From an uncultured Cellulophaga sp. (lineage in GTDB: Bacteria > Bacteroidota > Bacteroidia > Flavobacteriales > Flavobacteriaceae): a stretch of 64,000 nucleotides of DNA. Below the pieces are notes generated by a model. The model saw nothing but the letters and a program-made list of their open reading frames with translations. It ran no database searches and was not told where the DNA came from. Positions 1-64,000 of the stretch are shown here, piece after piece (the stretch's first letter is position 1; the number at the start of each line of letters is the position of its first letter). Position numbers and translations under genes: made by a program. The DNA is taken from positions 372,001-436,000 of the forward strand of contig CANLOV010000001.1 of the NCBI GenBank assembly GCA_947492955.1. The letters run 5' to 3'.

Positions 1-2
1 AT

Positions 3-140
3 TTAATTAAAATGAGAGTTTCTTCTCTACATGGAAATATAGAGGGGAAAAACTTTGATAAAGAAATTTTAGAAGAAATAATGAGCTATCAGCAATTAAA
101 TACCTTATTAAAAAAGAAATTAAATAGAGTACTTTCTTAA
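3..140 (+). CDS. 3' end of an unidentified gene (partial)
   Basis: The frame is open from the window edge to a TAA at 138-140 and ends in ...KKKLNRVLS. An in-frame ATG at 12 would give only 42 residues, so I read this as the C-terminal tail of a gene that starts outside the window. The visible residues are lysine-rich and probably helical. No family is recognisable. A bidirectional terminator follows directly, which supports a real gene end here. Confidence 0.5.
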   Translation, partial: LIKMRVSSLHGNIEGKNFDKEILEEIMSYQQLNTLLKKKLNRVLS

Positions 141-147
141 AACAAAA

Positions 148-174
148 AAACCTAGCACTGCTAGGTTTTTTTGT
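148..174. terminator. Bidirectional intrinsic terminator
   Basis: A perfect 9-bp stem AAACCTAGC/GCTAGGTTT has a 3-nt loop (ACT). A-runs lie on one side and T-runs on the other, so it can end both the plus-strand gene before it and the minus-strand response regulator after it. Confidence 0.85.
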
Positions 175-193
175 TTTACTTTTAAAAAGAATC

Positions 194-823
194 TTAATAT
201 AATTCTAAAGCTTTAGCTTGTTGTAATAAATCTACAAGATTATCTACATTAAGCTTTTTCATTAATCTAGCCTTATAAGTACTAACAGTCTTTTCGTTTA
301 GGTTTAATCCTAAGGCTACGTCTTTGTTACGTTTACCGCTTGCTAATAACTTAAGAACTTCTACTTCTCTAGAAGAAAGTTTTCTAAAGAATCTTCTAGG
401 TTTTTGAGTTCCTTCGTCAAAGGCTAAACGCTGAGCAAGCTCATTGGTAATAAACATATTACCTTCGCTTACCTTTTTAACAGCAGTAATGATATAATCA
501 ATATCTGCAACTTTAGATAAATATCCGTAAGCACCAGCTCTAATAGTACTTAATGCGTAAACATCTTCCGATTGTCCACTGTAAATTAGTACTTTTACAT
601 CAGGATATTCTGTCTTTATTTTTCTTAATGCGGCTATACCATTAATTTCAGGTATATCCATTTCCATCATAACAACATCAGGAGTATCACTTTCTAATCT
701 GTTAAATAATTCGGTAGTATTTGATACATCATCAATTACTTTAAAATCATTAGACGTGCTTAAAGCGTGCTTTATCCCTAGTCTTACTATTGGATGATTG
801 TCTGCAATTAAAACTTTAATCAT
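194..823 (-). CDS. NarL/FixJ-type response regulator with Glu at the phospho-acceptor position
   Basis: The 209-residue protein has an N-terminal receiver domain (about 1-120) and a C-terminal LuxR-type helix-turn-helix (about 145-205, LSSREVEVLKLLASG). The acidic pocket D8, the switch serine in IYSGQ (S82) and K104 are present. At residue 54, where family members carry the phosphorylated Asp (normally MD-I-MP), the sequence reads VVMMEMDIP with Glu54. Glu can mimic phospho-Asp, so the protein may be constitutively active or phosphorylation-independent. That is inference. D56 is two residues off and is unlikely to replace it. No histidine kinase is adjacent. Targets are unknown. Confidence 0.9.
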   Translation of the reverse strand: MIKVLIADNHPIVRLGIKHALSTSNDFKVIDDVSNTTELFNRLESDTPDVVMMEMDIPEINGIAALRKIKTEYPDVKVLIYSGQSEDVYALSTIRAGAYGYLSKVADIDYIITAVKKVSEGNMFITNELAQRLAFDEGTQKPRRFFRKLSSREVEVLKLLASGKRNKDVALGLNLNEKTVSTYKARLMKKLNVDNLVDLLQQAKALELY

Positions 824-997
824 TGTGTGGGTTGTTTTTCTAGTATTTAACTTGAGTTACTTTGTCGTCTAAAAAGACTGACACGCAATGTAGGGTTAAA
901 TAATCTAATTTCTTACTTCAAATGTGATTTATTTTATTTAAAAAACGAAATTTTTCGTATTTTATTCGATTTAATTACCTGATTCCTAGTTTATCGG
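824..997. other. Intergenic gap with a weak hairpin downstream of nadE
   Basis: This 174-bp AT-rich gap precedes the response-regulator start and follows the nadE stop, both on the minus strand. A small inverted repeat ACGAAA/TTTCGT at 945-958 followed by A/T runs could be a weak nadE terminator. No further gene is visible. Confidence 0.35.
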
Positions 998-1786
998 TCA
1001 TTTTAGTGACTCTGGAATCTCACAAACTGGTATCGGAACCATTTTATGCTTGTTAGAAGAATTAAACCTGTCAAAGATAATAAAAACTTCTTTTTCTCTA
1101 CCACTAAAATCTTCAGAAACTTTCCCTAGGTCTTTCTGAGCCATTGCCCACTCTAGCTCTGGGTAAGATGCTCCTATTTGATCTTCATCTGTTCTGTCGT
1201 CTCCCCACAAACCATCTGTAGGAGGTGCCTTTATTATTTCGTTATTTATTCCTAATTCATTTGAAATTTTGTAAACCTCTGTCTTTAATAAATCTGCTAT
1301 AGGGCTTAAATCTACACCGCCATCACCATATTTTGTATAGAAACCTACACCAAAATCTTCTACTTTATTACCTGTTCCGGCAACTAAGTAACCTTCTAAA
1401 GCAGCAAAATAATATAAAGAGGTCATTCTTAATCTTGCGCGCGTATTGGCTAAAGACATAAATCTGTCTGCTTCATTATCTACTTTTGGCAAAGCATCAA
1501 CAAGGCTGTCGAAAACTGGAGTAAGATTTACGAGTTGTCTTTTTACGTTCGGAAAATTATCTTGTAACCATTGTATATGGTTGGCTGCTCTGGTTACTTG
1601 GTTTTCTGCTTGGTGTATAGGCATTTCTAGACATAATAGTTCTAGTCCTGTTTTAGCACATAATGTAGAAGTTACCGCTGAATCTATTCCGCCAGAAATA
1701 CCGATTACAAATCCTTTTATATTTGCTTTTGTTGCATAATCTTTTAGCCAATTAACAATATGGTCAATTACTTTTTCTGTTTGCAT
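998..1786 (-). CDS. nadE: NH3-dependent NAD(+) synthetase
   Basis: This cytosolic enzyme makes NAD+ by amidating deamido-NAD+ with ATP, the last step of NAD synthesis. The PP-loop SGGIDS is at residues 31-36, and the GTGNKVEDFGVGFYTKYGDGG stretch that binds the substrate is intact. At 262 residues it is the short form without an N-terminal glutaminase/nitrilase domain, so it should use ammonia. It is divergent from gldB across 66 bp, an arrangement known from flavobacteria. Confidence 0.95.
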   Translation of the reverse strand: MQTEKVIDHIVNWLKDYATKANIKGFVIGISGGIDSAVTSTLCAKTGLELLCLEMPIHQAENQVTRAANHIQWLQDNFPNVKRQLVNLTPVFDSLVDALPKVDNEADRFMSLANTRARLRMTSLYYFAALEGYLVAGTGNKVEDFGVGFYTKYGDGGVDLSPIADLLKTEVYKISNELGINNEIIKAPPTDGLWGDDRTDEDQIGASYPELEWAMAQKDLGKVSEDFSGREKEVFIIFDRFNSSNKHKMVPIPVCEIPESLK

Positions 1787-1814
1787 AGGAGTCTTTTATT
1801 TAGTTGAAAACAAT

Positions 1815-1822
1815 TAACTTTG
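1815..1822 (+). promoter_or_regulatory. Candidate gldBC promoter (-7 element)
   Basis: TAACTTTG matches the Bacteroidota -7 consensus TAnnTTTG and lies 30 bp before the gldB ATG in the nadE-gldB divergent gap. I do not see a well-placed -33 TTG. Confidence 0.45.
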
Positions 1823-1852
1823 CCTGTAAAAATAAAGCCTACAAGCTAAAAA

Positions 1853-2842
1853 ATGAAGAATAAAAGAAATTACTTTTTTAATAAAATATTGATTATACCA
1901 CTTTTACTGGTCTTAATTGTATTGTCTGGATGCGAATTGAGTAAAAAAGAAGGGGTTGATGTTTCTGATATTAAGTTAGACATAAAGGTTTTACGTTTTG
2001 ATCAAGAATTTGCAAATGTTAAGCCAACAGGGATACCACAATTAAAAAAGAAGTTTCCTTATATGTTTCCAAAGCAATATGCAGATAGTGTTTGGGAATC
2101 TAAATTGAAAGATACACTACAAGCAGAATTATTTAAAGAAGTAGATAATTCTTTTTTAAATTTTACCCAAGAGACTAAGGATTTAGAATTGTTTTATAAG
2201 CATGTTAAATATTATTTCCCTAAAGAAAAAGAGCCTAATGTAGTAACGGTTACGTCTTATGTAGATTATAAAAATAGGGTAATATTAACAGATACGATAT
2301 TGTTGTTGGCTTTAGATAATTATTTAGGAGCTAATCATAAGTTTTATGCAGGCATTCAGAACTATATAGCCAAAACATTAGATAAGCAATATATTGTTAG
2401 TGATGTAGCTAGTGCTTTTGTTAAAAAGAAAATTGCAGCACCTGTAGAAAGAACATTTTTAGCTAAACTTATATATTATGGTAAAGAATTGTATTTAAAG
2501 GATAAGTTGATACCTTTTAATACAGACGCTCAAAAAATAAAATTTACTCAGCAAGAGCTAGATTGGGCAAATGCAAATGAAGAGCAAATTTGGCGCTATT
2601 TTGTAGAAAGGCAGTTACTGTATAGTACCGATGCTAAATTGGCGGCTAGGTTTTTAGAGGATGCTCCGTTTAGTAAGTTTCAGTTAGAGTTGGATAATGA
2701 ATCGCCAGGAAAAGTAGGTAGGTATATAGGTTGGCAAATTGTAAAGGCGTACATGGAAAAAAATAAGGTATCGTTACAACAGTTGTTAAGTATACCTGCA
2801 GAAGAAATTTTTAAGAAATCAAATTATAAACCAAGAAGATAA
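1853..2842 (+). CDS. gldB: Gliding motility lipoprotein GldB
   Basis: This 329-residue protein has a lipoprotein signal peptide ending in VLSGC, with lipidated Cys27. GldB is a cell-envelope lipoprotein required for gliding in Flavobacterium johnsoniae. The identification rests on the GldB-like body (DIKLDIKVLRFDQEF near the N-terminus, length about 320) and on the directly abutting gldC. The gldC ATG follows its stop codon with no gap, so the two are co-transcribed. Confidence 0.92.
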   Translation: MKNKRNYFFNKILIIPLLLVLIVLSGCELSKKEGVDVSDIKLDIKVLRFDQEFANVKPTGIPQLKKKFPYMFPKQYADSVWESKLKDTLQAELFKEVDNSFLNFTQETKDLELFYKHVKYYFPKEKEPNVVTVTSYVDYKNRVILTDTILLLALDNYLGANHKFYAGIQNYIAKTLDKQYIVSDVASAFVKKKIAAPVERTFLAKLIYYGKELYLKDKLIPFNTDAQKIKFTQQELDWANANEEQIWRYFVERQLLYSTDAKLAARFLEDAPFSKFQLELDNESPGKVGRYIGWQIVKAYMEKNKVSLQQLLSIPAEEIFKKSNYKPRR

Positions 2843-3178
2843 ATGTCAGAACTTCATACATCAGAAATTACATTAAAAGTAGGCTTAGACGAAAATAGGG
2901 TGCCAGAGAATTTAACATGGTCTGCAGAAGATGGTGGTATTGTAAATGAGGAAGCTAAAGCAATGTTATTGTCTGTTTGGGATAGTAAAAATAAAGAGTC
3001 GTTAAAGATAGATTTATGGACAAAAGATATGCCGGTAGATGAAATGAAAATTTTCTTTCATCAGACTTTAGTTTCTTTATCTGATACCTTTATGAAAGCA
3101 ACACAAGATGAGAAAATGACGGCGACAATGAAGGATTTTTGTGAGTATTTTGCTGAAAAATTAGAGTTGAAAAAATAA
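2843..3178 (+). CDS. gldC: Gliding motility protein GldC
   Basis: This 111-residue soluble protein begins MSELHTSEITLKVGLDENRVPE, the typical GldC opening. It has no signal peptide. In flavobacteria gldC follows gldB and improves gliding efficiency; its biochemical role is not settled. It starts immediately after the gldB stop. Confidence 0.92.
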   Translation: MSELHTSEITLKVGLDENRVPENLTWSAEDGGIVNEEAKAMLLSVWDSKNKESLKIDLWTKDMPVDEMKIFFHQTLVSLSDTFMKATQDEKMTATMKDFCEYFAEKLELKK

Positions 3179-3239
3179 TTTTTTAGCCAATTGTCTTCTT
3201 TTGAGTAAGTTGTATTAGTTTGTGTAGACTAATTTTAAC

Positions 3240-3641
3240 ATGAAAAAGGAGCTAAGAAGTAAGTTAGTATTTGTGTATAATGCTAATTCTGGAAAAAGGA
3301 ATGCGCTTATAGATAGTGCGCATAAAATATTAAGTCCTAGTACCTATAGTTGTAGTTTATGCGATATTACATACGGGGTGTTTGTAGAGAATAAAATTTG
3401 GAAAAATTTTAGAGAAAGTACTTCACTGCAAATGGAATTTTTGCACAAAGATGAGTTTGTAAAATCTTATGATTTAAGATTGAGATATGAAATAACTTAT
3501 CCTATTGTTTTGGAGCTTGTTGGGGGTAAATTGGAAGTTTTTATAAAAACAAAAGAATTAAACAATTTAGATAATTCGGAAGATTTAATACGCTTAATAA
3601 AGCAAAAAAAGAGTATTAATGTTTTTTCTATAGTGTTATGA
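3240..3641 (+). CDS. Conserved hypothetical protein with a CxLC pair
   Basis: The 133-residue cytosolic protein has two nearby cysteines (SCSLCDITYG, about 38-41) and a beta-rich C-terminal half. The LVFVYNANSGKRNALIDSAHKI opening occurs in an uncharacterised protein of Flavobacteriia. The two cysteines suggest metal binding or redox, but this is not established. It converges with engB and the two 3' ends overlap by 6 bp. Confidence 0.75.
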   Translation: MKKELRSKLVFVYNANSGKRNALIDSAHKILSPSTYSCSLCDITYGVFVENKIWKNFRESTSLQMEFLHKDEFVKSYDLRLRYEITYPIVLELVGGKLEVFIKTKELNNLDNSEDLIRLIKQKKSINVFSIVL

Positions 3642-4250
3642 GTTTTGTTTGTAAAACTCAGTATTAATAGCATCAATATAATTTAAAACATCTTCTCGCC
3701 CTATAGATTTAGAAGAGGATGTAATAAAGTAATTTGGCGCTTCTTCCCAAATGCCATCTAAAAGTATTTTTATGTAATTATTTACATGGGTATCAATAGA
3801 CTTGGGGCGCAATTTATCTGCTTTTGTAAAAATAATACAGAAAGGAATGGCATTTTCTCCCATCCACTCCATAAATTCTAAATCAACTTTTTGCGGTTCG
3901 TGTCTAATATCAATTAAAACAAAAGCACAAACTAGTTGTTGTCTTTCAATAAAATAATCGGTGATATATTTTTGGAACGTTTTCTTTTCTTTTTTAGAAA
4001 CTCTAGCATAACCGTAGCCAGGTAAATCTACAAGAAACCAATTATCGTTTATTTTAAAATGATTAATTAGTTGTGTTTTTCCTGGTCTTCCAGAAGTTTT
4101 GGCTAAACTTTTTTTCTGAGTAAGCATATTAATTAAAGAAGACTTGCCAACATTAGAACGGCCAATAAAAGCGTATTCTGGTATTGGGTCTTTTGGGCAA
4201 TGCGTTACCTTAGAATTGCTAATTACAAATTCCGAAGATTTAATTTTCAT
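3636..4250 (-). CDS. engB: Ribosome biogenesis GTPase EngB/YsxC (YihA)
   Basis: This TRAFAC-class GTPase is needed for large ribosomal subunit assembly. Its motifs are in order: G1 GRSNVGKSS (30-38), the switch TSGRPGKTQ, G3 DLPGYG, G4 TKAD and a C-terminal SSSK G5-like segment. The length of 204 residues is normal. It lies 11 bp downstream of the alpha/beta-hydrolase gene on the same strand and is probably co-transcribed with it. Confidence 0.95.
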   Translation of the reverse strand: MKIKSSEFVISNSKVTHCPKDPIPEYAFIGRSNVGKSSLINMLTQKKSLAKTSGRPGKTQLINHFKINDNWFLVDLPGYGYARVSKKEKKTFQKYITDYFIERQQLVCAFVLIDIRHEPQKVDLEFMEWMGENAIPFCIIFTKADKLRPKSIDTHVNNYIKILLDGIWEEAPNYFITSSSKSIGREDVLNYIDAINTEFYKQNS

Positions 4251-4261
4251 GGAATTTCTTT

Positions 4262-5026
4262 TTAGAAACTACGTTTTTTTAGCCAATCGTGTAAAATAGT
4301 ATTAAACTCATCTGGATGTTCCATCATTGGGGCATGCCCACATTTTTTTATCCAGTATAGGTCAGAATCTGGTAATAAAGTATGAAATTCTTCTGCAACA
4401 TTAGGTGGGGTTACAGTGTCGTCTTCTCCCCAAATAATACACGTAGGAGTATCCATGTATGGTAAATCTTTAGCCATGTTGTGTCTAATGGCACTTTTTG
4501 CACAAGCTAATGTTTTTACCAATTTCATACGGTTGTTTAAAGTTTCAAAAACTTCATCAACTATCTCTGGAGTAGCAACTTCAGGGTCGTAAAAAACATC
4601 CTGAGCTTTCTTTTTTATAAACTCATAATCGCCACGCTTTGGGTAGCCGTCTCCCATAGCGCTTTCGTATAAGCCAGAACTTCCTGTAATAACAAGTCCT
4701 TTAACTAATTCGGGATGTAATTTAGTATGTAATAAGGCAATATGACCTCCTAAGGAGTTTCCTAAAAGAATTACATTTTTTAGTCCTTTAAATTTAATAA
4801 AGCCTTCAACAAACTTTACAAAACTCTTTATGTTGGTTTTAAGTAAAGGCATGTCATATATGGGTAATTCTGGAACTATAACTTTGTAGCCAGCTTCGGG
4901 AAAGTAATTTCTAACACCTTGGAAATTGCTTAACCCACCCATGAGACCATGAAGTATAATGATAGGGGTGCCTTCTCCTATCTCTATATAACTGTATTTT
5001 CCTTCTTTAATAATCTGTTCTTCCAT
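4262..5026 (-). CDS. Alpha/beta-fold hydrolase
   Basis: This 254-residue hydrolase has the oxyanion segment HGLMGG (26-31), the nucleophile elbow GNSLGG with Ser91, an acid in IIWGEDDTV and the catalytic His in KCGHAPMMEHP. The fold covers esterases, C-C hydrolases and thioesterases, and the substrate cannot be read from sequence. It heads a two-gene unit with engB, divergent from the dcw cluster. Confidence 0.88.
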   Translation of the reverse strand: MEEQIIKEGKYSYIEIGEGTPIIILHGLMGGLSNFQGVRNYFPEAGYKVIVPELPIYDMPLLKTNIKSFVKFVEGFIKFKGLKNVILLGNSLGGHIALLHTKLHPELVKGLVITGSSGLYESAMGDGYPKRGDYEFIKKKAQDVFYDPEVATPEIVDEVFETLNNRMKLVKTLACAKSAIRHNMAKDLPYMDTPTCIIWGEDDTVTPPNVAEEFHTLLPDSDLYWIKKCGHAPMMEHPDEFNTILHDWLKKRSF

Positions 5027-5219
5027 TCAAGGATTTCTTCGGGTCATCTGAATCGCAAATATAGACATTTCCAAATAATAGCAAGGCATTTGAAAGAAAG
5101 TGTTTCATTAATTTTAAGTCTCTGAAATTAAGGTAATTAATAAAAATCTCCCACTTTTTAAAGTCTGTTGTTCAGTGCAGTGCAATAATATTTATCCAAT
5201 AAACAATAAATTTATTAAC

Positions 5220-5249
5220 AAAGTGGTAGTTAGTGGTAAAAAGTGGTAA
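5220..5249 (+). promoter_or_regulatory. Triple 10-bp MraZ-type operator upstream of mraZ
   Basis: Three exact-period direct repeats, AAAGTGGTAG, TTAGTGGTAA and AAAGTGGTAA, lie head to tail, each with an AGTGGTA core. MraZ proteins bind clusters of short GTG-containing direct repeats about one helical turn apart in front of their own operon, so this is most likely the autoregulatory site of the dcw cluster. It ends 9 bp before the -7 element. Confidence 0.8.
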
Positions 5250-5258
5250 TAATTTCTA

Positions 5259-5266
5259 TATATTTG
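5259..5266 (+). promoter_or_regulatory. Candidate dcw promoter -7 element
   Basis: TATATTTG fits the TAnnTTTG consensus and lies 30 bp upstream of the mraZ GTG start. The MraZ repeats occupy the -33 zone, so bound MraZ would overlap the promoter and block it. Confidence 0.6.
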
Positions 5267-5295
5267 AGTTATAATAAAAAAAACTATTGTTTTAA

Positions 5296-5760
5296 GTGAT
5301 CAATTTCATAGGAACATACGAGTGTAAATCAGATGTTAAGGGGCGGGTAATGATACCTGTTGCGCTTAAGAATCAGATGGTTCCGGTAATGAACGATGGT
5401 TTTGTTTTAAAGCGTTCTGTGTTTCAGCCGTGTTTGGAGTTGTATCCAATGGCAGAATGGAATCTTTTAATGGAAAAGATGAATAAAAAGAATCGTTTTA
5501 AGAAAAAGAATAATGATTTTATAAGAAGATTTTCTGCCGGAGTTAAAATTGTAGAGGTAGATGCTGCGGGAAGACTTTTAATTCCTAAAAATTTAATTTC
5601 TATAGCAGGGATTACAAAAGAAGTAGTGTTGAGTTCTGCAATAAATATTGTGGAAATCTGGGATAAAGATAATTACGAGAAAGTGATAGAAGAAACGGCT
5701 GAAGATTTTGCAGATTTAGCAGAAGAAGTGATGGGAGGTGATGAAGATGAGTTATCATAA
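5296..5760 (+). CDS. mraZ: Transcriptional regulator MraZ
   Basis: The 154-residue protein has two SpoVT/AbrB-like half domains (about 1-60 and 75-140), including the first-domain SDVKGRVMIP and second-domain VDAAGRLLIP loops typical of MraZ. It represses the dcw operon by binding repeats in its promoter. The start is GTG because an in-frame TAA lies directly upstream. The 3' end overlaps rsmH. Confidence 0.95.
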   Translation: MINFIGTYECKSDVKGRVMIPVALKNQMVPVMNDGFVLKRSVFQPCLELYPMAEWNLLMEKMNKKNRFKKKNNDFIRRFSAGVKIVEVDAAGRLLIPKNLISIAGITKEVVLSSAINIVEIWDKDNYEKVIEETAEDFADLAEEVMGGDEDELS

Positions 5761-6643
5761 TCCGGTTTTGTTAAATGCATCGGTAGATGGTTTAGCAATA
5801 AAAGAAAATGGAGTGTATGTAGATGTAACCTTTGGTGGTGGCGGACATTCAAAAGAAATTCTAAGCAGATTGGGTCCAGAGGGTAAGTTGTTTGCTTTTG
5901 ATCAGGATGAAGATGCGATGGAGAATGTTTTAGATGATGATAGGTTTCAGTTAATAAGTGAGAATTTTAGGTATATAACTCAGTTCTTAAAATTTTATGG
6001 TGTTCGTAAGGTTGATGGAATTTTGGGAGATTTTGGAGTTTCTTCACATCAGTTTGATGTTGCAGAAAGAGGTTTCTCTACTCGTTTTGATGCTGATTTA
6101 GATATGAGAATGAGTCAGAAGAATACAGTTTCTGCCTATGATGTGGTGAATTCGTATGATTATGATGATTTGCGTAATGTATTGTTTCAATACGGGGATT
6201 TAAGAAATGCAAATGCTATGGCTAAAGTAATTGTAGCAAGCAGAGAAGAATCGCCAATAAAAACAACAGAGCAATTAAAGCAAGTGTTACATCAGTTTTT
6301 ACCAGGATTTAAAGCACATAAAATATTAGCTCAAATATATCAGGCAATACGTATAGAGGTAAATCAGGAAATAGAAGTGATTAAAGAATTTCTTGTGCAG
6401 ACAGAAAATTTAATTAATCCGGGAGGAAGATTAAGTCTTATTAGTTACCACTCTTTAGAAGATAGATTGGTAAAAAGATATATAAGAGCAGGTCAGTTTC
6501 AGGGAGAGCCAGAAAAAGATTTGTACGGAAATATAGATGTGCCTTTCAAAAAGGTAGGCGGTTTAATAGTTCCATCTAAGGATGAGATAAAAGAGAATAA
6601 TAGAGCTCGTAGTGCTAAGTTAAGAATAGCAGAAAAGTTATGA
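5747..6643 (+). CDS. rsmH: 16S rRNA (cytosine(1402)-N(4))-methyltransferase RsmH
   Basis: This SAM-dependent enzyme methylates C1402 of 16S rRNA. The motif VDVTFGGGGHS binds SAM, and the YHSLEDRLVKR signature is near the C-terminus. The ORF track begins at a GTG at 5738. I prefer the ATG at 5747 (MSYHNPVLL), because a GGAGG ribosome-binding site at 5734-5738 sits 8 nt before it. It overlaps mraZ by 14 bp, consistent with coupled translation. Confidence 0.95.
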   Translation: MSYHNPVLLNASVDGLAIKENGVYVDVTFGGGGHSKEILSRLGPEGKLFAFDQDEDAMENVLDDDRFQLISENFRYITQFLKFYGVRKVDGILGDFGVSSHQFDVAERGFSTRFDADLDMRMSQKNTVSAYDVVNSYDYDDLRNVLFQYGDLRNANAMAKVIVASREESPIKTTEQLKQVLHQFLPGFKAHKILAQIYQAIRIEVNQEIEVIKEFLVQTENLINPGGRLSLISYHSLEDRLVKRYIRAGQFQGEPEKDLYGNIDVPFKKVGGLIVPSKDEIKENNRARSAKLRIAEKL

Positions 6644-6963
6644 TGAGAAAAGGAATATTAGATATTCTAAAAGGTAAGTTTTTGGTGAGTGGTGATGCTC
6701 CTAAAAACTGGTTGTTCATCATTTTTGTTTCTTTTTTAGCAACTATAATGATAGGGAGTTCACATAGCGCCGATGGTAAGGTGCATAAAATAGCAGCTTT
6801 AAATGAAGAGGTAAGAGAGTTAAGGAGTGAGTTTGTAGATGTGCGTTCAGATGTGCAGCGCTTAAAATTAGAGTCTACAATATTAGAAACCATGGAGCTA
6901 AGAGGTTTGTTTCCTTCGGAAACACCACCACAAAAGATAAAAGTAAAAACACTAAAAAAGTAA
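6640..6963 (+). CDS. ftsL: FtsL-like cell division protein
   Basis: The 107-residue protein has a short cytoplasmic N-terminus, one membrane segment (about 24-42, WLFIIFVSFLATIMIG) and a periplasmic coiled-coil stretch (VRELRSEFVDVRSDVQRLKLE). Size, topology and position between rsmH and ftsI match FtsL, which helps FtsQ and FtsB activate FtsWI. Sequence conservation of FtsL is low, so the call relies on context. It overlaps both neighbours by a few bases. Confidence 0.85.
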   Translation: MMRKGILDILKGKFLVSGDAPKNWLFIIFVSFLATIMIGSSHSADGKVHKIAALNEEVRELRSEFVDVRSDVQRLKLESTILETMELRGLFPSETPPQKIKVKTLKK

Positions 6964-8969
6964 TGGCGGTAACAGAAAAGAACATATTAACTAGGCTCTA
7001 TGTAGTTGCTGGTTGTCTTTTTGTTTTTGCTGTTGCAGTAATGGTGAAACTGGTAAGCATTCAGATGGTAGATGGCGATAAGTATAAAAAACTTGCTATG
7101 GACCGTACCGAAAAGATGTTTACTATAGCACCTAATCGTGGAAACTTATATTCAGACGATGGTAGTTTGTTGGCAACTTCGGTCTCTAGGTATACCATCC
7201 GTTTTGATGCGGTTACGGTAAAGGATAAAGTTTTTCAGGAAAATATAAAGCCATTATCAGATTCTTTGGCTAAAATGTTTGGTAAATCGTCATCACATTA
7301 CCAACGATTGTTTAGAAAAGCAAAGAATAATAAGAACAGGTATAAGTTAATAGCGCGTAACCTAGATTATTCAGATTACATAAAAATAAAAAGCTTTCCA
7401 TTGTTTGTAAAAGGACCAAATCGTGGAGGCTTAATAGTAGAGCAGAAAACAGTTAGGGAGCATCCTTTAGGGAAAATAGCCGAGCGTAGTGTTGGTTATG
7501 AGCGTGTAGATGAAAAGGGACATTATACAAGAGTAGGTTTAGAAGGTGCTTTTGGACAGTATTTAAGAGGAACAGAAGGAAAGCGTTTAAAACAAAAAAT
7601 AGCAAAAGGGCAATGGAAACCTATTGGTTTAGATAATATAGTAGAACCAAAAGACGGTTATGATGTTGTTTCTACAATAGATATAAATATACAAGATATA
7701 GCGCACCATGCATTGTTAGGTCAGTTAGAAAAATATAAGGCAGACCATGGTTGTGTTATTGTAATGGAAACTAAAACAGGAGAAGTAAAAGCTATTTCTA
7801 ATTTAGGAATTACAAGTTCAGGAAAATATTACGAGCGCTTAAATTATGCTATAGGAGAATCGCACGAACCAGGTTCTACCTTTAAATTAATGTCTATGGT
7901 AGCGGCATTAGAAGATAAGGTAATAGACACGAGTACGGTATTTGATACAGGAAATGGACGTTGGAAAATTTACGATAGAACTGTGCGAGACTCTAAATGG
8001 GGTGGTTATGGGAAAGTAAGTGCAGCAAGAGCATTTGAAATTTCTTCGAATACAGCATTTGCAAAAATGATTCATGAGAATTACAAAGATAATCCAGAGA
8101 AATTTGTAGACCGCTTAAAAGCAATGCACCTTCATGAGGAATTAGGTATGCCTATAAAAGGAGAAGGGAAGCCAGTAATAAGAAACCCTGGAGATAAAGG
8201 TTGGTCTGGTATTTCGTTAGCGTGGATGTCTCATGGATATGAAGTTTCGCTAACCCCTTTACAGACCTTAACCTTTTATAATGCCATAGCTAATGGGGGG
8301 GGAATGGTAAAGCCAAGATTAATTAAAGAGGTAAAGGAGTGGAATAAAACTATTTTAAAGTTTGATAAAGAGGTAATTAGCGAATCGGTTTGTTCTAAAG
8401 AAACAATAGGGAAGGTACGTCAGATTTTAAAAGATATTGTGGTTAAAAAACATGGTACAGGTCATGGTTTATATTCTTCTAATTTTTCTATGGCGGGTAA
8501 AACAGGAACTTGCCAAAAAAACTATATAGATAAAACAAGCGATAAGTTTGGCTATATATCTTCTTTTTCGGGTTATTTCCCTGCGGATAATCCTAAGTAT
8601 TCTTGTATTGTAGTTATACACGAGCCAGATAAAAGTGTGGGGTATTATGGAGCAGATGTAGCGGGACCAGTATTTAAATCTGTTGCGCAAAAAATATATA
8701 CAACATCACCATTAACAGATGAGATAGATGTATTGGATAATGAAGATGAAAATTTAAATAAAAATTTTCAAAAATATTATGTGCAGTCACAAGAAAGAGG
8801 TAGTAAAGTGCCAAATGTAAAGGGAATGAGTGGGATGGATGCTATTTCTTTATTAGAGAATTTAGGATTACAAGTAGAGGTTAAAGGAAATGGTAAGGTA
8901 AAGAGTCAGTCAGTACCACAAGGGGCAGATATACTAAAAACACAAAAAATAGTTTTAGAGCTTTCATGA
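6963..8969 (+). CDS. ftsI: Division transpeptidase FtsI (PBP3) with C-terminal PASTA domain
   Basis: This class B penicillin-binding protein cross-links septal peptidoglycan. It has an N-terminal anchor (about 12-32), a dimerisation domain, and a transpeptidase domain with S305-T-F-K308, SSN and KTGT motifs. A single PASTA domain lies at about 610-668 (VPNVKGMSGMDAISLLENLG). The length of 668 residues is usual for Bacteroidota. The start overlaps the ftsL stop and the end overlaps murE by 4 bp. Confidence 0.95.
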   Translation: MAVTEKNILTRLYVVAGCLFVFAVAVMVKLVSIQMVDGDKYKKLAMDRTEKMFTIAPNRGNLYSDDGSLLATSVSRYTIRFDAVTVKDKVFQENIKPLSDSLAKMFGKSSSHYQRLFRKAKNNKNRYKLIARNLDYSDYIKIKSFPLFVKGPNRGGLIVEQKTVREHPLGKIAERSVGYERVDEKGHYTRVGLEGAFGQYLRGTEGKRLKQKIAKGQWKPIGLDNIVEPKDGYDVVSTIDINIQDIAHHALLGQLEKYKADHGCVIVMETKTGEVKAISNLGITSSGKYYERLNYAIGESHEPGSTFKLMSMVAALEDKVIDTSTVFDTGNGRWKIYDRTVRDSKWGGYGKVSAARAFEISSNTAFAKMIHENYKDNPEKFVDRLKAMHLHEELGMPIKGEGKPVIRNPGDKGWSGISLAWMSHGYEVSLTPLQTLTFYNAIANGGGMVKPRLIKEVKEWNKTILKFDKEVISESVCSKETIGKVRQILKDIVVKKHGTGHGLYSSNFSMAGKTGTCQKNYIDKTSDKFGYISSFSGYFPADNPKYSCIVVIHEPDKSVGYYGADVAGPVFKSVAQKIYTTSPLTDEIDVLDNEDENLNKNFQKYYVQSQERGSKVPNVKGMSGMDAISLLENLGLQVEVKGNGKVKSQSVPQGADILKTQKIVLELS

Positions 8970-10429
8970 AATTATTAAAAGACATATTATTTGGAGTTGG
9001 AATTTCTGCGGTAAGCGGAAGTACTGATATTATGATAAACTCTATTTGTTTCGATTCTAGAAAAATAGGGTTGGATGATGTTTTTGTAGCCATAAAAGGA
9101 ACTTTGGTAGATGGGCACGAGTATATAAAAAAGGGAATAGCCTTAGGAGCAAAAGCAATTATATGCGAAGAATTACCTAAAGATATTGTAAATGGAATTA
9201 CTTATGTTGTTGTAGATAATGGTAATAAGGCCTTAGCTATAATGGCTTCTAATTTTTATGAAAATGCCTCTAAAAATTTAAAATTAGTAGGTGTAACGGG
9301 CACTAATGGTAAAACAACAATCAGTAGTTTGTTGTATCAGTTGTTTAAAAATGCAGGCTATAAAGTTGGATTAATATCTACTATAAAAATAGTTGTAGAT
9401 GGGCAAGAATATGCAACAAGCCATACAACACCAGATGCCTTAACTATTAATAAGTATTTAGGTTTAATGAATAATGCTGGTGTGGAGTATTGCTTTATGG
9501 AGGTAAGTTCTCACGGTATTCATCAAAAAAGAACAGAAGGTTTAGTATTTGCTGGAGCTATATTTACAAACTTATCTCATGATCATTTAGATTATCATAA
9601 AACATTTGCAGAATATAGAGATACTAAAAAGTTATTGTTTGATCAGTTGCCAAAAACGGCATTTGCAATAACAAATAGCGATGATAAAAATGGTGCAGTA
9701 ATGCTTCAGAATACAAAGGCAAAGAAATACACCTATGCCTTAAAAAGTTATGCAGATTATAGAGCACAAGTTTTAGAAAACCAGTTCGATGGGCAATTAC
9801 TAAAGATTAATGATAATGAGTTGTGGTCTAAGCTTATAGGAGGTTTTAATGCGTATAATTTATTAGCGATATATGCAACGGCAGATTTACTAGGTTTAGA
9901 AAACTTAGAGATTTTGCAATTATTAAGTCAGTTAGAAAATGTTGATGGTAGATTTCAGTATTATATTTCAAAAGAAAAAATAACGGCAATAGTTGATTAT
10001 GCCCATACACCGGATGCGTTAAAAAATGTACTTGATACAATCAACACATTGAGAACTGGAAATGAAAACGTCATCACCGTTGTGGGGTGTGGTGGCGATA
10101 GAGATAGTTCAAAGCGCCCGGTTATGGGTAATATCGCATCGGCATTAAGTAATAAAGTCATTTTTACATCAGATAATCCTCGAACAGAATCTCCTAATGC
10201 TATAATTAAGCAGATGGAAGAAGGAGTAGAGCCGCAAAATTTCAGAAAAATTTTATCAATAGACGATAGGGAGCAAGCGATAAAAACAGCATGTCAATTA
10301 GCGCTTGCCAATGATATTGTTTTAATAGCAGGAAAAGGGCACGAAACGTATCAGGAAACAAACGGAGAACGCATACATTTTGATGATTTTAAAATGGTAA
10401 AAGAAGTATTAACAAGTTTAAATAAATAA
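8966..10429 (+). CDS. murE: UDP-MurNAc-tripeptide ligase MurE
   Basis: This cytosolic ATP-dependent ligase adds the third amino acid to UDP-MurNAc-Ala-Glu. The ATP loop TGTNGKTT is at 111-118. The DNPR motif (SDNPRTESP) near residue 400 marks the meso-diaminopimelate-specific type. The length of 487 residues is normal. Confidence 0.95.
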
Positions 10430-10449
10430 CAGTAAGAATAAAGGTTTTT

Positions 10450-11670
10450 ATGTTATACTATCTATTTGATTTTTTAGAAAAAAAATACCAGCTTCCAGGG
10501 GCAGGCTTGTTTAATTTTATAACGTTTCGTGCGGCATTAGCAATAATATTGTCTTTAATTATTGCAACAGTTTATGGTAAAAAAATTATTGTTTTTCTCC
10601 GTAAAAAACAGATTGGAGAAACGGTTCGTGATTTAGGTTTAGAAGGACAAAACCAAAAAGCAGGAACACCAACAATGGGTGGTTTAATAATTATCCTAGC
10701 TACACTAATACCAGTATTATTATTTGCTAAAATAGAGAACATATATATTCTATTGCTTATGGTAACTACCGTTTGGATGGGGATTATTGGCTTTGTAGAT
10801 GATTATATAAAAATATTTAAAAAAGATAAAGAAGGCTTAAAAGGGAGGTTTAAAATAATGGGTCAGGTTGTCCTTGGTTTAATTGTGGGAGCTACTCTTT
10901 ATTTTCATCCAGAGGTAACCATGAAAGAGCAAGTAGATGAGGTTGTAACGAGTCAGTTAATATTAGACGGAAATGTAGGAGAAGAAATAAAATCTACTAG
11001 AACTACTGTGCCCTTACTAAAACACAACGAATTAGATTATGCAGATTTTATTGCATGGACTGGTGAAGGTATGGAGAAGTATGCGTGGTTAATATTTATT
11101 CCGTTGGTTATAATAGTAGTTACAGCAGTGTCTAACGGAGCAAATTTAACAGATGGTATAGATGGTTTAGCAGCAGGTACATCGGCAGTAATTGTATTTG
11201 CTTTGGGAGTTCTTACTTGGGTATCTGGTAATATTATTTTCTCTAATTACCTAGATATAATGTTTATTCCTAGAGCAGGTGAGTTGGTAGTTTTTATAGC
11301 GGCATTTTTAGGAGCATTAATAGGGTTCTTATGGTATAATGCTTACCCTGCGCAAGTGTTTATGGGAGATACAGGAAGTTTAACCATAGGCGGTATTATA
11401 GCCGTAATTGCAATTATTATAAGAAAAGAATTAATGATACCAGTATTATGTGGAATTTTCTTTGCAGAGAACCTTTCTGTAATGCTGCAAGTAGGATATT
11501 TTAAGTACACCAAGAAAAAATTAGGAGAAGGAAAACGTATTTTCTTAATGGCTCCATTACATCACCATTATCAGAAAAAAGGATACCATGAAAGTAAAAT
11601 CGTAATAAGGTTTTTAATTGTTGGAATATTATTGGCAATTATAACCATAGTAACACTTAAGTTACGATAG
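10450..11670 (+). CDS. mraY: Phospho-MurNAc-pentapeptide transferase MraY
   Basis: This integral membrane enzyme makes lipid I from UDP-MurNAc-pentapeptide and undecaprenyl phosphate. About ten hydrophobic segments are visible. The catalytic and Mg-binding motifs [22 protein letters not shown] and APLHHHYQ are present. At 406 residues it is longer than the E. coli enzyme (about 360) because of a charged insert at about 150-205, which is usual in Bacteroidota. Confidence 0.96.
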
Positions 11671-11671
11671 T

Positions 11672-13006
11672 ATGAAAAGGTTAGTGGTTTTAGGAGGCGG
11701 AGAAAGTGGCGTAGGTACCGCAATTTTAGGGAAGCAAAAAGGCTATGATGTTTTTGTTTCTGATAAAGGGAAAATAAAAGAAAAGTATAAACAAGTTCTT
11801 AAACATTTTGAAGTTGATTGGGAAGAAGAGCAGCATACAGAAGCTAAAATTTTAAATGCTGATGTGGTAATGAAAAGCCCAGGGATACCAGATACAGTTC
11901 CTTTAGTGCTTAAGTTAACTAAAGACAGTATTCCAGTGATTTCGGAAATAGAATTTGCATCACAATATACAGATGCAACTATTTTAGGAATTACAGGGAG
12001 TAATGGTAAAACAACAACAACGATGTTATTGCATCACCTTTTAAAAGACGGAGGTTGCAATGTAGGAATGGCGGGTAATATAGGAGATAGTTATGCTAAA
12101 ATGGTAGCAGCGCAAAACTATGATTTTTATGTGTTAGAGATTAGTAGTTTTCAGTTAGATGGTATCGTAGATTTTAAACCGCACATTGCCATTTTAACCA
12201 ATATTACACCAGATCATTTAGATCGATATAATTATAAGTTTGAAAACTATATAGCATCAAAATTTAGAATAGTTAAAAACCAAACTAAAGAAGATTACCT
12301 TATTTATGATGCAGATGATGAGGTAATAACAAATTGGATAAAAAACAACCCAATACAATCGCAATTAATACCTTTTTCTATAGAGAAAGAATTAGAAGAA
12401 GGAGCATATATTAAAGAAGATAAGATAATAATAAAGACACAAAATACAACTATGGAGATGATGAAAGATACACTAGCACTAGAGGGTAATCACAATCTAA
12501 AAAATACGATGGCGGCATCAACAGCAGCTAAGTTAATTCAGATTAGAAAAGCAACAATTCGTAATAGTGTTCAGAATTTTCAAGGGGCACCGCATCGTTT
12601 AGAAAAAGTGCTTAAGATCCATCATGTAGAATATATAAACGATTCTAAGGCTACGAATGTAAATGCAACGTATTATGCTTTAGAGAGTATGAAAACGCCA
12701 ACGGTATGGATAGTTGGAGGTGTAGATAAAGGTAATAACTATAAGGATTTAATGCCTTTAGTAAGAGAAAAAGTAAAGGCTATTATTTGTTTAGGAGAAG
12801 ATAATTCTAAAATAGTTGACGCTTTTGGTAATGTTGCAGATTTAATGGTAGAAACATACTCTATGAGTGAGGCCGTTAAAATAGCATACAAAGTAGCAGA
12901 GCGTGGAGATACTGTTTTGTTATCACCAGCATGCGCTAGTTTTGACCTTTTTAAAAATTATGAGGATAGAGGAGACCAATTTAAAAATGCAGTAAAAAAC
13001 TTGTAA
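11672..13006 (+). CDS. murD: UDP-MurNAc-L-alanine:D-glutamate ligase MurD
   Basis: This Mur ligase adds D-Glu to UDP-MurNAc-L-Ala. The N-terminal Rossmann-like domain begins VVLGGGESGVG. The ATP loop GITGSNGKTTTT lies at about 107-117, and the C-terminal domain contains SPACASFD. The length is 444 residues. It follows mraY after one base. Confidence 0.95.
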   Translation: MKRLVVLGGGESGVGTAILGKQKGYDVFVSDKGKIKEKYKQVLKHFEVDWEEEQHTEAKILNADVVMKSPGIPDTVPLVLKLTKDSIPVISEIEFASQYTDATILGITGSNGKTTTTMLLHHLLKDGGCNVGMAGNIGDSYAKMVAAQNYDFYVLEISSFQLDGIVDFKPHIAILTNITPDHLDRYNYKFENYIASKFRIVKNQTKEDYLIYDADDEVITNWIKNNPIQSQLIPFSIEKELEEGAYIKEDKIIIKTQNTTMEMMKDTLALEGNHNLKNTMAASTAAKLIQIRKATIRNSVQNFQGAPHRLEKVLKIHHVEYINDSKATNVNATYYALESMKTPTVWIVGGVDKGNNYKDLMPLVREKVKAIICLGEDNSKIVDAFGNVADLMVETYSMSEAVKIAYKVAERGDTVLLSPACASFDLFKNYEDRGDQFKNAVKNL

Positions 13007-13008
13007 GA

Positions 13009-14214
13009 GTGACTCAGTTTTTCGAAAATATTAAAGGAGATAAAGCTATTTGGGGTGTTGTGGCCCTATTGGCCTTGTTTTCTTTTTTGCCAGTATATAG
13101 CGCCAGTAGTAATTTGGTGTATGTAGTTGGTAATGGAACAACTATTGGGCATCTGGTAAAGCATGCTTTATTATTGTTTTTAGGTTTCGGAATTATTTAT
13201 GGGGTACATAAAATTCCCACTCACTTTTTTAAAGGCTTATCTATTATAGCAATGCCAGTAGTATTGCTATTATTGGTGTATACATTAGCGCAAGGAACTA
13301 CTATAGGAGGGGCAAATGCAAGTCGTTGGATACGCTTGCCGTTAGTAGGTTTTACATTTCAAACCTCCAATTTAGCATCTGTGGTGTTAATGATTTATGT
13401 GGCAAGATATTTGAGTAAAATTAAAGATGAGGTTATAACTTTTAAACAAAGTATTTTGCCTTTATGGTTGCCTGTGTTTTTAGTTTTGGTGCTTATACTG
13501 CCAGCTAACTTTTCTACCGCAGCTATTATCTTTTTTATGGTATTAGTGTTGTGCTTTGTGGGTGGTTATCCTATAAAATATTTATTGGGGATTGTAGGGG
13601 CAGGAATGTTATTTTTAACACTCTTTATTTTAACTGCAAAAGCATTTCCAGATGTGTTTCCTAACCGTGTAGATACATGGGTAAGTAGAATAGAAAGTTT
13701 TACTAATGGAGAAGATTCGGAGTCCGATTATCAAATAGAAAAAGCAAAAATAGCCATAGCAACAGGAGGTATTGTAGGTAATGGGGCAGGAAAAAGTGTA
13801 ATGAAAAATTTTTTACCGCAAAGCTCATCCGATTTTATATATGCTATTATTATTGAGGAGTACGGATTGGTAGGTGGCTTTATTTTAATGTTTTTTTATT
13901 TATTACTCTTATTTAGAATTGTGGTAATAGCTAACGGAGGAGAAACAATTTTTGGAAAATTATTGGTGTTGGGAGTAGGTTTGCCTATTGTTTTCCAGGC
14001 ATTCATAAATATGGCAGTTGCAGTAGAGTTATTTCCTGTAACCGGGCAAACATTGCCATTAATAAGTAGTGGAGGAACATCTACTTGGATGACGTGTATG
14101 GCTATTGGAGTAGTATTAAGTGCTAGTAATAAAAATAATAGGGCACCATTAGAAGATGATATTGTAGAAGAAGATGAAACAAACCCTTTAGAAGTATTAA
14201 GTGGACAATTATAA
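13009..14214 (+). CDS. ftsW: Septal peptidoglycan polymerase FtsW
   Basis: This SEDS-family glycosyltransferase polymerises lipid II at the septum with FtsI. Ten or so membrane segments are visible, and the C-terminal signature [14 protein letters not shown] is intact. The start is GTG, 2 bp after the murD stop. The 3' end overlaps murG by 14 bp. Confidence 0.95.
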
Positions 14215-15295
14215 ATTTATATTATCTGGTGGAGGTACTGGCGGACATATTTATCCGGCAGTTGCTATAGCTAATGAATTAAAAAAACGCTTTCCAAAAG
14301 CTGAAATTTTATTTGTTGGGGCAAAAGACCGCATGGAAATGGAAAAGGTGCCGCAAGCAGGATATAAAATAGAAGGACTTTGGATAAGTGGCTTACAGCG
14401 AAAGCTTACATTAAAAAATTTAATGTTTCCATTTAAATTAATAAGTAGTTTGATAAAAGCACGAGGCATAGTAGCAAAATTTAAACCAGATGTTGTAATA
14501 GGCACTGGCGGATTTGCTAGTGGACCACTTTTAAAAATTGCATCGCAAAAAAATATTCCTTGTGTTTTGCAAGAGCAAAACTCTTATGCTGGCATTACCA
14601 ATAAATTACTAGCAAATAAAGTAAAGAAAATATGTGTTGCTTATGATGGTATGGAGCAGTTTTTTCCTGCCGATAAAATTATAAAAACAGGAAACCCCGT
14701 TCGTGGAGATTTAATTAGAAGTGCCACAAATAAAGAAGGGGCTTATCAATTTTTTGAATTAAAGTCCGATAAGTCAGTACTGTTAATTTTAGGAGGAAGT
14801 TTAGGGGCTAAGAGAATTAATGAGTTGGTAGAAAGGCATCTTCCTTTTTTTATAGCTAATCGTATTCAGGTAGTATGGCAGTGTGGTAAATTATATTACG
14901 AGACCTATAAAAAATACAATTCGGAAACGGTAAAAGTATATGATTTCTTAAATAGGATGGACTATGCTTATAGTGTAGCAGATATTATTATTTCTAGAGC
15001 AGGAGCAGGTTCTGTATCGGAGTTATGTATTGTAGGGAAACCAGTATTATTTATTCCGTCGCCTAATGTAGCAGAAGACCATCAAACTAAAAATGCAAAA
15101 GCATTGGAACAAGAAAATGCAGCAGTTTTAATTAAGGAAAAAGATATAGCAGAAACTTTTGAAACTGTTTTTTTAGAGGTATTTAAATCAAAAGAAAAAC
15201 AAGAAGAATTATCAGTTAATATAAAAAAGTTAGCAATGCCAAATGCAACAAAAGATATTGCTGATGAGATTGAAAAATTATTAGAAAGTAAATGA
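14201..15295 (+). CDS. murG: Lipid II synthase MurG
   Basis: This GT-B fold N-acetylglucosaminyltransferase converts lipid I to lipid II at the inner membrane face. The N-terminal [11 protein letters not shown] loop (10-20) and the C-terminal donor site [12 protein letters not shown] are present. The length of 364 residues is normal. It overlaps ftsW by 14 bp and murC by 4 bp. Confidence 0.96.
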
Positions 15296-16644
15296 ATTTA
15301 AAAGAAATACATAACGTTTATTTTGTTGGTATAGGAGGCATAGGAATGTCTGCTTTGGCTCGTTATTTTAAATTTATTGATAAAGAAGTAGCTGGTTATG
15401 ATAAAACAGAAACACCTTTAACCAAAGAGTTAAGTGGTTCTGGAATTCATATTCATTACAGAGATGATGTAAAATTAATTACCAAAAATTATTTAAATAA
15501 GGCTACTACCTTAGTAGTGTATACGCCGGCTATACCCAAAGAGCATACGGAACTTAATTATTTTTTAGATAATGGTTTTACGGTAAAAAAACGCTCTGAG
15601 GTTTTAGGTATAGTAACGCAAGATACCTTTTGTTTTGCTGTAGCAGGAACGCACGGAAAAACAACAACTTCTAGTATTTTGGCGCATTTGTTAAAAGAAT
15701 CTGGAACTCCAATAACGGCCTTTTTAGGAGGTATATCGGAAGATTTTAATAGTAATTTTTTATTAGAAGGAACAGCTTATTCTGTGGTAGAAGCAGATGA
15801 GTTTGATCGCTCTTTTTTACAGCTTTCACCAGATGTAGCTTGTGTAACATCTATGGATGCAGATCATTTAGATATTTATGGTACAAGTGATGAAATAAAA
15901 AAATCGTTTAAAGAATTTGCAAGCAAAGTAAAACCAAACGGAAAACTGTTTGTTAGAAATGGTTTGCCGTTAAATGGTATTACTTATGGTATAGAAGATA
16001 ATTCGGATTATTGTATTCGAAATTTAAAGATAGAACATGGTGCCTACATTTTTGATTTGGAAACCCCAAAAAAAGTTTTTAAAGGGGTAACGTTTAACAA
16101 GCCAGGTAAACATAATTTGTTAAACGGGCTAGTAGCTTTTGCAATGGCAATGCAAATTGGTTCCCCTTCCGATAGCATTGCCGAAGCTCTAGGTACTTTT
16201 AAAGGTGTGCAACGTCGTTTTACGTACAGAATAAAAGAAAATAATTTTGTTTTTATAGATGATTATGCACATCATCCAACAGAAATAAATGCAGTTTATA
16301 ACGCAATAGAAGAGATGCATCCTAATAAAAAGGTGTTAGCTGTTTTTCAGCCACATTTATTTTCTAGAACAAAAGATTTTATAGAAGATTTTGCAACAAG
16401 TTTATCACAGTTTGATGCTGTTTTGTTGTTAGATATATATCCTGCCAGAGAAAAACCAATAGAAGGAGTTACTTCTGAGTGGTTGTTAAGTAAAATAAAG
16501 AATACGAATAAAAAAGTTATAGAAAAATCAAGCTTAATAAAAGAAATTAAAGAAATAAACCCTGAGGTTTTGGTTACAATGGGGGCAGGAGATATAGGTT
16601 TAGAAGTATTAAAAATAGAAAAAGAGTTTGCTTATGAAATTTAA
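15292..16644 (+). CDS. murC: UDP-MurNAc:L-alanine ligase MurC
   Basis: This is the first Mur ligase, adding L-Ala to UDP-MurNAc. The N-terminal [11 protein letters not shown] nucleotide loop is at 13-23. The ATP loop [10 protein letters not shown] starts at residue 118, and [10 protein letters not shown] is the usual family signature. The length is 450 residues. It ends overlapping ftsQ. Confidence 0.96.
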
Positions 16645-17353
16645 TTGGAACTACATAAAAATGGTAGTGCTGTTACTTTTGGTAATAGGTCTTTATTCTT
16701 TTTCTAACTATAGAAGCGAGAAAAAAGAAGTAAAAGAACATCATGTTCAATTTGTTGGTAATCAGGGGCTTTACGTAACGCAGGAAACGGTTAATAAATT
16801 GTTAATACAAAATTACGGCAAGGTTAAAAACATAGCCAAAGAAAAATTAGATTTGAATAACATAGAAAAGGTAATTGCATCCAACGCTATGGTAAAAAGT
16901 TCCCAAGTTTATCTTACTGTAAATGGACAACTTACGTCAAAAATTGAACAGCGTAAACCAATAGCGAGAGTTGAAGGCAAGGAAAGATTTTATCTAGATG
17001 ATGATGGAGAAAGAATGCCTTTATCTAAAAATCACTCAGCTAGAGTTCCAATTATTACAGGAAATATAACGGGGGAAAGTTTAGAAGATATCTATGTTAT
17101 TTTAAAATATATTAACAACGATAGTTTTTTAAGAAAAAATGTTATCGGAATACATATAAAAGAAAATAATAAGTATCAATTAAAATTCCGAATGGATGAT
17201 TTTGTAGTACATCTAGGAGGGGTAAACGATTTAGAAAAAAAGTTCACAAATTTTAGGGCTTTTTATACCAAAGCAACAAAAGATAATACTTTGGATGACT
17301 ATAATAGCGTAAGCTTAGAATATAATAATCAGGTAGTGTGCACCAAAATATAA
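16634..17353 (+). CDS. ftsQ: Cell division protein FtsQ/DivIB-like
   Basis: This single-pass membrane protein has a membrane segment at about 9-24 and a periplasmic POTRA-like region (HHVQFVGNQGLYVTQETVNKLL). The ORF track starts at a TTG at 16628; I use the ATG at 16634 (MKFNWNY). Low sequence conservation is typical of FtsQ, so position between murC and ftsA is part of the evidence. Confidence 0.88.
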   Translation: MKFNWNYIKMVVLLLLVIGLYSFSNYRSEKKEVKEHHVQFVGNQGLYVTQETVNKLLIQNYGKVKNIAKEKLDLNNIEKVIASNAMVKSSQVYLTVNGQLTSKIEQRKPIARVEGKERFYLDDDGERMPLSKNHSARVPIITGNITGESLEDIYVILKYINNDSFLRKNVIGIHIKENNKYQLKFRMDDFVVHLGGVNDLEKKFTNFRAFYTKATKDNTLDDYNSVSLEYNNQVVCTKI

Positions 17354-17356
17354 ATT

Positions 17357-18691
17357 ATGGAACAAGCTAATTATTCAGTTGGGTTAGACATAGGAACCAC
17401 TAAGATTGTAGCCATTATTGGTAAGGAAAACGAATATGGTAAAATAGAGGTTTTAGGAATAGGCAGATCTAAAAGTTTAGGAGTGCACCGTGGTGTGGTT
17501 AATAATATTACCCAAACCATAAAATCTATACAACAAGCTATAGAAGAAGCAGAATCTAATTGCGGATTAAAAATAGGGTCTGTAGTAGTAGGTATTGCAG
17601 GGCAACACATTAGAAGCTTACAGCATAGCGATTATATTACTAGAGCTAATTCAGAAGAAGTAATTAATGATGATGATTTAGATAAGCTGTGCAACCAAGT
17701 ATATAAACTTGTGATGTTGCCAGGCGAAGAAATTATTCATGTATTACCACAAGAATATAAGGTAGATGGGCAGGCAGAAATAAAACAACCTATTGGAATG
17801 TATGGCGGAAGATTAGAAGCTAATTTCCATGTAGTAGTAGGGCAAGTATCATCTATTAAGAATATAGGAAGATGTATTAAAAGTGCTGGTTTAGATTTAG
17901 CCAGTATAACCTTAGAACCTTTAGCTTCTGCAAATGCAGTATTAAGTCAGGAAGAAAAAGAAGCAGGAGTAGCCTTAATAGATATAGGTGGTGGTACTAC
18001 CGATTTAGCTATTTTTAAAGATGGTATCATAAGGCATACAGCTGTAATTCCTTTTGGAGGAAATATTATTACCGAAGATATAAAGGAAGGTTGCTCTATT
18101 ATAGAAAAGCAAGCTGAATTATTAAAAATAAAGTTTGGTTCGGCGTGGCCAGGAGAAAATAAGGATAACGAAATAGTGTCTATTCCAGGCTTAAGAGGAA
18201 GAGAACCTAAAGAAATTACCTTGAAAAATCTTTCTAAGGTAATTCATGCCAGAGTAGTAGAAATTATAGAGCAAGTGTACGTAGAAATAAAAAATTACGG
18301 ACACGATGATCAAAAGAAAAAACTAATAGCAGGTATTGTTTTAACAGGAGGTGGAAGTCAGTTAAAACACTTAAAACAGTTAGTAGAATATATTACAGGA
18401 ATGGATACCAGAATAGGATATCCTAATGAGCACTTAGCAGGAGATTCAGATGAAGAGATAGCAAGCCCTTTATATGCTACAGCAGTAGGATTATTAATGA
18501 ATGCTATAGAAACTAGTGCAAAAAATAAAGCAATAGAAAGCGAAGAAGAAATAGTAGCAGAAGAGAGTAATGCTGTTTCTGATACTAATGAAGCAGATAC
18601 AGTAGTACAACAACCCGTAAGAAAAGAGCGAAAATCCATTCTTGACAAATGGTCAGAGAAATTGAAAGATTTTTTAGATAATGCAGAATAA
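17357..18691 (+). CDS. ftsA: Cell division ATPase FtsA
   Basis: This actin-fold protein tethers FtsZ to the membrane. The phosphate-1 motif VGLDIGTTKIVAIIG, the 1C subdomain and the phosphate-2 motif LIDIGGGTTDLAIF are clear. The C-terminus is an acidic linker followed by a basic amphipathic tail (RKSILDKWSEKLKDFLDNAE), consistent with the membrane-targeting helix. The length is 444 residues. Confidence 0.96.
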   Translation: MEQANYSVGLDIGTTKIVAIIGKENEYGKIEVLGIGRSKSLGVHRGVVNNITQTIKSIQQAIEEAESNCGLKIGSVVVGIAGQHIRSLQHSDYITRANSEEVINDDDLDKLCNQVYKLVMLPGEEIIHVLPQEYKVDGQAEIKQPIGMYGGRLEANFHVVVGQVSSIKNIGRCIKSAGLDLASITLEPLASANAVLSQEEKEAGVALIDIGGGTTDLAIFKDGIIRHTAVIPFGGNIITEDIKEGCSIIEKQAELLKIKFGSAWPGENKDNEIVSIPGLRGREPKEITLKNLSKVIHARVVEIIEQVYVEIKNYGHDDQKKKLIAGIVLTGGGSQLKHLKQLVEYITGMDTRIGYPNEHLAGDSDEEIASPLYATAVGLLMNAIETSAKNKAIESEEEIVAEESNAVSDTNEADTVVQQPVRKERKSILDKWSEKLKDFLDNAE

Positions 18692-18733
18692 CGCATAAAA
18701 ATATATATAGTAGAACCAGATAATACGTATTGT

Positions 18734-20689
18734 ATGAGTAAGAACACCGAATTTGAAAGTATTTCGTTTGATTTGCCCAAAAATCAAAGCAATGTCATAA
18801 AAGTCATTGGTGTAGGTGGTGGTGGTAGTAATGCCATAAATCACATGTTCCAAGCAGGGATTAAAGGAGTAGATTTTGTTATTTGTAATACAGATGCACA
18901 AGCGCTTCAAAATAGTTCAGTTCCTAATAAAATTCAATTAGGAGTTTCTTTAACAGAAGGATTAGGTGCTGGTGCCAATCCTGAAGTAGGAGAGCAAGCA
19001 GCTATAGAAAGTACAGAGGATATTAAGAGTATGTTAGGTACTAATACCAAAATGGTATTTATTACTGCTGGTATGGGTGGTGGTACAGGAACTGGTGCGG
19101 CTCCTGTTATTGCTAAGCAAGCCAAAGAAATGGATATTCTTACTGTTGGGATTGTTACTATTCCGTTTTTGTTCGAAGGCAAAATGCGTGGAGAACAAGC
19201 ACATGCCGGAATGGAAAAATTAAGAAAGAATGTAGATTCTTTAATTGTAATTAATAACAACAAACTTAGAGAAGTATACGGTAACCTTGGTTTTAAAGCA
19301 GGTTTCTCTAAAGCAGATGAAGTATTAGCAACAGCAGCAAAAGGTATTGCAGAGGTAATTACACATCACTATACACAAAATATAGATTTACGTGATGCTA
19401 AAACAGTACTATCTAATAGTGGTACAGCTATTATGGGTTCTGCATCTGCATCTGGTTCTGCAAGAGCGCACGAAGCTATTATGAAAGCTTTAGATTCTCC
19501 ATTATTAAACGATAATAAAATTACTGGAGCTAAAAATGTATTGTTACTTATTGTGTCTGGTTCACAAGAAATAACAATAGATGAAATAGGCGAAATTAAT
19601 GATCATATACAAGCAGAAGCAGGTCATGGAGCTAATATTATTATGGGTGTTGGCGAAGATGAAAACTTAGGAGAAGCAATAGCTGTTACTGTTATTGCTA
19701 CGGGTTTTGATGTTGATCAGCAAGATGAAATTGTAAATACCGAATCTAAAAAAATAATACATACTTTAGAGGAAAACCAAAAAGCAGAGCAAATTTTGGT
19801 ATCTCCTCCAGTAAAAAATATAATACACACATTAGAAGAGGAAGAAGAGGTAGTCCCTGCTCCAAAACAAACCCCAGAGATTATAAAACATACTTTAATT
19901 GAAGAGGAAACAGAAAAACCAACAAATATAATTCCTACTACAAATAAGATTAAAGATTTTAATGTAATATATGAGGAAGTACTTGCTACGGAAGCAATAG
20001 ATGAAGACGATTTTATTATTATAAATACAAATGATAAAATTAAAGATATTGAAGTAGTAGATCCTGTTGTTGTTAGTGATAAAAAAGTAGATGAAGATCA
20101 ATTTACTTTAAGCTTTGATATGCCTTTGTTTGAAATGGAGAATGAAGCAGAGAAAGAAAATGTAGTTACTTTTGATTTAGAAGAGAATATTAATGATATT
20201 GAAGTAAAAGATCATATAGAAGTTACACCTACTTTAGAATATAGCAAGGAAGAAGAAACAACAAGATATAGTTTAGATGACTATATGGATTTAGAAACCA
20301 AACTTACCGGAGCTAAATCGCAAACAGAAGAAGTTAAGCCTAAGGTAGCTGAAGAGGAAATAGTTTTTGAAAAGAAAACGGTTGAAAAAGAAATCGTAGA
20401 GGAAGTAGAAACTAAGAAGCTAGATCCTATGGATAGCCCTATAGAAGAGTTGTTAAAGGAAAGAGCAGACGAACGAAGAAAAAAGCTAAAAGATTTTAAC
20501 TATAAGTTTCAGAATAACGTAAATAGTATAGACGAAATAGAAAAAGAACCTGCATATAAAAGGCAGGGTATTGCTCTAAAAGAAAATACGAGAGACAATA
20601 AAATATCTAAAACATCTATTAGTGAAGATAGTAATGATGATATTCAATTACGTTCTAATAATTCTTTTTTACATGATAATGTAGATTAA
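18734..20689 (+). CDS. ftsZ: Cell division protein FtsZ with a long acidic C-terminal extension
   Basis: This tubulin-like GTPase forms the Z ring. The GTPase core covers about 20-330, with GGGGSNA and the tubulin signature GGGTGTGAAP. It is followed by a roughly 320-residue low-complexity, Glu/Lys/Asp-rich tail, making 651 residues against about 380 in E. coli. Long tails are common in Flavobacteriia. The tail holds three copies of a II(K/-)HTL(E/I)EE motif and a conserved PAYKRQGI stretch near the end, which may be the partner-binding peptide. Confidence 0.96.
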   Translation: MSKNTEFESISFDLPKNQSNVIKVIGVGGGGSNAINHMFQAGIKGVDFVICNTDAQALQNSSVPNKIQLGVSLTEGLGAGANPEVGEQAAIESTEDIKSMLGTNTKMVFITAGMGGGTGTGAAPVIAKQAKEMDILTVGIVTIPFLFEGKMRGEQAHAGMEKLRKNVDSLIVINNNKLREVYGNLGFKAGFSKADEVLATAAKGIAEVITHHYTQNIDLRDAKTVLSNSGTAIMGSASASGSARAHEAIMKALDSPLLNDNKITGAKNVLLLIVSGSQEITIDEIGEINDHIQAEAGHGANIIMGVGEDENLGEAIAVTVIATGFDVDQQDEIVNTESKKIIHTLEENQKAEQILVSPPVKNIIHTLEEEEEVVPAPKQTPEIIKHTLIEEETEKPTNIIPTTNKIKDFNVIYEEVLATEAIDEDDFIIINTNDKIKDIEVVDPVVVSDKKVDEDQFTLSFDMPLFEMENEAEKENVVTFDLEENINDIEVKDHIEVTPTLEYSKEEETTRYSLDDYMDLETKLTGAKSQTEEVKPKVAEEEIVFEKKTVEKEIVEEVETKKLDPMDSPIEELLKERADERRKKLKDFNYKFQNNVNSIDEIEKEPAYKRQGIALKENTRDNKISKTSISEDSNDDIQLRSNNSFLHDNVD

Positions 20690-20715
20690 TTAATAATCCT
20701 AGAATAACTTTTAGG

Positions 20716-20748
20716 CCCGAAAACAGCTAACGTTTTCGGGTTTATTTT
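20716..20748 (+). terminator. Intrinsic terminator of the dcw operon
   Basis: A perfect 9-bp stem CCCGAAAAC/GTTTTCGGG with a 7-nt loop is followed by a T-rich run (TTTATTTTTT). It lies 27 bp after the ftsZ stop, so transcription of the division cluster should end here. Confidence 0.88.
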
Positions 20749-20778
20749 TTATATTCGTTTTCGCTAAATAATAAAGAT

Positions 20779-21228
20779 ATGAGTTTACAGAAACAAGTAA
20801 TGGAACAAATGAAGGCAGCAATGAAAGCTAAAGATAAAGTAGCTTTAGAAGCATTGCGTGCTATAAAATCAGCAATATTATTAGCGCAAACAGAAAGCGG
20901 TTCTAATGAAGAATTGTCAGAGGATGCAGAAATTAGCTTAGTACAAAAACTAGTTAAGCAAAGAAAGGATAGCGCTACTATATATACAGAACAAGGTAGA
21001 GCCGATTTAGCAGCCCCAGAATTAGCACAAGTAGCAATTATAGAACAATTTTTACCAGAGCAACTTACAGAAGAAGAAATAGAGAAAGTAGTATTACAAA
21101 CTATAGAAGCTACAGGAGCTGCTGGTATGAAAGATATGGGTAAGGTTATGGGTATAGTTTCTAAAGAATTGGCTGGGCAAGCAGATGGTAAAACCATTTC
21201 TAGTATTGTAAAGGCAAAACTTTCGTAA
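20779..21228 (+). CDS. GatB/YqeY domain-containing protein
   Basis: This 149-residue helical protein opens MSLQKQVMEQMKAAMKAKDKVALEALRAIKSAI and contains IEQFLPEQLTEEEI and AAGMKDMGKVMGIV, all typical of the YqeY family. The family resembles the tRNA-binding tail domain of the GatB amidotransferase subunit; its cellular role is not clear. It is separated from ftsZ by a terminator. Confidence 0.92.
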   Translation: MSLQKQVMEQMKAAMKAKDKVALEALRAIKSAILLAQTESGSNEELSEDAEISLVQKLVKQRKDSATIYTEQGRADLAAPELAQVAIIEQFLPEQLTEEEIEKVVLQTIEATGAAGMKDMGKVMGIVSKELAGQADGKTISSIVKAKLS

Positions 21229-21334
21229 GCTAGTCTATAATATAGAGCTATTAGTAAGTAAGACTAAGGCCTTTAGGTAATTTTACATAGATTACATTAA
21301 TACGTACTATATTTCTAATAGCTAACATAATAAT

Positions 21335-21408
21335 GGCTGCGTAGTTCAACTGGATAGAATATCAGATTTCGGCTCTGAGGGTTGGGGGTTCGAATCCCTT
21401 CGCGGTCA
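21335..21408 (+). tRNA. tRNA-Arg (anticodon UCG)
   Basis: The 74-nt cloverleaf has acceptor arms GGCTGCG/CGCGGTC (two wobble pairs), an anticodon stem TCAGA/TCTGA around loop TTTCGGC with anticodon TCG, and a T arm GGGGGTTCGAATCCCT. CCA is not encoded. It lies at the edge of the polysaccharide locus. Confidence 0.93.
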
Positions 21409-21418
21409 CAAAATTTAA

Positions 21419-21461
21419 AAATCGCAATAAGCTAAATATAAGCTTATTGCGATTTTTTTTT
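21419..21461 (+). terminator. Strong intrinsic terminator after tRNA-Arg
   Basis: A perfect 15-bp stem AAATCGCAATAAGCT/AGCTTATTGCGATTT with a 7-nt loop is followed by a run of T. It lies 11 bp after the tRNA. Confidence 0.93.
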
Positions 21462-21587
21462 GTTTTAAAAACTATGGGCGACATAGCGTTTAATTTTATA
21501 ATTAAAGCTTAGAAAAGAATAAAGCCTCTTATTTATTCAGTTCCCAACAGCTAAATATGGTTTCACAACAAAAAGGATGTACAGTAT

Positions 21588-21617
21588 TTAATTTGTAGTA
21601 TTATTACTACAAATTAA
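21588..21617. promoter_or_regulatory. Perfect 13-bp inverted repeat just before the polysaccharide locus
   Basis: TTAATTTGTAGTA and its exact complement TACTACAAATTAA are separated by 4 nt and end 13 bp before the GTG start of the next gene. There is no T-run, so a terminator is unlikely. It could be an operator or an mRNA leader hairpin that controls translation of the first gene of the locus. Confidence 0.55.
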
Positions 21618-21630
21618 GATTATTGTCAAT

Positions 21631-22218
21631 GTGAAATCAATTAAATACATCATCCTAATAGTATTCTTAATAAATGGGATTAGTTCTTTTAGTCAAGATG
21701 ACAATCCGTGGGTTTTGGGTGTTGGTTTTAATACAGTAGATAATTCTGGTACTCGTTTTAAGCAATTATTAAATATTACAGACAATTGGAATCTTTCAAG
21801 GTTATTAAAATTTTCAGCAGAGAAAAGGTTTTTGTTCGATTATGGAATAGAGCTGTCTACAACACTTAACAAATTTAATAGTGGTAAAATGATTAACAGC
21901 GAGTTTAATATACAAGAAGTAAATTATTTATCAGTAGATATAATGGCTAAAAATTATGTGTCTAATTATTTTACAAACCCACAGCATTCTACTTATACAG
22001 GATATATAGTTGGAGGATTGGGGAACAATTTTTTTGATGGCGTATTAAACCAAACATTAAATGCAGGTTTTGGAATAAATATTAGAATAAAATATGATTT
22101 AAGAATAAATCTACAAACGCTAGGAAAGTTTTCAATAGACGATAATAGCCCAGGAGATTCTAGTCATTTACAACACTCAATATCAATAATAAAATGGATA
22201 AAGAAAGCACAAAAGTAG
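21631..22218 (+). CDS. Outer-membrane beta-barrel-like protein at the head of the polysaccharide locus
   Basis: This 195-residue protein has a signal peptide (about 1-21, cleavage near FSQ). It then alternates short amphipathic strands such as WVLGVGFNTVDNSG and AGFGINIRIKYDLRINLQ, suggesting a small 8-strand barrel of OmpA-N type without the peptidoglycan-binding domain. The start is GTG. Its last 25 bases overlap the acetyltransferase gene, so it is tied to that operon. Specific role unknown. Confidence 0.75.
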   Translation: MKSIKYIILIVFLINGISSFSQDDNPWVLGVGFNTVDNSGTRFKQLLNITDNWNLSRLLKFSAEKRFLFDYGIELSTTLNKFNSGKMINSEFNIQEVNYLSVDIMAKNYVSNYFTNPQHSTYTGYIVGGLGNNFFDGVLNQTLNAGFGINIRIKYDLRINLQTLGKFSIDDNSPGDSSHLQHSISIIKWIKKAQK

Positions 22219-22799
22219 AAACCTTATCAAAGCACTATTTTTCTCATGAAACCGCTGTGATAGATAATAGTTGTTCTATAGGAGAAGGAAGTAAGATTTG
22301 GCATTTTTCACATATAATGTCTGGGGCTAAAATGGGTAAAAAATGCAATGTAGGGCAGAATGTTGTTATTTCTCCAGAGGTAGAATTAGGCAATAATGTA
22401 AAAGTTCAGAATAATGTATCTATATACACAGGAGTTACCTGCGAAGACGATGTGTTTTTGGGACCTTCTTGTGTTTTTACTAATGTTATTAATCCCAGAA
22501 GTGCTATTAACCGTAGAGGAGAATATTCTAAAACGCATTTAGGCAAAGGGGTAACTATTGGCGCAAATGCAACAATAGTATGCGGACACGATATAGGAGC
22601 TTATGCTTTTATAGGTGCTGGCGCTGTAATAACAAAAACAATAAAGCCATATGCATTGGTAGTAGGAAATCCGGCAAAACAAATTGGCTGGATGAGTGAG
22701 TATGGATGTAGATTAAATTTTGATAATACAAATATAGCGGTATGTAAAGAGAGTTTAGAGCGCTATGAATTAAAGAATAATGCAGTTATAAAATTATAA
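22194..22799 (+). CDS. Hexapeptide-repeat N-acetyltransferase (WbpD-like)
   Basis: This left-handed beta-helix acyltransferase of 201 residues begins HETAVIDNSCSIGEGSKIWHFSH and has the repeated [IV]GxN pattern (VGQNVVISPEVELGNNVKVQNN). It resembles WbpD/WlbB enzymes, which acetylate the 3-amino group of UDP-2-acetamido-3-amino-glucuronic acid. The next gene encodes the matching oxidoreductase type, which supports this assignment. Confidence 0.85.
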   Translation: MDKESTKVETLSKHYFSHETAVIDNSCSIGEGSKIWHFSHIMSGAKMGKKCNVGQNVVISPEVELGNNVKVQNNVSIYTGVTCEDDVFLGPSCVFTNVINPRSAINRRGEYSKTHLGKGVTIGANATIVCGHDIGAYAFIGAGAVITKTIKPYALVVGNPAKQIGWMSEYGCRLNFDNTNIAVCKESLERYELKNNAVIKL

Positions 22800-22803
22800 G
22801 GTT

Positions 22804-23775
22804 ATGGAGAATAAAAATTTTGCAATCATTGGAGTAGGTGGTTATATAGCCCCAAGGCATATACAAGCAATTAAAGCTACAAATAATACATTATTGGCGG
22901 CTTTAGATAAATCTGATAGTGTTGGGATTATGGATAGTTATTTTCCTAATGCTCATTTTTTTACAGAATTTGAACGTTTTGATCGCCATGTAGAAAAATT
23001 AAAAAGGAGAAAAAATATACAGTTAGATTATGTGAGTATATGTACTCCCAATTATTTACACGATGCGCATATAAGAATGGCATTACGGAGAGGAACTCAT
23101 GCTATTTGTGAAAAACCTTTGGTTATAAATCCATGGAATATAGACCCTTTAGTAGATATAGAAAAAGAATCTAACACTAAAGTCAATACTATTTTACAAT
23201 TGCGATTACACGATAGTATTATCGCATTAAAGAAGAAAATAGATGAGGGTCCAAAAGATAAAATTTATGATGTAGACTTAACGTATTTAACCTCTAGAGG
23301 AAATTGGTACCATACTTCATGGAAAGGAGACATTTCTAAATCTGGCGGTATTGCTACAAATATAGGAGTGCACTTTTATGATATGTTATCATGGATTTTT
23401 GGAGAAGTTACAGCAAATAAAGTGCATTTATTAAATAGGGATAGTGCTTCAGGGTATTTAGAATTTAAAAGAGCTAGAGTTAGGTGGTTTTTATCTATTG
23501 ATTATAATAATATACCAGATGATATTAAAATCCAAGGAAAGAGAACCTATAGGTCTATAAAAGTAGATGGACAAGAAATAGAATTTAGTAGTGGTTTTAC
23601 AGAATTGCATAATAAAAGTTATCAGGAAATTTTAAAAGGAAATGGATTTGGATTATTAGAATCTAAGCAATCTATAGAAATAGTTCATGATATACGTAAT
23701 GCAAAAATCTCCAGATTACAGGGAGATTACCACCCATTAGTAAAACCAGAAAGTGTAATGCAACATGTTTCATAA
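22804..23775 (+). CDS. Gfo/Idh/MocA oxidoreductase (WlbA/WbpB-like)
   Basis: This NAD(P)-dependent dehydrogenase of 323 residues has an N-terminal Rossmann motif (AIIGVGGYIAPRHIQAI) and the CEKPLV motif with the catalytic-site Lys-Pro. The opening GGYIAPRH is typical of UDP-GlcNAcA 3-dehydrogenases (WlbA/WbpB), which feed the aminotransferase and acetyltransferase steps to ManNAc3NAcA-type sugars. The aminotransferase itself is not in the window. Confidence 0.85.
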   Translation: MENKNFAIIGVGGYIAPRHIQAIKATNNTLLAALDKSDSVGIMDSYFPNAHFFTEFERFDRHVEKLKRRKNIQLDYVSICTPNYLHDAHIRMALRRGTHAICEKPLVINPWNIDPLVDIEKESNTKVNTILQLRLHDSIIALKKKIDEGPKDKIYDVDLTYLTSRGNWYHTSWKGDISKSGGIATNIGVHFYDMLSWIFGEVTANKVHLLNRDSASGYLEFKRARVRWFLSIDYNNIPDDIKIQGKRTYRSIKVDGQEIEFSSGFTELHNKSYQEILKGNGFGLLESKQSIEIVHDIRNAKISRLQGDYHPLVKPESVMQHVS

Positions 23776-23794
23776 ATAAACAGAAAAAATAAAG

Positions 23795-25237
23795 GTGGGG
23801 ACATTAGCAACTAAAGCAAAAACAGGATTGGTGTGGAGTAGCGTAGATAAATTTACAACGCTAGTTATACAATTTGTGCTGGGTATTGTTTTAGCGCGTA
23901 TACTCTTGCCAGAAGATTATGGGCTTATAGGTATGATAACCATTTTTATGGCCATATCGCAAGCACTAATAGATAGTGGTTTTGTTGCCGCTTTGGTGCA
24001 AAAAAAAGAGGTTACTAATAGAGATTATTCAACTGTTTTTTACTTTAATATCTTAACAGGGATAGCATTATACACCATACTTTTTTTTTCTGCTGATGTA
24101 ATAGCAAAATTTTATGAAGAGCCACAGTTAATAGCTTTAATAAGAGTAATAGGTTTAAATATAATTATTATAGCCACCTCCTTAATTCATAGGGCAATTT
24201 TAACGACTAAGATTGATTTAAAAACACAAGCAATATCAAATGTTACTTCTGCATTAATAGCAGGCATATTAGGAATATATTTAGCCTTAAAAGGACATGG
24301 TGTATGGGCATTAGTATATCAATACTTAGCAAGAAATATATTAATGACACTTATGTTTTGGTTTTTAAATCGTTGGAAACCATTATTAGTTTTTGATAAA
24401 AAATCGTTTAAAGGGCTTTTTAATTTTGGTTCTAAATTAATGTTGTCAGATCTATTAAGAGTATTCTTTAATAATATTTACCTCATAATTATTGGTAAAA
24501 TATATAAGGCAGAAGAGCTTGGTTTTTTTACAAGGGCAACACTATTTAAGCAAGTTCCAGGAACTTTATTAACTACAATATTGCAAAGTGTTACTTTTCC
24601 AATATTGGTTAAGGTAATAGAAGAGGATGTTAAAGTAAAAAAGTTATTAGTAAGGAGTGTTCGTCTTACTGGTTTTTTGCTATTTCCTATCGTAATTTCA
24701 TTAGTGTTTTTTGCCAAGCCATTGATATTGGTTTTATTAACAGAAAAATGGCTACCAACAGTTTTATTACTTCAAATTTTATCAGTAGAAATTATTTTTT
24801 TTCCACTGAAACACATCAATTTAAATTTTTTAAGTGCAAAAGGAAGGTCAGACCTTTTTTTAAAGTTAGAGCTAATTAAACATGTATTAACCATACTAGC
24901 TATACTGCTCACTTTTAAGTTTGGTTTATTAGCAATGACAATAGGTTACGTAGTAGTTTCTATCATAGGTTTTTTTGTAAATACATACTATAGTCACCAG
25001 TATATTAATTATTCGGCAATACATCAATTAAAAGATTTATTACCCTATGCGTTTACCAGCCTGTTTCTAGGGTATATAAGTTATATAATAGCCAGTTTTT
25101 TATCAAATAATATACTGCAATTAATAGTAGGGGTAATAGTGTATGGGCTATTGTATATAGCCTTATCACACATACTTAAGTTTAAAGAATATATAGAAAT
25201 AAAAGAATTTGTTTTAGAAAAAATAAAGCGTATATAA
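23795..25237 (+). CDS. Polysaccharide flippase (Wzx / PST family)
   Basis: This 480-residue membrane protein has about 12-14 hydrophobic segments. It begins KAKTGLVWSSVDKFTTLVIQFVLGIVLARILLPEDYGLIGM, the typical opening of lipopolysaccharide biosynthesis (MATE-like) exporters. It should flip lipid-linked oligosaccharide units across the inner membrane. The start is GTG. Confidence 0.92.
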   Translation: MGTLATKAKTGLVWSSVDKFTTLVIQFVLGIVLARILLPEDYGLIGMITIFMAISQALIDSGFVAALVQKKEVTNRDYSTVFYFNILTGIALYTILFFSADVIAKFYEEPQLIALIRVIGLNIIIIATSLIHRAILTTKIDLKTQAISNVTSALIAGILGIYLALKGHGVWALVYQYLARNILMTLMFWFLNRWKPLLVFDKKSFKGLFNFGSKLMLSDLLRVFFNNIYLIIIGKIYKAEELGFFTRATLFKQVPGTLLTTILQSVTFPILVKVIEEDVKVKKLLVRSVRLTGFLLFPIVISLVFFAKPLILVLLTEKWLPTVLLLQILSVEIIFFPLKHINLNFLSAKGRSDLFLKLELIKHVLTILAILLTFKFGLLAMTIGYVVVSIIGFFVNTYYSHQYINYSAIHQLKDLLPYAFTSLFLGYISYIIASFLSNNILQLIVGVIVYGLLYIALSHILKFKEYIEIKEFVLEKIKRI

Positions 25238-25238
25238 A

Positions 25239-26648
25239 ATGTATTGGAATAAAAAACATATAGAAGTTGCTTTGTTTTTCGCTATTGGCGTATTGTTTTG
25301 TCATATATTATTTTTTCCAGAATACATAATGCCACTGCCTATATTATTAGGAGGTTTAGCTGTAATAATATTATTTTTTGCAGGGGTGTATTACTATACA
25401 AATTCTTGGAGTACATACAAAAGTTTTAAAACAAGATTGTTGTTACATAGTCTATTTTATAGGTTAGTATCAATAGCGGTTTTGTATGAATTAACAGCTT
25501 TGTATGATCCAGTACATTTACCTTTTGAGATAGCAGCTTTAGATTCATGGAACTATCATTATTCGGGAGTAATAGTTGCAGATGCTATTAGAGAAGGAAA
25601 AGATATTTTTTATGAATTATCTCATTTTTGGAAAAGTGAATCTGATTATGGCTTTTCTACATGCATAGGTTTTATGTATTCTATTTTTGGAAAGCATGTG
25701 GTAGTGGTAAAAATATTTAATGCTATTGTAGGTAGTTTTACGGTGCTAAGAATATATCAGATTACCCAAATTGCTTATGAAGAAAAGCAGGCACGTATAG
25801 CAGGTATACTAACCATGTTAATGCCTCCTTTATTATGGTTTAGCGGACTCTTTCTTAAAGAAACATTATTAATCTTTTTAATTGCTAATATCTGTTATTT
25901 TACTTTAAAAATTATAGAAACAGAAAAGTTTAGAATACCTAATACTATTCTTATTCTATTGTTTTTAGGGGCTATTTTTTATTTTAGAACAGTATTAGTT
26001 CCTATTGTATTTGGTTGCGTTTTATTGCAAATTGTTTTTAATAAAACTAAAAATAGAAATTATCGCCTCTTTGCTGGTTTTATAACAATTGTTTTAGTTC
26101 TGGGGAGCTTATTTATAACCTACGAGCTATCTATGGATAAGCATATAGAGGATGCTATAGAATCTAGTTCTGATCAATTTGGGACAGAATTAGATAAAGC
26201 ATCAAAAGATAGAGGCATTAACTATACAGCAGCATTAATTTCACCTTTACTAATAGCCGGAGCCATTATAACTCCTTTTCCTTCCTTACTAAATTTTGAA
26301 GAAAGACAGTTGGGTATTTATGCTCATTTCCAAAATGAAATAGTACGGAATGTAATGTACTTTTTTGTGTTCATAGGCTTGTTTCGCTTTATAAAGCAAC
26401 GTAAATCTGGAGCTATTTTCGTAGGCAGTTTCGCTGTTTTATATATAATGGTATTGGCAGTGTCTGGCATATCTTTTCAAGATAGATTCCAATTACTGGC
26501 GCTTCCTTTTTTAATCATATTTATGGCAGATGGTATCGTTGCTAAATATCCTAAAAAAGAAAAGCATTGGGTAGGCTATTTATCGTTCATCTTTTTTGCC
26601 ATATTATTCTGGAATGTTTTTAAACTCTCTAATAGGGGACTTATATAA
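25239..26648 (+). CDS. Multi-pass membrane protein, candidate Wzy-type polymerase
   Basis: The 469-residue protein has about 10-11 membrane segments and a larger extracytoplasmic loop (about 295-335). Its place directly after wzx and its topology fit an O-antigen or capsule polymerase. The FLKETLLIFLIAN stretch is similar to motifs in EpsG/Wzy-like proteins. A GT-C transferase is the other possibility. I cannot see a decisive motif. Confidence 0.65.
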   Translation: MYWNKKHIEVALFFAIGVLFCHILFFPEYIMPLPILLGGLAVIILFFAGVYYYTNSWSTYKSFKTRLLLHSLFYRLVSIAVLYELTALYDPVHLPFEIAALDSWNYHYSGVIVADAIREGKDIFYELSHFWKSESDYGFSTCIGFMYSIFGKHVVVVKIFNAIVGSFTVLRIYQITQIAYEEKQARIAGILTMLMPPLLWFSGLFLKETLLIFLIANICYFTLKIIETEKFRIPNTILILLFLGAIFYFRTVLVPIVFGCVLLQIVFNKTKNRNYRLFAGFITIVLVLGSLFITYELSMDKHIEDAIESSSDQFGTELDKASKDRGINYTAALISPLLIAGAIITPFPSLLNFEERQLGIYAHFQNEIVRNVMYFFVFIGLFRFIKQRKSGAIFVGSFAVLYIMVLAVSGISFQDRFQLLALPFLIIFMADGIVAKYPKKEKHWVGYLSFIFFAILFWNVFKLSNRGLI

Positions 26649-26654
26649 ATTGTA

Positions 26655-28421
26655 ATGAAAGACTTTGTTATTATAAATACAGAAGTATATCCGCCTAATC
26701 CTTTAAATAAGATATTAGTGCTAAATGCCAAATGGAGTATAATTATTTACGGTAGTTATAGAGATTATAGTTCAGAACAAGCTAGGGTTATTGTCATAGG
26801 AGATTATATAGGTTCCAAAGACGAAATTTTAAATACACCGGATCATGATATTCCTAAATTAAAAGGTATTTTTTATGCTATTGTATTTAAAGGAGAAAAC
26901 ATTAGAGTTTACAATAGCTCTTTTAGTATGTTACCCATTTATTATACAGAAGATAAACAAATGATAGCCTCTTCTGTAGGTTTAATAGAAGAAAATAGTA
27001 ATAAAGAATTCTCATTAGATAAAAAGTTTATTCTAGAAAATTTATTGTTTAATTATGGTTTTTTTAATAGAACAAAATATAAAGAAATAAAGCTTGTACC
27101 TAGTAATAATTATGTAAGCTTACATAGAGATACGGTTTTAATAGTAAAACATTTTACCATTGCAGATTTATTTGTAAAGAGCCCAGTAGGAGGTAAGAAA
27201 GCAGTAAATGAACTTAGTAATTTATTTGTAAAAACTACAGAACATTATTTTCCTAATACAAATTTTAATATAGCTTTTACGAGTGGTTTTGATGGACGCA
27301 CTTTAGTAAGTTGCGCCATGCATCATCAAAAAAAGTTCAATACATTTTCTTTTGGTAGGCCAGAGAATGATGATGTTGCAATACCTAAGAATAATGCAGA
27401 CGAATTAAATGTTCCCTATCAATATTTTAATTTAGGAACTGAAGCATATATTAAAGCATCTTATTTAGAGAATGCTACAGAATTTACAGCATCTGGCTAT
27501 TTAGGGAATGGGTTTTTATATGCGCATTTTCCTTACAGTGTAAAAAAATTACAACAAGAAAATTCTAATTATTTAATATCGGGAGCTTGTGGTAGTGAGC
27601 TATTTAGGGCATTGCATACAACAGGAGCAGTTACCTCTGCAGCCTTAGCTCATGTTTTTAGTACAGAAGATGAACAAGAATTAAGAGAGAAATTAAGAAC
27701 ATCAAAAACATTAGATGTTCTTAAAATAAATGATTTTTTAATAGAGTTAGAAGAGCTAATTTCTGAAATAGTTGAATATAAAAAACAGTTACCTAAAACG
27801 CTTACATTAAATCAGCAATTTTATGTTTTTGTGTTCGAAGAAATTTTTAGAAAGTTTTTTGGTCAATGGGTAGTTGCACAACAACAATATACAAATGTAC
27901 GGACTCCATTTTTAGACTTCAATTTTGTAAAAGCATTATTGCAAACTAAGTACGCAGGTGCAAATAATAACTTTTTTACAGACAATCCTATAAAGAGGAT
28001 GAAAGGACAATATATCTATGCAGATATCATAAAAAAAACAAATAGCATTATTTATCATCAAATAACAGGGAAAGGCTATGCACCAAGAGATGTAAGGAAT
28101 AGTTTATATAGAGCTAATATCATTCTGCCTTTTATTAAAAAGAAGTTTAGGCGTAAAGTAACCAAGACCTACTTAGATAATTTAGGAATTATATCTGGAG
28201 TAAAAGAAAATAAAGAAGTATTAAAAGAGATTGTGAATAACAGTACTCTTTTTAAGAAAAAGAAGCTGCTTACAATGTTAGATAATCTTTCTGGATATAC
28301 GCCAGAAAAAGAACGAGATACATTATTAATGTCGCTATCTATTATTTACAACCATAAGAAAAAAGAAAGAAAAGAAGTATCAGAAAACAAATTAAAACAG
28401 GTGTGTTACACTAATAATTAA
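26655..28421 (+). CDS. Asparagine-synthase-like protein without the glutaminase Cys
   Basis: The 588-residue protein has an N-terminal half resembling the AsnB Ntn domain, but it starts MKDFV, so the catalytic Cys2 is absent. The C-terminal half has a PP-loop variant TSGFDGRTL (about 209-217) in place of SGGxDS. Such proteins in polysaccharide loci may amidate or otherwise modify sugars or peptides using ammonia, or may have lost synthase activity. Substrate unknown. Confidence 0.75.
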   Translation: MKDFVIINTEVYPPNPLNKILVLNAKWSIIIYGSYRDYSSEQARVIVIGDYIGSKDEILNTPDHDIPKLKGIFYAIVFKGENIRVYNSSFSMLPIYYTEDKQMIASSVGLIEENSNKEFSLDKKFILENLLFNYGFFNRTKYKEIKLVPSNNYVSLHRDTVLIVKHFTIADLFVKSPVGGKKAVNELSNLFVKTTEHYFPNTNFNIAFTSGFDGRTLVSCAMHHQKKFNTFSFGRPENDDVAIPKNNADELNVPYQYFNLGTEAYIKASYLENATEFTASGYLGNGFLYAHFPYSVKKLQQENSNYLISGACGSELFRALHTTGAVTSAALAHVFSTEDEQELREKLRTSKTLDVLKINDFLIELEELISEIVEYKKQLPKTLTLNQQFYVFVFEEIFRKFFGQWVVAQQQYTNVRTPFLDFNFVKALLQTKYAGANNNFFTDNPIKRMKGQYIYADIIKKTNSIIYHQITGKGYAPRDVRNSLYRANIILPFIKKKFRRKVTKTYLDNLGIISGVKENKEVLKEIVNNSTLFKKKKLLTMLDNLSGYTPEKERDTLLMSLSIIYNHKKKERKEVSENKLKQVCYTNN

Positions 28422-28426
28422 ATCTT

Positions 28427-29341
28427 ATGGAAATACTGTTTGTAAGTAGCGGAAATTGTAAAAACGGAATATCGCCAATTATTCAGAGTCAAGGTAAGTC
28501 TTTAAAAGAATTGGGGCATAGTGTTTCTTTTTTTACCATTAAAGGAAAAGGAATTAAAGGTTATTTAAGTCATGTATTTGTTTTAAAAAAATACCTTAAA
28601 AAAAGTTCTTATGATGTTGTGCATGCGCATTATTCTTTAAGTGCAATGACGGCTTCTTTGGCAGGCGCTAAACCGTTGGTAGTATCTCTTATGGGGAGTG
28701 ATGTAAAAGCATCTCCAATAGTAGCATCAATAATTAAAATCTTTAAAAATATATTTTGGAAAAAGGTAATTGTAAAGTCGTTAGATATGAAAACTTCTTC
28801 AAAAATTAACGATGCTAAAGTATTACCTAATGGAGTAGATTTTAAAAAATTTAAGCCTATAGATAGAAAAAAAGCTTTGGAAGTAACAGGTTGGAATCCC
28901 AATAAAAAACATGTGCTATTTGCTGCAAACCCCAAAAGGAGAGAGAAAAATTACCCATTAGCAAAGAATGCATTTGATAAACTAAAAGACGATTCTGTAG
29001 AACTACATGCATTGGTAGATATACCCAACGAATTAATGCCTTATTACTTTAATGCTTCAGATGTTATTTTATTAACGAGCCTTTGGGAAGGTTCTCCAAA
29101 TGTAATAAAAGAGGCAATGGCTTGTAACAGTAAAATTGTAGCCGTAGATGTAGGAGATATTAAAAAAGTAATTAAGGATACTAGCGGGTGTTTTGTAACC
29201 GATTTTAATGTAGCTGTTTTTTCTAAAAAGCTAAAGCAAGCATTGGCATTAGAAAATAAAACAAACGGAAGAGAAAAAATAGCGCATTTAGATGCTAGTG
29301 TAATAGCAACAGCCCTTACAAACATATATAAAACAGTGTAA
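28427..29341 (+). CDS. Family 4 glycosyltransferase
   Basis: The 304-residue GT-B protein has an N-terminal acceptor domain (HAHYSLSAMTASLAGAKPLVVSLMGSDV) and a C-terminal donor site LLTSLWEGSPNVIKEAMAC matching the GT4 EGxPxxxxEAMA pattern. It is somewhat short. It should add one sugar to the lipid-linked repeat unit; donor and linkage cannot be read. Confidence 0.88.
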   Translation: MEILFVSSGNCKNGISPIIQSQGKSLKELGHSVSFFTIKGKGIKGYLSHVFVLKKYLKKSSYDVVHAHYSLSAMTASLAGAKPLVVSLMGSDVKASPIVASIIKIFKNIFWKKVIVKSLDMKTSSKINDAKVLPNGVDFKKFKPIDRKKALEVTGWNPNKKHVLFAANPKRREKNYPLAKNAFDKLKDDSVELHALVDIPNELMPYYFNASDVILLTSLWEGSPNVIKEAMACNSKIVAVDVGDIKKVIKDTSGCFVTDFNVAVFSKKLKQALALENKTNGREKIAHLDASVIATALTNIYKTV

Positions 29342-29342
29342 A

Positions 29343-30347
29343 ATGGTAAAAGAGTATATAATACATAGTAATGTAGAAAAGATATCAGAAAAGCAATGGG
29401 CTAGCTTATTAGAGGCAGATACTTGTAATTTTTTTCAAACCCCTGAAGCTATTATTTTTTTTACTTCTGTAGGGATAGAGACTTTCTCATTTGTTGTAGA
29501 AAATAACGAAACTATTATAGGTGTACTTACAGGAATTATTCAGAAAGAAAAAGGAATAAAATCTAAGTTTACTAGTAGGGCAATAATTTATGGAGGACCT
29601 GTTTTTTCTAAGGATATAGATGATGATGAGCTTGTAGAATTAATGAGCTTACTTATAAAAAAACTAAAACAAAAAGTTATTTATATAGAAATTAGAAACC
29701 TTAATGATTATAGTGCTTATAAAGAAATATTTAAGCAAGTAGGTTTTAATTATAGTGCGCATTTAAATTTTTATGTAGACTGTACGGATGAGCAGTTGAT
29801 GCGAAAAAGAATGAGTAGTAGTAAACTAAGACAAGTTAAAAAAAGTATAAAAGAAGGCGCTACTATTATTGAAGCCGAAAATGCACAGCAAGTAGCAGCA
29901 TTTTACGAAATTTTACACGATTTATATAAGACAAAAGTAAAAACACCTTTGCCAGATTTTAATTTTTTTGCAACACTATGGAAACAGCAATCGGTTAAGT
30001 TTTTATTAATAGCATATAAAGAAGAAATTATAGGAGGAATAGTAGCTCCTATACTAGCCAATAAAGTAATATACGAATGGTTTGTTTGTGGTAAAGATGG
30101 TCTTTATAAAAATATATATCCAAGTATATTGGCTACTTGGGCTGCAATGGATTATGCGGTAAAAAATAATATACCCCGATTCGATTTTATGGGAGCAGGC
30201 AAACCAGAACAAGATTATGGCGTACGAGAGTTTAAATCAAAATTTGGAGGAGAGTTAGTAGAACATGGGCGGTTTAATTATGTAGCCAAGCCACTCCTTT
30301 ATGGTATGGGAAAAACAGCGGTAAAAATTTTAAAAAAGCACGGATGA
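29343..30347 (+). CDS. FemAB/GNAT-like acyltransferase
   Basis: The 334-residue protein has two GNAT-like halves. The opening EKQWASLLEADTCNFFQTPEAIIFF is typical of FemAB-related proteins, and a C-terminal FDFMGAGKPEQDYGVREFKSKFGGELVEHGRF segment is the FemAB/PEP-CTERM-associated signature. In polysaccharide loci such proteins probably transfer an acyl or aminoacyl group to a sugar. The start lies one base after the previous stop. Confidence 0.82.
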   Translation: MVKEYIIHSNVEKISEKQWASLLEADTCNFFQTPEAIIFFTSVGIETFSFVVENNETIIGVLTGIIQKEKGIKSKFTSRAIIYGGPVFSKDIDDDELVELMSLLIKKLKQKVIYIEIRNLNDYSAYKEIFKQVGFNYSAHLNFYVDCTDEQLMRKRMSSSKLRQVKKSIKEGATIIEAENAQQVAAFYEILHDLYKTKVKTPLPDFNFFATLWKQQSVKFLLIAYKEEIIGGIVAPILANKVIYEWFVCGKDGLYKNIYPSILATWAAMDYAVKNNIPRFDFMGAGKPEQDYGVREFKSKFGGELVEHGRFNYVAKPLLYGMGKTAVKILKKHG

Positions 30348-31411
30348 AAATATTGATAGATATAGGGCATCCTGGCCATGTACATTTGTTTAAAAACTTT
30401 GCAAAAGAAATGATGAACGAAGGACACAAGTTCTTATTTACATGCAGACAGAAGGAGTTCGAAATAGAATTGTTAAAAGCAGAAGGCTTTAATTATGTGT
30501 CCTTTGGTAAAAAATACAATACCACTTTTGGAAAGTTATTTGGCTTGCTAAAGTTCGATTTTATGGAGTTTATACAGGGTTTAAAATTTAAACCAGATTT
30601 GTTTATGAGTCATGGCTCTCCGTATGCAGCACATGCAGCTGCCGTATTAAGAAAACCGCATGTTTCTTTAGAAGATTCTGGGAACTGGGAGCAAATGAAA
30701 ATTTATTTGCCTTTTACAAATTGTGTACTTACGCCCGATGTTTTGTTCGAAGATTTAGGGAGCAAGCAAATTAGATATGCCTCTTACCACGAACTAGCAT
30801 ATTTACATCCCAACTATTTTACAGCAAAAGGGAATCATGCATCTATTTTAAATTTAAAAGAAGGAGAAAAGTATGTAATACTCCGATTTGTATCGTGGAA
30901 TGCTTCGCACGATAAAGGACACAGTGGTTTTTCAGAAAAAGAAAAAAGTAAAATCATAGATTATTTAGCAGCAAAATATAGCGTGTTTATAACCGCAGAA
31001 GGCTATTTGCCAGAAAAGTACCAAAAATACAAAATACGAATAGCTCCAGAGCAAATGCACGAAGTGCTTGCAGGAGCCGAATTTTTTATCGGAGAAGGTG
31101 CAACAATGGCTGCCGAAGCAGGAGTTTTAGGTACGCCTGCCATATATGTAAACTCTATTCGTAGGGCTTATAATGAAGATCAAGAAAAATATGGTTTAGT
31201 ATTTAATTATCAGACAGAAGTAGGTGTTTTTGATAAAATAAAAGAGCTAGAAAATATTCCTAATTTAAAAGAGAACTTTAAAGAAAGAAGACAAAAACTA
31301 TTAGCAGATAAAATAGATATTACGGCCTATATGGTATGGTTTGTAGAGAATTACCCGGAAAGTGAAAAAACAATAAGGAAAAGACCCGAACTACAATACA
31401 ATTTTAGATAA
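30344..31411 (+). CDS. DUF354-like GT-B glycosyltransferase-related protein
   Basis: The 355-residue protein begins MKILIDIGHPGHVHLFKNFAKEM, the DUF354 opening, and has a C-terminal GEGATMAAEAGVLGTPAIYVNS, which looks like a GT-B nucleotide-sugar pocket as in WecB/MurG-like proteins. The family is uncharacterised but is common in polysaccharide loci. It overlaps both neighbours by 1-4 bp. Confidence 0.85.
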   Translation: MKILIDIGHPGHVHLFKNFAKEMMNEGHKFLFTCRQKEFEIELLKAEGFNYVSFGKKYNTTFGKLFGLLKFDFMEFIQGLKFKPDLFMSHGSPYAAHAAAVLRKPHVSLEDSGNWEQMKIYLPFTNCVLTPDVLFEDLGSKQIRYASYHELAYLHPNYFTAKGNHASILNLKEGEKYVILRFVSWNASHDKGHSGFSEKEKSKIIDYLAAKYSVFITAEGYLPEKYQKYKIRIAPEQMHEVLAGAEFFIGEGATMAAEAGVLGTPAIYVNSIRRAYNEDQEKYGLVFNYQTEVGVFDKIKELENIPNLKENFKERRQKLLADKIDITAYMVWFVENYPESEKTIRKRPELQYNFR

Positions 31412-32193
31412 TGGATTTTACAGTAAAAAAATATAAGGAATTATTAAAAGCATTAATAGCTAAAGAATACAATTTTCAGACTTTTGAAGCGTATATTCAA
31501 ACCCCAAAAGAGAAAAGTATTGTACTTCGGCACGATGTAGATTTATTGCCTTATAATTCGCTCGATTTTGCAAAAATACAGGCAAACTTAGGAATAAAAG
31601 GCACCTATTATTTTAGGGCTGTTCCTGAAAGTTGGGATGAAAAAGTGATTAAGAAAATAGCAAAAATGGGTCATGAAATAGGGTACCATTATGAGTGCTT
31701 AACAACTTGTAAAGGTAATTTGGAACTAGGGATTAAAGATTTTGAAAAGAACCTTAAAGCCTTAAGAAAATTAGCACCGGTAGCTACTATTTGTATGCAT
31801 GGCAGTCCCATGTCTAAATACGATTCTAAAGATTTGTGGAAAACCTACGATTATGTAGATTATAAAATAATAGCAGAGCCTTATTTTGATGTAGATTATA
31901 ACAAAGTATATTATATAACAGATACTGGCAGAAAATGGGACGGACATGCTACGAGTGTGCGAGACAAGGTATCTACCAATTTTAAAAATACCTACCATAC
32001 TACAGATGATATAATTAAGGCAATACAAACTGATGCATATCCTAGTGTAGCAATGTTTACCTTTCATCCACAGCGTTGGAACGATAATATGTTGTTATGG
32101 AGTAAAGAATTGGTATTACAAAATACTAAGAATGTAATTAAGGAGTACTTTTTTGTAAAAAAACCAATGATAGAAAAGCCGAATTATGTTTAA
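31411..32193 (+). CDS. Polysaccharide deacetylase-like protein
   Basis: The 260-residue protein has a NodB-like fold: RHDVDLLPYNSLDFA holds the Asp-Asp metal/base motif, GYHYE follows HEIG, and FTFHPQRW is the C-terminal His motif. It lacks a signal peptide, so it probably acts on a cytosolic sugar or lipid-linked intermediate. It is the last plus-strand gene of the polysaccharide locus and its ATG overlaps the previous stop. Confidence 0.87.
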   Translation: MDFTVKKYKELLKALIAKEYNFQTFEAYIQTPKEKSIVLRHDVDLLPYNSLDFAKIQANLGIKGTYYFRAVPESWDEKVIKKIAKMGHEIGYHYECLTTCKGNLELGIKDFEKNLKALRKLAPVATICMHGSPMSKYDSKDLWKTYDYVDYKIIAEPYFDVDYNKVYYITDTGRKWDGHATSVRDKVSTNFKNTYHTTDDIIKAIQTDAYPSVAMFTFHPQRWNDNMLLWSKELVLQNTKNVIKEYFFVKKPMIEKPNYV

Positions 32194-32238
32194 ATAAAAG
32201 AATTTTTAAAGGAATGTAAAACGTGTTCGCTAGTATAG

Positions 32239-32859
32239 TTATTCTTGAAAATATAGTATTTCAGTTTCGTATGTTAAAATTGTTCCAGAATTTAATTTAG
32301 CTTCAACCTCAAAAATTGTTTTGTTGGGTATGTTTACAGGGTTAATTAAGACAAAGTCTAAAAAGTTTATTGCTCTACCATCGGCAACATAAGAATCTAT
32401 AATTGAATTGATTGAGATAAACTCATTATCATAGTTTTGAAAGTCAAAATTATTGGTTACATCAATTTTTTCATTAGTTGAAGTATCAATACTATAAATT
32501 GTTACTTCACTAATTTGATTAGGGTAGTTTTGTACATATCCATCTTCACAAAAACAGTCAATGGAAGCATTTGCTGTTGCAAATCCAAAATCGGAGAACC
32601 TATTTAAAATACTATGCATAGCAATTTGGTTAGATTCTATATCAAAATTAAGAATGAAACTAAAATTATCTTTATCTACAATGTCGTTTTCATTAATTAT
32701 AATTCTTTCGCCTTCGGTTGCCGATATGGCTCTGTAAAAGGGTTCAATAGATACAGCAGTATAAAAATTTTCAAAAGTTTTATTTTCACATTTACAACAA
32801 GAAAAGAATAGTTGTAACGAAAACATTACCGTTAGTACTGTAAAAACTTTTGTCTTCAT
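32239..32859 (-). CDS. Hypothetical lipoprotein
   Basis: The 206-residue protein has a lipoprotein signal peptide ending LFFSC with three closely spaced cysteines (SCCKC). The mature part is rich in Asn/Ile and predicted beta strands. No family recognised. It converges with the deacetylase gene across 45 bp. Confidence 0.7.
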   Translation of the reverse strand: MKTKVFTVLTVMFSLQLFFSCCKCENKTFENFYTAVSIEPFYRAISATEGERIIINENDIVDKDNFSFILNFDIESNQIAMHSILNRFSDFGFATANASIDCFCEDGYVQNYPNQISEVTIYSIDTSTNEKIDVTNNFDFQNYDNEFISINSIIDSYVADGRAINFLDFVLINPVNIPNKTIFEVEAKLNSGTILTYETEILYFQE

Positions 32860-33135
32860 ATTATTAATTTTTTTATTCTCCGTTATAGTCGATTTTTTTT
32901 ACAATAATTTCATAATTCATTGTATTCATCAGTTTTGGTAAACATTATTGAAAATAAATATACTAAAAAGGCTAAACCTTCAAGAATTAGTAATTACTTT
33001 TTTAAATGTTGAATAATGCAGCGCTATAGTTATTTCGCGAATTGTAACTACTATTTTTCTAATAAATAGAAGTTACTATAAATATAAATAACGACTTCGG
33101 AAAAAATTCCGAAATCGTTATTATTTTATGTTTTG
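32860..33135. other. Intergenic gap with a degenerate spacer remnant
   Basis: The gap holds no gene. At 33015-33043 it carries AATGCAGCGCTATAG followed by TTCGCGAATT, a degraded form of the AACGCAGCGCTATG/TCCGCGAATT head found in the array spacers further right. A terminator lies at 33087-33122. Confidence 0.5.
33087..33122 (-). terminator. Terminator downstream of the SRPBCC gene
   Basis: A 14-bp interrupted stem AATAACGA-TCGGAA/TTCCGA-TCGTTATT has a 4-nt A loop. It lies directly after the stop of the minus-strand operon 33136-35405. Confidence 0.75.
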
Positions 33136-33672
33136 TTATTTTTCACATTCAATTTTTAAAAGCTCCATTCCTCTGGCATTCATTTTTGCCATATCTTTTT
33201 TTGCTCCAAAGAGCCACATAAAAAATGCATCAACTAACCCAGATTCAAGATTAAAATCTTGTGTTACTTTTACGATGTTTCCTGTTTTAGAGAATGAATA
33301 TTCAAAAGTAGGATTTGCTTTAAATGGTTTCTGAATACTACATTGCATTTTTATATATTCTAAAGGTTTAATTGTTTTTATTTCTTGATATCCTAAGTCT
33401 TTGCCTTTATTTCCGTTCCAATGAAATTGTGCACCTACTTGCCCATCATCTCCTTTAACTTCCGTTTTTTGTGTTGGGTCAGCTTCATAAAATGGCGACC
33501 ATTTTGGAAAGTTTTTTAAATATAAAACCTTATCGAATGTAGTTTTAATATCGGCATTAATATTTACCGTTTTTTTAATGTTAATATGTTGTAATTTATT
33601 GGCATTGTAAAATCCGATTCCTAAAAAAAGAATTAATGCTGCTGCGATTATTGTTAGTATCATTTTTTTCAT
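33136..33672 (-). CDS. SRPBCC-family (polyketide cyclase/START-like) protein
   Basis: The 178-residue protein has an N-terminal membrane segment (MILTIIAAALILFLGIGFY) and a SRPBCC domain (about 35-175) with INADIKTTFDKVLYLKNFPKWSPF. The fold binds hydrophobic ligands; the ligand is unknown. It is the last gene of a four-gene minus-strand operon led by a Crp/Fnr regulator. Confidence 0.85.
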   Translation of the reverse strand: MKKMILTIIAAALILFLGIGFYNANKLQHINIKKTVNINADIKTTFDKVLYLKNFPKWSPFYEADPTQKTEVKGDDGQVGAQFHWNGNKGKDLGYQEIKTIKPLEYIKMQCSIQKPFKANPTFEYSFSKTGNIVKVTQDFNLESGLVDAFFMWLFGAKKDMAKMNARGMELLKIECEK

Positions 33673-33686
33673 CTTTTAAATTTATA

Positions 33687-34040
33687 TTAGTTTTCCATTG
33701 GAATAATATTTCGAACTTCTACAGATCCTCCCATTTTTAAAATAGGACTGTCTTTTGCCATTGTTACTGCTTCATCTAAAGAATTAGCTTTAACAATCAT
33801 ATTTCCACTAATTGTTTTGCTCTCCAAAATTAAAATACCATCAGATACATTTAAATCTGCAGAGATTTGTTTTCCATTAAAGCCTAATTGATGTGTGCTT
33901 TCTAATTTTTCTTTAATAGCAATATTTCCAATAAAACTGCCCCAATCTTCTTTCATTTGTTTTATTTCTTGTGGTGTAGGTTGGTATTCTGGATTAGGGC
34001 TATATCTAAATACCATCATAAATGTTTGTTCTGTTTTCAT
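33687..34040 (-). CDS. YCII-related domain protein
   Basis: The 117-residue protein is built as one YCII/DGPF-like domain: MMVFRYSPNPEYQPTPQEIKQMKEDWGSFIG and VKANSLDEAVTMAKDSPILKMGGSVEVRNI. The family has a ferredoxin-like fold with a possible Asp/His active site and is often encoded beside sigma factors or regulators. It lies 14 bp upstream of the SRPBCC gene. Confidence 0.85.
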   Translation of the reverse strand: MKTEQTFMMVFRYSPNPEYQPTPQEIKQMKEDWGSFIGNIAIKEKLESTHQLGFNGKQISADLNVSDGILILESKTISGNMIVKANSLDEAVTMAKDSPILKMGGSVEVRNIIPMEN

Positions 34041-34126
34041 CTGTTTTTATTTTTAAGTGTTAAACAATACTCCAAAAGTAGAGGAGTAAAAACAGAAAAA
34101 ACTTTGCCTATGACAAGAAATGAAAA

Positions 34127-34822
34127 CTAGTCCATTTTTTTTGAAGATAACTTGCGGTATACTAATAAATGAAGAAAAATAATAGTTGGTGGAGCAAAGG
34201 CAGGAATAAAGCAAAAAGGAAACTCTGCTAAAATCTCTACACCCTGAATGTTATTATCGATACTTATTTTGGTAAAGATAATAGCCATAGCAGATGTAAT
34301 TAAAATATCTACGAGTCCAAAAGTATTCCATACGTAAGTTAAACGTCTTGCATACATTCTTTTATTTTTAATAGCTTTTACTACAAAAACACTTAATATG
34401 GCAGTTAATATATCTCCAATACCTGCAAAAAGAGCAAATAAAGGCGGTAATAAATTATAAAGAAAGAGAATAATAAAAGTACTACCAATAAGCCTAAAGA
34501 TGTGAATTTTAACTAAATCCTCTAATTTTAGAGTGGTATTTGCCTTTTTACATACTTGTGTACTATAAATTAAGGTTACAAATAGTGCTAAAGGAAGTGT
34601 AGTGGTTAAAACAATTTTTGGAGGTAACATAATAGTATCAAAAAAACCATTAATACTTGCAAAGGCTACTAAGCTTAGGTAAGGAATATAAAAACCAATA
34701 ACTTTCCAAAATCCGTTTTTAACTTGTCCATTTTTTGCTAAATAAGCTACCATAGTAACAGGTATTGAGAATGCTAATAAAAAAAGGATAGAGAAAATAA
34801 TAGGTACTTGTTGTGAAAACAT
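34127..34822 (-). CDS. Hypothetical membrane protein, 6-7 segments
   Basis: The 231-residue protein is mostly hydrophobic, with about seven membrane segments and a short basic loop (KNKRMYARRLTYVWN). No family recognised with certainty. It lies 7 bp after the Crp/Fnr gene and is co-directional, so it is probably a regulatory target of it. Confidence 0.75.
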   Translation of the reverse strand: MFSQQVPIIFSILFLLAFSIPVTMVAYLAKNGQVKNGFWKVIGFYIPYLSLVAFASINGFFDTIMLPPKIVLTTTLPLALFVTLIYSTQVCKKANTTLKLEDLVKIHIFRLIGSTFIILFLYNLLPPLFALFAGIGDILTAILSVFVVKAIKNKRMYARRLTYVWNTFGLVDILITSAMAIIFTKISIDNNIQGVEILAEFPFCFIPAFAPPTIIFLHLLVYRKLSSKKMD

Positions 34823-34829
34823 AGTGGTA

Positions 34830-35405
34830 TTATAAAGAGATTTCTTTTCTAATTCTACTTAAAGATGTATCCGTAATGCCTAAATAGGTTGCAATGTGCT
34901 TTAGAGGTACATTTTGAATTATTGAAGGCTTTTCGTTTAACAAGTTTAAATATCTGTCTTTTGCTTGGTCTGCAATTACAGATATAGAGTGGTTCTTTAG
35001 TTCAAAATAATTGTTCACCAGTCTTGTTCTGCCTACTTCTCTAAAAGCTTCAATTTTAAATAATTTCATAAAGTTGCTAAAGCTAATTTTCCAACATTTT
35101 CCTTTTGTTAATGCTTGTATAGACTCTTTACAAGGCTTTTTTAAAAAATAAGAATGCCAGTCTATTACAATATCCTTTTCAGAAAAGAATTTTGTTGTAA
35201 TATCGTTCCCCTCGGTATCAATAGTAAAAGACCTTAAAAATCCTGTTTCTAAAAAGTAGTAGTAATTAGCTACTTTACCTTTTTCAATAATAAATTCGTT
35301 TTTTTTAAAATCCACTTCTTCAAATTGCATTAATATAGATTCTAATTCTTCTGAATTAAAATTTTCTGGTTTAAAAATGCTTTTTAAAAAATGCGAATGA
35401 TTCAT
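34830..35405 (-). CDS. Crp/Fnr-family transcriptional regulator
   Basis: The 191-residue protein has a cyclic-nucleotide-binding-like domain (about 25-115, VDFKKNEFIIEKGKVANYYYFLETGFLRSF) and a short C-terminal helix-turn-helix (LKHIATYLGITDTSLSRIRKEISL). This small Crp variant is typical of Bacteroidota. The Arg that binds cAMP phosphate is not obvious. It leads the operon with the membrane, YCII and SRPBCC genes. Confidence 0.9.
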   Translation of the reverse strand: MNHSHFLKSIFKPENFNSEELESILMQFEEVDFKKNEFIIEKGKVANYYYFLETGFLRSFTIDTEGNDITTKFFSEKDIVIDWHSYFLKKPCKESIQALTKGKCWKISFSNFMKLFKIEAFREVGRTRLVNNYFELKNHSISVIADQAKDRYLNLLNEKPSIIQNVPLKHIATYLGITDTSLSRIRKEISL

Positions 35406-35430
35406 TGTTGTTTAAGGTTAGGGCAAATGA

Positions 35431-35555
35431 TTATCTAATGGTTTTGTGTATGGTTTAGTACATAATTTAGCAAATAAAAACCGAATAGAAAATCCGCGAG
35501 GATTTTCGTAAGTAGGCTCGTACTAAGCAATGAATTATACACGTTGTTCTAAGCA
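35431..35555. repeat. Cassette spacer CS1 (attC-like)
   Basis: This leftmost spacer has outer arms TTGTGTATGG...TTTAGTAC and GTACTAAGCAATGAATTATACAC, and a central hairpin GAAAATCCGCGAGGATTTTC. Its right core CTAAGCA (35549-35555) complements TGCTTAG at 36208-36214 across gene 35549. The central part is nearly identical to CS18. Confidence 0.7.
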
Positions 35556-36205
35556 GTTTTTATTCTTTTTAAATTATTCATCTGTTGTTCAAAACCTTGA
35601 AATTTATGATTTAAGTCTTGAGCATATTTTCCAGAAGCCCATTCTTTATATAAGTCCAAATAATTTTCTATTTCGTTAGTTTCGTTTATTTGGTCAGTCC
35701 ATTTTAAAGCCAACATTGCTCCACTTTGGTCATAATACAAGTCTTTTCTTGTCAAATAGTATTCAAGATATTTTTTGAGATATTCAATTCCGTTTTGAGT
35801 ATTAAATTTCGCTAAAGCTAAACAGTATCCATTTCCTGCGTAACAAACTTGACTTTTTAAAAGATGAATTCCAATAATATCCTCAACAGTTTTATATTCC
35901 ATTATTGAAGCAAAATACGCTCCAACAATTCTAGTTCTCCAATTAAAATCTCCAAGTAAATTTTTAACAACTTCTATATTCAATTCCGCTCTTATTAGCT
36001 CAAAGTTCCGAATGAATTCATCTGCATTATTTATTCCGAACATATAAAATGGAACACACCACTTTTTTATAAATTCAGGTTCAATTTTATTTTCGTTCGT
36101 ATAATGTTCTAATTCAGCAAATGGACTTGCGTGTCGGATTGTTACACTAGCAGAATGTAATTCAATTTGTTTCTTTGTTTTCTCGTCCATTGTTGATTTG
36201 TTCAA
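35549..36205 (-). CDS. DUF6000-like protein (cassette gene)
   Basis: The 218-residue helical protein has DWNWRTRIVGAYFASIMEYK-type and LLKSQVCYAGNGYCLALAKF-type segments and YYDQSGAMLALKW, which I recognise as a DUF6000-like, HEAT-repeat-flavoured family of unknown function. It has no signal peptide. Its TAG stop lies inside the core of spacer CS1. Confidence 0.7.
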   Translation of the reverse strand: MNKSTMDEKTKKQIELHSASVTIRHASPFAELEHYTNENKIEPEFIKKWCVPFYMFGINNADEFIRNFELIRAELNIEVVKNLLGDFNWRTRIVGAYFASIMEYKTVEDIIGIHLLKSQVCYAGNGYCLALAKFNTQNGIEYLKKYLEYYLTRKDLYYDQSGAMLALKWTDQINETNEIENYLDLYKEWASGKYAQDLNHKFQGFEQQMNNLKRIKTA

Positions 36206-36207
36206 AT

Positions 36208-36389
36208 TGCTTAGTGCGGAGGCAAGGAAACTTTTCGTTTCCGTCTGCGCACGAAGCTAAAGCTTATTGTTTAGTTTTATTTTTTCTTTTCCAAAGCTAA
36301 ATTCGTAAGATTTAACGATATTATAAATCTACATAAACCTTTCGGTTTTGCCCTAAAGCCCGCATTACGTTCAGGTTTTGTTGTCATTA
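36208..36389. repeat. Cassette spacer CS2 (class B, attC-like)
   Basis: The inner arms GCTTAGTGCGG (36209-36219) and CCGCATTACGT (36360-36370) pair over most of their length. A hairpin GGAAACTTTTCGTTTCC lies within. The right core GTTGTCATTA (36380-36389) is the exact complement of TAATGACAAC at 36856-36865 across the next cassette. It shares its body with CS6, CS7 and CS17. Confidence 0.75.
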
Positions 36390-36772
36390 GTTTTTTCTGC
36401 TTCATCATAGAAATCCCCCGATTCCCATTTTCTTTTTCCAAGATATTTTCCGCAATAATTATAGCGTTCAATATATTCGTTTTCTGGTTTTTTATTATAC
36501 CTGAAAACCCATATTTCTCCATCAACCAGTTTTATTCTCCTAAAGCGAATGTCTTTAGAAGAATCAAGTGATTGTATAAATGCAGATTTTCGTTCGAATA
36601 TAATTTCTCCGCTAGAATCCAATACTTTGTCTATTAAAATGACCTTTTTATGTCCCAAGTCCCAGAACAAAAACTTACGCTTTTTCTGAATCTGTTCCGT
36701 TTTTAGAGTAACATTTTCGATTCCACAACTCTCTTTTTTAATTGTTTTTTCCGCTTTCGATTTGGAATACAT
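36371..36772 (-). CDS. Hypothetical protein, probable secreted; start uncertain (cassette gene)
   Basis: The ATG-initiated ORF has 133 residues and matches no family I know. Upstream in the same frame, with no stop, the codons read IEIKSIFTVLFVLLFSFTTW, a convincing signal peptide. It has no ATG, GTG or TTG; the frame offers only ATT (36836-36838) or ATA (36842-36844). Either a rare start is used, the start codon has been lost, or there is a sequence error. The last codons run through core GTTGTCATTA before the TGA. Confidence 0.6.
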   Translation of the reverse strand: MYSKSKAEKTIKKESCGIENVTLKTEQIQKKRKFLFWDLGHKKVILIDKVLDSSGEIIFERKSAFIQSLDSSKDIRFRRIKLVDGEIWVFRYNKKPENEYIERYNYCGKYLGKRKWESGDFYDEAEKTNDNKT

Positions 36773-36855
36773 TAGCCCGTTCGTCCAAGTTGTGAACGAG
36801 AATAGAAGAACAAATAAAACTGTAAAAATTGATTTAATTTCTATTGAGTTAAAAT

Positions 36856-36950
36856 TAATGACAACGCAGCGCTATGTGGAGTCCGCGAATTTTTATGGAA
36901 ATATAGGAAAAACTTTTTCGTTTTTTTACCTCAGTTCTTTGTTGTGATTA
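36856..36950. repeat. Cassette spacer CS3 (class A, short)
   Basis: It is only 95 bp and consists of the class A head ACAACGCAGCGCTATGTGGA...GAATTTTTATGGAAATATAGG plus the AAAACTTTTTCG run. The left core TAATGACAAC matches CS2's right end. The right core GTTGTGATTA (36941-36950) pairs 9 of 10 with TAACCACAAC at 37501-37510 across the next gene. Confidence 0.75.
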
Positions 36951-37486
36951 GTTTTTTCTTCTTTAAGAAACCACGATTTTTCATTCAGTTCGTTTAGACT
37001 CCTAGCTGGATTTCCATTTATTTCGGTCATTTTTTTACAGATTTGCTTGAAATCAGCATTTTCAATGAGAGCCATATCAGTTATAAAGTCAGTTTCTCCA
37101 AATCCACCAGCTCCAATAAGTATTTTATTTGATGATTTAAAGATATTACTTAATTCGGTGATTATTTTATATAGCTCTTTTGATATATTTTTCTCGGTTA
37201 AGTATAAACTTGAAAATCTTTCGACACATCCAATACAAACTACATTTTTGTAGATATTAATGTCAAAACTATCACCCTCTCCAGTAATATATTCAGGGCT
37301 ATCTTTTTCAGCTTCTATTTTACTAATCCACCAATTTCCTTTTACGTTTTTGGTGAATGTTCGGTTCTTCTCCAGATGAAGATATTCAGGTTTCAGCTTT
37401 TCGAAAACACCATTAAGTTTTTCCCTGATTTCCTCAACTGAGTAATCTTTTTCTTTTGGAATTATACAGTCAATATGTGTTCCCAT
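36926..37486 (-). CDS. Hypothetical cytosolic protein (cassette gene)
   Basis: The 186-residue protein has no signal peptide or membrane segment. It begins MGTHIDCIIPKEKDYSVEEIREKLNGVFEKL, has a mixed alpha/beta composition and a Gly-rich ILIGAGGFGETDFI stretch. Its size and style recall immunity proteins of polymorphic toxin systems, but I see no specific motif and no toxin beside it. Its 3' end reads into spacer CS3. Confidence 0.65.
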   Translation of the reverse strand: MGTHIDCIIPKEKDYSVEEIREKLNGVFEKLKPEYLHLEKNRTFTKNVKGNWWISKIEAEKDSPEYITGEGDSFDINIYKNVVCIGCVERFSSLYLTEKNISKELYKIITELSNIFKSSNKILIGAGGFGETDFITDMALIENADFKQICKKMTEINGNPARSLNELNEKSWFLKEEKTNHNKELR

Positions 37487-37500
37487 TTAGCTTATTTAAT

Positions 37501-37705
37501 TAACCACAACGTTAAATATAGGGCATTTAGGGCAGATAATAAACGATTATTTTCGGTTAAGCACTAAGCCAAACTTTTGCATTTTGATTTATCTTTTTTA
37601 TCATAAAGCCAAATCAAAAGATTTGGCGACACAGCAAACAAATACAGACTTTCCGAACTGACATAAACCGCCCTATTTGCTATATATAATGTGGCTGTTA
37701 CACAA
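37501..37705. repeat. Cassette spacer CS4
   Basis: The left core is TAACCACAAC. The long arms ATATAGGGCATTTAGGGC and CGCCCTATTTGCTATATATAAT are imperfect complements, and an inner hairpin is made of CCAAATC/GATTTGG elements. The right core GTTACACAA (37697-37705) pairs 8 of 9 with TTGTGCAAC at 37826-37834, which defines an ORF-less unit between them. Confidence 0.65.
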
Positions 37706-37834
37706 CTTCATTTTTTGACTTAATCAGATTAATCCTATGTGTTTTAAAAATAATAAATGCTGAAAAATCAGAAACTTACTAGTTCTATGAAAACTAAAAA
37801 CGCATGGTTCTCTAAAAATGTTGGCTTGTGCAAC
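37697..37834. other. Apparent ORF-less cassette
   Basis: This 138-bp stretch, bounded by complementary cores GTTACACAA and TTGTGCAAC, carries no plausible reading frame on either strand. It is either a cassette without a gene, as known in integron arrays, or the remnant of a deleted one. An RNA function cannot be judged from sequence. Confidence 0.45.
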
Positions 37835-37854
37835 GGTTACTAATGTTGTACACA
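37826..37854. repeat. Minimal cassette spacer CS5
   Basis: Only 29 bp separate the core TTGTGCAAC from GTTGTACACA (37845-37854). The latter is the exact complement of TGTGTACAAC at 38360-38369 across gene 37859. The site has lost the inner arms and long hairpin seen elsewhere. Confidence 0.55.
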
Positions 37855-37858
37855 GTTT

Positions 37859-38350
37859 TTAACAATTAGAGTATTCTCGAACCGAAAGAATTTCTTTACC
37901 AGTCCAGTCTTTTATTTTGGTTAGAATATTTTTTTCAAAATAGTCAATTCTTTCTGTCCACTCTTTATAATTCCAGCCACTTTTTGGGTCTTTGTTTACG
38001 TTTATATATCCATAAAAAAGATTCTCTGAATTATTTTTAAACTTTCCAGACAAGTTAATTATTCCACCTCCTTTCGCAGGTTTTTCATATATCAAATTGA
38101 ATCCTTCTAAAAATTCAATATCAATCAGTTTTATTTTGAGTTCATTATTTCTATTGATAACGATTCCGATATTATTGTTTGTATTGTCTTGAAAAATAAT
38201 CTGATGCTTATTGGAACTTTCAAGCACTAATTCGTCAACGTTTTTTTGTGACATCTCTGATTGCTTTTGAAAAGAATCCAAATTAAGAAGTCCATCTTCC
38301 TTGAATAAGAAGAATTCTCCTAAGTCTCTATTAAATTCGATTATTTCCAT
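37859..38350 (-). CDS. Hypothetical cytosolic protein (cassette gene)
   Basis: The 163-residue acidic protein has a beta-rich middle (GIVINRNNELKIKLIDIEFL) and the C-terminal WTERIDYFEKNILTKIKDW. No family recognised. Its flanking cores GTTGTACACA and TGTGTACAAC are perfect complements, making this one of the clearest single-gene cassettes of the array. Confidence 0.7.
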   Translation of the reverse strand: MEIIEFNRDLGEFFLFKEDGLLNLDSFQKQSEMSQKNVDELVLESSNKHQIIFQDNTNNNIGIVINRNNELKIKLIDIEFLEGFNLIYEKPAKGGGIINLSGKFKNNSENLFYGYINVNKDPKSGWNYKEWTERIDYFEKNILTKIKDWTGKEILSVREYSNC

Positions 38351-38359
38351 TTACTCTAT

Positions 38360-38504
38360 TGTGTACAACTTGTTTATATGTGTAATTGTATTCCACTTAT
38401 GAGCCCATTACGGTTCGGCTAAGCATAGTGCGGAGGTAAGGAAACTTTTCGTTTCCGTCTGCGAACGAATCTAAAGCTTATTGTTTAGGTTTTGTTAGCA
38501 AGCG
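38360..38504. repeat. Cassette spacer CS6 (hybrid class D/B)
   Basis: The left 47 bp (CAACTTGTTTATATGTGTAA to GCCCATTACG) match the head of CS15 and CS21. From GGTTCGGCTAAGC on, the site matches the class B body of CS7. The join falls at the CGGTT core of the class B head, as if two sites had recombined or lie in tandem with no gene between. The right end is GTTAGCAAGCG. Confidence 0.65.
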
Positions 38505-38507
38505 TTT

Positions 38508-39731
38508 TTATCCGAACATTTTATCCCAAAGATTTTTTTTCTTTTTGTCCTTTGAACGTTCTATTACAATTCTTGTAACGTCAGCTACTCTATCTTTAAT
38601 TTCTAGAATCCATTCGTTATGCCCTTCAATATCAGATGAATTCTCTTCTTGATATTTTGATATTTCAGATAGTTCACTCTCAAGTAATCTAAGTTGCTCT
38701 TGCAAATTATTTTGTGTGTAATTTTTAAAATATTTTATTTGCTCAAAATCCTTTTTTTCAACCAGTTCATCAAGAATATCACTTGTATACCTATTCCAAT
38801 CGTTAAGATAATCGTGCTTTATTAATACATAACTAGCATATGCAATACATAGTCTTTTAAAATTTGGTTTTTCTATATGAGTTAGTACGAAATTTGAATT
38901 CGAAGCAACCTTAAATTTTTTAAAATATTCGGTTTCTGCTATTTCATACGATTGAAATGAAGAAATATTTGAAGATTTGTTTTCATCTACTTCTATTATG
39001 AAGAAGGGATTTTTATTTGGACTTATACCAAGCCAATCTTTTCTGATTTTCACGTGGTTTTTTATAAAAACTTCATTCAACTTACTATGGACATTATATT
39101 TATCATCAATCTTTATGAGTTCCTTTTGTTCACTTAACGTTAAATTTCCGTTGTTAGAAAGTAAAAGATGAAATTTTTGAAAATCAGGATGCTCTTGACC
39201 TTCTTTGATTTTAAGGTTATATAAAATATCTATGATTTCTACCATAGAAGCCCATTTATGGCTTTTAACTGTTCTAACCTGAATCTCTATTATTTTATGT
39301 TTATTTATAGGGCTTTCAATGTAAATGTGATAGCCTCTATAACCATCTTCCTTGTTTTCGGCTAAATAATCGTTAACGCCAGTTACCACAAAATTACTTT
39401 TCAAATTTGTAATTACTTTTATCAATGAATCCTCGCTGTAAAGTAGAATTCTACAGCCAGCAATGTCACCCATATTACCCAAAGACATAGTTGGTTGTCT
39501 TTTTATTTTAGATAATATTGACTCTATTCGCTTAATTCTAAATGAAGTGATGCTATCTTTTCTTGCATTTTTCGCTATATCAGATATTTTTTCAAAGACA
39601 GCAGAAATGTCCTCTTTAAAAGATGTTCGATATTCTTGTAAATTTTCTAATAATTCTAAGGAAGGCTTTTCACCCAGTTTAATTTTACCTCTAAGTGCTT
39701 TTCCTAATTTATTTACTTGTGATTTCGTCAT
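38508..39731 (-). CDS. RelA/SpoT nucleotidyltransferase-domain protein (cassette gene)
   Basis: In this 407-residue protein residues about 40-165 form a RelA/SpoT synthetase-like domain: SFRIKRIESILSKIKR, the metal-site region MGDIAGCRILL, DGYRGYHIYI and EIQVRTVKSHKWASMVE. The hydrolase (HD) domain, TGS and ACT are absent. A C-terminal region of about 230 residues ends in a lysine-rich tail and is not a known ppGpp-synthase regulatory domain. It could be a small alarmone synthetase or a toxic member of the family (toxSAS/CapRel-like); no antitoxin ORF is adjacent. Confidence 0.8.
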   Translation of the reverse strand: MTKSQVNKLGKALRGKIKLGEKPSLELLENLQEYRTSFKEDISAVFEKISDIAKNARKDSITSFRIKRIESILSKIKRQPTMSLGNMGDIAGCRILLYSEDSLIKVITNLKSNFVVTGVNDYLAENKEDGYRGYHIYIESPINKHKIIEIQVRTVKSHKWASMVEIIDILYNLKIKEGQEHPDFQKFHLLLSNNGNLTLSEQKELIKIDDKYNVHSKLNEVFIKNHVKIRKDWLGISPNKNPFFIIEVDENKSSNISSFQSYEIAETEYFKKFKVASNSNFVLTHIEKPNFKRLCIAYASYVLIKHDYLNDWNRYTSDILDELVEKKDFEQIKYFKNYTQNNLQEQLRLLESELSEISKYQEENSSDIEGHNEWILEIKDRVADVTRIVIERSKDKKKKNLWDKMFG

Positions 39732-39741
39732 TTTTTGTCAA

Positions 39742-39946
39742 ATGCAGGGTAACGGTTCGGCTAAGCTTAGTGCGGAGGCAAGGAAACTTTTCGTTTCCGT
39801 CTGCGCACGAAGCTAAAGCTTATTGTTTTGCTTTTTCTTTTTTACTCTAAAGCTAAATTCATAAGATTTAGCGACTTCATAAATATACATAGACTTTTCG
39901 ATTTAGCTCAAAACCCCGTATTACGTTTAAGCATTGATGTAAGCAG
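39742..39946. repeat. Cassette spacer CS7 (class B)
   Basis: It starts GGTAACGGTTCGGCTAAGC and shares with CS2 and CS6 the GCGGAGGCAAGGAAACTTTT segment. Its inner right arm is CCGTATTACGT, and the motif CATAAGATTTAGCGAC is shared with CS17. The core match across gene 38508 is weak. Confidence 0.7.
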
Positions 39947-40534
39947 TTATTTTTCACGAACATCAATTTCCATTTCAGTTTTAGCCTCCTGAATTTTACT
40001 TTTAATTATCAATTCAATTCCATCAAGTGATTTATCACGTTCTTCAGTTATTGCCTTATAGACAGATGAGTACGGAAATCCGTTAATCTTGTATTCTTTG
40101 TGAATAACGGTTAAATCAGTACCATACTCGTCACTTAACTCTTTCCATTCACAGTCCAAATTGTCCACAATATTTTGTCCAAAAGCACTACCAATAAGAG
40201 CAACAACTAACTCTTCAGATTCTTTCTTCGGAGATTGGTCCATCTTCCATGCGTTTAGAATTAAATCCAGATTTTTTGATTCCAAAATATCTTCATTGAC
40301 ATTCGAATATTTTTTTGCAAATATTTTTGCTTTTTCAATGTCCTTTTCGATTTGTTGAAGTTGTTCATCCGTTAAATCTTTCAAGGAAGTATTGCTAGAA
40401 AGTCCGCCTTCTGATTCCGTAGTTTCAATTTCTTGGCCGTCCACGACTACAGTTTTTTCTTCAACCTTTTGTTTGCAGCTTGTGCCAATAATTGTCAGAG
40501 CTAGAATGATATAAATACTAAAAGTTTTTTTCAT
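39947..40534 (-). CDS. Hypothetical lipoprotein (cassette gene)
   Basis: The 195-residue protein has a lipoprotein signal peptide with the lipobox GTSC near residue 20, then an acidic, helix-rich body (LTDEQLQQIEKDIEKAKIFAKKYSN). It probably sits in the envelope. No family recognised. Single-gene unit between CS7 and CS8. Confidence 0.7.
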   Translation of the reverse strand: MKKTFSIYIILALTIIGTSCKQKVEEKTVVVDGQEIETTESEGGLSSNTSLKDLTDEQLQQIEKDIEKAKIFAKKYSNVNEDILESKNLDLILNAWKMDQSPKKESEELVVALIGSAFGQNIVDNLDCEWKELSDEYGTDLTVIHKEYKINGFPYSSVYKAITEERDKSLDGIELIIKSKIQEAKTEMEIDVREK

Positions 40535-40536
40535 AA

Positions 40537-40770
40537 TTGCAGGTAACGCAGCGCTATGTGGAGTCCGCGAATTTTTATGGAAATATAGGAAAAAACTTTT
40601 TTGTTTTTTTTATGTATTGGGAATAAAAATTGGCGACCAGATTACATATAACGACATGTAGCCTATTGGGTAGACGTAGGAGAATGCAATTCATCGGTCT
40701 AGTGTATGATTTCGTTGCGTGTTTAAGCACTAAAGTTAGCAAAGAATTATACACGTTCTTGTGTTTAGTA
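40537..40770. repeat. Cassette spacer CS8 (class A mosaic)
   Basis: The class A head GGTAACGCAGCGCTATGTGG is followed by TTGGCGACCAGATTACATAT. The right half of the 86-bp palindrome follows (GTAGCCTATTGGGTAGACGT...AATGCAATTCATCG, about 40657-40695), then a GTTAGCAAAG...TTATACACG end like CS12. The left half of the palindrome is missing. Confidence 0.7.
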
Positions 40771-40905
40771 CTTTTTACTCCTAATTTGATTTCTCTTTTG
40801 TTTGATTGTTTCTCTCCTTGTTTTTGAAGTTGAAAAACTCAAAATTTTTGACAATTGTTCTAAAAAGTTCCTTGAAACTCTTGATGGTCTATATTCGGAT
40901 TTCAT
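40765..40905 (-). CDS. Small basic ORF, third gene of the sigma-factor cassette
   Basis: An ATG 4 bp downstream of the partner-gene stop opens a 46-codon frame beginning MKSEYRPSRVSRNFLEQLSK, highly basic (Arg/Lys-rich) and without hydrophobic segments. Its TAA at 40765-40767 falls right at the end of spacer CS8, just where other cassette genes stop, which argues for a real gene. It is absent from the ORF track because of its size. Function unknown. Confidence 0.45.
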   Translation of the reverse strand: MKSEYRPSRVSRNFLEQLSKILSFSTSKTRRETIKQKRNQIRSKKY

Positions 40906-40908
40906 ATG

Positions 40909-41496
40909 CTATTGTTCCAATTGATTTATTAATTCCTTAATTCCAGATATTCTTGGGTTTATTTCTTTTTTCACTCTTTTTTTATTTAAGAAATATCCAT
41001 AAACACCTATCCCGATTGTAGCCACATTAATAAGAATAATCAAATATATTGGAACTTTTCCCCAAACGCTGATAGTGAATAATAAAATTATTGGATAAAC
41101 TGGTAATATTCCCCAATAGAAATATGATTTAAGGAATTTCTTTTGTGCTTGAATATATTCCCTGTTTTTTTTGAGATAATTGAGGTAATTTTTTTCTAAG
41201 TCACTTGGCTTAAATTTCTTAATGCTCCGATATTTGATTATTAAATAAATTGCACAAATCATTATTAATCCTATCGCTGTTTTAGTCAGAGCGAAAGGAA
41301 TCTTGAATAATAAAAGAAGGCATACTAAAATTCCAAATACAGCTAAAATCGTTTCTGAAAGTTCAATATAATTCCACCATTTGTCTAAACGCTTTAAACT
41401 TGATTGCAATTCTATCATTAATTTTGATTTCTCAAATTTTACACGCTCTTGATTGCTGGACGATTGCCAGATTTTAATTAATTCATCTTCTATCAT
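40909..41496 (-). CDS. Membrane protein partnered with an ECF sigma factor, possible anti-sigma (cassette gene)
   Basis: The 195-residue protein opens MIEDELIKIWQSSSNQERVKFEKSKLMIELQSSLKRLDKWW, a cytosolic helical region. Two pairs of membrane segments follow (about 45-85 and 120-165). Proteins of this shape are often encoded directly after ECF sigma factors in Bacteroidota. It overlaps the sigma gene by 4 bp, which suggests coupled translation and a regulatory partnership, possibly as anti-sigma. Confidence 0.75.
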   Translation of the reverse strand: MIEDELIKIWQSSSNQERVKFEKSKLMIELQSSLKRLDKWWNYIELSETILAVFGILVCLLLLFKIPFALTKTAIGLIMICAIYLIIKYRSIKKFKPSDLEKNYLNYLKKNREYIQAQKKFLKSYFYWGILPVYPIILLFTISVWGKVPIYLIILINVATIGIGVYGYFLNKKRVKKEINPRISGIKELINQLEQ

Positions 41497-41996
41497 GATG
41501 TTTCATTTATGCAGTTAAATAATTTTGATTTAATCCGCTTGATTTTTACGGCTACGTGATTTTCAGATAACCCAAGTATTTCTGAAATTTCTCGGTATGC
41601 CAATCCCTCCAAGTATAAAGCAACTATTGCCTTGTCTCCATCATTTAATTTTTTAACACACTTCCTTAAAGCGATTAGTTTTTCATTATTATTTTCAATT
41701 TCTATTTCAGAACCTATATTACAAATAGTTATACTATCTAATCTTATAAATCGGTTTTGGTTTTTTGTATATTTTGATTTGAAACGAAGGCAAACATTTA
41801 ATGCTATCCTAAACATCCAAGTATCAATAGATGAACTGCCTTTAAATGAACTCATCGACTTCCAGATTTGAACTAAAACCTCTTGAAATAGGTCTTTTGA
41901 GTCTTCATTATTATCAGAATATATTGAACAAAGCCTATATAATTTATCTTGGTTTTCTTCAAGTTTGGATAGAAATAGGCTTTTTTGTTTTTCCAT
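41493..41996 (-). CDS. ECF-type RNA polymerase sigma factor (cassette gene)
   Basis: The 167-residue sigma-70 family protein has region 2 (LYRLCSIYSDNNEDSKDLFQEVLVQIWKSMSSF) and region 4 with helix-turn-helix LAYREISEILGLSENHVAVKIKRIKSKL. There is no extra domain. It heads a two- or three-gene cassette with its membrane partner and a small basic ORF. A sigma factor as cassette cargo could redirect host transcription. Confidence 0.9.
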   Translation of the reverse strand: MEKQKSLFLSKLEENQDKLYRLCSIYSDNNEDSKDLFQEVLVQIWKSMSSFKGSSSIDTWMFRIALNVCLRFKSKYTKNQNRFIRLDSITICNIGSEIEIENNNEKLIALRKCVKKLNDGDKAIVALYLEGLAYREISEILGLSENHVAVKIKRIKSKLFNCINETS

Positions 41997-42100
41997 TTTT
42001 AATACTCCCCTTTATTACTTTAGTTACTATAGTTTGAGAAATATGACAATTTAGAGAACATTTTATTAAAAAAAATATGGGGTTTTAAGGATGGGTCAGT

Positions 42101-42288
42101 ATTAATGGCAACGCAGCGCAATGGGTAGCCTGTAAATTTTATGGAAATATAGGAAAAAACTTTTTCGTTTTTTTTATGTGTTGGGAATAAAAATTGGCGA
42201 CCAGATTACATATAGCGACACTATAAATATACACAGACCTTTCGGTTTAGCCTAAACCCCTAATTACGTTTAGGTTTTGTTGTACAAA
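42101..42288. repeat. Cassette spacer CS9 (class A plus class C end)
   Basis: It starts ATTAATGGCAACGCAGCGCA and carries the GGAAATATAGGAAAAAACTT and GGCGACCAGATTACATATAG blocks. The end ATAAATATACACAGACCTTT...TAATTACGTTTAGG is shared with CS14. The right core GTTGTACAAA (42279-42288) pairs with TTTGTACAAT at 42882-42891 (9 of 10). Confidence 0.75.
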
Positions 42289-42291
42289 GTT

Positions 42292-42879
42292 TTATGCTAC
42301 TCCGTTTATTCTCAAATTGTAATATTCTTCTTTAGTCAAATTTACTTTTAAATTAAAGTAACAACTTCCTCCATCTGCAACCACAATTGGTTCTTTTCTC
42401 CAATCAAAATTCTCATTCTGTTTGCAAAAGAAATTAATCCAAATTTCCTTTTCTCCTAATTCATTAATAACAGTTACGTACTGTCTTCTATATCTTTTTA
42501 AATCTAGCTCGAAACCAGTCTTTTCTATGCCTTTTCGTTCTAGATGAGAATTGACGACTTCAACAAAATTCTTTCTTTCTAAATTATTTTTTTTAATGGC
42601 CTTTTGAATTAATAAATTTACTTTATCCAATTCTACTACGTTTAGTTCAGATGGCTTAGCGTTTTCAAAAATCCACCACCATTCGGTAGTGTAAGTTAAG
42701 AATGTATAACCACTTTCTGATGTATTTAAATCGGATTGCTCGGTATTAATTCCAGCTTCGATTTCAGTATTCATAACTGGCTTTTCTCCCATCACAGTTC
42801 CAATAAAAATTGTAACTCCAATCAAAACTAAACCTGCAAATAGTGCAAGGGTAAATAATATGTTTTTACTTTTTTTCAA
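42292..42879 (-). CDS. Hypothetical membrane-anchored protein (cassette gene)
   Basis: The 195-residue protein has one N-terminal membrane segment (ILFTLALFAGLVLIGVTIFIG) and an extracytoplasmic domain with an YTTEWWWIFENAKPSE stretch. The end is INGVA. No family recognised. The flanking cores are near-perfect complements, so it is a clean single-gene cassette. Confidence 0.7.
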   Translation of the reverse strand: MKKSKNILFTLALFAGLVLIGVTIFIGTVMGEKPVMNTEIEAGINTEQSDLNTSESGYTFLTYTTEWWWIFENAKPSELNVVELDKVNLLIQKAIKKNNLERKNFVEVVNSHLERKGIEKTGFELDLKRYRRQYVTVINELGEKEIWINFFCKQNENFDWRKEPIVVADGGSCYFNLKVNLTKEEYYNLRINGVA

Positions 42880-42881
42880 AT

Positions 42882-43018
42882 TTTGTACAATGGTCTTGTA
42901 TAAAGTTAGTTTGGAATTGGAAGTGTTAATTATTAGACTAACGTGATTTTTGATTAAAAGTAAAGAACTTTAAGTTTAGAACAAAGCTCAAATTAACGTT
43001 ATGCGTTGTTGTGCACAG
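42882..43018. repeat. Cassette spacer CS10
   Basis: This 137-bp spacer runs from TTTGTACAATGGTCTTGTAT to AACGTTATGCGTTGTTGTGCA. Its ends pair as TGTACAA against TTGTGCA. It lacks class A and class B blocks and is the simplest full-length spacer in the array. Confidence 0.65.
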
Positions 43019-43020
43019 TT

Positions 43021-44064
43021 TTATCTATTCAAATTAATAAACTTAATAGCTTCAATAATGTTTTGATCTTCTAGCAGGTTTTCAAAATTGTCTTTTTGCT
43101 TTATATATATGTCTGGTTTTAAGTTTTCAGAATAATTTCCATACATGTCTGCTAAATACCCCGTAGTTAATGGAGCTTTGACTTTAAAAGGCAGTTGAAA
43201 TAAACTATTACCTGTAAGAAATCCGTAGCTGGGTTCTCCTATTATTATAACATTTTCTCTTCCCTTAAACCCTAAGACAACACATTCTCCAGAACTGGCT
43301 GTAAAATTCCCAATTATAAGTGCTACAGGGATTTTAGTGTCAGGTTTTTTGCTAATTGTTTTTACTTTAGTTTCTATTTTTTCTCCAGAATAAAATTTCC
43401 CGTTTTTTAGTTTGTGAATTGTATTAATTTCTTTGTTAACATCTAATAGATTATACACTACTTTATTTCCTAGTAAATGGTATAGGGCATTAATCATAGG
43501 ATAAGCATTTCCTCCAATATTAAATCTTAAATCTATTATCCAGCCTTTTAAATCATTGTTTTTGTCAAGCATTACAATTTTATCATACATCTCTTGCGTT
43601 TTTGAATTAAGTTCATCTTCAGATAAATCTAATAAAAGCATTCCTGGTATTACAATATAGCCATATACATCATCTAACTTGGAAACCCCAAATGTTGGTT
43701 TCGATTGATATTTTTTTACAAATTGAGGGCTAAAATCTTTAAAATAAAGCTGTTTTTGGGGAGTTGCAGGATAGTATCCCGTTTCAGAAAAAAGCATGCA
43801 ATGTTCGCATCCAATAGAATCAAAAACATCTCGACTTTCTTTAAGAGATTTTTCAAATGTAGAATGTGTTAATGCATTCTTTTCAAAACGAGTTTTTATT
43901 TTTTTCCAAAATACTCTGTCTTTAAAGAGATATTTTTTTTCTAAATTATAAAATAGACTATCCGAAAAAATTTGAATACTATCTTTCACTGTTCGTTTTT
44001 GACTGTGTCCTTTTATAGAAATAACTAATGTGATAATAGTAATAATAATTGAAATTGATTTCAT
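43021..44064 (-). CDS. S41-family peptidase (cassette gene)
   Basis: The 347-residue protein has a signal peptide (about 1-21) and a tail-specific-protease-like catalytic core: WIIDLRFNIGGNAYPMINALYHLLG and the nucleophile segment GNFTASSGECVVLGFKGR. No PDZ domain is visible, so substrate recognition differs from classic CtpA. It probably acts in the periplasm. It shares a two-gene unit with the AraC-type gene to its right. Confidence 0.85.
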   Translation of the reverse strand: MKSISIIITIITLVISIKGHSQKRTVKDSIQIFSDSLFYNLEKKYLFKDRVFWKKIKTRFEKNALTHSTFEKSLKESRDVFDSIGCEHCMLFSETGYYPATPQKQLYFKDFSPQFVKKYQSKPTFGVSKLDDVYGYIVIPGMLLLDLSEDELNSKTQEMYDKIVMLDKNNDLKGWIIDLRFNIGGNAYPMINALYHLLGNKVVYNLLDVNKEINTIHKLKNGKFYSGEKIETKVKTISKKPDTKIPVALIIGNFTASSGECVVLGFKGRENVIIIGEPSYGFLTGNSLFQLPFKVKAPLTTGYLADMYGNYSENLKPDIYIKQKDNFENLLEDQNIIEAIKFINLNR

Positions 44065-44163
44065 CTTCTTATATTTTTATTTGGTACAATGCTAAGAAGT
44101 TTTATTGCTAATTAGCTTGAATTCAATTGTGAAGACTTCCCAAAAGAAGAATTTTGGACATAT

Positions 44164-45270
44164 TTATTGCTTTTTTTTCTTTTTGTACTGAGAAGGAGTT
44201 AATCCTGTTTGTTTTTTAAAAATTAAATTAAACGAAGATTTAGAGTTAAACCCTGCTTCGCGAGAAATAGCCTCAAGAGTGTAATGCTTAAATTCAAAAT
44301 TATCTAGTAAAGTTTTTACTTTTTCTACCTTGTATGTATTAATATACTCTGAAAAATTAGTTTTATATACTTCATTAATGTATCCTGAAAGTTCTTTACT
44401 AGATATTTCTAATAATGATGCTAGCTTAGAAAGAGATAGGTTAGGGTTTTTAAATTGTTCTTCTACTTTCATTATTTGAACTATTTTTTTTTCTAGATCA
44501 TAATACTTTTCATTCTGTTGGGTATCTAATGAGTATTTAAAGAAAAGGATATTGGGTTTTGTATATCCGATATAACCAATCCAGTAGATTAAAGCTGTAT
44601 TTGTTAAAAAAGTAAAGTAAAATGCATTAATATTAAGTTTATCAGATAAAAATGTAATACCCGTTAATACTAGGCTTAGTAAAACATAACTAATAAATAC
44701 CCAACTAAATAAAGTTAACCACCTTATATTTTTATTTTCTTTAGAACTAAGCTTGTAATTTGTTTTTATCCTATTTAAAAAATTAATAGTTAATAGGCCT
44801 AATATTAAGCTAAAAGTAAAGCGAACAAACTCATTTATGGTATAAAACCCAGAGGCTTCTACTTCCCTAATAATTCTAGAATCTCCTTCCTTAATTCTAA
44901 TAAAATACCAGTACGATTGTAATAAGCCATAAATAATTGTAGGAATAAATAGATAATTTTCTTTCTTATAATATGGTGTTTTTTCTTTTTGTGTTATTTG
45001 ACTCTTTACGTAAAAATAGAATCCTGTAGCTATTAAATAATCATAAGGGTAAGGAAAGCTTAATGGAATCTTACCAATGTGATAAATTTTCATAAACATT
45101 AAACCGTATGAAAAATTTATATATGCTAGTGAAAAAAGAAATAATATAAAAAACAGATAAGCTAGAGGGTTTCCTTTTTTCTTATTATACAAAAAGAAGC
45201 AGAGCATAAAACCTTGAAAAGCTCCAAAAAGAATAATTGTATTTTGAAAGTTATAATAACTAGTTGTCAA
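44164..45270 (-). CDS. Membrane AraC-family regulator, 7-8 membrane segments (cassette gene)
   Basis: The 368-residue protein has about seven N-terminal membrane segments (1-235) and a C-terminal AraC helix-turn-helix domain (about 265-365, FSEYINTYKVEKVKTLLDN and LEAISREAGFNSKSSFNLIFKKQTGLTPSQYKKKK). Such one-piece membrane regulators sense envelope signals in Bacteroidota. It precedes the S41 peptidase gene by 99 bp on the same strand, a plausible regulated pair. Confidence 0.88.
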   Translation of the reverse strand: MTTSYYNFQNTIILFGAFQGFMLCFFLYNKKKGNPLAYLFFILFLFSLAYINFSYGLMFMKIYHIGKIPLSFPYPYDYLIATGFYFYVKSQITQKEKTPYYKKENYLFIPTIIYGLLQSYWYFIRIKEGDSRIIREVEASGFYTINEFVRFTFSLILGLLTINFLNRIKTNYKLSSKENKNIRWLTLFSWVFISYVLLSLVLTGITFLSDKLNINAFYFTFLTNTALIYWIGYIGYTKPNILFFKYSLDTQQNEKYYDLEKKIVQIMKVEEQFKNPNLSLSKLASLLEISSKELSGYINEVYKTNFSEYINTYKVEKVKTLLDNFEFKHYTLEAISREAGFNSKSSFNLIFKKQTGLTPSQYKKKKKQ

Positions 45271-45330
45271 ATTAAATAGGTTTTAAATTTATTGTGCTAA
45301 TTTAATGAATAGACCTAGCTTTATTGGAAT

Positions 45331-45649
45331 TGTACCTAACACAACGCTATATATTATCTGCGAATTCTTATGGAAATATAGGGAAAAACTTTTTTGCTTT
45401 TTTATTGTGAATAAAAAATAGCAACTTGTTGTGATGTATTATTTTTCTATGTTAAGCATAGTATGGAGTAAGAGGTCTATTAAACTACGGCCATATGTAA
45501 TCTGACATAGTGCTGCGATGAATTGCATTTTGTTTTTATCTTTTCTGTTTCAAAACCCAAATCAAAAGATTTGGCGGTGTTTGCAAACACGCCCAAGCCT
45601 TTAAATATAACACTTTATGCCCTATTTGCTATAGCCATTGTTACCACAC
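45331..45649. repeat. Cassette spacer CS11 (class A mosaic)
   Basis: It starts TGTACCTAACACAACGCTAT with a divergent class A head. The left half of the 86-bp palindrome (GCTGCGATGAATTGCATTTT) is joined to a CAAATCAAAAGATTTGGCGG hairpin, and the CCCTATTTGCTATA arm is shared with CS4. The right core GTTACCACAC (45640-45649) overlaps the next stop codon and exactly complements 47150-47159. Confidence 0.75.
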
Positions 45650-47146
45650 GTAATTTTCGTTTATCTCTTTCTCCAATTGCATTATTTGAGAAGGGTAACT
45701 GGCTTCGCCATTGACAATCTTTCCATTTTCGTCCACCAATAGATATCTGGGATAAGCGAATCGTCCATTATTACCGAATTCGTTGATTATATCTTCCAGT
45801 AATTTTTCATTGGTTACTATATGATAACCTTCCAAATCATAGGATTTTATCATTTCATGCCAAATTTTCTCTTTGCTGTTTTTGCCCTCACAGATGTACA
45901 ACAATGCCATGTTCTTGGCTTTTAATAATCGCCCCAAACTTTTTTTATGCTCAAATTCTTTTTTGCAGGGGGCACACCAAGTCGCCCAAATGTCCACAAA
46001 AACTTTCTTTCCGTTGAACTTTGAAATTAAGTCTTTGAAAGTGTCGATTTCCCCGTAGTTCTTGACAAATTGAATTTTTTCGTTTGTCTTCGCCTTTTTC
46101 AAATTTTTATGAAAAGTAACGATAGGCTTTATAGAAGTCTCTAAATGTTCATTGTAGGGACTTTGTGGATATTCCTTACTGAAGTTTTCATAAGTTTCAA
46201 TTATTTTTTTGGAATTGTCATTTGTCTGCCAACTTTCATAATAAATGTAGGAAGCCAAATAATACTCAAGTTCCTCTCCGGCAAGATACTTTTTGGCTTC
46301 ATCGATATTGTATTGGTAAATATCCCCTGTTTCATATTTTTTTTTCAATGCCTCGGCATCGAAGCCTTCCGATGAAAGTTGCGCAAACCTTATAAAATTA
46401 CTTACCAAGGCATAGAACCATGGAGAACGATCATTATCATTTCCGATGATATTTGAAACTTTGAGTTTTTTGTTCCAGAATTTTTTTAAACTATCTATTT
46501 TCAATGATTCTTTTTCATTGAGATATTTTTGCAAAAGCATACTGGCAACACCCGCTTCAAGAGCAGAATAATAGACTTTTCTATCTAAAACTGCCAGTTC
46601 ATGAAAATCTTTGGAAATCTCCTTTTTTTTCAATAATTCATCGAATTTGGAAATCTCAATTTCCCTTAAAGAATTTATTTTGGAAGATATTTCTTCGGGG
46701 ATTGAATCATTGTGAAATTCATTCAATCCTATCATAAAAAATTCGGGTGCGGGCAGGGTATTGTAAAAATTTTGGCCGTTTCCGTTAGGTGAATCTATAT
46801 AAAATGATTTTTGTCCTTTATCGAGTTCAATGTCAATACCATAAGTTTGTCCAGGTTCGGTCAACAGAATGCCGCCTATTTTTCCTGGGACATATAAGGT
46901 TGTGAATGATGGTTTATCCGTGTCGATTTTTATTTGAAACTTACCGATTGAGTCAGTGATTGTGGATTTTTTATCTCCATAAAACCATTTTCCATCAATC
47001 GGAACCGTGTATTCGATTTTTTCAGGACTGGCAAGGTCTACTATTTGTCCGTTTATTGTTATTTCTTTCTCTACTTTTTTAGAACAACTAATAAAACCAA
47101 GTATTAGGATGATCGGGATAATATTTCTGGCTCTCATTTTTGTCAT
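45641..47146 (-). CDS. TlpA-like thioredoxin-fold lipoprotein (cassette gene)
   Basis: The 501-residue protein has a lipoprotein signal peptide ending GFISC and a long N-terminal region with a beta-rich start typical of Bacteroidota TlpA-associated DUF4369-like domains. The C-terminal thioredoxin domain carries FVDIWATWCAPCKKEF, with CAPC as redox motif. It likely reduces or oxidises envelope proteins. Flanking cores GTTACCACAC and GTGTGGTAAC are perfect complements. Confidence 0.85.
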   Translation of the reverse strand: MTKMRARNIIPIILILGFISCSKKVEKEITINGQIVDLASPEKIEYTVPIDGKWFYGDKKSTITDSIGKFQIKIDTDKPSFTTLYVPGKIGGILLTEPGQTYGIDIELDKGQKSFYIDSPNGNGQNFYNTLPAPEFFMIGLNEFHNDSIPEEISSKINSLREIEISKFDELLKKKEISKDFHELAVLDRKVYYSALEAGVASMLLQKYLNEKESLKIDSLKKFWNKKLKVSNIIGNDNDRSPWFYALVSNFIRFAQLSSEGFDAEALKKKYETGDIYQYNIDEAKKYLAGEELEYYLASYIYYESWQTNDNSKKIIETYENFSKEYPQSPYNEHLETSIKPIVTFHKNLKKAKTNEKIQFVKNYGEIDTFKDLISKFNGKKVFVDIWATWCAPCKKEFEHKKSLGRLLKAKNMALLYICEGKNSKEKIWHEMIKSYDLEGYHIVTNEKLLEDIINEFGNNGRFAYPRYLLVDENGKIVNGEASYPSQIMQLEKEINENYVW

Positions 47147-47149
47147 TAT

Positions 47150-47482
47150 GTGTGGTAACGCAGCGCTATGTGGAGTCCGCGAATTTTTATAGTAATATAA
47201 GAAAAAAAATTTTTTGTTTTTTTGTTGTATTGGGAATAATAATTGGCGACCAGATTACATATAGCGCTGCGATGAATTGCATTTTCCCAATGGGCGAGAA
47301 TCGAGAGGAACGAGATGTAGCCTATTGGGTCGACGTAGGAGAATGCAATTCATCGTTGTTGTATAAGATTAGTTGCGTGATTTAAGAGCTAAAGTTAGCA
47401 AATAAATCACAGATAGAAAGTCCGCGAGGACTTTCGTAAATAGGTTAGAACTAGCAATTAATTTTATACTGTGTTGCCAGTA
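47150..47482. repeat. Cassette spacer CS12 (class A with full 86-bp palindrome)
   Basis: The left core is GTGTGGTAAC, followed by the class A head. The TIR-like pair CGCAGCGCTATGT...ACATATAGCGCTGCG brackets about 110 bp. Then come the 86-bp palindrome (47270-47355) and the GAAAGTCCGCGAGGACTTTC hairpin. The right core GTTGCCAGTA (47473-47482) exactly complements TACTGGCAAC at 48361-48370. Confidence 0.8.
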
Positions 47483-47486
47483 GTTT

Positions 47487-48263
47487 TTATTCAAATTCAA
47501 TAATTTCTTTTCCTTCAGTTCTGATTTGAAACAACTTTCGTAATTTAAAGTTTTCTGAATTTTCAATATAGAATCTTAAATTCTCAAAATTTATAGTAGT
47601 TTTTCCATTTTGTTCATTAATCAAAGTTTTTGCGTATTGTTTTCTTTTCTCTAGAAATCCACTTTCTTTTTTGTCGATAAACCATAGAGTTCTTAATTCG
47701 TCTTTATCTATTGCAATTGAAAAGTCTCTAAATGTTAATTCTTTTGAGTTTTGATTTATATTGCTCAAATCAAATAATTCTCCAGAAGAGAAAATAACAT
47801 TTGTATTTTTATTAGAAATCCAGTCTTTTAAATGAATTCCTTGTTGGAAATTGATTTGGTCATTTAGATGCAAATGAACAAGTTCTTGATATTTGAACTT
47901 GTTTTTGAGAAAGTACAAGTCGATGAATTTTTTTTTGCCATTATCGTATAATTCATATTTTAATTTCCCTTTTTGATTAATTGTTTTTTCAAATCCACAA
48001 TTTCTATTTCCGTAGTTTATATTCAAATAAATTTTAGCTTTCTTGAATTTTACGATTTCTGCTTTTTTAAAATCTTTTGATGTATTTAAACTACCAATAA
48101 TCTTATTATTATCAGAATTTTTTAAAACAATGTTTAAATTTCCATATTTGGTTTTGTCATCCTTTTTTTCTAGGTTAATATAGATATCAACAGGAACGAG
48201 TTTCCTTGAACATCCAAAAATCAGACATAAACAAAATAGAAGATTTATTTTTCTTAAAGTCAT
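47487..48263 (-). CDS. Hypothetical lipoprotein (cassette gene)
   Basis: The 258-residue protein has a lipoprotein signal peptide ending IFGC near residue 18, then a beta-rich domain with paired Lys/Asn segments. No family recognised. It is bounded by perfectly complementary 10-bp cores. Confidence 0.7.
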   Translation of the reverse strand: MTLRKINLLFCLCLIFGCSRKLVPVDIYINLEKKDDKTKYGNLNIVLKNSDNNKIIGSLNTSKDFKKAEIVKFKKAKIYLNINYGNRNCGFEKTINQKGKLKYELYDNGKKKFIDLYFLKNKFKYQELVHLHLNDQINFQQGIHLKDWISNKNTNVIFSSGELFDLSNINQNSKELTFRDFSIAIDKDELRTLWFIDKKESGFLEKRKQYAKTLINEQNGKTTINFENLRFYIENSENFKLRKLFQIRTEGKEIIEFE

Positions 48264-48360
48264 TTTTTATAATTTAAGCCTAATATAATTCAGATGATTT
48301 ATTTATGAAAGTTAGAATGAGTGTAAGCTAGTTTTCATTGAGTTAACGAGTTTCTCAAAT

Positions 48361-48780
48361 TACTGGCAACGCAGCGCTATGTGGAGTCCGCGAATTTTTA
48401 TGGAAATATAGGAAAAAACTTTTTTGTTTTTTTCATGTATTAGGAATAAAAATTGGCGACCAGATTACATATAGGGACATGATGTGTTGCGTTATTTTCT
48501 TCCGTTAAGGATCGTGTTTGGCAAGAGTTCTCTTATTCTATGGCCATATGTAATCTGACATAGCGCTGCGATGAATTGCATTTTCCCAATGGGCGAGAAT
48601 CGAGAGGAACGAGATGTAGCCTATTGGGTCGACGTAGGAGAATGCAATTCATCGGTTTGTATATGATTTCGTAGCGGGATTTCAGAAAAATTTCGAACTA
48701 TAGAAATCAAGCTTTATTAAAAGTAACAGTTTTCCATTTAGTAGGAGAACAGCTATGAATTATAGGCCTTGTTGTAAAAC
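48361..48780. repeat. Cassette spacer CS13 (largest, class A with full palindrome)
   Basis: At about 420 bp this is the longest spacer. It contains the class A head, GGCGACCAGATTACATATAG and its inverted partner CATATGTAATCTGACATAGC, and the 86-bp palindrome at 48569-48654, identical to that in CS12. The right core GTTGTAAAAC (48771-48780) pairs with TTTTACAAC at 49296-49304. Confidence 0.78.
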
Positions 48781-48785
48781 GTTTT

Positions 48786-49286
48786 TTAATTATTAAAAAC
48801 TTTGGATATCTTTTTCAACTCTTCTGAATTAAGAGATGAAGTTTCCTTTAATTTGGATAAGAAAGTTTCAACATGTTTTTCTTTTGATGGGTTTCCAATG
48901 TTTCTACCTTTTAAATTAAATGAATCAGTTAGAAGATTCCCATCAGGGTCAAATATTAACCAAAAAGGTATTCCAGCTCTTTTACCTTTGTATTTTTCCA
49001 AGATTTCAATAGCTCCAGGGTTTTCCAGATGCTTATTGAATTTATATTCTTTTATAATAAGTTCTCTTATCACATAACTTCGTTCAAATAATTCTGAAAC
49101 CGATTCATTTTGCATCCGTTCTGTCATAATGTGGCAGGGTTTACACCATGAAGCCGAAAACTTAATAAAGATGTTTTTACTTTCTTTTTTTCCTTCTTCG
49201 AACGCATTATTAAGCACAGTTACAGCACTTTCCTGTGCATAAGATTCACACGTAATTAATAGAATTAAGATTAGAAATTTACGCAT
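48786..49286 (-). CDS. Secreted thioredoxin-fold protein (cassette gene)
   Basis: The ORF track starts at 49340, but the ATG at 49286 begins MRKFLILILLITCESYA, a clean signal peptide, so I use it. The mature protein has FIKFSASWCKPCHIMTERM with the CKPC redox motif and a DsbD-gamma/thioredoxin_7-like fold. It probably acts in the periplasm. The upstream 18 codons overlap spacer CS14 and are not believable coding sequence. Confidence 0.85.
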   Translation of the reverse strand: MRKFLILILLITCESYAQESAVTVLNNAFEEGKKESKNIFIKFSASWCKPCHIMTERMQNESVSELFERSYVIRELIIKEYKFNKHLENPGAIEILEKYKGKRAGIPFWLIFDPDGNLLTDSFNLKGRNIGNPSKEKHVETFLSKLKETSSLNSEELKKISKVFNN

Positions 49287-49295
49287 TTGAAATGT

Positions 49296-49494
49296 TTTTA
49301 CAACGGTCTTGTGTATGAAACGTAGCGTGCAAAAAGACACTAACTTTTCGGATTAACACAGAGCCGAATTTTTATATTTTGTTTTTAAGTTCTCTCTTTT
49401 AAAAGCCAAATTAAAAATTTGGCGGACATTATAAAAATACACAAACCTTTCGGTTAAGCCCTAAAGTCCGCATTACGTTTAGGTGTTGTTGTAA
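49296..49494. repeat. Cassette spacer CS14 (class C)
   Basis: It starts TTTTACAACGGTCTTGTGTA, with the GAAACGTAGCGTG, TTTTCGGATTAA and CCAAATTAAAAATTTGG elements shared with CS20, and ends CCGCATTACGTTTAGG. The right core GTTGTAA (49488-49494) complements TTACAAC at 50058-50064 across the next gene. Confidence 0.75.
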
Positions 49495-49500
49495 TCTTTT

Positions 49501-50052
49501 TTATTCGGTTAGGTCTAGTACACGTACTAAATAATAGTTTTCGTTTGGATACAGAACTTCCATCGTTTGATTTATTTCCTCCATAAAATTCAGGGAATTA
49601 ATTAGTCCACCTTCCGATGAGTATTTCAATTCCGTTCGTCCATCCGATAATACAATTCTACCGTTAGATTTATCTCTTTTTATTTTGTCTTTGTTTTTGT
49701 TTAGAAAATTTTCAAAGTTCCATGTCGAATCCTTAACAAAAATTTTTCTTTCGTAAATTTTTTTCCATTCGCTATCTGTATTGTAATAATCTTTAAGTTT
49801 AGACACAATTTTTAATGAATCCTTTTCCTTCGTAATTACAAGTTTTTCATAACCTTCATAATCACAAATTGACCGGTCGAGCCAAATTCTTAGAGTGTCC
49901 GTTTCGGCCATTTTCATTTTGAAGTCTGCATAGTCTTTTTGTAAGTCGAAAAAAGGTAATACTTGAACCTTATCCTCTTTAAGAGAATTATTCTTGTCCT
50001 TACAGCTTGTAAGAAACATTGAAATTAGTAATATGTAAATTTTTGCTCTCAA
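49501..50052 (-). CDS. Hypothetical lipoprotein (cassette gene)
   Basis: The 183-residue protein has a lipoprotein signal peptide MRAKIYILLISMFLTSC followed by a Lys/Asp-rich domain (GYEKLVITKEKDSLKIVSKLKDYY). It probably sits in the envelope. No family recognised. Confidence 0.7.
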   Translation of the reverse strand: MRAKIYILLISMFLTSCKDKNNSLKEDKVQVLPFFDLQKDYADFKMKMAETDTLRIWLDRSICDYEGYEKLVITKEKDSLKIVSKLKDYYNTDSEWKKIYERKIFVKDSTWNFENFLNKNKDKIKRDKSNGRIVLSDGRTELKYSSEGGLINSLNFMEEINQTMEVLYPNENYYLVRVLDLTE

Positions 50053-50057
50053 ATTGC

Positions 50058-50242
50058 TTACAACTTGTTTATATGTGTAACTTTATTCCACTTATAAGCC
50101 CATTACGTATGGCTATGAGGAAGTTTAGTGTTTTGTCTACACTATAAAAATACACAAGATTTTATTTTAAATCCTATAAATTTGGTAATTAGGGTATATT
50201 GCTTTTATGAGATAGCAATGTTTATAGTAGTAATTTAATTTA
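50058..50242. repeat. Cassette spacer CS15 (class D)
   Basis: It starts TTACAACTTGTTTATATGTG and continues TTCCACTTATAAGCCCATTA, CACAAGATTTTATTTTAAAT and GCAATGTTTATAGTAGTAAT. It is nearly the same as CS21 along its length, and the likeness continues into the next stop codon (TTTAATTTA). The right end has no GTTGT core, unlike the other spacers. Confidence 0.7.
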
Positions 50243-50710
50243 CTCTTTTATATGGGCTTTTTGTATTAATTCACTCTTTATATTTATAACTTCCATTTTT
50301 TTAGCTAAACAGAATTTAACGTCTGCTCCATAATTTTTTAAGTCTGAATGTAATATTTCTTGGTCATTCCTTAATTTCCATATCATATATATTATTCCAC
50401 TTTTTTCAAATCTGTAACCAATAAAATCGTCCGTAAAAGTTGATCCACTAATTAAATATTCAAATCGATTTGAGTAATTTTCAAAGTATTTAAATAACTC
50501 CGATTTGGTTAATTTTTTAAATTCAAATTCAATGGTTTTTGCATTAATTAATTCATCGATTATGGAAATCAAATATCCTTGGAAATATATAAAATCTTGG
50601 TTTGTTCCATAAAACTCATTTTGAATCCAGAGTTTTCCGTAACCCATTTTTGAGTTAGCTTTAGATTGAGTGAATTCAATCGCAAAAGATTTTTTATTTC
50701 CGATTATCAT
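50240..50710 (-). CDS. Hypothetical cytosolic protein (cassette gene)
   Basis: The 156-residue protein begins MIIGNKKSFAIEFTQSKANSKMGYGKLWIQNEFYG, a pattern shared by an Imm42-like group of immunity proteins. The similarity is by eye and weak. No signal peptide. Its stop codon lies in the conserved tail of CS15. Confidence 0.6.
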   Translation of the reverse strand: MIIGNKKSFAIEFTQSKANSKMGYGKLWIQNEFYGTNQDFIYFQGYLISIIDELINAKTIEFEFKKLTKSELFKYFENYSNRFEYLISGSTFTDDFIGYRFEKSGIIYMIWKLRNDQEILHSDLKNYGADVKFCLAKKMEVINIKSELIQKAHIKE

Positions 50711-50720
50711 TTTTGTTGAT

Positions 50721-50857
50721 TGTGCCTGACGGTTTTGTGTATGAGCAGTAGCGGATTAAATCAACTACTTTTCGGAATACAATATACTCTAATTAATTCA
50801 AGAATGTTTAAGATTAAAATCTAAACCGCTATTGCTTATACACTTTGCTGCCATTAG
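50721..50857. repeat. Cassette spacer CS16
   Basis: This 137-bp spacer runs from TGTGCCTGACGGTTTTGTGT to GCTGCCATTA (50848-50857). The inner arms AGCAGTAGCGG and CCGCTATTGCT are perfect 11-bp complements. The right core pairs 8 of 10 with TAATGCCAAC at 52908-52917 across a three-gene unit. Confidence 0.7.
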
Positions 50858-51588
50858 TTTTTTCCGTAATACTGTTCTACTTTTTTAACTGCTCTAATAC
50901 ACATAAAAGCTGGGAATTCATTAAGCTCATTATAATGTTTCTTATCTAATTTTTCGAATTCTTGTGTAGGCTTTGGTTCTACCAATTTATCAATATAGAA
51001 TCCGTTTTCTGTTAAAGGTGCAATACAATCATTAAGAGATCGTCTATAACTGTTAATTTCAACAGGCTTACCAAAACCTGTCCAAACACATTTTACAGCT
51101 TCTGTTTTGAAGTACTCAGTCGATTCATAATAATTATACTCAAAAAAGGGGTGTTCGATTGAGATGATTAATAGTCCATTAGTTTTGAGGACTCTATGAA
51201 ATTCTCTAATAGTTGAATTCCAATCTTCTAAATAGTGCAAAGCCAATGCGCAAAGTACATAATCAAAAGATTCATCTTTTATCATTGTCAAAGGTTTGCT
51301 TAAATCGTGAACAAAGAATCTTCCTTGATTTACATTTCTTTGCTTAGCAAATTTTATCATTTCTGCACTTAAGTCAAATCCAGTTACTTGTGAACCTTTT
51401 GAAAGTAAGATTTCTGCATATTTTCCTGGCCCACAAGCAGCATCGAGAATCGATTTGTTTTTTATGTCTTTAAATAAATTTAACGTATTAGGTCTATCAT
51501 AGTAAGCATTATGTGGCTTGTGGTCAATTAATCTATTATAATCTTCTGCTAATTCATTATATGCGTTCTTTATTTTTTCTTTTTTCAT
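50854..51588 (-). CDS. SAM-dependent methyltransferase (cassette gene)
   Basis: The 244-residue class I methyltransferase has the motif I ILDAACGPGKYAEILL (about 47-62), the acidic residue in GFDLS, and DYVLCALALHYLEDW as motif IV. It resembles UbiE/methyltransferase_11 proteins that act on small molecules; the substrate is unknown. It is the last gene of a Crp/Fnr-membrane protein-methyltransferase unit. Confidence 0.88.
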   Translation of the reverse strand: MKKEKIKNAYNELAEDYNRLIDHKPHNAYYDRPNTLNLFKDIKNKSILDAACGPGKYAEILLSKGSQVTGFDLSAEMIKFAKQRNVNQGRFFVHDLSKPLTMIKDESFDYVLCALALHYLEDWNSTIREFHRVLKTNGLLIISIEHPFFEYNYYESTEYFKTEAVKCVWTGFGKPVEINSYRRSLNDCIAPLTENGFYIDKLVEPKPTQEFEKLDKKHYNELNEFPAFMCIRAVKKVEQYYGKN

Positions 51589-51593
51589 TGATA

Positions 51594-52229
51594 CTACTTA
51601 TTTGATTTGATTAATGATATTCCTGTACATAAAATCCAACCTGCAATGCTAAAAACAAAGATTCTGAAACCTATAAGACTTGCAAATACAAAATTTGTAG
51701 TTGCACCTATAATTGCAAAAAATAAAAGTACAATTCCAAAGTAACCAATCCATTTAGGAAGTCTTTTTGAAACGATAGTAATTATAGAATATATAGTTAT
51801 TGCAGAACAAAATGATACGATGAAAACATAATCTAAAGCTTTGTTAACAGCAAATCCATAATTCACAATAGGTTTTATTACGGCAATATTTTGGTCAATA
51901 TTTTCAGAATATTTACCAAGAAAATTGGGTAGGGCTAAACCATTAAATAGAGCTGCCAGCATTGCCGCAAAAAGACCAAATGAAATTATGATAAAAGCTA
52001 AAGTTGATAATTTCCATTTGTCTGAAAGTTTATGTGTTAAACCATAAAAACCAAAAAGGATGAATGGTAAACAAAAAATGGCTAGTGCGTGTGTAATTTG
52101 CAACGATTCTGATATTTGAATAATATGTTTAATGTTGCCTCCTAACGGATGTAATGTCATAGTGGTAATAGCCAAAAATGAGCCTATTGTTAGTGAAATC
52201 CCTGTGCTTTTGTAAAAATTAGTTTCCAT
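51594..52229 (-). CDS. Hypothetical membrane protein, about 6 segments (cassette gene)
   Basis: The ORF track begins at 52256. I prefer the ATG at 52229 (METNFYKSTGISLTIG), which starts directly before the first membrane segment. About six hydrophobic helices fill the protein. No family assigned. It lies between the Crp/Fnr gene and the methyltransferase gene, 5 bp before the latter. Confidence 0.75.
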   Translation of the reverse strand: METNFYKSTGISLTIGSFLAITTMTLHPLGGNIKHIIQISESLQITHALAIFCLPFILFGFYGLTHKLSDKWKLSTLAFIIISFGLFAAMLAALFNGLALPNFLGKYSENIDQNIAVIKPIVNYGFAVNKALDYVFIVSFCSAITIYSIITIVSKRLPKWIGYFGIVLLFFAIIGATTNFVFASLIGFRIFVFSIAGWILCTGISLIKSNK

Positions 52230-52312
52230 TGTTTTGAAATTTGATTTAAAAGTCAAATATCAAAGGAATATGAAGAATTATCACTTGATTAAAATCAAGA
52301 AATAAATTAAGT

Positions 52313-52873
52313 TTAAGAAAGTCTTTTTCTAACTCTGCTTAATGTTTCTGGTGTAATTTTGAGGTAAGATGCAATTATTGTTTGAGGAAATTTCTGAAGA
52401 AGATTTGGTTTGTTTTTAAGGATATATAAATACTTTTCGTCTGGGGTGTTATTATTATCGAAAAAATTGATTCTTGAAGTTGATTCTTCCAAAATTTTTC
52501 CCATTTGTAGAAATGATTGTGATTGAGCAATCAATCGATGAATCGCATCTATTGAAATTTCATAGAAAGAGCTGTCTTCAAATGCTTGTATTGAATATTC
52601 AGATGGTTTTCTTGAAGTAAAGCTTTTGTGATTTATTACCCAATCATTAGTAATACTCAAGTCAATAATATTTTTAGAAAGTTCTGAATCAATACCGTAT
52701 TGATAAAAACTACCAGAAACAACAAAACACAATGATGAACAGGTTTTGCCTTCTTTCAATAAAATTTCGCCCTTTTTCAACTTTCTGAATTGAAGTTCTT
52801 TCTTTAGAAGTAGTGAATCTTTTTCGGAAAATTCTCCAGCCTTTTTAAGTAGTTCCAAAATTGATTCATTCAT
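52313..52873 (-). CDS. Crp/Fnr-family transcriptional regulator (cassette gene)
   Basis: The protein has an effector-binding beta-roll (RKLKKGEILLKEGKTCSSLCFVVSGSFYQYG) and a short C-terminal helix-turn-helix (IIASYLKITPETLSRVRKRLS). The ORF opens at 52891; MNESILELLKK at 52873 is the more likely start. It heads a three-gene cassette and probably controls the membrane protein and methyltransferase. The organisation parallels the operon at 33136-35405. Confidence 0.88.
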   Translation of the reverse strand: MNESILELLKKAGEFSEKDSLLLKKELQFRKLKKGEILLKEGKTCSSLCFVVSGSFYQYGIDSELSKNIIDLSITNDWVINHKSFTSRKPSEYSIQAFEDSSFYEISIDAIHRLIAQSQSFLQMGKILEESTSRINFFDNNNTPDEKYLYILKNKPNLLQKFPQTIIASYLKITPETLSRVRKRLS

Positions 52874-52907
52874 AAGTTCAAAGTTAAGCAAAATGTTTCT
52901 TCAAAAT

Positions 52908-53110
52908 TAATGCCAACGGTTGGGCTAAGCGTAGTACGGTTTTAGAGAAACAATTCCCTTTGCGCCACAACCCGAAGCTAAAGCTTTTGGCTTAGTTTTA
53001 TTTTTCCTTGTCCAAAGCTAAATTCATAAGATTTAGCGACATTATAAATCTACATAAACCTTTCGGTTTTGCCCTAAAGCACTCATTAAGTTCAGGTTTT
53101 GTACTACGCA
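52908..53110. repeat. Cassette spacer CS17 (class B variant)
   Basis: It starts TAATGCCAACGGTTGGGCTA and carries GAAGCTAAAGCTTTTGGCTT, CATAAGATTTAGCGACATTA and CATAAACCTTTCGGTTTTGC, which are shared with CS2. The end TTTTGTACTACGCAG lacks the usual GTTGT. Confidence 0.7.
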
Positions 53111-53114
53111 GTTT

Positions 53115-53717
53115 TTATTCGAAAAGTACTTTCTTTTGTATTTTATCAGTTGGCATAATTTTATTGTCAAATTCACTAAATATGATTTCAGGAATAGAAT
53201 AATTATCAATGTCCATTTTAGTGTAGCCTACATATCCATACATCCAGTCTTTATTTGCAAATAAATGTGGTTCATAGCTCTTAAATTTAAAGATTGAAAA
53301 AGAAATTGAGTTATCTAAATCCATTGTTTCAAAAAAATTGATTTCATCGGGTATTGAGTCATATTCATCATTCATATTTAACCAGTTAGCAAGGTAACTT
53401 TCATTAGCTTTTTCTCTTGTCAAAAATTCATTGGGGAACAAGTCCAACTTATTATACTTCTTTAGTACTTCAAATACAAGAATTCTATTCTCCAGATTCT
53501 TTGAATGCTTTAATATTTCATTTCTATTAAGAGTCTTATCGTTTTTTAGTTTGGAGTAAATCCTTCTGATTTTGTCAAACTTTAATTCTTCTGGAGATAG
53601 TTTAGCTATTCTGAACCTGTTGTAGAAGAATCTAATTATCAGGAATTTTACAGAAACGACAACGATAATTCCGATTACTAATTGGATAAGCTCCATTTTA
53701 CTTCCAGAGTCCAGCAT
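53115..53717 (-). CDS. Hypothetical membrane-anchored protein (cassette gene)
   Basis: The 200-residue protein has one N-terminal membrane segment (LIQLVIGIIVVVSVKFLIIRFFY) and a cytosolic charged domain (FDKIRRIYSKLKNDKTLNRNEILKHSKNLENRI). No family recognised. Single-gene unit; the match between its flanking cores is weak. Confidence 0.65.
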   Translation of the reverse strand: MLDSGSKMELIQLVIGIIVVVSVKFLIIRFFYNRFRIAKLSPEELKFDKIRRIYSKLKNDKTLNRNEILKHSKNLENRILVFEVLKKYNKLDLFPNEFLTREKANESYLANWLNMNDEYDSIPDEINFFETMDLDNSISFSIFKFKSYEPHLFANKDWMYGYVGYTKMDIDNYSIPEIIFSEFDNKIMPTDKIQKKVLFE

Positions 53718-53719
53718 AC

Positions 53720-53977
53720 TTATATTTGAAGGGTGATTTTAAATTGCATACGGTTTTGTATATGGTTTGTTTCGTGGTTTAGTACATAATATAGCAAATA
53801 AAAACCGAATAGAAAATCCGCGAGGATTTTCGTAAGTAGGCTCGTACTAAGCAAAATATTATACTGATTTGAGCGATAAGAATATTGAAACTTTCCTATA
53901 CTAAATAGTATAAGAATGAAAGAAATTGACTCTAAAATTATATTTTTTATTTTCAGTTTTTTCAACATTAAACACAA
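53720..53977 (-). pseudogene. Truncated cassette gene reading into a spacer
   Basis: This 85-codon frame begins convincingly with MLKKLKIKNIILESISFILILFSIG, a basic start plus membrane segment. From about residue 40 on it translates the spacer sequence CS18 (STSLLTKILADF). The same LFTKVLADF string arises where CS12 is translated. I therefore read it as the 5' remnant of a cassette gene cut off by a spacer, not as a normal small protein. Confidence 0.45.
53741..53880. repeat. Cassette spacer CS18 (class E)
   Basis: The segment AGCAAATAAAAACCGAATAG...GGCTCGTACTAAGCAA is nearly identical to CS1, and CS18 carries about 12 extra bases near its left arm. The GAAAATCCGCGAGGATTTTC hairpin is exact. 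The right end (ATTATACTGATTTG) has no GTTGT core. Confidence 0.7.
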
Positions 53978-54166
53978 CGTTCAGTATAAGAAACGTAGGG
54001 CAGATGATAAGCACTATCGTTTCGGTTTATTACTTAGCTAAATATAAATATTTTGCTTTTATATTTTATTTAAATGTCAAATTTTATATTTAGCGTGCTT
54101 AGTTAATATACACAGAACTTTCAGTTTAGCATAAACACCTTATGTTTTTTATAAATTGTTGTCATT
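53971..54166. repeat. Cassette spacer CS19
   Basis: It starts AACACAACGTTCAGTATAAG. The hairpin body is AT-rich (TAGCTAAATATAAATATTTT...AAATTTTATATTTAGC). The right core GTTGTCATT (54158-54166) exactly complements AATGACAAC at 55093-55101 across gene 54174. Confidence 0.72.
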
Positions 54167-54173
54167 TCGTTTT

Positions 54174-55067
54174 TTATCTATTTGATTGAGCGATACTTTT
54201 CCATTTTTCACCATCAAATAAAGAAATATCAGATGCGCCTATTGACCAAAGACCGCTGGGGCCAGTGAAAAGATGCATACTAGAACGAAATTCTTTATCA
54301 AGTGCTTTGAAAAGCGTTAAGTTATCGTCTTTTAACTGATATATCCCTGAATTAGTTGAAAAATATATAGCATCACCATAACTGCATACAGACCATATAT
54401 CGTCCGTAAATTTGTCATTTTTTATTAATTCCCAAGTGTCTCCTCTTCCTTTAATTATTGTTCCAAGCTGACCACCAATATAAACAGTGCTGTCGTTTAC
54501 ATCTCCGTCATTCAAAATACGATTGGTCGGACTTATTACCTTGTGCCATTCCCCGTTTTTATTTGTCCAGATAACCCCTCTCCAACCAAAAGCATAGAGT
54601 TCTTGCTGATTAAAACCTGTTATGTTTTCAAAACATTTAGGTTCTTTCACACCAATAGTACTTTTCATTTCATCATTACTAATTTCACTCCACTCAAGTC
54701 CAGAAAATTTAAATAAAAATCGGTTTGTTCCTCCAGCATACATCACGTTATCAATTGACTTAGAGAATCGAAATTTCGTTTTTGTCTGTTTTTCTTTATA
54801 AATATGGATATTGGAATGGCCATCTTTTTTTATGTCCAATACTTTTCCCATTGGACTAATTGAAAAAAGACCTGTTCCGTCAGTATTACTAGAAACTGCA
54901 GAAGGAGGCCAAGGAAGATGTCCGGGTTGTGACCATATCCCTTCTGGCGTGCGAAATAGAATTAAAGTATGAGGTGTTGTAGAAAATTCACTATTCTCAA
55001 CAGCAAAAATAAGTGTGTTGTCTTTTAGTTCCACACCTTTCACAAAGTTATATTTATCTAAATTCAT
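54174..55067 (-). CDS. Beta-propeller-like hypothetical protein (cassette gene)
   Basis: The 297-residue protein is built of repeated strands with the pattern ..FGWRGVIWTNKNGEWHKV.., ..YIGGQLGTIIKGRGDTWELI.. and ..FSTNSGIYQLKDDNL.., about five or six blades. It has no signal peptide, so it may be a cytosolic binding scaffold. No catalytic motif visible. Perfect 9-bp complementary cores flank it. Confidence 0.72.
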   Translation of the reverse strand: MNLDKYNFVKGVELKDNTLIFAVENSEFSTTPHTLILFRTPEGIWSQPGHLPWPPSAVSSNTDGTGLFSISPMGKVLDIKKDGHSNIHIYKEKQTKTKFRFSKSIDNVMYAGGTNRFLFKFSGLEWSEISNDEMKSTIGVKEPKCFENITGFNQQELYAFGWRGVIWTNKNGEWHKVISPTNRILNDGDVNDSTVYIGGQLGTIIKGRGDTWELIKNDKFTDDIWSVCSYGDAIYFSTNSGIYQLKDDNLTLFKALDKEFRSSMHLFTGPSGLWSIGASDISLFDGEKWKSIAQSNR

Positions 55068-55092
55068 AATATTTTAAGCACAGTTGATAATG

Positions 55093-55292
55093 AATGACAA
55101 CGGTTTGTGTATGAAACGTAGCGTGTAAAAAGACACTAAAGTTTCGGATTAAACACAAAGCCGAATTTTTATATTTTGTTTTTAACTTATCAATCTTAAA
55201 AGCCAAATTAAAAATTTGGCGGACTTCATAAATATACAGAAACCTTTCGGTTTAGCCTTTATTAGCTATGTTTTATACACCGTGTTATGTGC
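55093..55292. repeat. Cassette spacer CS20 (class C)
   Basis: It starts AATGACAACGGTTTGTGTAT and shares nearly all its length with CS14, including the CCAAATTAAAAATTTGGCGG hairpin. The right core GTTATGTGC (55284-55292) exactly complements GCACATAAC at 55948-55956. Confidence 0.78.
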
Positions 55293-55297
55293 TGGCT

Positions 55298-55930
55298 TTA
55301 TTTCGTACGTTTAAATTCAGGTGTGCAAAAACTTCCAATAGCTCCACTTCCATAATTAAGCACAACATTTTCTTTATAAAACATTTGAGAGCAGTCATCT
55401 GAGTGTTTTTCCTGTAATTCTAAATTCAAATTTTCATCAAATATTAAATAACTAAAAACTCCCATTCCTTTAAATCCGTATTCTATTTCTGTTGGATTCC
55501 GGTTTGAGATTCCCATACAGTTAACATTGTCCAATTTATTATATAATTCAATGAATGTTTTATTTGTCCAGTTTAACTTTTCTTTAACCTCTATAAACGA
55601 ATTTGTAATTCCGTGATATTTTTTATCATAATCACTTCGCGGATTTTCAGGTTCATAATCGTCAATATCTAAATCCCATTGTTGAAAAAGTAATTCACGT
55701 TTCTCTGAATTTTCTATTGGTTGGTAAACAAATAAATCAATATTGTCGGATGAGTTATATCTTATTCGGATGAGATAATCCTTTGGAACTATTTTATTGT
55801 AGTAATCCTTTAGCTCAAGAATTTCAGTTTTGTTTTCGTCATAATTTTTTGTCAATCCTTGTTTGCTTTTCATTCCACAACTTGCAATGAAAATTGATAT
55901 AATTAAAAAGACTGTATTTTGTAGTTTCAT
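55298..55930 (-). CDS. Hypothetical lipoprotein (first cassette gene next to the polysaccharide genes)
   Basis: The ORF track starts at 55951; the ATG at 55930 gives MKLQNTVFLIISIFIASC, a textbook lipoprotein signal, so I use it. The body is acidic and ends FCTPEFKRTK. No family recognised. Its flanking cores GTTATGTGC and GCACATAAC are perfect complements. Confidence 0.72.
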   Translation of the reverse strand: MKLQNTVFLIISIFIASCGMKSKQGLTKNYDENKTEILELKDYYNKIVPKDYLIRIRYNSSDNIDLFVYQPIENSEKRELLFQQWDLDIDDYEPENPRSDYDKKYHGITNSFIEVKEKLNWTNKTFIELYNKLDNVNCMGISNRNPTEIEYGFKGMGVFSYLIFDENLNLELQEKHSDDCSQMFYKENVVLNYGSGAIGSFCTPEFKRTK

Positions 55931-55947
55931 CGATGTTTCTTCAGCTT

Positions 55948-56166
55948 GCACATAACTTGTTTATATGTGTAACTTTATTCCACTTATAAGCCCATTACGT
56001 ATGGCTATGTGGAAGTTTAATGTTTTGATATGCTGTATAAAAATACACAAGATTTTTATTTTAAATCCTATAAATGTAATAATTAAAACTTTTATTAGTA
56101 ATAATTATTTTACATTATGTCTCTTACATATTTTAAAAGGAAAGCAATGTTTTTAGTAGTACTTTA
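55948..56166. repeat. Cassette spacer CS21 (class D), right edge of the array
   Basis: The left core is GCACATAAC, followed by the CTTGTTTATATGTGTAACTT head shared with CS15 and part of CS6. It ends GCAATGTTTTTAGTAGTACT and runs into the TAA of the PaaK-like polysaccharide gene at 56164. This marks the junction of the array with the polysaccharide locus. Confidence 0.75.
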
Positions 56167-57525
56167 ATTTATTTCACTCTTTAAATACTTAAATTTTCCG
56201 GTATGCTCGTTAGGGATAAAATCTACAAAAGTGATATTTACAATTTTAAAAAATTTATATATTTCGGTTTTAAAGCTCTCTAGTAATTTATAAGGTATTT
56301 TATTCTTTGTTTCAAACTTAAAATCTATAGCTCCGGTTTCGTATTGGTATATTTGAAAACGGCTTATAATATCGGTAGTAATACCAACTTCCATTAATAA
56401 ACTGGTAAAGAATACCCCATGAACTTTAGCGCCATTTTTAAGGGTAATGGTATCTATAGTTCTACCATCTATATTTCCCATTAAAGGGGAGTTAAGTCCG
56501 CAGGTACATTTTTCGCTCAGCAAGGTTGTCATATCTCCATTTTCATACCTAATAAACGGCATTACGTAATTATCTAGTGAGGTTGCTATTAAGCGTCCTT
56601 TTTCATTATATACATCGGCGTTGTTTTCATTTAAAGATTCTACATACACATGTTCTTCATTTATATGTAAGCCTTTATGCTCTTTACATTCGTAAGATAT
56701 AGCAGATACTTCGCCACAGCCATATTGATCGTAGATAGGTACATTAAAAACTTCTTCTACAAGCTTTCTGTACATAGGTAATAATGTTTCCGAGGTACTA
56801 GATAAGGCTTTTAAATTAGGGTTAATGGGTAACTTGTTTTTTTGTATGTATTTAGCAATAAGTATAATGGCAGATAAATACCCTTTTATAAGTGCTGGGT
56901 TAAAATCCATTATCTCCTGGTAAATACGAGGCAGATTATCATCGCTTATATTAAAAGAGTTTATAGTCTTGTTATTCTGTATCCAATCTATAGTTTTAAT
57001 AATAGCTTTTGTTTTAAAGGGCATTTTTGTAACTGTTCTGGCACCCCATAAGGATACTACACGGTCTTCTTTTTCTAAACCTATCCAGTTATACCACCGA
57101 TAGTAAGATGCCCAGGTAACAGAACGGTTATTAGGGTCGTTGTATACCACTAATGGTATTCCTGTGGTACCACCAGTTTTTCCTTTTTTTATATGCTTGT
57201 AGTTATGTAGGTTTTTAGAAACTAGCTTATCTTGGTTTAGTCTAGCCATTTCTTTAGTTAAAATCGGAATCTTTTTTATGTCTTCTAATGTTTCTATATC
57301 ATTAGGTGTAATACCATTTTTATTAAAGAGCTCTGTGTAATAAGGTACATTTTCATAGGCATAGTTTACCAAGCGTTTTAATTTAGATAAACGATAATTT
57401 TGCATTTGTGATGCACTCCAATGTTGACTTTCTTTTAATTGTTTTATAGTATTTACAATAGTTGTTTTTCTGCCGTAATCCTGAATAGGAAACCCTAAAT
57501 GTTTTGCTATTAATTTTCTAACCAT
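56164..57525 (-). CDS. PaaK/CapK-like adenylate-forming enzyme
   Basis: The 453-residue protein of the phenylacetate-CoA ligase/CapK family has the ATP loop KKGKTGGTTGIPLVVY, the YDQYGCGEVSAISYEC motif and a C-terminal domain with FKYLKSEI. CapK-type proteins occur in capsule and exopolysaccharide loci and are thought to activate an acyl group for sugar modification. It belongs functionally to the polysaccharide genes at 21631-32193 although the cassette array lies between. Confidence 0.88.
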   Translation of the reverse strand: MVRKLIAKHLGFPIQDYGRKTTIVNTIKQLKESQHWSASQMQNYRLSKLKRLVNYAYENVPYYTELFNKNGITPNDIETLEDIKKIPILTKEMARLNQDKLVSKNLHNYKHIKKGKTGGTTGIPLVVYNDPNNRSVTWASYYRWYNWIGLEKEDRVVSLWGARTVTKMPFKTKAIIKTIDWIQNNKTINSFNISDDNLPRIYQEIMDFNPALIKGYLSAIILIAKYIQKNKLPINPNLKALSSTSETLLPMYRKLVEEVFNVPIYDQYGCGEVSAISYECKEHKGLHINEEHVYVESLNENNADVYNEKGRLIATSLDNYVMPFIRYENGDMTTLLSEKCTCGLNSPLMGNIDGRTIDTITLKNGAKVHGVFFTSLLMEVGITTDIISRFQIYQYETGAIDFKFETKNKIPYKLLESFKTEIYKFFKIVNITFVDFIPNEHTGKFKYLKSEIN

Positions 57526-57535
57526 TTTATTTTTT

Positions 57536-59878
57536 TTAATTGATGCTGAAAAATGATTTTTTCTTTTTTATACCATACCCGTATCCATAACCATATCCGT
57601 ACCCGTAACCATATGTTTTTTTATAGTTTACATCGTTTACTAATAGTCCCATAGTATTAAAACGCTTTTCTAGATGTAGATTTTTAGGAATATCTAACAT
57701 TCTTTTATCCGAATAATTAAAGCGAACAACAAAGGCGCATATATCGGCATAGGAACTTAGTAATAAGGTATCTGCTACTAAACTTACTGGTGGCGTATCT
57801 ATAATAATATAATCGTAATCTTTTTTTAGTTGTTTAAAAAGCTCTACTACTCTAGTACTTTTTAATAATTCGGCAGGGTTAGGCGGAGTGGTACCAGATG
57901 CTATAACATCTAAATTATCTAATCCTTGAACCTTAGTGATAATGTTTTTTATTTTTAAATCTTCATCGGTAATATAATTGGTAAGTCCTATTTCCGATTT
58001 TAACCCCATATGCGTTTTAATCATAGGAGACCTTAAATCCATTTCTAATAAAGCTACTTTTTTTTCGGAACGCGCAAGTGTTATAGCTAAATTACTAGCT
58101 ACAAAAGATTTACCTTCTCCTTTTCTGGTAGAGGTAATTAAAATAGTTTTGTTTTTTGTTTCCTTGTTAGATAAAAGAAAATTTAAGTTTATATCTAATA
58201 ACCTAAATGATTCTGCAACATCTGACTGGTCTTCTGCTAAATCTTGAATTTTATTGGGTTGCGATGCACTTGGGATATCTCCTAAAAAGGGTAATGGTAG
58301 TGATCGTCTTAAATTCTTTAGGTCGTGCACTTTTGTATCTAAGGTATCTTTAGCTAAAATAATTAGTACAGGAATTAATAAACCAGCAAGAAAAGCAGAG
58401 ATATAAGTTTTATTTTTTTTAGGGTTAACTGGTGTCATAGATGTAAAAGGTTTTTCTATAACTTTAGCATTGGTAGCACTTGCGGCTAAGGATATGGCAG
58501 CTTCCTCACTTTTTTCTAATAAATAAAGAAAGAGGGTTTCTTTAATTTGTTGCTGTCTTTGTATATCTCTTAATTTACGTTCTTTACCTGGTAAACTGCC
58601 AATTTCGGAATTAATAGTAGCCCCTCTTTTGTTGTAACCTGTGTGCTGAGATTTTAAAGATTTTTGGAGGTTAAAAAGACTCTGCATTAGATTGCTTTCT
58701 TGGTCTTTTATATTTGTATTTAAGGCTATTAATATAGGGTTTTTGTCTCCCGAGCTTTTTAATACGTTATTTTTTTCTACAACAGCTTCGTTATATTTTA
58801 TAATTAAATCTGAAATATTTCTGTTCTCAAAATCTAGTGTGGCTGGTAGTAGTTCTCCTTTTTTGTTTTTTAAATGATTAATAATAAGGCTTACCAATTC
58901 TTGTTGTATGGCATTGTTAAGTATTATAGTTTCGTTTTCAGATTCGTTTTTTAAAAAAATAGTAGCTTCAGTAGGTAAATCGGTAAGCTTATTTTCTATT
59001 TTAAAAGTTTGTAAATTTCCTTCTAAGTTTGCTAATTCAGTATTTATAATATCTAACCTTTCCTGAATAAAATTGGCTGTATTTTCTATGATTTCATTTT
59101 TGTCGTTTACAATATTTTCATTGTATTCATCAATAATACTTGTTAAAATTGTTTTAGCTCTATCTTTAGATTTTGTTTCCATAGAAAGATATACTACAGT
59201 TGTTTCTGGATCGTTTATCCCTATTTTTATGGTAGATTTATATTCTTCTACCGTATTGGCTAGTGACGTTAATGTTACATAAATTTGAAGTCCGTAATAT
59301 TCTGGATTTAGAAGCGCATTTGTATTTAAAGTAAAGTTGCCAAAATCGCTAGAAAGAGGTTTGCCAACAAATCCTTTTTTAATAAATTTTCCTTCTAAGT
59401 CTAATAAATTATAGGTCGATGCAGATGTAATAGCAACTATAAATTCGCTATTTTTTTTGTAAACATCAGAATCGTTAAAAATAATGTTGATAGGATTTTT
59501 TTCTACCAACTCTACCATCATTTTAGAATATTTTGTTTTGGTATGGTATTTTATATTAAGATTTAATTTTTTTACTACATTTTCCATTATAGGTCTAGAC
59601 CTAATAATTTCAATTTCATTTTCTACCTCTTTATTTCCATTTTTAAAAATAGATAAGTCTTCCAGAGCAGAAAGTTCAGATAAAACGCCTTCGTTTTCTA
59701 CTTTTACCAAGATACTTGCCGAAACTTTATATGTCTTTTGAGTGTACCTTAAGTATAAAAAAGCAATAACAAAGCTTGCACCAAAGACAACAAGAAAGAG
59801 TTTCCAATGGTAAACGTACTTTTCTAGTAAGTCTTTGATAATCGAATGTTCCTGATTATCTTGGTCTTCGTACTTCAT
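57536..59878 (-). CDS. Polysaccharide co-polymerase and tyrosine kinase (Wzc-like)
   Basis: The 780-residue protein has an N-terminal Wzz domain with membrane segments (about 22-45 and 490-510), a long coiled-coil periplasmic region, and a BY-kinase domain with Walker A STRKGEGKSFVASNLA (about 575), Walker A' LLEMDLRSP and Walker B IIIDTPP. The tail is seven Tyr-Gly repeats followed by IKKKK, the autophosphorylation cluster. It controls chain length and export. It precedes the PaaK-like gene by 10 bp. Confidence 0.93.
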   Translation of the reverse strand: MKYEDQDNQEHSIIKDLLEKYVYHWKLFLVVFGASFVIAFLYLRYTQKTYKVSASILVKVENEGVLSELSALEDLSIFKNGNKEVENEIEIIRSRPIMENVVKKLNLNIKYHTKTKYSKMMVELVEKNPINIIFNDSDVYKKNSEFIVAITSASTYNLLDLEGKFIKKGFVGKPLSSDFGNFTLNTNALLNPEYYGLQIYVTLTSLANTVEEYKSTIKIGINDPETTVVYLSMETKSKDRAKTILTSIIDEYNENIVNDKNEIIENTANFIQERLDIINTELANLEGNLQTFKIENKLTDLPTEATIFLKNESENETIILNNAIQQELVSLIINHLKNKKGELLPATLDFENRNISDLIIKYNEAVVEKNNVLKSSGDKNPILIALNTNIKDQESNLMQSLFNLQKSLKSQHTGYNKRGATINSEIGSLPGKERKLRDIQRQQQIKETLFLYLLEKSEEAAISLAASATNAKVIEKPFTSMTPVNPKKNKTYISAFLAGLLIPVLIILAKDTLDTKVHDLKNLRRSLPLPFLGDIPSASQPNKIQDLAEDQSDVAESFRLLDINLNFLLSNKETKNKTILITSTRKGEGKSFVASNLAITLARSEKKVALLEMDLRSPMIKTHMGLKSEIGLTNYITDEDLKIKNIITKVQGLDNLDVIASGTTPPNPAELLKSTRVVELFKQLKKDYDYIIIDTPPVSLVADTLLLSSYADICAFVVRFNYSDKRMLDIPKNLHLEKRFNTMGLLVNDVNYKKTYGYGYGYGYGYGYGIKKKKSFFSIN

Positions 59879-59984
59879 TTGTTATTATTCCTAGATGTGT
59901 AAGAATTTATTTTATTACTAAATAATGGAGCCATATAAATTATTATAGGGCCCCACTGAAGTATGCATAATTAGATTTGATACT
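59879..59984. other. Gap between the Wzc and sugar-transferase genes
   Basis: This 106-bp AT-rich gap holds no gene. A short GGGCCCC stretch near 59949 stands out by base composition but forms no clear structure. Confidence 0.4.
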
Positions 59985-61121
59985 TTATGCGCTTCGTTTG
60001 CCTTTCCAAACAATATTTTCTACAATCTTCATAAAATATTTAATATCTGTTAAAAAAGGCTCTTTTTCATAAGCCATAAGATATTTCATCTCCGAAGCTG
60101 TTATTTCATTTAACGTTTTTGGCATGTCTGCATAAAATGGGGGAAGTAATCCAGGCTTAAAAAGTGTTCTTTTACTTTGTAAGTTATCTGGGTATAAATT
60201 AAAGTAATGCTGACTTAAAGGTCTTACGCCTATGAGTTTCATCTCTCCTTTTACGAGATTTATTAGCATAGGTATTTCATCTATCCAATATTTTCTAAAT
60301 AGCTTTCCTAGTTTAGAAATTCTAAAATCGTTTTTAATTTTACCACCTTCTTTTAAGTTGTTCTTATTAAAAACATATTGCTGTAAATATTCTGCATAGG
60401 GATGCATGGTTCTTACCTTAGCTACTTTTATAATTTTTCCGTTTTTGCCAACCCTTTTAAGGTAAATTAAAGGGCCATAAGTAGCTTCTGTATCGTATGC
60501 TGGGTCTTTTACTTTTTTAGCAACAAAATAGAGTATACCGTTTATTATTTTATCGTCTAGTATTTCAAAACCAGAAGAATATAATCGGCCTAATATTTCG
60601 GCTCTAGTAAGTACTCTTCCGTAACCTTTTGTTTTTCTGTAATAAAAAGCCTTTGTAAATTTTATTTTAGGAAGTACTCTATGGAATGCAAAATCTGCCA
60701 CATAGTAAATTAATTTAAAAGGTTTAGGAACTTTTTTTAGAATACGTTCTTTCCTTACATCATGTGTTTCAACATTATTAATAAACAAGCCATTCACTTC
60801 CAGTTTTTTATTTACCTCTTCGAAAAAACGGTTGATTTTTCTATAATCATTTATCCGCCTAAGGTTTATAATAGCACTGTTGTTTTTTGATATTTTAAGA
60901 ACAATATCCTGACTGCTTCTTGTATTTAATAATGCTACTTTTTCTAATTGATGCGATGTTATGTGATTAGAAATATACTCATGAGCCGTATTATTTACTT
61001 TTTTAATTAATAATTGATCTAACTCATTGGTGTTTAAGGTTTTCTTTTGGAGGGTGTTTTGAACTACGGTTAATTTTGGTCTTACATTACTATTGGTTGG
61101 AGTAATAGTTGATTTCTGCAT
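59985..61121 (-). CDS. Sugar transferase with a methyltransferase-like N-terminal part
   Basis: The C-terminal part (about 215-375) is a bacterial sugar transferase of the undecaprenyl-phosphate glycosyl-1-phosphate type: KVAKVRTMHPYAEYLQ, KNDFRISKLGKLFRKYWIDEIPMLINLVKGEMKLIGVRP. It starts the lipid-linked repeat unit. The N-terminal 200 residues lack the usual membrane segments. They read like the end of a class I methyltransferase (FFEEVNKKLEVNGLFINNVET, RAEILGRLYSSGFEILDD), so this is a fusion or a divergent form. The length is 378 residues. Confidence 0.85.
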   Translation of the reverse strand: MQKSTITPTNSNVRPKLTVVQNTLQKKTLNTNELDQLLIKKVNNTAHEYISNHITSHQLEKVALLNTRSSQDIVLKISKNNSAIINLRRINDYRKINRFFEEVNKKLEVNGLFINNVETHDVRKERILKKVPKPFKLIYYVADFAFHRVLPKIKFTKAFYYRKTKGYGRVLTRAEILGRLYSSGFEILDDKIINGILYFVAKKVKDPAYDTEATYGPLIYLKRVGKNGKIIKVAKVRTMHPYAEYLQQYVFNKNNLKEGGKIKNDFRISKLGKLFRKYWIDEIPMLINLVKGEMKLIGVRPLSQHYFNLYPDNLQSKRTLFKPGLLPPFYADMPKTLNEITASEMKYLMAYEKEPFLTDIKYFMKIVENIVWKGKRSA

Positions 61122-61554
61122 GACAATGGGATTTGGGTTAACATATTTGTTTGTGTTAAATTGTAATAAGTGTTTGTGTTACCTATTTTTTGTTTGCACT
61201 CAAATATAAATAAGAAAAATCCTACAAATTGTTTAATGTTGTCAAATGCTTAAATATGTGTATGAACCTTGTTAATATGAAGGTCATAAAAAATTGAACA
61301 TTATAGTGTGTAATGTAAAATATTTAATTTGTAAATTATTTTAAGTATTAATTTTACTGGTGTAATAAGGGTTTTTATACTATTTTAAGGTATAAATGTG
61401 TTAGCAAAAAAATATTATTATTATTTAACGAAAGAGTAAGGTTTTATTTTTTTTGCGAATTTTTTAAAATTAAACAAAATAGAAATCAATAGTAGATATA
61501 TAATTTTATTGTAAGAAAAATATTAGTGATATGGTTATGTGGTAAATTTTATGT
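61122..61554. other. AT-rich intergenic region with a candidate promoter
   Basis: This 433-bp gap holds no ORF I can support. On the minus strand, TATATTTG at 61201-61208 fits the TAnnTTTG -7 element about 80 bp before the sugar-transferase start. A TTG at 61224-61226 is a somewhat closely spaced -33 partner (15 bp). The rest is low-complexity A/T. Confidence 0.45.
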
Positions 61555-63252
61555 CTATTGCTGTTTAGATTCGTATACCAAGCTATAAATGGCGTCTGCT
61601 TCTACTTTTATGAGTTTGTAATTTCCGTTGCCTATAGATGCTAATTCTTTTAATACTTTTTTTCCTTCTTCTTTTTTAGATAGGTAATGAAATGTAGATA
61701 ATGCAATTCCAGATTTGGTGGCTTTAGATATTTCATTCTTAATAGTATTGTTAACCCAAAAACCACCATCAGATGCAATAATAATTTTATTGTTTTTATT
61801 TTTACTATAATTTTTAAGGCATGTTCTGTACGCCATTTTTAACCCAGCATTAGCATCTGTATTTCCGTTAGATTTAAGTGTGTTAATCCTTTCTTTTAAG
61901 ACTTCTTTATTATAATTTGTACTAGTTTCTAATATCTTTTTAGGTATACCAGAATAACTAATGATAGTAAGCTGGTCATTAGGGCGTAAAATATCTATTA
62001 AATGTGTAATAGATTTTTTTAGTTTTTCTTCGTTATTATTTAAGCGCATAGAAGCAGAAATATCTAAAAGCAATACCAAGTTATTATCTAAAGCTCCTTG
62101 TAAAGAACTAATATCTTCTTTATTAAAATCAATAGTTTTTATGCCAGTATCTGCAACATCCTTAACGCTAGTTTTTAATTTAGTTTCTTGCCTTAAATAC
62201 ATCATGTTTTTAGGTAAAAAAACCTTAAAGGGCTGTAATTCTTGTATTAAAAGTAATACAGGTGTTTTGGCTCTAATGGCATAAGAATTATAATTTCCAA
62301 TGGTGTTTTTAGTATTATCATTAAATGTATTTATTTTATTTAACCAACAATAATAAGAACCATAACTTTCTAATTTTTCACTATCGCAAGGAGCTAACTC
62401 GTTATTTAGGTAGCTGTTAATAAGCTTAATAGTTTCTTTTGCTTGTAATTCTATATTATCTCTTTCTAGTATTTGTTTACTATCGTTTATAGCGTAATTA
62501 CCAAAATTGGCTAATGTTTTGTATTGTGTACTTGTATTCTTGGTGTCCGATATTCTTTTAAAATGAGCTAGTAATGTGGGTAAATTTTCTTTTTTTTCAC
62601 TACGGAATTCTTGAATCATTTTCTTATATATAAAAGCAATGTGTTTACTTCTTTCTAAGGTTTCGGGAAGCTCTTCGTCTCCAAAGAGTTGTAATACCAC
62701 ATTGAACATTAGATCATTTTCATGTGTTAATTTTTCAATGCTTTTTTCTATAGATAAAATTAATTTATAAGGGTCTTTAAAAGTATCGTCTTTGTAAAAT
62801 TCATTAGTATTGTTCGTTAGTATTGTAAAATTCTCTATACTATTTAAGAGTTCTTTAAAGTGTTTTTGATATTTGTTTATGGCATGCTCTAGAATTTGTG
62901 CACTTTGTTGATCTAATTGTGCTCTACTTGTTTTTAAAGAGCTATAATAATTTTTAAGATTAGGGGCTTGCCATTTTAAGGCTTCTGGGATTTCATTGTT
63001 TTCTATTTTAAACGGAATGTGTTGTTGTATACTAAGGGAGTTATTTTCGTTATTGTAATATGTATTTATTCTATTATTGTAATCTTCTAGCGAAACTTTA
63101 AGGACACTAATATAATCGGCACAATAGTTTAAGTAAGAAATGTGTTTATTAATGCATGCTCTGCTTTCAGTAGTTTTTTCTTTAGGCTGCCCTAAAAGGC
63201 TTGTTGTGCTTATAATACAAAGTATAAGAATTTGATTAACAGAACGAAACAT
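61555..63252 (-). CDS. Secreted von Willebrand factor A-domain protein
   Basis: The ORF opens at 63300, but the ATG at 63252 (MFRSVNQILILCIISTTSLLG) starts a clean signal peptide and is preferred. A C-terminal VWA domain (about 400-565 of the mature frame) has the metal-site LLLDISASMRLN and later TDANAGL and IIASDGGFW, so the MIDAS is complete. The long N-terminal region is helical, Asn/Lys-rich and of unknown fold. It likely binds a partner in the periplasm or at the cell surface. Confidence 0.85.
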   Translation of the reverse strand: MFRSVNQILILCIISTTSLLGQPKEKTTESRACINKHISYLNYCADYISVLKVSLEDYNNRINTYYNNENNSLSIQQHIPFKIENNEIPEALKWQAPNLKNYYSSLKTSRAQLDQQSAQILEHAINKYQKHFKELLNSIENFTILTNNTNEFYKDDTFKDPYKLILSIEKSIEKLTHENDLMFNVVLQLFGDEELPETLERSKHIAFIYKKMIQEFRSEKKENLPTLLAHFKRISDTKNTSTQYKTLANFGNYAINDSKQILERDNIELQAKETIKLINSYLNNELAPCDSEKLESYGSYYCWLNKINTFNDNTKNTIGNYNSYAIRAKTPVLLLIQELQPFKVFLPKNMMYLRQETKLKTSVKDVADTGIKTIDFNKEDISSLQGALDNNLVLLLDISASMRLNNNEEKLKKSITHLIDILRPNDQLTIISYSGIPKKILETSTNYNKEVLKERINTLKSNGNTDANAGLKMAYRTCLKNYSKNKNNKIIIASDGGFWVNNTIKNEISKATKSGIALSTFHYLSKKEEGKKVLKELASIGNGNYKLIKVEADAIYSLVYESKQQ

Positions 63253-63356
63253 AATTAATTTTTTACATAAATGTAGGAAAAATATTTCATTTTGTTTCAA
63301 AAGTATTTTGATTTTTAAAAGTGTTATTTTTATTTAAAATAAAAACCAGATTTAAA

Positions 63357-64000
63357 ATGATTCGTTTTTTTATAGGCTCTATATTTTTACTTTTTCTTTC
63401 ATGTAAAATGAAAAATGAAAGTAGAAATGTTTCAGAAAAAGCGAGTATTGATAAAATTAAGGCAACCTCTATTTTAAACGATTCTGTAGAAAATAAACAG
63501 GTAATAAAAAAAGAAGTAATAGTTACCGTAAATAATGCATCTGACTACAGTGAAAATTTTATAAGTGGTTTAAAGGAGTTGCATAGCTATAGTGAGTTTA
63601 AGTTGATAACTAATTATATGGTTATTAATAAACAGGATACAGTTTATTTTCCGGCATATCCTAAAATAAACAAAAAAGTAGTTTTAACGGCTGTAAAAGA
63701 AGGCCTAGCTATAGCATTAACAGTTCAAAGAATTAATCAAACATCAATTAAGTATAAATTAGAAATGGTGGAATTTGGCAAGGCTAATTTTAAGAGTGAA
63801 GGAATTGCAGAAATATCACCAGCTTTCTTTTTAGAATCAAAAACAGCTGCAAATGCTTTAACAGGAAACTTGTATGTTTTCAATTCATTTCTAGACAATA
63901 ATAAAGACTGTAATACAGAAATTACATTAGGAAAAGAAACTAATGTAAATTATTTGTTAGCCAGAATAATAAAAAATTGTAATGGAAAAATAAAAGACAT
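63357..64000 (+). CDS. Hypothetical lipoprotein (partial, runs off the window)
   Basis: The frame from ATG 63357 stays open to the window edge (214 codons). It starts MIRFFIGSIFLLFLSCKMKN with lipobox FLSC (Cys16). The body is Lys/Asn-rich with alternating strands; no family recognised. It diverges from the VWA gene with about 105 bp between start codons. It is absent from the ORF track because no stop is seen. Confidence 0.7.
   Translation, partial: MIRFFIGSIFLLFLSCKMKNESRNVSEKASIDKIKATSILNDSVENKQVIKKEVIVTVNNASDYSENFISGLKELHSYSEFKLITNYMVINKQDTVYFPAYPKINKKVVLTAVKEGLAIALTVQRINQTSIKYKLEMVEFGKANFKSEGIAEISPAFFLESKTAANALTGNLYVFNSFLDNNKDCNTEITLGKETNVNYLLARIIKNCNGKIKD

Follow-up and report, generated by a model that had tools for sequence, protein, structure and literature searches.

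Background

Amplified cassettes that carry no gene have been described in Vibrio. In Vibrio vulnificus, families of non-coding cassettes account for 45 copies in CMCP6 and 34 in YJ016, and a selfish or a regulatory role has already been proposed for them (PMC1382264). As to the Bacteroidetes proper, a survey made with IntegronFinder 2.0 reported a complete integron only for Salinibacter ruber (PMC9024848). No description of cassette arrays in Flavobacteriaceae was found in the literature searched. Because of this absence, and because the survey lists S. ruber only, the Flavobacteriaceae host system considered here may be new, while amplified gene-less cassettes as such are already known from Vibrio.

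The DNA analyzed here, referred to as the window, is a stretch of 64,000 nucleotides from the genome of an uncultured Cellulophaga sp. It contains two copies of an 86-bp palindrome. This palindrome is probably the body of a minimal gene-less cassette of the integron type, hereafter the 'unit', which would behave as a selfish hitchhiker on the recombinase of the array. Like the ORF-less cassettes of Vibrio, the unit has its own attC-like site, is present in tens of copies inside arrays and is restricted to one lineage. It differs from them by its 84-bp body, which is itself a near-perfect hairpin, by its GAT/ATC core, and by the location of its copies in several arrays of one Flavobacteriaceae genome, for which the recombinase type is not IntI.

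The arrays share with IntI/attC systems a tandem series of single-ORF cassettes that all point the same way, complementary GTTR../..YAAC arms with a G^TT crossover, hairpin attC-like sites and an exchange of cassettes between species. In contrast to IntI systems, the recombinase linked to the arrays lacks the I2 insert, scores below the TIGR02249 cut-off, has an N-terminal extension of about 105 aa and is co-directional with the array, and the arms are 8 to 15 nt long. As in CALIN, neither the array of the window nor any of the genome's other arrays that were examined adjoins an integrase or other recombinase; unlike in CALIN, the equivalent arrays of relatives have a recombinase directly upstream, which IntI-specific searches would miss. 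Finally, the unit resembles MITEs, REPINs and the palindromic elements of the IS200/IS605 type in being short, palindromic, non-coding, multicopy and species-specific, but it occurs at cassette junctions only, its orientation is set by the array, and no transposase-type ends or target duplication were identified.

The repeated hairpin belongs to a 283-bp unit

The two copies of the palindrome, at positions 47270-47355 and 48569-48654 (plus strand), are identical over all 86 bp, as a preliminary description of the window had stated. The hairpin reported there was recovered as well: the predicted fold of the 86-mer consists of 15 consecutive outer pairs and an inner CCAAT/ATTGG pairing, with a folding energy of -21.5 kcal/mol compared to a mean of -7.8 for dinucleotide shuffles (z = -6.0). 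Each copy is made of a start arm, a body and an end arm; it corresponds to a cassette body of 84 bp, its 17-nt arms (GATGAATTGCATTCTCC/GGAAAATGCAATTCATC) included, flanked by one base per side. The repeat, however, extends beyond the 86 bp first reported. At the 48569 copy it is a full-length unit of 283 bp (48371-48653, minus strand), or 287 bp when the junction bases shared with the neighbors are counted, in which the 84-bp body (48653-48570) is followed by an attC-like body (48569-48371). These limits were drawn from the cassette chain, the junctions and an alignment of 25 copies. At the 47270 copy, the left part is shortened and the unit measures 195 bp (47160-47354, minus strand), due to a deletion of 88 bp in the alignment. 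The attC-like body thus measures 199 bp in the full form, 111 bp at the 47270 copy and about 33 bp in two short forms.

Read on the minus strand, the unit starts directly past the upstream attC-like site (..C^GATGAATTGCATT), continues with a non-coding middle of about 50 bp and the complementary arm AATGCAATTCATC, and closes with the attC-like hairpin that belongs to it (GCAGCGCTATGT..ACATAGCGCTGC); its end is the start of the next ORF cassette (^GTTRNN). The start and end arms are complementary (R'/R'') over 17 nt, with a matching score of 14; a variant that has a single mismatch scores 11. The attC-like site is predicted from its sequence to fold on either strand, with z-scores of -6.2 and -7.3. 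The unit is devoid of ORFs longer than 45 codons. Its core triplets are GAT/ATC, compared to GTT/AAC in the neighboring and other well-supported cassettes. IntI1 tolerates GNT at secondary sites (PMC4618277), which may offer, by analogy, a parallel for the GAT core.

The cassette that precedes the unit keeps an intact attC of about 117 to 183 bp. In all copies for which both ends could be resolved, a GTT follows directly, the orientation is the same, and the unit runs from the C of the upstream attC to the GTT of the next cassette, that is, between crossovers that are common to its neighbors. Given the intact attC before it and the GTT start directly after it, we conclude that the presumed mobile unit is an independent gene-less cassette of 283 bp, and that the initial proposal of a hairpin of 86 bp nested within a spacer does not hold.

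Cassette arrays surrounding the unit

The array ORFs found at about 33-56 kb of the window, on the minus strand, belong to integron-type cassettes. ORF cassettes start with C^GTTRNN.. and end with ..NNYAAC, and these ends form cassette-specific complementary arms of 8 to 15 nt. Downstream of the 195-bp unit lies a cassette (45640-47159) with a redoxin/thioredoxin-like ORF (45641-47146; arms GTTACCACAC/GTGTGGTAAC), and downstream of the 283-bp unit one (47473-48370) whose ORF (47487-48263) has no Pfam match (arms GTTGCCAGTA/TACTGGCAAC). The cassette at 48771-49304 is thioredoxin-like (arms GTTGTAAAA/TTTTACAAC), and the 283-bp unit follows directly on its intact attC-like site of 117 bp (48654-48770). 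Two others are found at 36380-36865 (arms GTTGTCATTA/TAATGACAAC) and 54158-55101 (arms GTTGTCATT/AATGACAAC); all five are on the minus strand. Several older cassettes of the window have decayed arms and are missed by the arm rule. Among the cassette ORFs, one (38508-39731) has a RelA/SpoT domain, and may encode a small alarmone synthetase or a toxin-like protein; another (50240-50710) has a weak match to the immunity protein Imm42, below the Pfam cut-off.

Several other arrays of the genome were read with a chain finder that applies this rule of complementary ends. Neighboring pairs were linked in 14 cases out of 14 at two loci (L032 and L044), and in 11 out of 11 at a third (L039), so that these arrays are nearly unbroken. 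The lengths of the attC-like bodies cluster at 115 to 121, 172 to 187 and 198 to 200 bp, the last group consisting almost entirely of the unit's own site. Cassette boundaries are corroborated by comparison between species: for four cassettes common to other species, homology begins 1 to 5 nt from the predicted crossover. One of the four, an ORF cassette with 97% identity to its counterpart in Aquimarina sp. AU58, has both limits of homology at most 3 nt away from the predicted crossovers; it is preceded by a different attC in Aquimarina, and by the 283-bp unit here.

Copy number, flanks and spread of the unit

A genome-wide BLAST gave matches at 41 places in the genome, of which 27 were at least 85 bp long at 95% identity or more. 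Seven of the 41 matches run into contig ends, which means that the repeat limits the assembly. Among 25 full-length copies, the mean pairwise identity is 95.5% overall, 97.4% for the 86-mer and 94.7% for the remainder. Their 100-bp flanks, in comparison, have 34 to 37% ungapped identity and comprise 25 different sequences on the left and 24 on the right. These figures agree with the recent spread of a discrete module, one of the two explanations offered in the preliminary description, although the module is larger than the hairpin to which it was applied. Nor is the 86-mer confined to a fixed place in one spacer class (class A of that description) at the same divergence as the flanks. All copies are in one orientation at the crossover. 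The genome-wide search yielded none beyond the cassette arrays, which disfavors the free-roaming MITE that had been envisaged.

The unit was absent from 39 relatives (17 congeners and 22 further genomes), and its arm pattern from other GTDB genome contigs and from viral contigs. This absence from all other genomes searched indicates a recent expansion at the species level. Among the loci examined, BLAST with the two flanks joined detected no empty site. Tandem copies were not seen, in an assembly that breaks at the unit, and no convincing case of a similar short gene-less cassette was encountered in the arrays of relatives.

Partial copies are also present, and the two half-copies previously noted were found again: 40650-40696 contains the right half only (CS8) and 45516-45532 the left arm only (CS11). 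The first is part of a 152-bp deletion derivative (40545-40696, minus strand), in which the attC-like site is reduced to its gene-proximal half and joined to the right half of the 86-mer. The same junction recurs in another 152-bp derivative at C1:102559-102710 (L041:5559-5710), so that a form devoid of one arm exists at two places with different flanks. We assume that this reflects a recurrent deletion; otherwise, it would be evidence against a mobility dependent on the arms. The CS11 copy is a diverged remnant (45338-45532, minus strand), with an attC-like site and a single arm, joined to another spacer. Together with the 195-bp unit (the 199-bp form), the CS8 and CS11 half-copies look like products of deletions across palindromes. 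Hybrid spacers, in which the 199-bp attC-like site is represented by its left half, joined to other spacers, were observed at 36863-36950, 42110-42290 and 45338-45620 of the window. They suggest frequent deletion or recombination between palindromes.

A putative recombinase of the arrays

Relatives carry such arrays directly downstream of a tyrosine recombinase of 375 to 380 aa, in the same direction. Linkage was counted over the best 80 named loci, which are almost all from Flavobacteriales and include the genera Aquimarina, Maribacter, Arenibacter, Winogradskyella and Gillisia, among others. Linked cassette pairs were downstream on the same strand in 86 cases and upstream in 2; none was on the opposite strand, whether downstream or upstream. 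Recombinases without the I2 insert and resembling XerA lie directly upstream of arrays at L098:9599-10729, L101:9243-10370, L099, L102, L106 and many of the loci L113-L192. In a complete congeneric genome (L195, L196, L099; G014:C1:22001-81500), a long array with about 40 linked pairs in the stretches fetched follows the recombinase.

On the basis of sequence, the recombinase is the putative enzyme of the arrays. It just passes model NF040815 (XerA, 'site-specific tyrosine recombinase/integron integrase') and scores too low for TIGR02249, the IntI model. The KGxKDR-like and HxLRHS motifs are separated by 64 to 66 residues in 75 of 75 array recombinases, compared to 107 in VchIntIA, which makes them some 42 residues shorter at the place of the I2 insert of VchIntIA. 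No canonical IntI above the TIGR02249 cut-off was detected in the window's genome or in the 39 relatives, and no relatives of the recombinase in viral contigs. In the window's genome, the search for a close ortholog of the array recombinase was negative, the best match being 46% identical. Over its catalytic part, this level of identity is reached by a 359-aa tyrosine recombinase (G000:C11:105757-106829, L045), which has an IntI-resembling C-terminus (VKSPLDSL), lies 212 bp from a contig end and does not adjoin an array. Since the usual searches require IntI-specific models, the XerA-like recombinases without I2 and their arrays across marine Flavobacteriaceae may form an overlooked integron lineage.

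Mechanism and alternative explanations

Fixed junctions and orientation, restriction to arrays and unrelated flanks argue for site-specific recombination where cassettes meet, rather than gene conversion or free transposition. It is therefore very improbable that the hairpin is a static part of one spacer class homogenized by gene conversion, the other explanation of the preliminary description. For Vibrio, it has been proposed that attC sites become homogenized (PMC1382264), and the attC-like type with left end AACGCAGCGCTATGTGGAGTCC also exists without the 86-mer; nevertheless, the unit starts and stops at exactly the same base in almost all intact copies, namely at the cassette crossover, the attC sites upstream are of several types and intact, and flanks are unrelated. 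We also regard as unlikely a non-autonomous transposable element, either MITE-like or derived from IS1111-attC or IS200/IS605, that would target the 3' edge of attC-like sites without the cassette recombinase. Such an element could account for two abutting hairpins, a species-restricted amplification, a fixed target position and orientation, and the GAT core of the unit as opposed to the GTT of cassettes. Yet no copy was seen elsewhere than in arrays although the shared left AACG is only 4 bp, the unit ends follow the arm rule of cassettes, no target-site duplication was identified at the junctions (only a CG shared by both), and no autonomous element with the ends of the unit was seen. Elements of the IS200/IS605 type have a guide-like spacer between hairpin and cleavage point; here, the hairpins abut the junctions with no such spacer between. 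Remnants of Y1 transposases (PF01797) do exist in the genome, but the three strongest matches (G000:C17:20629-20982, C17:30354-30683 and C6:200808-201086, two of them on the contig that holds a dense array) are interrupted by stop codons, and two further matches are partial. A derivative of a group II intron, of IS110/IS1111 or of IS200/IS605, considered for its anatomy, appears unlikely, as no sequence supported it and the Y1_Tnp remnants were not associated with the unit ends.

Alternatively, the unit may have multiplied as a regulatory cassette, a promoter or a structured RNA that aids the expression of downstream cassettes. This appears doubtful, even though the unit lies directly upstream of many cassette genes, since it is absent from congeners with comparable arrays. 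Gene-less cassettes of Vibrio often have promoter activity (PMC11014356); here, the match to the Bacteroidota -33/-7 promoter consensus was indistinguishable from that of shuffled sequence on either strand, in a type of prediction that is unreliable, and a promoter is held to be unlikely. A structured RNA was discarded: both strands of the unit fold strongly, but an Rfam search of the window's array region gave no credible match and nothing above chance.

As the unit carries no gene, selfish hitchhiking on the cassette recombinase best explains its multiplication, and would be the simplest cause. The unit would be excised as a circle through recombination at C^G, which would join the ..GCAGCGCTGC-side end to GATGAATTGC.., so that the circle junction would read ..CATAGCGCTGC then GATGAATTGCATT. 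The circle would then re-insert at a different cassette junction, with its orientation always preserved. Direct support for the gene-less cassette comes from the anatomy of the unit, its precise junctions, the number of copies, their confinement to arrays and to the species, the lack of an ORF, and the cassette boundaries that agree between species. By inference, the intermediate would be a circle, the enzyme the recombinase of the arrays, and the unit selfish rather than regulatory. The GAT/ATC core, the one-armed 152-bp derivative at two places, the lack of tandem copies in an assembly that breaks at the unit, and the lack of a close copy of the recombinase count against it.

Significance for marine Flavobacteriaceae

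In a broader view, to which we give about even chances, cassette systems of marine Flavobacteriaceae are run by an XerA-type recombinase without I2, and the 283-bp unit with its GAT core is a selfish parasite of these systems, little more than a recombination site. If so, the breaks of the assembly at the unit repeats would be explained, and the mini-cassette would provide a natural minimal substrate for the study of recombinase recognition, including the need for a GTT core. Cassette systems would then breed parasites that carry a recombination site only. Cassette capture would not be confined to canonical IntI integrons, and a recombinase family widespread in marine Flavobacteriaceae would run arrays of its own.
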